From: Methanoregula sp.
GTDB lineage: Archaea > Halobacteriota > Methanomicrobia > Methanomicrobiales > Methanospirillaceae
NCBI GenBank assembly: GCA_028711405.1
Contig: JAQTSH010000002.1
Span: 1 to 33,223 of the forward strand
Length of the DNA stretch: 33,223 nt
Reading direction: 5' to 3'
The notes beneath the pieces are model-generated. The model searched no databases, was not told the origin of the DNA, and saw nothing but the letters and a program-made list of their open reading frames with translations. Of this stretch, positions 1 to 33,223 are shown in pieces; within the stretch, counting starts at the first letter, position 1; every line of letters begins with the position of its first letter. Both the position numbers and the translations under genes were made by a program.

Positions 1-1
1 A

Positions 2-880
2 CCAAAAGAATGCCTCCCGATCCTGGCAGACCTTGGCGTGAAAAGCATCGCAGCACAGATTGATATGTATCTCCTGTTTGGCGGGACGATCTACTATTAC
101 ACGTTTCTTGCGAAATACGGATGTAATGACTTGAAGAGTGCACTTCTGCGACTTGTACTCGATGACCTTGCACCACTCCGCCGCGAGATGAGCGATGTAC
201 TCATTGAGGAGTTTGGGAAGGAACATGCAACCTACTATGAAATCCTCGCTGCCATCGCAGAAGGAAAGTGCGCCCAGAAAGAGATTGCAGATTTTACGCA
301 TCTTGGTCCCACCTCACTTCCTCCGTACCAAAAAGACCTTGTGGACTTGCTGGGGATCATCGAATACAGGGTGCCGGTCACTGAACGGGACAAACACTCA
401 AAGATGGGGAGGTATATCTTTGTGGACAATTTTTTCCGGTTCTATGCCCGGTATATCTACCGGAACATGAGCATGTATCAGAGCGGTCAGTATGAGCGCA
501 TCAAAGATCGCGTACTCTCCGAATGGGGAACCTTCTCCGGCTGGGCATTTGAAGAGATGGTAAAAAAACTTCTCATGCAGGAACTTGCGGTCCAGTACGA
601 GCGTATTGGCGGATGGTGGAACCGACGAGGGGACGAGATCGATCTTCTTGCCCTCGGGCAAGACGGGAACCTTGCGGTTGAGATTAAAAACCGGAATCTC
701 ACGTTACCTGAAACACGGCAGATTCTTTCGGCACTCGAAAAAAAGATTCTGCTGGTGAAGGGATTGTCTGGACAGACCTCTCTTGGCGTTGCTGCCCGGT
801 CAGTTGATGGGAAGGAAGTCCTCGCTGGTGAAGGATTTTTTGTCTGGGATCTCTCTGATCTTGGGATTACCGATGCATAA
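2..880 (+). CDS. Archaeal AAA-type ATPase, DUF234-like C-terminal part (5' truncated by window edge)
   Basis: Frame is open from the left edge (PKECLPILADLGVKSIAAQ...); wHTH-like segment then EIDLLALGQDGNLAVEIKNR, a PD-(D/E)XK-like C-terminus typical of the archaeal ATPase/DUF234 family. Confidence 0.75.
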   Translation, partial: PKECLPILADLGVKSIAAQIDMYLLFGGTIYYYTFLAKYGCNDLKSALLRLVLDDLAPLRREMSDVLIEEFGKEHATYYEILAAIAEGKCAQKEIADFTHLGPTSLPPYQKDLVDLLGIIEYRVPVTERDKHSKMGRYIFVDNFFRFYARYIYRNMSMYQSGQYERIKDRVLSEWGTFSGWAFEEMVKKLLMQELAVQYERIGGWWNRRGDEIDLLALGQDGNLAVEIKNRNLTLPETRQILSALEKKILLVKGLSGQTSLGVAARSVDGKEVLAGEGFFVWDLSDLGITDA

Positions 881-944
881 TGGTGCACATTAAGAGGAAA
901 TAATTATCACCAGATCTGTAACACATAGTGATCTGGTGAGGGGT

Positions 945-1149
945 ATGCAGAACCTTGAAAAAAAAGTAAAAAGCCCCTCGTTTGATCTTCATCAGGAAGT
1001 AGAGGACTATATCGACTTTTTAATGAAGAGACGGATTAAAATCAAAAAATGGATTCAATCTCTCGTGGAAAGGCGCATTGTATGACCAAACCGATCAAAT
1101 CTCATCTGTGGATCTTCAGCATAAATCTCTCGAATGGTGGAGAGATTGA
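945..1149 (+). pseudogene. DUF2281-type antitoxin with a single frameshift
   Basis: Frame A MQNLEKKVKSPSFDLHQEVEDYIDFLMKRR... continues in frame B as SWKGALYDQTDQISSVDLQHKSLEWWRD*; the switch lies near the A6 run at 1044-1049. Confidence 0.65.
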
Positions 1150-1206
1150 TGTATCTCCTAGACAAACATTGCAGTTCTATCTCATATCCGAGAGGATTGA
1201 TGAGAT
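1149..1206 (+). pseudogene. VapC/PIN-domain toxin N-terminal remnant, frameshifted at the DTN motif
   Basis: ATG overlaps the DUF2281 stop (TGATG); MYLLD then, after a frame change, TNIAVLSHIRED*; PIN proteins start MxxLDTN. Confidence 0.55.
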
Positions 1207-1260
1207 CTGAGTTTTCAATCGTGAAATCTCGTTATAGATGACATCTGCAATCACGTCCCA
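1177..1260 (-). pseudogene. HEPN (DUF86) toxin C-terminal tail remnant
   Basis: Minus-strand WDVIADVIYNEISRLKTQISSILSDMR* resembles the DUF86 HEPN C-terminus; no upstream HEPN body present. Confidence 0.5.
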
Positions 1261-1573
1261 ATCCGTACACCTCACGCTCCACATACGACCAGATATAGGG
1301 AATAAGTGACCCGGTCGTCACGAGATCCACGTCCCTTTGTATCAGTGACGGGATAAACCTGCGCAGGCTCAAATAATTGCGAAGTGTTGCCTGTCCGCGT
1401 TTAAAATCAACAAGAATATCAACATCGCTGTCAGCCTGCTCCTCCCCACGGACCACAAAACCAAAGATACCAATTCTTCGGATATGAAACTGTTCTTTTA
1501 TCGTGTCACGGTGACTGGTGAGAAGAGAAATAACCCCGGAACTGAGTTCTTGTGCCAGAAGCGGAGATTGCAT
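1232..1573 (-). CDS. MNT-type nucleotidyltransferase (HEPN/MNT antitoxin family), possibly decayed
   Basis: IRRIGIFGFVVRGEEQADSDVDILVDFKRG (Pol-beta NTase motif region); C-terminus YVEREVYG; start placed at internal ATG (MQSPLLAQ). Confidence 0.7.
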   Translation of the reverse strand: MQSPLLAQELSSGVISLLTSHRDTIKEQFHIRRIGIFGFVVRGEEQADSDVDILVDFKRGQATLRNYLSLRRFIPSLIQRDVDLVTTGSLIPYIWSYVEREVYGLGRDCRCHL

Positions 1574-1888
1574 GGTCACAGTCCTTTTGTGATGATATGG
1601 AACGTATGGATACATAAGATTTGTTTTTGTGAACCGTCTCCATCGCTCAAAAAACGTGTACTGTCCGGCACCACTCCATCCTACGATAAGGGACATGACG
1701 ATCCCCCCGTCACCGGGATCCCAGACAGGTACCTGACATAGGATTGATTCATTCCCTCAAGAACAAAATCCCAGTCACCGTTCTCCTGCAATGCCACCGG
1801 CACGACGACTTATATTAAACAGAGTCCCATGTAGGTATAGAAAGGATGCACTCTAAAAAAAGAATCGCATCCCCAGGGAGAAACGGAC

Positions 1889-3412
1889 ATGAAACTGCTG
1901 GGAAAGATTCTCGATATCGCAAAACGGGGCATACTGCTCAACCGTCTCGATGCCCGGAGCATTGGAGTCCTTGACGGAGACCGCGTACAATTGATCAACC
2001 CAAAAAACGGCGTCTCGGTAACAGCATTTATAGACACCACCTCCACCATCGCGGGGCAGGGCACGGTCGGAGTCTACCGGATCACCAATGAACGCCTGAA
2101 CCTTGCCGAAGGAAGCGAGATCGAGGTCCGGGAAGCCGGGCGTCCCGCATCGCTTGACTTCATCAAGAAGAAGATGGACGGCGGTAAATTATCCAAAGAT
2201 GAAACCATGACCATAATTAAAGACGTCGTCAATGACGACATCTCTGCTGCCGAACTCACTGCTTTTATCACCGCCTCCTACATCAACCCGCTCGACATGG
2301 ACGAAGTCGAGCACCTCACACGGGCAATGGTCGAGACCGGCGAACAGATAAAATTCGCCTCCAGACCCATCGTCGACAAACACTCGGTCGGTGGAGTCCC
2401 CGGCAACAAGATCTCACTTCTCGTCGTCCCCATCATCGCTGCCAGCGGACTAAAAATCCCAAAAACCAGCTCCCGTGCCATCACTGGCGCCGGAGGTACG
2501 GCAGACTTAATGGAAGTCCTCGCGAACGTCGAATTCTCGGCAACCGAAGTCCAGCAGATGACCGAAAAAATTGGCGGCACCATCGTCTGGGGCGGGGCAA
2601 CGAACATCGCTCCCGCCGATGACAGGATCATCCTCCAGGAATACCCCTTCAAGATCGACGCACGCGGGCAGATGCTCGCCAGTGTCATGGCAAAGAAATA
2701 CGCAGTCGGCGCGAACCTTGTCGTCATCGACATCCCGGTTGGACAGCACACGAAAGTCCCGACCATGCAGGACGGCAGAAAACTGGCACGTGAGTTCATC
2801 GAACTCGGTGAACGGCTCAATATCAAAGTAGAATGTGCGCTCACCTTTGGTGATATCCCGGTTGGGCACAGCATCGGTCCGAACCTCGAAGTTCGGGAAG
2901 CCCTCCGCGTCCTTGAAGGAGCCACTGAGCCGAACTCATTCATCCAGAAAAGTCTCTCGCTCGCCGGCATCGCCTTTGAGATGTCGGGAAAAGCCGCACG
3001 CGGCACCGGGGCAGCGATGGCTCAGGAACTCCTCACGAAAGGAAAAGCCCTCGAGAAGTTCCGGAAGATCATTGAGATCCAAGGAGGCGATCCGAAAGTC
3101 AAGTCTGAAGATATCCTCCCTGGCGAGCACGAGTTCGTCGTCCGGGCACCGGCATCAGGGTATATCATCGAGATGAACAACCGGTCCCTGATCACGCTCG
3201 CCCGTATCGCAGGCGCACCACATGACCGGGGCGCCGGCATCCTGCTCCATGCCAAGAAAGGCAAACTCATCAAAGTCGGTGAACCGCTCTTCACGCTCTA
3301 CGCAGACCGCTCATGGCGTCTCCAGAACGCAATCGAAGAGGGTCGGCGGCTCATGCCGGTGCTTGTTGAAGGTATGCTTCTTGACCGGGTACCCTCCATA
3401 TCCGTGTTCTGA
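1889..3412 (+). CDS. deoA: AMP phosphorylase (archaeal thymidine phosphorylase-like)
   Basis: 507 aa; [41 protein letters not shown]; archaeal N-terminal extension. Confidence 0.9.
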
Positions 3413-3452
3413 ACCGATGGGCTAAAATACGAGCAGGTGGGGATAATTTACT

Positions 3453-4844
3453 ATGTATAGATATAAGACTCGTTTCCTTCTCACCCTGCTGTGTATTCTC
3501 ATCTTTTGCAGCGCGGCTCAGGCAACGATACTGCAGATTAGCGTGCAGGACAGTTTCGATAACACATCGATCTCTCACGCCACTGTCTTTCTGGACGGTT
3601 CCAACCTTGGCAGGACGAGCAATACCGGGCAATACTCCATCACACATTCCGGGTTAAACGATCTCAACCTCCGTGTCTCCATGGAAGGGTATGATGACTG
3701 GACTCAGACCGTCATCAAGAACGAAACGCTCGTCCTTGCGAACATGAACCGTAAGACCCTGGCGCTTAAGGTGAACCTGTTCGATTCAGATACAATCCAA
3801 CCGGTTTACGGGGCGAACATCAACCTGTCTGCGGAAAATTTCACCCAGACGAAATTTTCTGATATATCCGGATCAGCCACCTTTGCCGTCAAGGCAGAGA
3901 CCATGTATTCCATCGACATCACCGCAGCCAACTACCAACCACGGTCCAGCACAATCGACATGGATACTCTCAGCAAAGATGTGCAGTACTGGCTTCTTTC
4001 CGGCACCCGGTTCTCATTCATCGTAAAGGATAAGGATGGGATGACCCCGATCCCGGATGCCGAGGTCAGGGTCGATTCTGTTCTCATGGGTAAAACCGGT
4101 CCAAATGGAATCTTGATTACACCAATCACGCGAGGGAAATATTATACGATCCAGATCAAGAAAGACGACTACGATACCTTTGCCGAATCCCGGACAATCA
4201 GCGAGACCGATGCAATATTTGAAGCGTTTCTCGCAAAATCCCCTGTTGGTGCATTCATCTACGTATCCGATGAGACCAAATCTCCTATAAGTGGCGCAGA
4301 CATCCTGATGAACGGCACATCTGTTGCAAAGACAAACCAGTACGGGCGTGCCAACCTCCCGAACCTTGTCGCAGGCATCTATTCCTTCGACGTGAAGAAG
4401 GAAGGGTACGGTACAAAAACCCTCCAGGCAAATCTCTCAAAGGTAGGAAATGATTTTGCCATAGAACTGCCTTTTGAGAGTGTTGATCTGTCCGTTTTTA
4501 TCCAGGATAAGGAACAGAAGATTCTGACGAATGCGACCGTTCTCGTAAACGGAGCGTACGTCGGTATATCCGATAGTCATGGGCAGTTCATTACGAAGAT
4601 AAAATTCAACACACCTTACAACATCACAGCAACACGGGAAGGGTATTACCCGGCGACCATCCAGAAACAATTCACGGCGGGAAACGCTACTGCCCCCCTC
4701 ACCATATCCCTTGAAAAGGTCACCGACTGGAGTTTTATCACACTGATCGGGATTGGTATCATCATCGTCCTCTGCCTGTTCGCCGTGATCAGGATCTTCT
4801 CACGGAGAAGGCGGCGGCACATCATAAAGAAAAATGAACTCTAA
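3453..4844 (+). CDS. Secreted/membrane-anchored protein with about five carboxypeptidase-regulatory-like/PEGA-like domains
   Basis: N-terminal signal peptide (FLLTLLCILIFCSAAQA); repeated A-x-V-x-x-(D/N)G...G-x-T...G pattern; C-terminal TM helix followed by RRRRR. Confidence 0.7.
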   Translation: MYRYKTRFLLTLLCILIFCSAAQATILQISVQDSFDNTSISHATVFLDGSNLGRTSNTGQYSITHSGLNDLNLRVSMEGYDDWTQTVIKNETLVLANMNRKTLALKVNLFDSDTIQPVYGANINLSAENFTQTKFSDISGSATFAVKAETMYSIDITAANYQPRSSTIDMDTLSKDVQYWLLSGTRFSFIVKDKDGMTPIPDAEVRVDSVLMGKTGPNGILITPITRGKYYTIQIKKDDYDTFAESRTISETDAIFEAFLAKSPVGAFIYVSDETKSPISGADILMNGTSVAKTNQYGRANLPNLVAGIYSFDVKKEGYGTKTLQANLSKVGNDFAIELPFESVDLSVFIQDKEQKILTNATVLVNGAYVGISDSHGQFITKIKFNTPYNITATREGYYPATIQKQFTAGNATAPLTISLEKVTDWSFITLIGIGIIIVLCLFAVIRIFSRRRRRHIIKKNEL

Positions 4845-4970
4845 TTTTTTTGGATCTCGCTTTTGGTCATTTGAGTGTACACACGTACACGATACGTGTT
4901 TGAAGATCCGTGATTCGTCATTTCTGATCGGTGTGATGTGGCAGCTGCTCGCCAGTAAAATTTCCAAAAA

Positions 4971-5042
4971 CGGACCCAGCGGGAATCGAACCCGCGTCCT
5001 TGGGTTCGAAGCCCAAGAGGATGTCCTCTACCCCATGGATCC
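4971..5042 (-). tRNA. tRNA-Arg (anticodon TCG)
   Basis: Reverse complement folds: acceptor GGATCCA/TGGGTCC, anticodon stem TTGGG/CCCAA with loop CTTCGAA, T-arm GCGGG-TTCGATT-CCCGC, discriminator G; CCA not encoded. Confidence 0.9.
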
Positions 5043-5160
5043 AGCGATCATTCGCATGAGAACGGTCGGAGGAACTGCATTTTGAGTGCAAATGCCGTTA
5101 AACCTGATTGTGCCGTCCACATAAAAGATATTAAGTATTTTTTGACTGATAAACTAATGA

Positions 5161-5604
5161 ATGATTCTATCTGCCCATGAAATTGTCCGCCGCACACACA
5201 GTGAATGCACGCAGGAACGACTTGTCATCGCGCCGTACAGTACCGAAAGCCAGCAACCCGCGTCCTATGATCTCCGCGCAGCTGACAATACCACCTTAAC
5301 CCGTGGTGCCTGCACGCTCGTTTCCAGTTTGGAATGGGTGGAACTCCCTCCCGATACTGCGGGGACACTACGGTGCAGGTCTTCACTTGGCAGGCGGGGG
5401 GTGCTCATGGGTGCGGGTTTTGTTGATCCGGGTTTTCGCGGACAGTTGACCCTTTGTCTTACCAATTTGGGACACGAGGATATCCTTTTGCAGAAGAACG
5501 ACCGGATTGTCCAGATGATTCTGCACGAAGTACTAAACGGTAGTGAACGGTATTCCGGGCGATACCAGGATAGTTGCGGTGCCGTGGAGGCGAAAGAATC
5601 ATGA
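5161..5604 (+). CDS. dcd: dCTP deaminase/dUTPase-family protein
   Basis: RSSLGRRGVLMGAGFVDPGFRGQLTLCLTN, typical of the dCTP deaminase/dUTPase fold. Confidence 0.85.
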   Translation: MILSAHEIVRRTHSECTQERLVIAPYSTESQQPASYDLRAADNTTLTRGACTLVSSLEWVELPPDTAGTLRCRSSLGRRGVLMGAGFVDPGFRGQLTLCLTNLGHEDILLQKNDRIVQMILHEVLNGSERYSGRYQDSCGAVEAKES

Positions 5605-6551
5605 TACGGACTGAACGAAAAACCATCGAAATCCTGCGGATATTAAAAGAGCATCAGGAACCAGTCGGGGCAAAAAGGCTTGCGGAACTGATGGCAGACC
5701 GGGGATTTGTGCTCAGTGACCGCGCTGTCCAGTATCATCTCAGCTACCTCGATAGTTCAGGGTTTACCGAAAAGGTGGGAAACCAGGGTCGGATGCTGAC
5801 CCCGCTCGGACTTGCTGAATCGGATAACGCGCTTGTCGATGACCGAATTGGATTTATCATATCCAAACTCGAGCGGCTCGCGTACCGGAGCACGTTCGAT
5901 CCCGCTACCGGAACGGGGGATGTTGCCTACAACCTCTCGATTGTGCCAAAAGTTTCGTTCGAACGGTCCATTGCGGCATTTGATGAGGTGGCAAAGACCG
6001 GGTGTGGGTTCTTCAGTTCCTATCGCATCATTGACCGGGATCCCCGCGTTCCCTCTGACTCGGTGGGTGTGATCACCCTTTGCAGTATCTCCATGGACGG
6101 CGTATTCCAGCGGGCGGGAATCCCTGTAAAGATGGCGTATGGCGGGCGTCTTGAGATCGATCGGGGAACTCCGGCCTGGTTCCGGGATCTGATCGGGTAC
6201 CGGGGCACCACCATCGATCCCCTTGAACTCTTCATCTCCTCCGGTCTGACCACAATAAACCAGTTTATCCGCACAAAGACAGGTATCGCGCTTGCAAATG
6301 TCCGAGAAGTGCCATGCTCGGCACGGGAACAAGTAGAACAGATCGTTCGGCTCATGAACGACTGCGGGTTTGTCTTTCCGGTCACGATGGGTAACCAGGT
6401 GTTCAATCTCCCCCCTAACCCGTTCCGCCTCTCGATTGTTGCCTTTTCGGGAATGAACTATATTGGCAACTGCGTTGAACAGGACCTTGATATCCGGACC
6501 GAGATCGGCGCCGGGAACATCCCGTTCTCCAAAGTGATGGAGACCAATTGA
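5601..6551 (+). CDS. nrpR: NrpR-type (wHTH + DUF128) transcriptional regulator
   Basis: N-terminal winged helix (KTIEILRILKEHQEPVGAKRLAELMADRGFVLSDRAVQYHLSYLD) followed by one DUF128-like domain; start overlaps the upstream stop. Confidence 0.85.
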   Translation: MIRTERKTIEILRILKEHQEPVGAKRLAELMADRGFVLSDRAVQYHLSYLDSSGFTEKVGNQGRMLTPLGLAESDNALVDDRIGFIISKLERLAYRSTFDPATGTGDVAYNLSIVPKVSFERSIAAFDEVAKTGCGFFSSYRIIDRDPRVPSDSVGVITLCSISMDGVFQRAGIPVKMAYGGRLEIDRGTPAWFRDLIGYRGTTIDPLELFISSGLTTINQFIRTKTGIALANVREVPCSAREQVEQIVRLMNDCGFVFPVTMGNQVFNLPPNPFRLSIVAFSGMNYIGNCVEQDLDIRTEIGAGNIPFSKVMETN

Positions 6552-8963
6552 TCAGGCACCGGATCCCGTCTCGTCTTCATCAGCCGGTTTCTTTACGCGC
6601 TTTTTTATCAAGTGGGCAGATGTGCGGGGAGGCTCCTCGCGTGACTGGACCTGGGCTGGAGGGGGTGTCGATACATCTGGTTGGCTCTTTTTAAGTTTCA
6701 ACCCGGCGCGGAGGAGGACTGAATCATTCGCCTGTGATGGCGACCGTTTCGGGATACCTTTTCCGGTAAAAATCTCATCGTTTGAATGCTTCATCTGATC
6801 TTTCAATGCAATCTGCGACTCTTGCAGGGCACTCTCAACGGGTGCTGCCGTGGAAATGATGAACGGATCCGATTTTTCCCCTTGTGCTGGTGCAGGTTCA
6901 GTGTCAGGGATCCGGGTGGGTGCCGGTTCTTCCAGGTTGTTCCGTTTCCTTGTGATAAGCACCGTTCTCTTCTCCGGTATATGCCTCTCGTCTGGTTTTG
7001 GGGCAACTGAAATGCCCGGGGATCTCGGTTCTGGGCGAACCAGTCTGTGGGGATCCATAGCCGGGGAGATGCCGGGAACGTGATGGGAGAGATCTTTTTT
7101 CACCTGGGGTTTCTTCTGCATGTGCCCGGAGATTGCCATCATCCGTTGTCGCTGTAACTCACTCTCAATCCGTAGCCTCTCCTGCTCCCGCTTCTTCAGG
7201 AGATCTTCCCGCGCACGCAGGGACGGATCTCCACCGTCCACCGGTCGTTTCGCGGGAGCCGGCTCCTGGCTTACCGGTGGTTTTGGCGGGATTGCCGGAG
7301 GAACGGCTGGTGCTTTTTCCGGAACGGTGTCCACTACCCTTCTCTCCTCCTTACTTACGACAAGGTGTCTCCGGGGTATCCGGGGCAGGGTGGTTGTAGA
7401 ACGGATTGTGGGAGCGCGTTCGCCCGGTGGTTGGGGTGCTGGCTTTTCCGCAGGTGGCACGGGTTGCACGATGACAGGTACGGCAATGTGTGGTTCGTCG
7501 GGAGCCGGTACTGACATCTCAAGGGGAGAGATTTCCTGACTGATCTCACGGTCGCGAGTCTCCCTGGTGCCAACAGGCGATTCTTGCATATCAGCCTGGC
7601 GGGTAATCTCTCCTGAACGCGCATCATCAAATCTGCCAACCGGGGATTTTTTTCCGGGAAGACTGATCATCGCATCCTTTCCGCCGGAGAACCTGTGTGC
7701 CGGAGGAGCATCTCCCGATGGCGTTTCGGACAATGCATCCGGCACATCAAAACCTTGATCTGAAGGGCGGCTCATCGGGAATCGGGAATCCCCGCGCAGG
7801 TTTGCGGAGTACTGTGTCCTGATCTCATTGAGCTCCGCAAGCCGGGGAATATTCTCAAGACCTGAGAGCATGACAATGATCGCGACATATTTTGTGTTCG
7901 TCACCGGGTAATCCCCGGATCGCGTCTCAAGACCGGCGATGCTCCGGTCGATCCATTTGCGTACGGTCATAAACCCCTTCATCGAGAGTTCATGGGAAGG
8001 ACCGGCAACAAGTACCAGTGCTTTTGCCGCGCTTGTGATATCACAGGGGGTTGAAACTTCATTGTAGATTGCCTGTTTTGCGAGCTCAACGATTCGGGAC
8101 GCTTTCTTCTTATGTTCTTCGGCAAAGTAACTGACCGGGCGCCATCGGGAGAGGAACCCGAACGGGTGCTGGGGCAGGTGTTCCACGGCATAACCGATGG
8201 TGATAAACCCCATCCCTTTCATCGTGTTCAGCACTTCCCCGGAGTCCATCACGACTTCAGCAAGATCGATACCGCCGTCAGCTTTGAACTCCCCAGCCCG
8301 GAGGATCAGGCTGATTCGCCGGACAATGCCTTCGTTCAAGATCATTCGCGCGGCATCCTCCGGAGATATCTCCTGCCGCGCCTTCCCCAACCCGAAAAAG
8401 CTGGTACCGCCTTTTTCCCGTTTTACGAGATCAGCCCTGGCTGCACTGATCTTCTTTGACCAGGTCTCATTGTCGAAGAGGATCACCCCGTCCAGAAGCG
8501 GGGAGAGCATCTCTATGTCATCGGCAGCTTTTGCCGATCGCTTCTCTCCCTCTGACAGGCATGGCAGGGTAAACAGACCAAATATCGGTTCGACAATCGA
8601 GGCCCTGAGCGCAGTAACAATGTGCGGGGCAATATTTGCCATACTTCCGCCCAGTCCGCAACAGATGAAGATGGCATCAATCTCCCCGCTCTCGACATTT
8701 TGTATGCGCGCAATGATTTCACCGATGTCCACGGTTGCGGTCTGATCCAGATCGCCATTTGCATTCAAGGCACCCGCTTCGAGCGCCGGGAAATATACCT
8801 TTGCAGATTCCGGAAGATCCCCCAGCTTCGCTAATGTGTCTCCATCCACATCGATGGCAAGCGCCTGAACACATGCCACCCGGCTGCTCCGCCGGTCTGT
8901 GGTGTAAAGACTCGCAGCGATCCGGCAACCTGCCCCCCCCAGTCCTATAGCGAGTATCCGCAT
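6552..8963 (-). CDS. Tubulin/FtsZ-like GTPase-fold protein with long low-complexity C-terminal tail
   Basis: 803 aa; N-term MRILAIGLGGAGCRIA, mid GLGGSMANIAPHIV...GLFTLPCLSEGEKRSAKAADDIEMLSPLLDGVILFDN similar to FtsZ/tubulin order of motifs; residues ~400-803 Pro/Lys/Arg/Glu-rich. Confidence 0.7.
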   Translation of the reverse strand: MRILAIGLGGAGCRIAASLYTTDRRSSRVACVQALAIDVDGDTLAKLGDLPESAKVYFPALEAGALNANGDLDQTATVDIGEIIARIQNVESGEIDAIFICCGLGGSMANIAPHIVTALRASIVEPIFGLFTLPCLSEGEKRSAKAADDIEMLSPLLDGVILFDNETWSKKISAARADLVKREKGGTSFFGLGKARQEISPEDAARMILNEGIVRRISLILRAGEFKADGGIDLAEVVMDSGEVLNTMKGMGFITIGYAVEHLPQHPFGFLSRWRPVSYFAEEHKKKASRIVELAKQAIYNEVSTPCDITSAAKALVLVAGPSHELSMKGFMTVRKWIDRSIAGLETRSGDYPVTNTKYVAIIVMLSGLENIPRLAELNEIRTQYSANLRGDSRFPMSRPSDQGFDVPDALSETPSGDAPPAHRFSGGKDAMISLPGKKSPVGRFDDARSGEITRQADMQESPVGTRETRDREISQEISPLEMSVPAPDEPHIAVPVIVQPVPPAEKPAPQPPGERAPTIRSTTTLPRIPRRHLVVSKEERRVVDTVPEKAPAVPPAIPPKPPVSQEPAPAKRPVDGGDPSLRAREDLLKKREQERLRIESELQRQRMMAISGHMQKKPQVKKDLSHHVPGISPAMDPHRLVRPEPRSPGISVAPKPDERHIPEKRTVLITRKRNNLEEPAPTRIPDTEPAPAQGEKSDPFIISTAAPVESALQESQIALKDQMKHSNDEIFTGKGIPKRSPSQANDSVLLRAGLKLKKSQPDVSTPPPAQVQSREEPPRTSAHLIKKRVKKPADEDETGSGA

Positions 8964-9371
8964 GAACCAATCCTTATCTGATATCCGATGGACTATCTGA
9001 ACTGTCTAATTTATCATTGCTCACCGGGATTCAATATCTTATAGGATAATTATGTCCCAAGAAAAAAAATGTTTATCACTAATTGGAATATAATTGGATA
9101 ACCTGGGTTCACGTATAAACTACCCGGTCTTCCACACTTGAGCAGGATCGTAAGGAGATTTCCGTTCCGGAAAAACGTTGAAGAACTGTTTTGGTCAGAG
9201 CTCAACATGGCAAGAGTTGTTTGACGGGGCGCACTCCCATGCCAGATGTGCCATCAATGACCCACTCATTGGAACGCCCGGAAAACGGCAAACAAGAATC
9301 GATTATATGCAGGAAAAAGCCTAAAACCCCGGATTCGGTTGTTAATCCGAGAGATCTTACTGCGTTCTCCC

Positions 9372-9402
9372 CCGATTAGAAATGTGGAATCGGATTTTTT
9401 TT
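9372..9402 (+). terminator. Hairpin followed by T8 run (terminator-like) or part of the mer upstream repeat module
   Basis: CCGATT-agaaatgtgg-AATCGG then a TTTTTTTT. Confidence 0.35.
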
Positions 9403-9412
9403 GCAAAATCCT

Positions 9413-9443
9413 GATAAATCGGGTGGAATGCGTCCCGATTATC
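9413..9443. promoter_or_regulatory. Inverted repeat upstream of mer promoter
   Basis: GATAAATCGGG-tggaatgcgt-CCCGATTATC; TATA-like AATTTATTTAAG follows at ~9467-9476. Confidence 0.5.
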
Positions 9444-9513
9444 CGCCGGAATAAATGTAAATCATAATTTATTTAAGCGCTGGGACGGTAATAGTCAATG
9501 AGGTGAACAAACC

Positions 9514-10503
9514 TTGACATATGGAATTGAATTTGTACCAGGAAATGTCAACGTAAAGCAAGTAGTTAACTTCTGTAAACTTGCTGAGTCAAAGGATATC
9601 GACTTTGCATGGATCACTAACCACTACAACAACCGCCACTGCTACCCGACTCTCGCTGCAATCGCGCAGGCAACATCGACCCTGAAAATGGGTCCGGGTA
9701 TCATGAATTCCTTTACCGACACGCCAGCAGCAATGGCATCGTTCTTCTGCACATTGAACGAAATTTCCGACGGGCGTGCAGTGCTCGGTATCGGACCCGG
9801 TGACCTGTCAACACTTCCGAAGCTCGCTATCGCGGGTGAGAAGCCGGTTGCCCGCCTTGAAGAGGCAGTCGTCCAGATCCGGAAACTCTGTGCCGGTGAA
9901 CAAGTGAACAAGTCCGGTATGAAGTTCTTCGACTACGATGGTGCGAAGTTGACCGGTGTCAACCTTCCCGACAAGAAGAAGGGCGTTCCAATCTACATCG
10001 GCGCACAGGGACCCAAGGTTCTTGAGCTTGCCGGAAAGGTTGGTGACGGTGCACTGATCAACGCATCCAACCCGAAGGACTTCCAGATCGCGATCCCGAT
10101 CATCAAGAAGGCAAGCGATGCTGCAGGCAAGAAGAACTTCGACGTTGGTGCATACACGGCAATGTCCATTGACCAGAGTGAGAAAAAGGCACGGAACGCA
10201 GCAAAGATTGTTGCCGCATTCATTGCAGCCGGTTCTCCGGAAGCACTGCTCACGCGCCACGGTCTCGACCTCGCCAATGTGGCAAAGATCAAGGCAGCGC
10301 TCGGCAAGTTCGACTTCAAGTCGGTTGGAGAACTCGTCGGAGACAAAGAGATTGATGCATTCACCATTGCAGGTACCCCTGAAATGGTCAAGGCAAAGTG
10401 TGCTGACCTGACAAAGGCTGGCGTCACCCAGATCATCTTTGGCTCACCACTCGGTCCCGACATGACCAACTCTATCCGCCTCCTCGGCAAGTACGTCGTA
10501 TAA
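9514..10503 (+). CDS. mer: F420-dependent 5,10-methylenetetrahydromethanopterin reductase
   Basis: 329 aa luciferase-like MTYGIEFVPGNVNVKQVVNFCKLAESKDIDFAWITNHYNNR; TTG start with GAGGTGA ribosome-binding site. Confidence 0.95.
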   Translation: MTYGIEFVPGNVNVKQVVNFCKLAESKDIDFAWITNHYNNRHCYPTLAAIAQATSTLKMGPGIMNSFTDTPAAMASFFCTLNEISDGRAVLGIGPGDLSTLPKLAIAGEKPVARLEEAVVQIRKLCAGEQVNKSGMKFFDYDGAKLTGVNLPDKKKGVPIYIGAQGPKVLELAGKVGDGALINASNPKDFQIAIPIIKKASDAAGKKNFDVGAYTAMSIDQSEKKARNAAKIVAAFIAAGSPEALLTRHGLDLANVAKIKAALGKFDFKSVGELVGDKEIDAFTIAGTPEMVKAKCADLTKAGVTQIIFGSPLGPDMTNSIRLLGKYVV

Positions 10504-10507
10504 TCCC

Positions 10508-10582
10508 GTATCCGATACCATACCGGATACAGCCTGATACGCCAACATTGCCTTGGCAGATAGAAAAAATTCCCTTTTTTTT
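10508..10582 (+). terminator. Probable mer terminator region
   Basis: Hairpin GTATCCG...CGGATAC (10508-10530) followed by T8 run in TTCCCTTTTTTTT. Confidence 0.45.
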
Positions 10583-10813
10583 AAATGTTTACAATAGGAA
10601 GCAGAATCTATTACAGGACTGACGATCCCGGTCACCGGTCACGAAAGAACCATGTATGGTAATCCTTGACAAATGATGGGGATGGTCAACGGTGACAAAA
10701 TCCTCAACAGGTGATCCGCCATGCAGTACAAAGATCTTGAACAATGTCAACCGGATGGGACCGATGACAGATGCAAACGACTATGTTATCGGATATTATA
10801 GTATGATCAAGGA

Positions 10814-11749
10814 TTGGAAATGTTTGCTGTTTCAGAAGTATCCATGGATAAGGGGTTATTGCAGCACAGGATGGAGCGTTTCACCGGTCTCCGGTGCAGG
10901 ATCAGCCCGGAACGACTGAAGCGACATATCGATCAGGTATTCTCTCTGCCAGAGAATCATGATGGCTGCCCGTTCTGCCGTGATCGCGTTTTTACCGAGA
11001 CCCCTACATTTTCGGACAATACCCGGATTATTCTTGGAGAAAGTGTCACATTTCCCAACCTGTTCCCGTTCGGGGAGTGGCATACGGTGACCGTGATCAC
11101 CGCCGCGCATCACGTAGAGACCTTTACGCACCAGCAAATGGTTGATGCCATCCGTGCACAAGCAGACGCGCTCCGGAGGGTTGATGGCTATCCCAGTATC
11201 AACTGGAACTTTCTTCCTTCAGCCGGTGCGAGTCTTGTCCACCCCCATATGCAGGCACTCTCTGACCGGTCTCCCCCGTTGATGATTGAACGTTACCGCG
11301 CGGCATGTCAATGCTACCGGAAGGATACCGGTGCAAGTTACTGGGATGCAGTCCGTGAGCAGGAGCGGGCATCGGATCGCTATCTCTTTGGGGATGAGAT
11401 CCTCTGGTCAGCACATGCCGTCCCGGTTGGGGAACGTGAAGTGAGGGGTTTATTCCCGTTTGGTTCAATTGATCAACTGGATACTTATGTGGATTCCCTT
11501 GTGGAGGGTATCCTGCGCGTCATTACCCTTTATAAAAAACTGGGAACGCATGCGTTCAACATGGCGATATTTTTTGATAAACCGGACGAGAACCAGGACT
11601 CGCGGGCATTCTGCTCGCTCATCTCCCGGATAAACCCTAATGCTTCATCGACCAGCGACTCTGCGTTCATGGAACGGATGCACCTTGAGCCGGTGATCCT
11701 GACGCTCCCGGAAGATCTGGGTCGGTACTACCGGAACGAATGCTGTTAA
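10814..11749 (+). CDS. Galactose-1-phosphate uridylyltransferase-like (HIT superfamily) protein
   Basis: CPFC motif and HPHMQ catalytic-type motif (SLVHPHMQALSDRSP). Confidence 0.7.
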   Translation: MEMFAVSEVSMDKGLLQHRMERFTGLRCRISPERLKRHIDQVFSLPENHDGCPFCRDRVFTETPTFSDNTRIILGESVTFPNLFPFGEWHTVTVITAAHHVETFTHQQMVDAIRAQADALRRVDGYPSINWNFLPSAGASLVHPHMQALSDRSPPLMIERYRAACQCYRKDTGASYWDAVREQERASDRYLFGDEILWSAHAVPVGEREVRGLFPFGSIDQLDTYVDSLVEGILRVITLYKKLGTHAFNMAIFFDKPDENQDSRAFCSLISRINPNASSTSDSAFMERMHLEPVILTLPEDLGRYYRNECC

Positions 11750-11920
11750 CCGATAATAAAACACTATAATGTGCGCATCAGGTAGAATGCATTGAAAATC
11801 GGTTTGCGAATTTTCATATTAATCCCCTTCCATTGTGCGCCCGCATCCCGAAAAGTAGCTGTGCGCGTCAAATGGCGACATGCCTTGGGAAAACTGTTCA
11901 AAAAATAAAAAGGGAATAAT

Positions 11921-12760
11921 TTACTCTGGCTTGCTCATCAGTTTCACTTTGGAAACAATGGTGCCGTCTTTCTTGTGGGGCTTTCTGATGATACCGTCGC
12001 CAGCCTTCTCAATCTCACGGGCTTCGTCGCAGAGCACTGCTGCTGCCCGCATCATTTCGTGAGCGCTCGTGACGATTGGGACGTATTTCTCCCATTCCTT
12101 CGTCATGAAACAACCCTTGACGTTCACCATGGCGACTGCCGATGCAATCTCGTATGCTGCGCGTGCTTTGGACATCGCGTAGGCATTGGTGAATTCTCCA
12201 TCAATTGCCTTCTCGGCGGTCATGATGATCTTCGGGAGTTCGAGCTCTGCGCCCTTCTTGCCCGCTTTCACCTGGTCGATTACCTTGTCAAGGGCAAGCT
12301 GGAGCTTGCGGAATGCACCGGTGAGTGCAAGGACTTTGACGAGGTTTCCGTTGTAGTCTGCCATCTCGATGGGGTCGAGGAACTCACGGCGTGCACCAAT
12401 CATGGAGTCTGCCTTCATGATGATGTATCCGAACTGGCTGGTCTTGACACCTTCCCATTCCTTCTTGGTCGTTACATCATCGGTGATGATGACAACGGGG
12501 ATGCCTGCGGCAGCGAGTTCCTGGCGTGCATCGGTTGGTCCGGGAAGAACGCCGTTCGGGGAGACTACGATACAGAAGTCTGGTTTCCATGCCTTCATGT
12601 TGGAGACAACGCGGTCAACGTCTGCCTTCTCGAGCTTTGTCCCGCTGGTCGCCATGAATGTCTGCATGTCTTCACGGTCTGCTCTCTCATCGAGGAGCAG
12701 TTCGGTCATTACACCGCTTGCAATGTTGCCCAACTTGGCAACTCCTACTTTCACAACCAT
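11921..12760 (-). CDS. mtd: F420-dependent methylenetetrahydromethanopterin dehydrogenase
   Basis: 279 aa [32 protein letters not shown]...; strong GAGGTGA ribosome-binding site. Confidence 0.96.
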
Positions 12761-12954
12761 TGAAATTTCACCTCAATTTTTTTTATAACACGTTACTATG
12801 ACCCGGAGTTCATATAAACATTTTGAAATTGATTTTATCGTCGGAAAATAAACTCCTGAACTTCGGACTTCCGGCACATATGCTTGTGTCATCATTCGTG
12901 GTCGGAGTCTGGGTTAACAAAAAGTGTTTAAATTCCCGTGAATGAATGTATTGT

Positions 12955-13359
12955 ATGAAAGATGGGTTGCTCACCGATCGGCAGATGGAAGTACTTCGCT
13001 ATCGTAAACAAGGAATGACCCAGCAGCAGATCGCTGATATCATCCAGACTTCAAAGGCAAATGTCTGCACTATAGAAAAATCTGCGATGGAAAATATCCG
13101 GCGGGCACGCGAGACACTGACTTTCCTCTATACACTTGATGCCACGCCACTCTGCAATATTCCTTCAGGAACGGATCTGTTCGATGTCCCTACGATGATT
13201 TTTGCCGAAGCGGAGAAGACAAATATCAAAGTGAAGTACGATACGATCTCACTGATTAACCTGATGCGCGAATCGCGCCCCCAGGCATGCTCGGCTCGTC
13301 TTATCTGTGAAGACATTCAAGTATACCTCACCGAGAAAGGTGAATTGTATTTCGGATGA
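12955..13359 (+). CDS. Tfx-family DNA-binding transcriptional regulator
   Basis: LLTDRQMEVLRYRKQGMTQQQIADIIQTSKANVCTIEKSAMENIRRARETL N-terminal HTH; TATA-like GTGTTTAAATT ~25 nt upstream of ATG. Confidence 0.85.
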   Translation: MKDGLLTDRQMEVLRYRKQGMTQQQIADIIQTSKANVCTIEKSAMENIRRARETLTFLYTLDATPLCNIPSGTDLFDVPTMIFAEAEKTNIKVKYDTISLINLMRESRPQACSARLICEDIQVYLTEKGELYFG

Positions 13360-13534
13360 GAAGTGCCGTGCCGCACGGGCATTACTGCCCGCGATCTCGT
13401 TGGTAAACTGATGATATATCCGTATAACACAACCCGGCATAAGAATCGTGCGTTCGGTAGCGCGGTCTTGCCTCCAAAAAAGTGCCCCGGAAACCGGGCA
13501 TACCTATATATCCTGTTTTAATCAACATTTAAGG

Positions 13535-13956
13535 AAGCCGATATGAGGGTATCCCCGCATTACACAGATCAACGGGCAACAAATCCGGTCTGATCTTCTG
13601 CATTGCACCGGCGGGACTGTTCCAAAGACACTAAGGACAAAGGTTCTGCCGTGGGTATCTTCCGATTGGTGAACCCCGCCAGATGACGGGGGATACCGAG
13701 AAGGAGTTGTGATTCGTCACAACGAGCTGACAAAGTTGGATCTGACGATAGCGCATGGGTGGACGTCACAAACGACGAGCCCATTCCCCGGCGGGCATCG
13801 CGCACACCGGGGATGCGTCAATGTCAGGGTCTTCTTTCGCGAGACAGGTAACCCCGGGATATCCGGTGATGTGGTGAGAACCTCTCATCCCTGATCCCAG
13901 ATCGGGGCGATCAACCCGGCAGGAATACCGGCACGCGCATACGTGCTGCGGGTATT
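13535..13956 (+). ncRNA. Candidate structured non-coding RNA (family not recognised)
   Basis: No convincing ORF; TATA-like CTATATAT at ~13504-13511; serial strong helices: 13566-13571/13591-13596, 13609-13617/13643-13651, 13674-13678/13687-13691, UUCG hairpin 13706-13723, 13755-13784, 13786-13812, 13924-13956; long-range 13548-13556/13689-13697. Ends approximate. Confidence 0.5.
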
Positions 13957-13999
13957 TCATGCATTGACGGTTGAAAGATCGTTCCGGATCGCGCGTTGG

Positions 14000-14010
14000 C
14001 TTTTAAGACA
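14000..14010 (+). promoter_or_regulatory. TATA-like element of the ribosomal-protein operon
   Basis: CTTTTAAGACA ~90 nt before the L3 ATG. Confidence 0.4.
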
Positions 14011-14044
14011 GCAGACATTTCGCTTCTGTCTCGGGTTAATCGCA

Positions 14045-14077
14045 ATTCGTGTCGAAGTAAGAATCCCTTACACGAAT
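14045..14077 (+). promoter_or_regulatory. Inverted repeat in presumed 5' leader of the ribosomal operon
   Basis: ATTCGTGT-17 nt-ACACGAAT, perfect 8-bp arms, 21 nt before the L3 start. Confidence 0.5.
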
Positions 14078-14098
14078 AACAGAAGGATTGATTGACAC

Positions 14099-15112
14099 AT
14101 GCCAAAGATAAACAGACCACGCCGAGGCTCACTTGCATTCAGCCCACGGAAGCGTGCAAAGAGTCCCATACCCAAATACCAGTCCTGGCCCGTGTACACT
14201 GGCGCACCAGTGCTCCAGGGGTTTGCCGGCTACAAAGTGGGGATGACGCATGTTATCATGGTGGATGACCACAAGGACAGCCCGACCGAAGGCAAAGAGA
14301 TCATGGTCCCGGTGACCATCATCGAGATCCCAACTATGAAAATTGCCGCCATCCGCGCGTATGCCTGTGATACCTACGGGAAACACGCATTCACTGAATG
14401 CTGGGCAGACCAGCTTGATAGTGTGCTCTTCCGCAGGATCACGACCCCTGGTGACTATGACCGTGAGGTCGCAAAGAAGAAGTTTGCTGATGCAGTTGCC
14501 GCTGGAATGGTCGCGGAGATTTATGCTCTTGCGTATACGCAACCGGCAATCATCAGCGGTGTACCCAAAAAGGTCCCTGACCTTATGGAGATCAAAATCT
14601 CTGGAGGGGACATAAAAAAACAGTTTGAATTTGCCCAAAGCGTCCTCGGAAAAGAGATCAAGCTGGACAATACCATCCAGACGGGTGCATATGCCGATAT
14701 CACCGCGATCACTACGGGAAAAGGCACACAGGGACCGGTCAAGCGCTGGGGTGTCATGCTCCGCAAGCGCAAGCACTCGGTTGGCGGAAAAGAACGCCAT
14801 GTAGGAACCCTTGGACCCTGGAACCCGCACCACGTACGGTGGCAGGTGCCCCAGAGTGGTCAGATGGGTTACCAGCAGCGCACTGAATTCAACAAACGCG
14901 TCCTTGCGATTGGTGAGAACGGTGCTGAGATCACCCCGAAAGGTGGTTTCCTCCATTATGGTGTCTTAAAGAACCCGTATGTGGTAATCAAAGGGTCCAT
15001 TCCCGGACCTGTAAAGAGACTCGTGAGGATACGCCCGGCAATCCGCCAGGGAGAACACGTCATCAGGGTACCTGCAATCCAGTTCCTGAGCGTCCAGAGT
15101 AAACAGGGGTGA
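14099..15112 (+). CDS. rpl3: Ribosomal protein L3 (uL3)
   Basis: [31 protein letters not shown]...[33 protein letters not shown]. Confidence 0.97.
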
Positions 15113-15118
15113 CGAAAG

Positions 15119-15865
15119 ATGAAAGCGCAGGTTAAGACAATTGAAGGCGGAGTGGCAAAGGAGATCGAACTTCCAGCTCTGTTCTCTGAAGAATATCGCC
15201 CGGACCTGATCAAGAAAGCAGTCATGGCGCTCCAGAGTACCCGCAGGCAGCCGCACGGGACATACCCGTTTGCCGGCATCTGTTCGTCCGCGGTAGGCTG
15301 GGGAAGTGGGCGTGGCGCATCGCACGTCCCCCGTCTCAAGAACGGCTCTCGTGCCGCGAAAGTCCCGCAGGCAAAAGGTGGTCGTGAAGCTCACCCGCCG
15401 GTTGTGGCAAAGATTCTCATAAAAGAGATCAACCAGAAGGAGAAGCAGAAAGCATTCCGGTCCGCAGTCGCGGCAAGCGTTCGGGCAGACCTCATTACCT
15501 GCCGGGGACACCGTTTTGATGGTGCAGTCCCGGTTGTCTTTGAGGACAAATTTGAAACCCTCGAACGCACCCAGGACGTCATTTCAGCGCTGACAAATCT
15601 CGGTCTTTACACGGACATTCTCCGTGCGAAGGATAGCAGGAAGGTCCGCGCAGGCAGGGGCAAGATGCGGGGTCGCAGATACAAACAGAGAAAGAGCCTG
15701 CTTATCGTTACAAACGCCGCACCGCTCCGTGCCGCACGGAATCTTGCCGGTGTTGATGTCGTGACGGTTGACCAGCTGAATGTTGAGCACCTCGCACCCG
15801 GCATGCAGGCAGGACGCCTGACCGTCTGGACTGAAAGTGCCCTTACCCGCCTGGAGGGGAGATAA
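15119..15865 (+). CDS. rpl4: Ribosomal protein L4 (uL4)
   Basis: Archaeal L4 features: RPDLIKKAVMALQSTRRQPHGT, GRGASHVPRLKNGSRAAKVPQAKGGREAHPP. Confidence 0.96.
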   Translation: MKAQVKTIEGGVAKEIELPALFSEEYRPDLIKKAVMALQSTRRQPHGTYPFAGICSSAVGWGSGRGASHVPRLKNGSRAAKVPQAKGGREAHPPVVAKILIKEINQKEKQKAFRSAVAASVRADLITCRGHRFDGAVPVVFEDKFETLERTQDVISALTNLGLYTDILRAKDSRKVRAGRGKMRGRRYKQRKSLLIVTNAAPLRAARNLAGVDVVTVDQLNVEHLAPGMQAGRLTVWTESALTRLEGR

Positions 15866-16114
15866 ATGATCCTCAGACACCCGTTCGTCACAGAAAAGGC
15901 AATGGTTCTTCTGGAAAAAGAGAGCAAGATCCAGTTCCTCGTGCACAAGCAGGCTACAAAACACCAGATCAAACGCGAAATTGAAAAATCATTTGACCAG
16001 AAAGTGAAACATGTCGACACACTCATGACCATGCACGGCGAGAAGAAGGCAATCGTGAGTTTTGAGAACGAGAAAGCCGCAGAGGAAATACTCAGCCGGC
16101 TTGGCATAATGTAG
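15866..16114 (+). CDS. rpl23: Ribosomal protein L23 (uL23)
   Basis: RHPFVTEKAMVLLEKESKIQFLVHKQATKHQIKREIEKSF. Confidence 0.96.
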   Translation: MILRHPFVTEKAMVLLEKESKIQFLVHKQATKHQIKREIEKSFDQKVKHVDTLMTMHGEKKAIVSFENEKAAEEILSRLGIM

Positions 16115-16123
16115 GTGGGGAAC

Positions 16124-16840
16124 ATGGGACATCGCATTACCACACAGAACCGGGGCAGGGGCGGTCCGACCTATCGCGCACCATCCCACCGGTACAAGGC
16201 GGAACTGAAACACATTGGAGACGGCACAAACGATATCACCGGATCCATCATCGATATCGAACACGATCCGGCACGGAACGCACCGATTGCCCTTGTCAAA
16301 CTGGAAGACGGGCAAAAGGTCTACATGCTTGTTACGGAAGGGATCGGTATCGGTGAACCCGTTGCATGGGGAACGGATGTAGCCGTAAAGAACGGAAACA
16401 CGCTTCCGCTCATCAACATCCCGACCGGGTCATTCATCTGCAACATCGAATCCCGACCCAATGACGGTGGCAAGTTTGTCCGGTCGAGCGGGGTCCAGGC
16501 AGTTGTTGTCGACAAGATCGGTGAACGCGTCGGTGTCAGGATGCCCAGTGGAAAGACAAAATGGTTCAATGCACGTTGTCGTGCGACCATCGGCATTGTA
16601 GCCGGGGGCGGACGTGTTGAAAAACCGTTTGTGAAGGCAGGGAATAAATCACACAAGATGCGCAACACCGCATCCAACTGGCCTCGTGTCCGTGGTGTCG
16701 CAATGAACGTGATCGACCACCCGTTTGGTGGCGGAGGTCACCAGCACACGGGTCGTCCCAAGACCATTGCGCGGGGTACTTCTCCGGGCAGGACGGTTGG
16801 ACATGTGGCTGCACGCAGGACAGGTAAGAGCAGGAAGTGA
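16124..16840 (+). CDS. rpl2: Ribosomal protein L2 (uL2)
   Basis: MGHRITTQNRGRGGPTYRAPSHRYKAEL...RGVAMNVIDHPFGGGGHQHTGRPKT. Confidence 0.97.
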   Translation: MGHRITTQNRGRGGPTYRAPSHRYKAELKHIGDGTNDITGSIIDIEHDPARNAPIALVKLEDGQKVYMLVTEGIGIGEPVAWGTDVAVKNGNTLPLINIPTGSFICNIESRPNDGGKFVRSSGVQAVVVDKIGERVGVRMPSGKTKWFNARCRATIGIVAGGGRVEKPFVKAGNKSHKMRNTASNWPRVRGVAMNVIDHPFGGGGHQHTGRPKTIARGTSPGRTVGHVAARRTGKSRK

Positions 16841-16845
16841 AGGGT

Positions 16846-17265
16846 ATGGCAGCACCTAAAAAGACACAGAAGAGAATGCCCAGGAGGCGTGAGGAGTTCA
16901 CCTATCGCGGGTATAGGATTGACGAGCTGAAAGCGATGGGGATGAGCGAACTCCTTCCCCTCATGCCAGCCCGTGCACGCCGTAAGATCACGCGCGGTCT
17001 TAATCGCTGCGAAGAGACGTTGCTCGCAAAGATCCGCGAAGGAGACGAGAAGGTACGGACTCATGTGCGGGATATGATCGTTATGCCTGAAATGGTTGGA
17101 AAGACGATTGAAATCTACAATGGAAAGGAATTCTTAAAAGTCGAGTTCCAGCCTGAGTCGGTCTTCCACTATCTTGGCGAATTCGCATTGACGAGACACA
17201 AGGTTACCCACGGTTCTGCCGGTATCGGTGCAACAAGGGGCAGCAAATACGTACCGCTGAAGTGA
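16846..17265 (+). CDS. rps19: Ribosomal protein S19 (uS19)
   Basis: [35 protein letters not shown]. Confidence 0.95.
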
Positions 17266-17270
17266 TGGAC

Positions 17271-17735
17271 ATGGCACGCATTGATTATTCCAACAAGATT
17301 GAGGGTGACAATATCGCGAGAGCGAAAGCAAACGAGCTTCCCATGTCCCCCAAGCATTCCATCGAGATCGCTCATTTCATCCGGCACCAGCACGTCAACG
17401 ACGCGATCGCATACCTCAACCAGGTTATCGCCTTGAAAAAAGCAATCCCGTTCCGGCGCTTCACAAGAAACGTGGCGCACAAACGCGGGCTTCCCGGGAA
17501 CTGGGATGCGGGTCGGTATCCGGTCAAAGCCTCGAAGGCATTTATACGGGTTCTGAACGCGGCAAAGAAGAATGCCGAATATATCGGGATTGACCCGGAG
17601 AAACTGGAGATCATCCATGCCACGGCAAACCGTGGACGCGCCCAGAAGTCATTCTTCCCGCGCGCAATGGGCAGGGCATCTCCTAAAGTCCGTGAAACGG
17701 TGAATATCGAGATCATCGTCCGGGAGGTGGCGTAA
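17271..17735 (+). CDS. rpl22: Ribosomal protein L22 (uL22)
   Basis: [40 protein letters not shown]. Confidence 0.95.
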
Positions 17736-18430
17736 TGGCTGTCGAGAAGAAGTTCATCACTGAAGGTGTGAGGAAAGCCCGCGTTGAGAAGTATCTCTCA
17801 AAGGAACTCAAACGCGCGGGATATGGCGGTATGGATATTGCCCGGACCCCGCTGGGTACACAGGTTACCATCTTTGCAGAAAAACCTGGTATTGTCATCG
17901 GAAAGGGCGGGAAACTCGTCCACCAGCTGACCATGGATCTCGCCCAGAACTACGGCGTCGAATCGCCGCAAATCGAAGTCCAGCAGGTAACAAATCCCAG
18001 TTTCAACGCCCAGATCATGGCGGAGAGGCTGGCAAACGCGCTCGAGCGAGGCTGGTACTTCCGTAAAGCGGGTTCAAGCATCATGCGCCGCGTGATGGAC
18101 TCCGGTGCACTGGGTTGCGAGGTCGTCATTGCCGGTAAGTTGACCGGGGCTCGTGCCCGTACCCAGAAGTTCACGGAAGGCTACATCAAGCACTGCGGTG
18201 AACCGAGTATTAATATCGTCGAGAAAGGCTACGCGGTAGCCATCAAGAAACTCGGTGTTATCGGTGTGCAGGTCAAGATCGTCCCCGCTGATGCCAAGAT
18301 GCCCGACCACTTCACTGTTATCGAACAGGAAAAGAAGAAGGTGGCACCCAAGGTGACGGTAACTGACATTGGTGACATGGACACTGAAGAGCCCGCACTT
18401 CCTGACGAGGACTCGACCGGGGTGCAGTAA
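17735..18430 (+). CDS. rps3: Ribosomal protein S3 (uS3)
   Basis: KH domain GIVIGKGGKLVHQL; archaeal S3 N-terminus. Confidence 0.96.
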   Translation: MAVEKKFITEGVRKARVEKYLSKELKRAGYGGMDIARTPLGTQVTIFAEKPGIVIGKGGKLVHQLTMDLAQNYGVESPQIEVQQVTNPSFNAQIMAERLANALERGWYFRKAGSSIMRRVMDSGALGCEVVIAGKLTGARARTQKFTEGYIKHCGEPSINIVEKGYAVAIKKLGVIGVQVKIVPADAKMPDHFTVIEQEKKKVAPKVTVTDIGDMDTEEPALPDEDSTGVQ

Positions 18431-18633
18431 TGGCAATATTCAGGGCAAAGGATGTCCAGCAGCTCTCTGATGTTGAACTGCAGGAACAACTGGAGAAACT
18501 ACGGATGGAACTCGTCCAGCACTACGGGAAAGTCAGTGCCGGTGGTGCCACGGAAAACCCCGGACACATCGGCGAACTCCGGCGCACTATCGCCCGGATG
18601 CTGACCGAGCAGAACCGCAGGAGAACTGCATGA
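18430..18633 (+). CDS. rpl29: Ribosomal protein L29 (uL29)
   Basis: Short helical protein in conserved position; ELQEQLEKLRMELVQHYG...IARMLTEQN. Confidence 0.93.
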   Translation: MAIFRAKDVQQLSDVELQEQLEKLRMELVQHYGKVSAGGATENPGHIGELRRTIARMLTEQNRRRTA

Positions 18634-18914
18634 TCACTTCCCAGAACATCACACGTCACGAATTGATCGGGATGGATGTTCTGGTATCAGGAGCCGCAAA
18701 TCCCCTTCACCGGGGGTTGAGCGGGCGCATTATCGATGAGACAAAGCACATGATCGCCATCCAGACGGTGCAGGGTATAAAACAGGTCCCGAAGATGCAC
18801 AGCAGATTCCGGACGCGCCTTCCGGATGGAACCTTTGTTGAGATTGATGGATCCGCACTGACACTGGCTCCTGAAAAGAGGATCAACCTGCATGAAAAGA
18901 AGAGGATACCATAA
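18630..18914 (+). CDS. rnp1: RNase P protein component 1 (Pop4/Rpp29-like)
   Basis: [41 protein letters not shown]; conserved archaeal position. Confidence 0.93.
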
Positions 18915-19240
18915 TGGCACTAAACATTGGATTGAACGTCCCGGTTCCAAAACAGGAATGCAAAGACGTTAACTGTCCGTTTCACGGCACTTTACCGGTG
19001 CGCGGCCAGGTGATCACCGGCAAAGTCGTGAGCGATAGAATGATGGGAACGGTTGTGGTGGCACGGGATTACCTGCACTATATCCGGAAATACAAGCGAT
19101 ACGAGAAACGCATCTCGAAGTTGCATGCACACAACCCCCCCTGCCTCCAGGCAAAGGTGGGCGATATTGTCAAGATCGCTGAGTGCAGACCGCTGTCGAA
19201 GAGCACGACCTTTGTCGTTGTCGAGGTGGAGACTCAATGA
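18914..19240 (+). CDS. rps17: Ribosomal protein S17 (uS17)
   Basis: [31 protein letters not shown]. Confidence 0.95.
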
Positions 19241-19635
19241 AGGCAAAGCAGTCCAAGACGCCGAGAGCGCTTGCGACCGGAACAAAACTGACCTGCGCGG
19301 ACAACACCGGCGCGCGTGTGGTGCAGATCGTATCCGTCTTCGGGTATCATGGTGTACGGCGGCGGCAACCGAAGATGGGACTGGGCGACATTGCCACGGT
19401 GACTGTGAAGAAGGGAACCCCCGACATGAGAAAGAAGCTTGTACGGGCGGTTGTCATCCGTGCGAAGAAAGAGATGCGCCGTCCCAACGGCATGCGCGTC
19501 TCGTTCGATGACAACGCTGTGGTGGTCGTGGACGAGAAGAACGAGCCGAAAGGAACCGAGATCAAAGGACCGGTTGCCCGTGAAGTGGCAGAACGGTTTC
19601 CCAAACTTGGCTCCATGGCAACGATCATTGTGTGA
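19237..19635 (+). CDS. rpl14: Ribosomal protein L14 (uL14)
   Basis: [22 protein letters not shown]...[25 protein letters not shown]. Confidence 0.97.
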
Positions 19636-19644
19636 GGTGGCGGT

Positions 19645-20010
19645 ATGGTGAGAATTGAGAGTAAACAACCAAGAAAACAGAGAAAGGCGCGCTATGATGC
19701 CCCTTCCCACATGAAGACCAAGTTCTTAAACGCCCCCCTGTCATCTGCACTCAAGGAAAAATATACGAAGAAGACCTTACGCGTGGTTAAAGGGGATACT
19801 GTCAAGGTAACCAGAGGAGAACATGCTGGTGAAGAAGGGCTTGTTGATGCAGTTGATATGCGGAAAACAAAACTCATCGTTCATGGTGTTTCTTCAACGA
19901 AAGTTGACGGTACCGAGGTACCGAGAACCATTGATGCGTCCAAAGTCGAGATCACCAAACTGAATCTCGAGGACAAGCGCCGCGTAGCAAAACTCGGGGA
20001 GAGTGAATAA
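19645..20010 (+). CDS. rpl24: Ribosomal protein L24 (uL24)
   Basis: KOW motif VVKGDTVKVTRGEHAGEEG. Confidence 0.95.
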   Translation: MVRIESKQPRKQRKARYDAPSHMKTKFLNAPLSSALKEKYTKKTLRVVKGDTVKVTRGEHAGEEGLVDAVDMRKTKLIVHGVSSTKVDGTEVPRTIDASKVEITKLNLEDKRRVAKLGESE

Positions 20011-20735
20011 TGTCAGAACATCTGAAGCGGCTGAATGCGCCTGATTCGTGGCGCATTACCAAGAAAACGACGAAGTTCGTCGCAAAGACTGCGCCAGGTC
20101 CGCACAATGCAAATGCGATGCCGATTGGCGTCTGGCTCCGTGACACCATGGGTTTTGCCGGCACTGCAAAGGAAGTAAAACAGATCCTGAAACAAAAAGA
20201 CGTCCTCATCAATGGAAGACCCTGCAGGAATCCGAATATGGGTATCGGGATCTTTGATATCATTGCACTTCCCCGGATCGGGAAGTATTACCGGATGTTA
20301 CGGGATGTCAAGGGTCGCCACAAGACTGTCGAGATCGATGCCGAAGCAGCCCAGACCCGTCTCTGCAAAATTGAGAACAAGACCACCATCTCCGGTGGCA
20401 GGGTACAGCTGAACCTCCGGTACGGTGCAAACATCCTTGCGGATAATACCTACAAGTCAAATGACTCGATCGTCATCTCCCTAAAACCGGAAGACCGGTT
20501 CAAGATCCTCGATCACTTCCCCTTTGCGACGGGCAACATGGTGATGATCATTGGCGGAAAGCATTCCGGGAAAGTTGCACGGATTGTCGAGATTGTTAAA
20601 ACCTCGGGAAGCGTCTCCAACAGGATCACGCTGGAAGATGAACAGACCAAAACCCGGTTTGACACGATCACACCGTACATCTACATGATCGGCAGAGAAA
20701 CACCCGCAATAGCGAACTGGGGGATGCAAGAGTGA
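20010..20735 (+). CDS. rps4e: Ribosomal protein S4e (eS4)
   Basis: [36 protein letters not shown]. Confidence 0.97.
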
Positions 20736-21238
20736 CGTCGATGCGTGATATTCACATTGACAAGGTTGTCGTCCACATGGGTGTTGGCGAGAGCGGTGAA
20801 AAACTCGTTAAAGCCGAAAACATCATGAAGACAATCACCGGTCAGCTCCCGATCCGGAGTGTCGCGAAGATGACGCAGCCTGCGTTCAACATCCGAAAAG
20901 GTGCCCCGATTGGCTGTAAAGTGACGCTCCGGGGAGCACCGGCAACGAAGTTCATTGCGACCTCGCTTGGGATCGTCAACAAAACGATCTTCGACAGTCA
21001 GTTTGACAGAAACGGGAACTTCTCATTCGGTATTGAAGAGCACACGGACTTCCCCGGGATGGCATACGATCCTCAGATCGGCATATTCGGCATGGATGTG
21101 AACGTCGTGCTCGAGCGCAAAGGCATCCGTATCACCCGTCGGCGTAAGGAACAGAAGAAACTCCCTTCAAACCAGCGTGTGACCAAGACAGATGCGATTG
21201 CGTTTCTCAAACAGGAATACCAGGTGGAGGTGCGCTGA
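20732..21238 (+). CDS. rpl5: Ribosomal protein L5 (uL5)
   Basis: [21 protein letters not shown]...[18 protein letters not shown]. Confidence 0.96.
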
Positions 21239-21393
21239 TGGGTGGCGAAAAGAAGAAGATTTTCGGTCGCGGTGCCAACGAATGCAAGATGTGCGGGCGC
21301 AAGCAGGGACTTGTACGCCGGTATCACATCATGTTCTGCCGGCAATGCTTCCGTGAGTGGGCACAGAAGATGGGCTTTAAAAAGATGAACTGA
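21238..21393 (+). CDS. rps14: Ribosomal protein S14 (uS14), zinc-binding; absent from the supplied ORF track because of length
   Basis: [51 protein letters not shown]; CxxC...CxxC; conserved L5-S14-S8 order. Confidence 0.96.
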
Positions 21394-21408
21394 GGAGTGA
21401 CTGCAAAC

Positions 21409-21801
21409 ATGACACGATTAAATACGATTGCAGACGGGATGAGTGCGTTAAAGAACGCAAGTGATACCGGAAAGCCCGAGGTCACCATCGAACCTGCCAG
21501 TAAACTCCTCGGTGCGATGCTCTCCATCATGCAGGACTCCGGCTATATCGGGGGCTTCGAATTTATTGATGACGGACGTGGTGGACAACTGAAGGTACAC
21601 CTCACCGGGAAGATCAACAAATGCGGTGTGATTACGCCGCGGTTCTCGGTACAGTTGGATGAGATGGAATACTGGGAAAAACAATACCTGCCCGGTAAGA
21701 ACTTCGGTATCCTGATGCTCTCAACCTCACGCGGCGTCATGTCGCATGAGCAGGCGCGCAAAGAGGGTATCGGTGGCGAACTGCTCGGGTACGTTTACTA
21801 A
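21409..21801 (+). CDS. rps8: Ribosomal protein S8 (uS8)
   Basis: [22 protein letters not shown]...[22 protein letters not shown]. Confidence 0.96.
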
Positions 21802-21814
21802 CGGGGTGCAGATC

Positions 21815-22339
21815 ATGACAACAATACGGAAAGTCAAGATTCCGGAGGGTGTAAAAGCCCAATTGGATGGTATGCAGCTTCGCGTGACGGGACCGAAAGG
21901 ACAGATTTCACGCAACGTCCGTTTCCCTCAGGTGACAGTATCCTGTGACGGCAACGAAGTGATCATCACCACAGAATCCCGACGCAAGGAGACGATGGCG
22001 ATTGTCGGGACGTTTGCGGCGCACACAAAGAACATGTGCCGGGGCGTATCCGAAGGATTCGAGTACCGGATGAAAGTGGTCTACGCCCACTTCCCGATCC
22101 AGTTAAAACTGCAGGGGAACCGGCTTGAGATCAGTAACTTCCTCGGTGAGAAGAAGGCACGGTCTGCCCGTATCGAAGCAGGTGTGACGGCAAAGGTGGC
22201 AAACGATGAGGTTGTGCTCTCCGGCATCGACCGTGAACTGGTGGGAACATCAGCGGCAAACATCGAACATGCAACCCACATCCGCGACCGCGATCCCCGT
22301 GTCTTCCAGGACGGTATATACATTGTCCAGAGGGGTTGA
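21815..22339 (+). CDS. rpl6: Ribosomal protein L6 (uL6)
   Basis: VTGPKGQISRNVRFPQV...VCKGVSEGF-like segment; conserved position. Confidence 0.95.
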   Translation: MTTIRKVKIPEGVKAQLDGMQLRVTGPKGQISRNVRFPQVTVSCDGNEVIITTESRRKETMAIVGTFAAHTKNMCRGVSEGFEYRMKVVYAHFPIQLKLQGNRLEISNFLGEKKARSARIEAGVTAKVANDEVVLSGIDRELVGTSAANIEHATHIRDRDPRVFQDGIYIVQRG

Positions 22340-22345
22340 AGGGAA

Positions 22346-22795
22346 ATGACAACAGAGATCAAGCGATTAATCCGTGTGCGCACCGATAAAGGTGCCGAGT
22401 TCAAGCGCGACGGATTCGGTAAAAAGCGACAGCTCTCCGCCTCGTGGAGGAAACCCCGTGGACAGCACAACAAGCAGAGGGAGCAGAAGAAGGCAAAAGG
22501 TGCACTTCCAAAACCGGGTTTCGGAAGCCCGGTTGCCGTGAGGGGTATGCATCCCAGCGGGTTCTTTGAAATACTCGCGTTCACGCTCCAGGACCTTGAA
22601 GGTCTTGACCCGGAGACCCAGGCAGTCCGCATCTCGGCAACTGTCGGTAACCGAAAGCGCATTGTCCTCCAGGAGAAGGCGATCTCAGCGGGTCTGAAAG
22701 TGTTAAACGCCCGCGTAGTGAAAGTGCCGGAGACTGCTGAGGAGAAAACAGAAAGCGAAGAAGACGTGACGGCTGAGGTGAAGGACGATGAGTGA
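22346..22795 (+). CDS. rpl32e: Ribosomal protein L32e (eL32)
   Basis: WRKPRGQHNKQREQKKAKGALPKPGFGSPVAVRGMHPSG. Confidence 0.95.
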   Translation: MTTEIKRLIRVRTDKGAEFKRDGFGKKRQLSASWRKPRGQHNKQREQKKAKGALPKPGFGSPVAVRGMHPSGFFEILAFTLQDLEGLDPETQAVRISATVGNRKRIVLQEKAISAGLKVLNARVVKVPETAEEKTESEEDVTAEVKDDE

Positions 22796-23240
22796 CGTCG
22801 CAAAACAGAGGCGTATCGCTGCTTCGCTTTTAAAGTGTGGAGTCAACCGTGTCTGGTTCAACCCGGAAAGCATTTCAGACATTGAGGGTGCGATCTCAAG
22901 AGACGACCTGCGGGGACTCATCACTGATGGAGCCATCAAGGCACACCAGAAGAAAGGTGTCAGCAGGGGCAGGGCGCGCATACGCACTGCCCAGAGGGCA
23001 TATGGGCACCGCAAAGGTGCTGGAAAACGCAAAGGTGCACAGGGCGCACGGACGCCGAGCAAACGGACGTGGATCCAGAAGATCCGCGCCATCCGGAAAG
23101 CACTCGTCACGCTCCGCGAAGCCGGCACCATCGATGCACACCTGTACCGCATCATCTACCGGAAAGCAGCCGGCGGGCAGTTCAGGAGTGTCGCGCATAT
23201 GAAGGCGCAGTTGGAGATCATTACCGGGAGGATGAAGTAA
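22788..23240 (+). CDS. rpl19e: Ribosomal protein L19e (eL19)
   Basis: [39 protein letters not shown]. Confidence 0.96.
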
Positions 23241-23241
23241 C

Positions 23242-23766
23242 ATGGCGACAGGACCACGGTATTTTGTCCCCTTCCGAAGACGAAGGGAAGGCAAAACCGA
23301 TTACTACCAGCGAACCCGGCTTGTCGTTGCTGACGCACCACGCATGGTCGTACGCAAGACGAACCGACACATCATCATCCAGCTGGTCACCGCCGAGATG
23401 GACGGCGACCGTACTCTGGTATCAGCCAACTCTGCAGAACTGGAAAAATACGGATACGCGGGATCAACCTCCAATACTCCGGCAGCGTACCTGACGGGCA
23501 TGCTCTTTGCGGTTAAAGCAAAGAAAGCCCAGCAGGAACGAGCCATACTGGACATCGGTCTCAACCGCGCAACACGGGGTGCACGGGTATTCGCTGCCCT
23601 CAAAGGGGCAGTTGAAGCCGGACTCGATATACCGTACGGTGAGGAGATCCTCCCCAGCAATGAGCGGGCGAAAGGTGCGCATATTGCCGCATACAAGAAA
23701 GAAGCCGGCACTATCATGCAGAATGTCGAACAGGTGGCAGACGCCATAAAGAAGGAGCTGGTGTAA
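23242..23766 (+). CDS. rpl18: Ribosomal protein L18 (uL18)
   Basis: [44 protein letters not shown]. Confidence 0.96.
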
Positions 23767-24384
23767 ATGGCATACGAAAAGGCAGAATGGCGCCCAATCA
23801 CCGGTCTTGGCAAACTCGTCGCTTCGGGAGAGATCAAGAACATCGACCAGGTACTGGAAAGCGGCAGACCCATCAAGGAACCTGAAATCGTCGATATGTT
23901 TCTCCCCGATCTCGAGGATGAGGTTCTCGATATCGCCATGATGCAGCGGATGACCGACTCCGGGCGCCGCGTGCAGTTCCGAGCCGTCGTTATTGTCGGC
24001 AACCGGAACGGCTACATCGGATTCGGACAGGGCAAGGACGTTCAGGTTGGCGACGCGATAAAAAAGGCGATCGTGAAAGCAAAGATGAATATTGTCAAGG
24101 TCCGCCGTGGGTGCGGCAGCTGGGAATGCGGGTGCGATGTGACGCACTCGATCCCGATGCAGGTAGAAGGTACAGCCGGCAGTGTCCGGGTCACCCTCAA
24201 ACCCGCCCCGCAGGGTATCGGGCTTGTCACCGGGGATATCAGTAAAAAGGTGCTTGAGCTTGCCGGTATCCGGGATGCGTGGACCTTTGCACGCGGACAG
24301 ACGCGGACAACGATCAACTTTGCAAAGGCGACCTTTAACGCATTAAAAATGACCAATATGACAAGAATCGGAGGGGCACCGTAA
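23767..24384 (+). CDS. rps5: Ribosomal protein S5 (uS5)
   Basis: [42 protein letters not shown]. Confidence 0.97.
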
Positions 24385-24845
24385 TGTATGCGGTAGTGCA
24401 GGTCCGGGGTGTGGTCAACACCCGCCAGGACATTAAAGACACATTAAAGATGCTCCGTCTGCACCACATCAACCACTGTGTGCTGGTCGTGGATACCCCC
24501 GAGAACCTCGGGATGATCCGCAAGGTAAAAGACTATGTTGCCTATGGTGAAGTGGACGCAGTGACCATTGAGACCCTGCTACGTACCCGTGGCAGATTAA
24601 TCGGAGACGCCGCACTGACTGATGAGTATATCAAATCCAACTCAACGTACAGCGGCATCAGCGAACTTGCCAAGGCACTCGCCGGAGGAGAACTGAAGTT
24701 GCGCGACATTCCGGGATTGAAGCCGGTGCTCCGGCTCCACCCGCCGCGCAAGGGATACAAGACCACCAAGCGAACGTTTGTCCAGGGTGGAGCGCTTGGC
24801 TATTATGGTCAGGAGATCAATACTCTCCTCTACAAGATGAGGTGA
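24384..24845 (+). CDS. rpl30: Ribosomal protein L30 (uL30)
   Basis: YAVVQVRGVVNTRQDIKDTLKMLRLHHINHCVLV. Confidence 0.95.
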   Translation: MYAVVQVRGVVNTRQDIKDTLKMLRLHHINHCVLVVDTPENLGMIRKVKDYVAYGEVDAVTIETLLRTRGRLIGDAALTDEYIKSNSTYSGISELAKALAGGELKLRDIPGLKPVLRLHPPRKGYKTTKRTFVQGGALGYYGQEINTLLYKMR

Positions 24846-24849
24846 ATGG

Positions 24850-25278
24850 ATGCCAACCAACAAACGTTCAAAATACCGCGGGTCGCGGACATGCGGCGGC
24901 GGAACGCATAAGAACCGGCGTGGCGCAGGCAACCGTGGTGGACGGGGACGCGCCGGCATCAACGCCCACCACTTTGTCAAGTGGTATATGGAGATGGGAG
25001 GTCCGGTCTTCGGTAAGAATGGATTCTTCCACAATCCCGCAGTCACTGTTGCAGTGATGGATATCGGGATCATCGACCAGATTATCCCGTCACTTCTCGC
25101 GCAGGGAATTGCTAAAGAGGAAGGGGATGCAGTTGTTATCAATGCAGCCGATCTCGGCATCGAAAAGGTGCTGGGCAGTGGCAAGGTAACAAAGAAGCTG
25201 AACATATCAGCAGCGGCATTCTCAGAACAGGCAAAGGCAAAGATCGAGAAGACTGGTGGAAAGGCGCAGGTCATCTGA
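24850..25278 (+). CDS. rpl15: Ribosomal protein L15 (uL15)
   Basis: KYRGSRTCGGGTHKNRRGAGNRGGRGRAG. Confidence 0.95.
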   Translation: MPTNKRSKYRGSRTCGGGTHKNRRGAGNRGGRGRAGINAHHFVKWYMEMGGPVFGKNGFFHNPAVTVAVMDIGIIDQIIPSLLAQGIAKEEGDAVVINAADLGIEKVLGSGKVTKKLNISAAAFSEQAKAKIEKTGGKAQVI

Positions 25279-25303
25279 CCCACCTCAATTTTTTGGTGAA
25301 ACA

Positions 25304-26737
25304 ATGGGAGACCTGCTGGATCGAATGGAACCCCTGCTTGCTGCGATGCCCGCAGTCAAGAGTCCCGAGGGGCATGTCCACTTCAAGAACAAACTGATGT
25401 GGACACTTGGAATTTTAGTTCTGTATTTTGCGCTAACGAACATTCCGGTATTCGGGCTTGCCGCGAGTTCGCAGGATGTATTCCTTTACTGGCGGGCGCT
25501 GATGGCAGGTGCAAGCGGTTCGATCGTGCACCTTGGTATCGGTCCTATCGTTACAGCATCCATCGTGCTCCAACTCTTGAAAGGCGCTGACATTCTTCAT
25601 ATCGATACGAGTGATACCCGTGGACAGGTTATGTACATGGGGTTGCAGAAGATCCTGATCTTCGCCATGATCATCATTGAAGCGGCACCGAACCTCATCG
25701 GCGGATTCATGCGCCCGGATGCAGTTGTCGCAGCGCAGTTCTTTGGTGGCAACCTGTTTCTCGTATCGTTTCTGATATTTATCCAGATATGTATTGGTGG
25801 GGTACTTGTCTTTTTGATGGATGAAGTCGTGACCAAGTGGGGTATTGGCTCCGGGGTTGGGCTGTTCATCATTGCGGGGATCTCGCAGGCAATCGTGAAC
25901 GGATTTATCAACTGGACTCCGGTCAGCGATCCGTATCCTGTAGGATTTTTCCCACGCTTGGTCGCTGTCGTCCTTGACGGTGCGAACTTCATCCAGTACT
26001 TTGGTGCAGAACTTCTGGCATTCGTCACAACCATCGCGATATTCCTGATCATTGTTTATGTCGAATCGACCCGTATCGAGATCCCGCTCGCACATGCACA
26101 GGTTCGGGGCGCGCGCGCCCGGTTCCCGGTCAAATTGATCTACGCCAGTGTCCTGCCGATGATTCTCGTGCGGGTACTTCAGGCGAATATCCAGATGGTT
26201 GGGATGTTCCTGTCCAATGTGGGGATCACCATCCTTGGTGTATTCAATGGTCAGACGCCGGTATCCGGTCTTATGTGGTATCTTGCACCCATCAACGGTC
26301 CGACTGACTGGATGTGGTGGGCAACCGATCTTGGTCATGCGCCATGGGAGGTTCTATTACGTCTGGGGATCGATATCACATTCATGGTGGTTGGAGGAGC
26401 GATCTTTGCACTCTTCTGGATCAAGACTGCCGGGCTGGACTCAAAAGATGTTGCCCGCCAGATCCAGAGTTCCGGCATGTCCATCCCCGGCTACCGGCGA
26501 AACCCGCAGGTACTGGAGAAGTACCTTGACCGGTATATTCCCCGTGTCACCATCATCGGTGGTGTCTTTATCGGTATTCTTAGTGTCATTGCGAACCTCT
26601 TTGGTGTCATAGGAGCGGTCAGTGGAACTGGTCTGCTCTTAACCGTCAGTATCACGTACCGGCTGTACGAAGAGATTGCAAGCCAGCAGATCATGGAGAT
26701 GTACCCGTTCATGCGGACGTTCTTTGGCAAAGAATGA
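25304..26737 (+). CDS. secY: Protein translocase subunit SecY
   Basis: Multi-TM 477-aa protein in conserved position; FKNKLMWTLGILVLYFALTNIPVFGL, QLLKGADIL. Confidence 0.97.
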   Translation: MGDLLDRMEPLLAAMPAVKSPEGHVHFKNKLMWTLGILVLYFALTNIPVFGLAASSQDVFLYWRALMAGASGSIVHLGIGPIVTASIVLQLLKGADILHIDTSDTRGQVMYMGLQKILIFAMIIIEAAPNLIGGFMRPDAVVAAQFFGGNLFLVSFLIFIQICIGGVLVFLMDEVVTKWGIGSGVGLFIIAGISQAIVNGFINWTPVSDPYPVGFFPRLVAVVLDGANFIQYFGAELLAFVTTIAIFLIIVYVESTRIEIPLAHAQVRGARARFPVKLIYASVLPMILVRVLQANIQMVGMFLSNVGITILGVFNGQTPVSGLMWYLAPINGPTDWMWWATDLGHAPWEVLLRLGIDITFMVVGGAIFALFWIKTAGLDSKDVARQIQSSGMSIPGYRRNPQVLEKYLDRYIPRVTIIGGVFIGILSVIANLFGVIGAVSGTGLLLTVSITYRLYEEIASQQIMEMYPFMRTFFGKE

Positions 26738-26755
26738 TTGTGGAAAGGGACACAG

Positions 26756-27325
26756 ATGACAAAAAAGGTCATTATCACCGGTGTACCGGGCGTCGGTAAG
26801 ACGACGGTCGTCAACGAGGCGTTGAAGAAACTCAAAGAAGAAGGCGTAGAGTACCAGCCGATCAACTTCGGGACGTTCATGTTTGAAGTGGCAGTCACCG
26901 AAGGCATCGTCAGGGATCGTGACCAGATGCGGACGCTTGATCGTCCCATCCAGAAACGGTTGCAGCAACTGGCAGCACAAGCAATTGCCAAAATCTCCGG
27001 CAATGTGCTGATTGACACACATGCATCGGTCAAAACGCCGAGAGGCTATCTCGCGGGACTACCCGAATGGGTGCTGCGCGAGATCATGCCCGATATCATC
27101 ATTCTCGTTGAGACTGATGATGATCAGATCCTCATGCGGAGGCTTTCCGATGAAACCCGCATGCGGGACAAAGAGGGATCGCGTTCGATTGCCGAACACC
27201 AGCAGTTCAACCGATCCATCGCCGCTGCATACGCAATGGTGACCGGGTGCACGATTAAGATCATCGTAAACCCCGATCACCTGCTGGAGCATGCAGCGTC
27301 AGAGATGGCTGACGTTCTCAGGTAA
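26756..27325 (+). CDS. adkA: Archaeal-type adenylate kinase
   Basis: KKVIITGVPGVGKTTVVNEALKKL; DTHASVKTPRGYLAGLP. Confidence 0.93.
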   Translation: MTKKVIITGVPGVGKTTVVNEALKKLKEEGVEYQPINFGTFMFEVAVTEGIVRDRDQMRTLDRPIQKRLQQLAAQAIAKISGNVLIDTHASVKTPRGYLAGLPEWVLREIMPDIIILVETDDDQILMRRLSDETRMRDKEGSRSIAEHQQFNRSIAAAYAMVTGCTIKIIVNPDHLLEHAASEMADVLR

Positions 27326-27341
27326 GTAACCGGGTGAATAC

Positions 27342-27953
27342 ATGGATTTAGGAAAATTCTGGGACAAATACGGCTTGTACGTTGCACTCTTATTCATGAT
27401 GCTGATGATGGTCTCATACAGCATCGAATGGCTGCGAGTCGGCGTCGGACAAGGCATTGATGTGGTATTCGATCCGCTTGTGGACAGCTTTAAGATTCCG
27501 TTCTTTATCCTGATTGTCATCCTGTCCGCGCTCACCGGGTTATATTCCTCACTAATCCAGAAGTATACCATCGACTATGACCGGATGACTGATGTACAGG
27601 AGCGGATGAAGGACTTCCAGAAAGAATACCGCGAAGCACAGTTGTCCCAGGATGAGAAGAAGATAAAAAAACTGGACGCAAAACGCGACAAGGTTATGAA
27701 AGAGCAGCTTGAGTTATCCCAGCAGCAGTTCAAGCCGATGGCGTTCATCCTTGTCCTGACTGTCCCCATCTTCTTCTGGCTACTCTTTCGGCTCAACCAG
27801 ATCAATACCACCATTACCCTCCCCTATCTCGGCGTGCAGAACCTGACGGCACCAGTGCTCTGGGTCGTTCCTGCGTGGATGATCTGGTATTTCATCTGCT
27901 CGGTTGCATTGAGCCAGGTCATCAGAAAAGCCCTGAATATCGGGGGGCTCTGA
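27342..27953 (+). CDS. DUF106 membrane protein (EMC3/TMCO1, Oxa1/YidC superfamily)
   Basis: TMs flanking a coiled coil, conserved position between adk and cmk. Confidence 0.88.
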   Translation: MDLGKFWDKYGLYVALLFMMLMMVSYSIEWLRVGVGQGIDVVFDPLVDSFKIPFFILIVILSALTGLYSSLIQKYTIDYDRMTDVQERMKDFQKEYREAQLSQDEKKIKKLDAKRDKVMKEQLELSQQQFKPMAFILVLTVPIFFWLLFRLNQINTTITLPYLGVQNLTAPVLWVVPAWMIWYFICSVALSQVIRKALNIGGL

Positions 27954-28495
27954 TGCGGATTACCGTGAGCGGATTTCCCGGCAGTGGAACGACCTCTCTC
28001 TCACGGTACCTTGCAGAGCGCCACAATTTTACGATGATCTCGGCGGGAGAAGTATTCCGCCAGTGTGCAAAAGAGCAGAATCTCGACCTTGCAGCGTTCG
28101 GGCGGCTTGCAGAACAGGATCCCGCCATCGATAAAATGATTGATGTCCGCCAGAAAGAGATCGCGGAGCACAAAGACAATATCATTGTTGAAGGCAGGCT
28201 TTCCGGCTGGATGGTGGAAAAAGCCGATCTGAAGATTTGGCTGTTTGCATCCATCCACTGCCGGGTTGACCGCATCGTGTACCGGGATCAGATTGCCGAT
28301 GATGAAACCGCGAAAAAAATTACTCTTGAACGCGAGCGGTGCGAAGCGGTACGATATTCTGCCTATTATTCCATTGATATCAATGATCTCTCCATTTACC
28401 ATCTCATCCTGAACTCGGAGCATTGGGGCATTGAAGATCTTGGGGCGATTGTGGATACCGCAATCGGACAGCTGACGCCACATGACAAGGTTTGA
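27953..28495 (+). CDS. cmk: Cytidylate kinase
   Basis: MRITVSGFPGSGTTSLSRYLAERHNF...VEGRLSGWM. Confidence 0.93.
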   Translation: MRITVSGFPGSGTTSLSRYLAERHNFTMISAGEVFRQCAKEQNLDLAAFGRLAEQDPAIDKMIDVRQKEIAEHKDNIIVEGRLSGWMVEKADLKIWLFASIHCRVDRIVYRDQIADDETAKKITLERERCEAVRYSAYYSIDINDLSIYHLILNSEHWGIEDLGAIVDTAIGQLTPHDKV

Positions 28496-28558
28496 TCAAC
28501 CATCCGTGCATGCAATATCTTTCGTTTTGATCCTGATTTCTGCACGCAGTTTCCTCTT

Positions 28559-29005
28559 ATGGGGGTTTGTGCATTGACTCAAAAACCGGATGCCGTTCTT
28601 GTCGCGCTTGTCAAATCCTGGGATGAGAACGATATCGTCCAGCTATACAGAGCCGGACGCTGGTGGAAGGATGAGTATGATCCAGCCGGAATTTCCGGGC
28701 TCATGCAAGGTAGTTTTGCATTCGTTGTAGCATCTGATATCACAACCGGGCACGCCATCGGCATGGGTCGCGTTATCTCTGACGGGGTTTCTGATGCCTA
28801 TATCCAGGATCTTGTTGTCCTGCCTTCCTACCGGGGCAGAGGTATTGGTTTGCAGATCCTGACACTTCTCGTCAATCATTGTAAACAATCCGGGCTCACG
28901 TGGATCGGGCTCATTGCCGAACCGGATTCAGAAGCGTTCTATACCCCCCTTGGCTTTGAACGGATGCCCGGCTATATCGCGATGATCTACCGGAGTGAAC
29001 AATAA
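28559..29005 (+). CDS. GNAT-family N-acetyltransferase
   Basis: IQDLVVLPSYRGRGIGLQIL acetyl-CoA binding motif; start may be 28574 (TTG). Confidence 0.85.
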   Translation: MGVCALTQKPDAVLVALVKSWDENDIVQLYRAGRWWKDEYDPAGISGLMQGSFAFVVASDITTGHAIGMGRVISDGVSDAYIQDLVVLPSYRGRGIGLQILTLLVNHCKQSGLTWIGLIAEPDSEAFYTPLGFERMPGYIAMIYRSEQ

Positions 29006-29898
29006 TGCTTGAACAGGAAGATTTCCAACCTGTCACACTTGCGGATCGTGACTTCTTTACCCGGCATTATGCACTCTACCCTCAGATGCACAGTGATAAC
29101 ACGTTCACAAACATGGTCTGCTGGAACCATTATGCCCATTACCGGTTCGCATATGTGAACCGGAACCTCATTCTTGCAAGTACCATTGACGGGATTACCC
29201 GTTTCCGTCCGCCGATAGGTCAGAGGGATCCGGCATTACTAAAGGCACTCATCCGGCTCGCGTCTGATGTAAGTGATAATGAACCGGTGGTACTGATCGA
29301 TCCTGATACAGCAGTGTGGATGCGGGAGATCTGCTGTGGAATGAATCTTATTCCCGACCGGAACCATTTTGAGTACGTCTACCGTGCGGCTGATCTCGCA
29401 GAGCTTCCGGGGAAACAATACCTGACCATTCGTCACCAGATCAATAAATTCCGTCGGAACTGCGCATACGCGCTTGAACCCATCACGGCTGAGAACCGTA
29501 AAGAGGTCATGAGTTTTCTCGTCAAGTGGTGTGAATGGAAAGGCTGCGAGAACGATCCCGTACTTGCCCATGAAAAGGAATCTATCTTCTTTGCGGTCGA
29601 CCATTTCAACGATCTCGATATTCAGGGTCTGATGATCCGGGTCAACCACGAGATCGCGGCAATATCCCTGTATGAACCCATGAACACAGAAACCGCGCTT
29701 GTCCATTTTGAGAAAGGATTACCGGACTGTGAAGGGATCTACAAGGCTATCAATGCCGAGACTGCTGCGCTTCTGGCAACGTCGTTTACCTACATCAACC
29801 GGGAGAGCGATCTGGGCGTCGCCGGACTACGGGAAGCTAAGCAGCGGTATCATCCCCACCACATGGTCGAAGTTTATTCCCTTAAACGGGATTCTTAA
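29005..29898 (+). CDS. DUF2156 protein (phosphatidylglycerol lysyltransferase-like)
   Basis: YLTIRHQINKFRRNCAYALEPIT..., FEKGLPDCEGIYKAINAE; start overlaps GNAT stop. Confidence 0.75.
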   Translation: MLEQEDFQPVTLADRDFFTRHYALYPQMHSDNTFTNMVCWNHYAHYRFAYVNRNLILASTIDGITRFRPPIGQRDPALLKALIRLASDVSDNEPVVLIDPDTAVWMREICCGMNLIPDRNHFEYVYRAADLAELPGKQYLTIRHQINKFRRNCAYALEPITAENRKEVMSFLVKWCEWKGCENDPVLAHEKESIFFAVDHFNDLDIQGLMIRVNHEIAAISLYEPMNTETALVHFEKGLPDCEGIYKAINAETAALLATSFTYINRESDLGVAGLREAKQRYHPHHMVEVYSLKRDS

Positions 29899-29993
29899 CG
29901 GCTTTCGTATTACCTGAACTGAGCGGTTCAGTGTTTTCTCACCAGTGCCGAACACGTTTTATTGCATCTGTTTTCTTGTGCTGCCGCCCTGTA

Positions 29994-30581
29994 TCAGATC
30001 ATTGCCATGATCCCGGCAAAGATGATCTTGATGGCGATTGCTGCGACCAGCATACCCAGCACCTTGCCCATGATGTCAGTGACTACTTCGCCAAGGATAC
30101 GCTGAATGTGCGCCGAGAAGTAGAGGATGAGCCACGTGGCGATAAGTGCCAGGGTGATTGCGGCAAACGGAATGAGCATCCCGTAATCTGTTGAAAAGAG
30201 CATTACCGTGGTGATGGTTCCCGGGCCACACAAGAGCGGAGTACCGATTACGACGCCGGCTGCACTTTTGGTATGATCTTTGGTTTTCCCGATATCGATT
30301 CCCAGTGCTTCCTGCATTCCGAGAATGAAGAGCAGGATTCCCCCGGCAATCTGGAAACTGGGCATATTCAGACCAAGGATATCAAAGATCATCGTATTGA
30401 AGATGAGAAAGATATACATCAGCGCGCCAGCAACCGCGACCGCGATGAATGCCTGTTTGTGGATCTCTTTTGGGGTCTGACCTTTCGTCATTGCCGCGAA
30501 AATTGGCACGGATAAGAGTGGGTCGAGGATGATAAAGAGTGCAGCAAAGGCGTAGAGTACACCCGGAAGAAAATCCTGCAT
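29994..30581 (-). CDS. MarC-family integral membrane protein
   Basis: FILDPLLSVPIF-type N-terminus, PLLCGPGTITTVM, six predicted TMs; start taken at MQDFLP (alternative 30596). Confidence 0.85.
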   Translation of the reverse strand: MQDFLPGVLYAFAALFIILDPLLSVPIFAAMTKGQTPKEIHKQAFIAVAVAGALMYIFLIFNTMIFDILGLNMPSFQIAGGILLFILGMQEALGIDIGKTKDHTKSAAGVVIGTPLLCGPGTITTVMLFSTDYGMLIPFAAITLALIATWLILYFSAHIQRILGEVVTDIMGKVLGMLVAAIAIKIIFAGIMAMI

Positions 30582-30693
30582 AATGATCGACCGCAAATAT
30601 GTGTGTTTCTGACGGATAAAATGTCATGGTTCCCAGCATACCGTGGATTGTAGTGGGGAGTTTTTATGGCGATTTGCGTATCCCCATACAGAA

Positions 30694-31854
30694 TCAGGCA
30701 ATAAAATAAATCGCGAGAATGGCAAGCGTGGAACCAGCTCCTGCAACTGATACTATCCGAACAAGAGTATCCCGGATGGTCATCCATGCGGCGATGCAAA
30801 AGAAAATGTACGGAATCAGTGTGGTGATGACAGATATGCTCGCGAGTTTGTCAAACTGGTTGGATATAAAGAGGAGTGCGGCACAGAGTCCGCAACTCGT
30901 GATGAGTGCATATACGGGTGTACCCTGCATACCCAGATCGCGAATTCTCGGAACGGCAAACCGGGCTGACAGGTTCTGCATCACCCGTGACGTTCCGATG
31001 ATGTACGCGTTCAGTGCTGAAAGCATGGCGATGATCCCAATGATTGCCACGACCGGTCCTGCATGGACAACGATGAGTGCCGCTGCAGTGGCGACGGGAG
31101 CCGGGGATGCTGCGAGTGCCGGTGCACCGACACTGCCGATAAGGGAGATATTGAGAAGGAGATAGACTGCGACAACAATTGCCATGACGTAGAGGAGTGA
31201 CGTTTTTATCATGCGGGGGTCTTTGGTCTCTTCGACAGGGATTGCACTGATCTCAAATCCCGTGAATGGCCAGTACACGATGATGATCGTTGCGAGCAGT
31301 CCGGTGGTACTGACGGAAGCTGACGTCACCAGATTTTCGGGTCTGATAAATGGTATCAGGAGTACCGATATAAGGATGAGCGGAATGATCTTCAATGTCG
31401 TGAGGATATTCTCGGTTTTGCCCGAGAGTGAGATGCCAACGATGTTTATGCAGCAGAATGCCGCTAAAATCCCCACTTCGATGGTGAGAGCATGGGTGAT
31501 ACCGAGCCAGGTGATATATTGCCCGATGCCGGCAGCGATGGTGGAGACCCCGAATATGGATGAGACCAGGTACAGGAGAATGAGCGTGACGGCAACGCTC
31601 TTTCCGAAAACTGACTCGAAGAGCGAATAAAAACTCCCGGATCCCGTGAACTGTGTTGATACCGCAGCAAGTGAGATAAGGACACAGGAAGCGGAGATGG
31701 CAACGATCAACCATATGTAGAGTGACGCCGCGCCGGAAAGGCGGGCTGCAACACCGGGGACGACAAAGATCCCCGATCCAATGGTCCCTCCGACACCAAG
31801 GCTCACGAGCTCAATGAGCCCAAGAGAGCGTTTGTAAGGGGTCTTGTCCACCAT
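30694..31854 (-). CDS. APC-superfamily amino acid permease
   Basis: KRSLGLIELVSLGVGGTIGSGIFVVPGVAA; multiple TMs. Confidence 0.88.
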   Translation of the reverse strand: MVDKTPYKRSLGLIELVSLGVGGTIGSGIFVVPGVAARLSGAASLYIWLIVAISASCVLISLAAVSTQFTGSGSFYSLFESVFGKSVAVTLILLYLVSSIFGVSTIAAGIGQYITWLGITHALTIEVGILAAFCCINIVGISLSGKTENILTTLKIIPLILISVLLIPFIRPENLVTSASVSTTGLLATIIIVYWPFTGFEISAIPVEETKDPRMIKTSLLYVMAIVVAVYLLLNISLIGSVGAPALAASPAPVATAAALIVVHAGPVVAIIGIIAMLSALNAYIIGTSRVMQNLSARFAVPRIRDLGMQGTPVYALITSCGLCAALLFISNQFDKLASISVITTLIPYIFFCIAAWMTIRDTLVRIVSVAGAGSTLAILAIYFIA

Positions 31855-32109
31855 TGCACCATCTCCCCAGTGCTACGGTGACCGCAGATGCGCGGGAACT
31901 ACCTCCCGTTTTTTTGCGTGAATGCGTGAGCGTCTCATACCTGTCAGGTTCCCCCTTGCATTTGTGGGTTTTATCTGAACCGGGTGAATCGGGCATTACT
32001 TTCTTAAGCGGATATGTTCCCCACTGAATAGAGGTAATCTCTCCATCCCCATTGTGCGTTGAAAACACACGCTTCATTATTATAAACTTCCCGGTAGTTT
32101 ATTTTGCAT

Positions 32110-32331
32110 TCAGCCCTCGTTATGGCATTCCCGGGCGCAGGAATGAGTCAGGCAAACACTTTGCCCACATTCATAACATGCATCACAACGTATTGGCGTC
32201 CATTCTGTCTCGCGTATGTTCTCTTCAACCGGGATTTCCCGTCCGGTTTTCTGTTCGATCCAGTGGGAACGAATCGATCTGCGTTGGACGTTCCGTTTTG
32301 TGGGGTTTGTTCAGCGGAGGTGATCTCTCAC
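32110..32331 (-). pseudogene. Cys-rich ORF remnant with in-frame TGA
   Basis: VRDHLR*TNPTKRNVQRRSIRSHWIEQKTGREIPVEENIRETEWTPIRCDACYECGQSVCLTHSCARECHNEG*; no start codon after the internal stop. Confidence 0.35.
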
Positions 32332-32504
32332 CTATTCTGAACGGAGATTGTTTGTTGTACGATGGTTAGACGCGTATGTCCTGAACAATATGTTTGCATC
32401 ATCCATACTATATAATATGTGGCAATCACTATTATCCAGTAGAGCGGGTTGTTTGTGGGTGGAGCGAAGTCCACGAACGTTGCCCGGTAAGGAGCATGTT
32501 GATA

Positions 32505-32914
32505 GTGAAAACTTTTAAAGACGACAAAAAAGGCGGGGCTACGGTGAGCAGTCAGATGCCAAACCAAAAAAGATTGCACCCTCTGTAAATCCGATCACAA
32601 CCTCAAAGAAAACCGGTGGAACCGTAACGAAATCTTCCGGCAGTAAACCGGCAAAGACTCACGTGAAAGGCAAAACTACAGTGAAAACATCTCCCGTGAA
32701 TGCCCGGACAAAAAGAGCACGTCCCAATCTCCAAAGCGGTTCAAATACCGGCTCTGCGGTTACGTCTACTCCTTGCATCGGGGCGAACCGCACCGGCGTA
32801 TCAAAGCCGGGACAAAATACGAAGATCTGCCCGGATAATTATTTCTGTCCGGTCTGTGCACTCGCACCCAAGATTAATGAGCAGTTCGGCAATGTGCTAA
32901 ATTACAGCTTATGA
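32505..32914 (+). pseudogene. Rubredoxin-like gene with Lys/Thr-rich N-terminal extension, several frameshifts
   Basis: VKTFKDDKKGG (frame 1) -> YGEQSDAKPKKIAPSVNPITTSKKTGG... (frame 2) -> KRFKYRLCGYVYSLHRGEPHRRIKAGTKYEDLPG (frame 3) -> DNYFCPVCALAPKINEQF (frame 2); AAGGAG ribosome-binding site upstream of GTG 32505. Confidence 0.7.
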
Positions 32915-33223
32915 CCGCTATACATTCCCTGATGGACAGCAACTGTAAAAACCTCACGCTCTTTTTTCGTGTTTCAGCATTGGCTGATGGTCACTTGCCG
33001 CCCGTGTCTAAAAAATTCGTGGATGCCATATCACGTCGCTGTAGATGGGGTGGTTCTTCCGGCGTAAAGAGGGGTTTGTACAATATGATGAAAATATCGT
33101 AAAAACTGTTTTATAAACCACCGGTAAGTTTAATTTTTATGATGTACCCTGAATTGCGGAACGCATGTAATCCCGCGCCCGGTACCGGTCATCAGGTAGT
33201 GTAAAGATCAAACTGTAAATTCG

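Follow-up and report, generated by a model that had tools for sequence, protein, structure and literature searches.

A conserved CetZ-family paralogue of Methanomicrobiales lacking the T3 and distal T4 nucleotide loops, and its possible role at the ends of CetZ filaments

Proteins of the tubulin superfamily are understood as GTP-driven polymers, and the locus described here raises the question of what is encoded by a tubulin-like gene from which the GGGTG(T/S)G signature is absent. The window studied is a stretch of 33,223 nucleotides from a Methanoregula sp. contig (JAQTSH010000002.1), whose host assembly is 71.6 % complete. A first-pass annotation of the sequence had placed a divergent tubulin/FtsZ-like protein at positions 6552–8963. 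Translation confirmed both the coordinates and the reality of the ORF, which lies on the minus strand (8963 to 6552; ATG at 8963, stop codon at 6554–6552; 803 aa), the plus-strand frame over the same positions being full of stops. We refer to this gene as cetZ* and to its product, a CetZ-family predicted pseudo-GTPase with a disordered tail, as CetZ*. All CetZ* features given below are on the minus strand of the window.

Family identity, distribution and locus

The protein matched the CetZ_C domain (PF21011) over residues 209–381 (E=4.7e-42), with a score of 143.9 bits against a curated cut-off of 21.6, an excess of 122 bits, and the Tubulin domain (PF00091) over residues 2–170 (E=4.8e-11). 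The CetZ_C domain was matched in 31/31 CetZ* members scanned. By sequence, the nearest solved structures were CetZ1 (4b46, 4.9e-45) and then CetZ2 (4b45). An AF2 model built on residues 1–400 gave a confident CetZ-fold core (residues 1–392, 7788–8963; pLDDT 87.9, pTM 0.87), for which the first PDB matches by Foldseek were 4b46, 4b45 and 3zid, the best being CetZ1 4b46 (E=1.5e-30, TM 0.86 by target). Structure prediction, which the first-pass annotation had suggested, therefore returned a tubulin-superfamily fold with CetZ as the best match, followed by FtsZ. Its description of a non-canonical archaeal member of the superfamily was right as to superfamily and domain but incomplete, since a named family fits. 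A strong match to a well-characterized family, which it had named as grounds for refutation, was in part found, given the PF21011 match and CetZ1 and CetZ2 as nearest structures. CetZ* is thus a CetZ-family paralogue by descent. We do not file it as a CetZ GTPase, because the T3/T4 GTP-binding loops are absent in every member read.

Other assignments were considered and set aside. The FtsZ equivalog TIGR00065 scored 37.3 bits against a cut-off of 295.2, and true FtsZ is encoded separately; Tubulin_2 (PF13809) reached 12 bits against a curated cut-off of 27. FtsZl1 resembles CetZ* as a divergent member of the superfamily that may not form ordinary filaments, but it keeps T1/T4, has an unrecognizable T6–H7 region and carries a coiled-coil domain (Makarova and Koonin 2010, PMC2875224). 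CetZ* has the opposite features, keeping T6, H7 and T7, losing T3/T4 and bearing a disordered tail rather than a coiled coil. With bacterial and eukaryotic tubulins, artubulins and TubZ it has the superfamily fold in common; none of these gave a family match, and the structural matches were to CetZ first and then to FtsZ.

CetZ* was found in 57 of the 60 Methanomicrobiales relatives searched, and some match was found in all 60. The remaining three (G007, G008 and G032), whose genomes are incomplete (64–77 %), had a canonical CetZ match only. In a phylum-wide sample of 246 genomes, strong full-core matches were confined to the order of the window, and a scan of a genome collection returned Methanoregula, Methanoculleus, Methanogenium, Methanofollis and other Methanomicrobiales. 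A contig titled Thermoplasmata archaeon (L220, DQIQ01000096.1) carries a Methanoregula-type CetZ* with 46 % identity over residues 1–759, and this bin is probably mislabelled. When seven Methanomicrobiales genomes of at least 94 % completeness were scanned with PF00091, they yielded FtsZ twice, one canonical CetZ (about 390–410 aa), CetZ* and occasionally an additional tubulin-like protein; some genomes have two canonical CetZs. Extra large tubulin-superfamily proteins of 723 and 1084 aa with GGGTGSG intact (L174, L177), possibly of FtsZl1 or Tubulin_2 type, were also seen in some Methanomicrobiales genomes.

The gene order around cetZ* is conserved, running from an AMP-phosphorylase-like gene through a surface protein, dcd and nrpR to cetZ*, which faces the other way, and on to mer, a galT-like gene, mtd and ribosomal genes, with mer near cetZ* in 38 of the 45 loci examined. 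In the window, an nrpR-like regulator (5574–6551, plus strand; PF01995, 1.4e-78) is convergent with cetZ*, their stop codons abutting, and the divergent neighbour is a mer-like gene of the luciferase family and methylene-H4MPT reductase type (9514–10503, plus strand; PF00296, 4.3e-52). The mtd gene (11921–12760, minus strand; PF01993, 2.2e-108) belongs, like the nrpR-like gene, to the syntenic block. Between mer and mtd, a galT-like/DUF4931-like protein (10814–11749) is conserved across the order and has no strong Pfam match. A search near cetZ* for the NrpR operator GGAA-N6-TTCC gave a sole exact site, which is distant, among the ribosomal genes, and one-mismatch matches that were only somewhat above chance.

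Phylogenetic inference placed all CetZ and CetZ* sequences on one side and FtsZ on the other (support 100). CetZ* formed a single clade (36 rows, SH-aLRT 99; 32 rows, 100, with the longest branches removed), the exact sister of which was weakly supported (77) on long branches. Methanosarcinales CetZ, in which T4 retains GGTGSS, did not group with CetZ* in this tree, again on long branches. Two CetZs per genome, one Halobacteria-like and one deeper, have previously been described in Archaeoglobales and Methanomicrobiales and suggested to be functional pairs, within a scheme in which a 'Non-Halobacteria-like' group unites Archaeoglobales, Methanomicrobiales and Methanosarcinales (Brown and Duggin 2023, PMC9856176). 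To judge from the main text of that paper, CetZ* is almost certainly its second Methanomicrobiales CetZ, already drawn in its tree, although our tree sets CetZ* apart from the Methanosarcinales sequences included in that group. In that main text we found no mention of the loss of the pocket, the insertion, the tail or the terminal peptide. For the three closest pairs, to which the estimate was limited by saturation of dS in more divergent ones, dN/dS was about 0.03–0.13 in the core, which is under purifying selection, and 0.23–0.39 in the tail. Taken with the strong Pfam matches and the presence of the protein in 57/60 relatives, this places the ORF far beyond chance.

An eroded nucleotide side and a conserved T7 face

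The first-pass annotation had read MRILAIGLGGAGCRIA, CCGLGGSMANIAPHIV and GLFTLPCLSEGEKR...LDGVILFDN as nucleotide-binding motifs, and these are found at the T1, T4 and T5/T6 positions, respectively. It had also described the signature as replaced by CGLGGSM. The motif is indeed non-canonical, but the change is no simple swap, as T3 and distal T4 are lost, the H6–H7 region is enlarged and the T7 side is kept. At the T3 position (residues 59–79, 8727–8789), which was modelled with low AF2 confidence, the canonical KGHGVGTDN is gone; at T4 (residues 103–113, 8625–8657), GLGG is kept and GTGSG is lost together with one residue (GLGGSM-ANIAP). Both losses were seen in every CetZ* read, T4 always taking the form GLGG-x-x and being one residue shorter, whereas KGHGVGTDN and GLGGGTGSG persist in the canonical paralogue that these genomes encode. 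Loop lengths reflect this (T3, median 16 in CetZ* vs 24 in canonical CetZ; T4, 11 vs 12), and T2 has lost its Asn, N-T-A becoming D-x-D. Between H6 and H7, which in tubulin-type filaments sit on the nucleotide side of the subunit, the window protein carries an insertion (residues 171–200, 8364–8453). The W168–N210 span measures 43 residues in the window copy and 31–54 across CetZ*, compared to 16 in 34/34 canonical CetZ, which amounts to insertions of 15–38 residues among the members.

Other elements have largely been kept, namely T1 (residues 5–14, AIGLGGAGCR, 8922–8951), the T5 Glu, the FDN of T6 (residues 161–166, ILFDNE, 8466–8483, Asn retained) and the H7 Asn. In the T7/H8 region (residues 222–249, ending in AEVVMDSGEVLNTM, 8217–8300), the Glu aligned with E218 of CetZ1, as numbered from the alignment to 4b46, is conserved in the window copy and kept in nearly all members (DSGE/DAGE). 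E218 is the catalytic acid of T7 in CetZ1. The most conserved stretch of the core is H10–S9 (residues 326–354, 7902–7988). In 14 genomes with both proteins, pairwise identity over the whole core was 51 % for CetZ* and 81 % for canonical CetZ; on the nucleotide side the values were 26 vs 87 % for T3 and 52 vs 95 % for T4, whereas H10 (86 vs 93 %) and S9 (87 vs 97 %) stood near the canonical level. Constraint on CetZ* is therefore asymmetric, with excess divergence on the nucleotide side and a retained T7/H8/H10/S9 face, although the conservation of H10/S9 could instead reflect fold stability. Because the T3 and distal T4 loops are lost, CetZ* is predicted to be a pseudo-GTPase that probably does not bind GTP. 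Some guanosine-type ligand may still bind, as T1, the T5 Glu and the T6 Asn are largely kept.

A disordered tail and its terminal peptide

Residues 393–803 (6555–7787) form a tail that, as the first-pass annotation had noted, is rich in Pro, Arg, Glu and Lys and predicted to be disordered, both from its composition (P 15 %, W+F+Y 1.7 %, no Cys) and from AF2, in which full-length pLDDT over this region was mostly below 50. Most values lay in the 30s or 40s; the exception is a lone confident helix (residues 582–611, 7131–7220), whose ERQRIEKELQRQRM-like core is conserved across much of the genus. A repeat motif search identified the pair SNDEIFTGKGI and ANDSVLLRAGL (residues 727–755, 6699–6785). 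A tail was present in 63 of 74 complete members and absent in 11/74, the tail-less members being scattered over several places in the tree. As tails are spread across the order, this suggests loss; separate gains are also possible. The tail-less proteins (L096–L106) belong to several genera of the family of the window, lie mostly at the same locus and end near residue 370–405. One member (L107) has a tail of 91 residues that still ends in DDFTWIS, and four others (L026, L031, L036 and L112) have tails of 500–580 residues with an 18-residue-spaced repeat of the [AP]NDNxFxGxxI type and PKELLSGGVKI repeats. The short motif ~[AP]-[KNRSQ]-D-x-x-[FLI] occurred 56 times in the 63 tails, compared to 0.8 expected from shuffles; this pattern and those of the tip below were drawn after viewing the sequences, so that the figures describe rather than test, and it is the contrast with controls that counts.

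The first-pass annotation had described the tail as lacking the usual FtsZ C-terminal peptide, which is true of the window copy but untrue of the family. In 52 of the 63 tailed members, the very end of the protein carries an acidic residue or Gly followed by [ILF]-x-W-[IL], resembling that peptide, and in 11/63, the window copy among them, it is absent. The last 20 residues of the window protein (6555–6614) end in DEDETGSGA without the [IL]xW[IL] peptide. A sequencing frameshift was rejected as the cause, as no remnant of the peptide was found past the stop in any frame and the sister species (L002) is also without it. When 51 tips were aligned on the Trp, the next residue was Ile in 45 and Ile or Leu stood two positions before it in 44. 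The FtsZ-type tip pattern was found at the end of 45/63 CetZ* proteins (0.37 expected from shuffles), 43/46 FtsZ2 and 12/13 FtsZ1, but 0/34 canonical CetZ and 2/256 proteins of eight neighbouring gene families.

In most of the 34 canonical CetZ sequences, phylum-wide (for example L055, L058, L124 and L134), the protein instead ends in acidic-[IL]-[ED]-P-L-F. Compared to CetZ1 and CetZ2 of Haloferax volcanii, CetZ* has the fold, the CetZ_C domain and the T7 region in common, but it is without T3 and distal T4 and has the H6–H7 insertion, the long disordered tail and a Trp tip instead of D[IL][ED]PLF. The terminal [IL]xW[IL] peptide might equally be the canonical terminus (D-[IL]-[ED]-P-L-F) drifted to Trp and serving another CetZ partner, a reading of the tail only that is compatible with our main proposal for the core and that we hold to be plausible but less likely than not. 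Against it, the CetZ* tip shares with FtsZ an aromatic residue at the third position (F in FtsZ2; W in the FtsZ1 of the same genus, TLDWVN and MLEWVG), where canonical CetZ has Pro. Archaeal FtsZ1 and FtsZ2 resemble CetZ* in having a globular core, a disordered linker (FtsZ1) and a terminal hydrophobic-x-aromatic-hydrophobic peptide, which in FtsZ contains a GID motif and binds SepF (PMC8178401). The core of CetZ*, however, is that of CetZ, and its SepF binding is putative. SepF is encoded in 36 of 40 relatives and is the leading candidate partner of the tip, a tentative and on the whole doubtful suggestion that is weakened by the replacement of the GID aspartate with Ser or Thr in 38 of 51 CetZ* tips, by the alternative ancestry in the canonical tip and by the loss of the peptide from the window copy and ten other tailed members. 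When CetZ* and FtsZ1 peptides were compared by eye for each family in turn, no pattern emerged.

A second pocket-less group and the candidate roles of CetZ*

Within Methanomicrobiales, cetZ* and canonical cetZ are not neighbours, which counts against the docking role proposed below. In another family of the phylum, a 339-aa CetZ-like gene without T3/T4 sits immediately upstream of canonical cetZ, both genes being on one strand (L117:990–2174 and L117:2289–3308, minus strand). A search with this nucleotide-dead protein showed that nearly every genome of family f9 encodes a paralogue of about 310 aa. Family f9 is probably Archaeoglobaceae, given the distribution of dsrA, which was found in four genera and missing from two others among those tested. 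These paralogues are tail-less and their pocket is still more degraded than that of CetZ*, with T1, T3, T4 and T6 all eroded, yet GEVVVDTSDVFN(A/S)L at T7/H8 is nearly fixed and T7 identity is 72 %, compared to 48 % for the whole protein. The T7/H8 region has thus outlasted the pocket, as would be required of a docking partner. The paralogues fell with f28 into a single clade (99) distinct from CetZ* of Methanomicrobiales, the separating branch having a support of 77 and all branches being long.

In filaments of the tubulin superfamily, the active site around a subunit's nucleotide is completed by the T7 loop of its neighbour. We propose, with a probability of about 0.4, that CetZ* is a regulator of the cytoskeleton that docks onto and caps canonical CetZ, and not another filament builder. 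Most likely, it would neither bind nor hydrolyse GTP productively and would not build homopolymers, in which case the earlier suggestion that the protein perhaps does not polymerize like FtsZ was probably right as a prediction. The T7 face of CetZ* would dock onto the nucleotide-exposing end of a canonical CetZ protofilament in the same cell, complete the active site of the end subunit and stop further addition, acting as a cap or as a trigger of hydrolysis. Capping is proposed because a subunit that bears T7 and has no pocket can sit on the nucleotide end and may not pass the contact on. The disordered tail, with its short motifs and mostly FtsZ-like tip, would tie CetZ* to other partners, SepF foremost; in the species of the window, where the terminal peptide is lost, the remaining tail motifs would have to recruit them. 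If this is true, a conserved pocket-less member with a docking face is a built-in regulator of archaeal filaments, CetZ dynamics gain a handle testable in vitro and a bridge between the cell-shape (CetZ) and division (FtsZ/SepF) systems is possible. The wider form of the proposal is rather unlikely: that both Methanomicrobiales and the probable Archaeoglobaceae maintain a nucleotide-dead partner dedicated to their canonical CetZ, a protofilament cap or hydrolysis trigger working through T7 alone, with the Methanomicrobiales tail and its SepF-binding tip physically coupling CetZ to FtsZ/SepF division.

Loss of the pocket from a conserved fold, a tail rich in short motifs and the lack of an operon with canonical cetZ in Methanomicrobiales would also suit a pseudo-GTPase scaffold, in which the tubulin fold anchors the tail, the T7/H10 face binds a non-tubulin partner or stabilizes the fold and CetZ filaments are left untouched. 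We consider this unlikely, though worth weighing, as the core is kept in eleven orthologues from which the tail is absent, and so has a function of its own, and T7/H8 is kept in the Archaeoglobaceae-type group despite the erasure of the remaining pocket. An improbable alternative is that CetZ* co-assembles with the canonical CetZ encoded in the same genomes, as alpha- with beta-tubulin, in a mixed or alternating polymer in which its own pocket is structural and not catalytic. The intact T7 acid and largely kept T1 and T6 would allow this, but loss of T3/T4 and an insertion of 15–38 residues at H6–H7 make a poor seat for the next subunit, and alpha-tubulin, by contrast, retains a complete nucleotide site. 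It is quite improbable that CetZ* is an ordinary CetZ whose remodelled pocket still binds GTP and which assembles on its own into cytoskeletal filaments that serve cell shape. Sequence and fold are both those of CetZ, and GLGG, the T5 Glu, the T6 Asn and the T7 Glu are retained, but no member retains T3, the gamma-phosphate loop, or the greater part of the T4 signature, and these loops evolve fast, relaxed compared to the paralogue in the same genomes.

Finally, a decaying gene or a reading artefact, which the lost pocket motifs might bring to mind, has a negligible probability in view of the locus conserved across the order, the open frames, the core dN/dS of about 0.03–0.13 and the mention of a CetZ gene at the mer/mtd locus in transcriptome work on Methanoculleus (PMC12008871). 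In that study, mer, mtd and a 'CetZ' share an operon, and mtd is named as up-regulated, CetZ itself not being so described; judged by its neighbours, this is evidently the cetZ* gene. Such proteins are labelled plain 'CetZ' or 'tubulin-like', as in this methanogen work, and the labels call for caution. Near cetZ* in many genomes outside Methanoregula, we also observed a family of long proteins of up to about 1050 aa (gene cluster 12; for example L027:8897–12052, L043 and L110), which may correspond to the VWA-type proteins noted in the Methanoculleus mer/mtd/CetZ operon.
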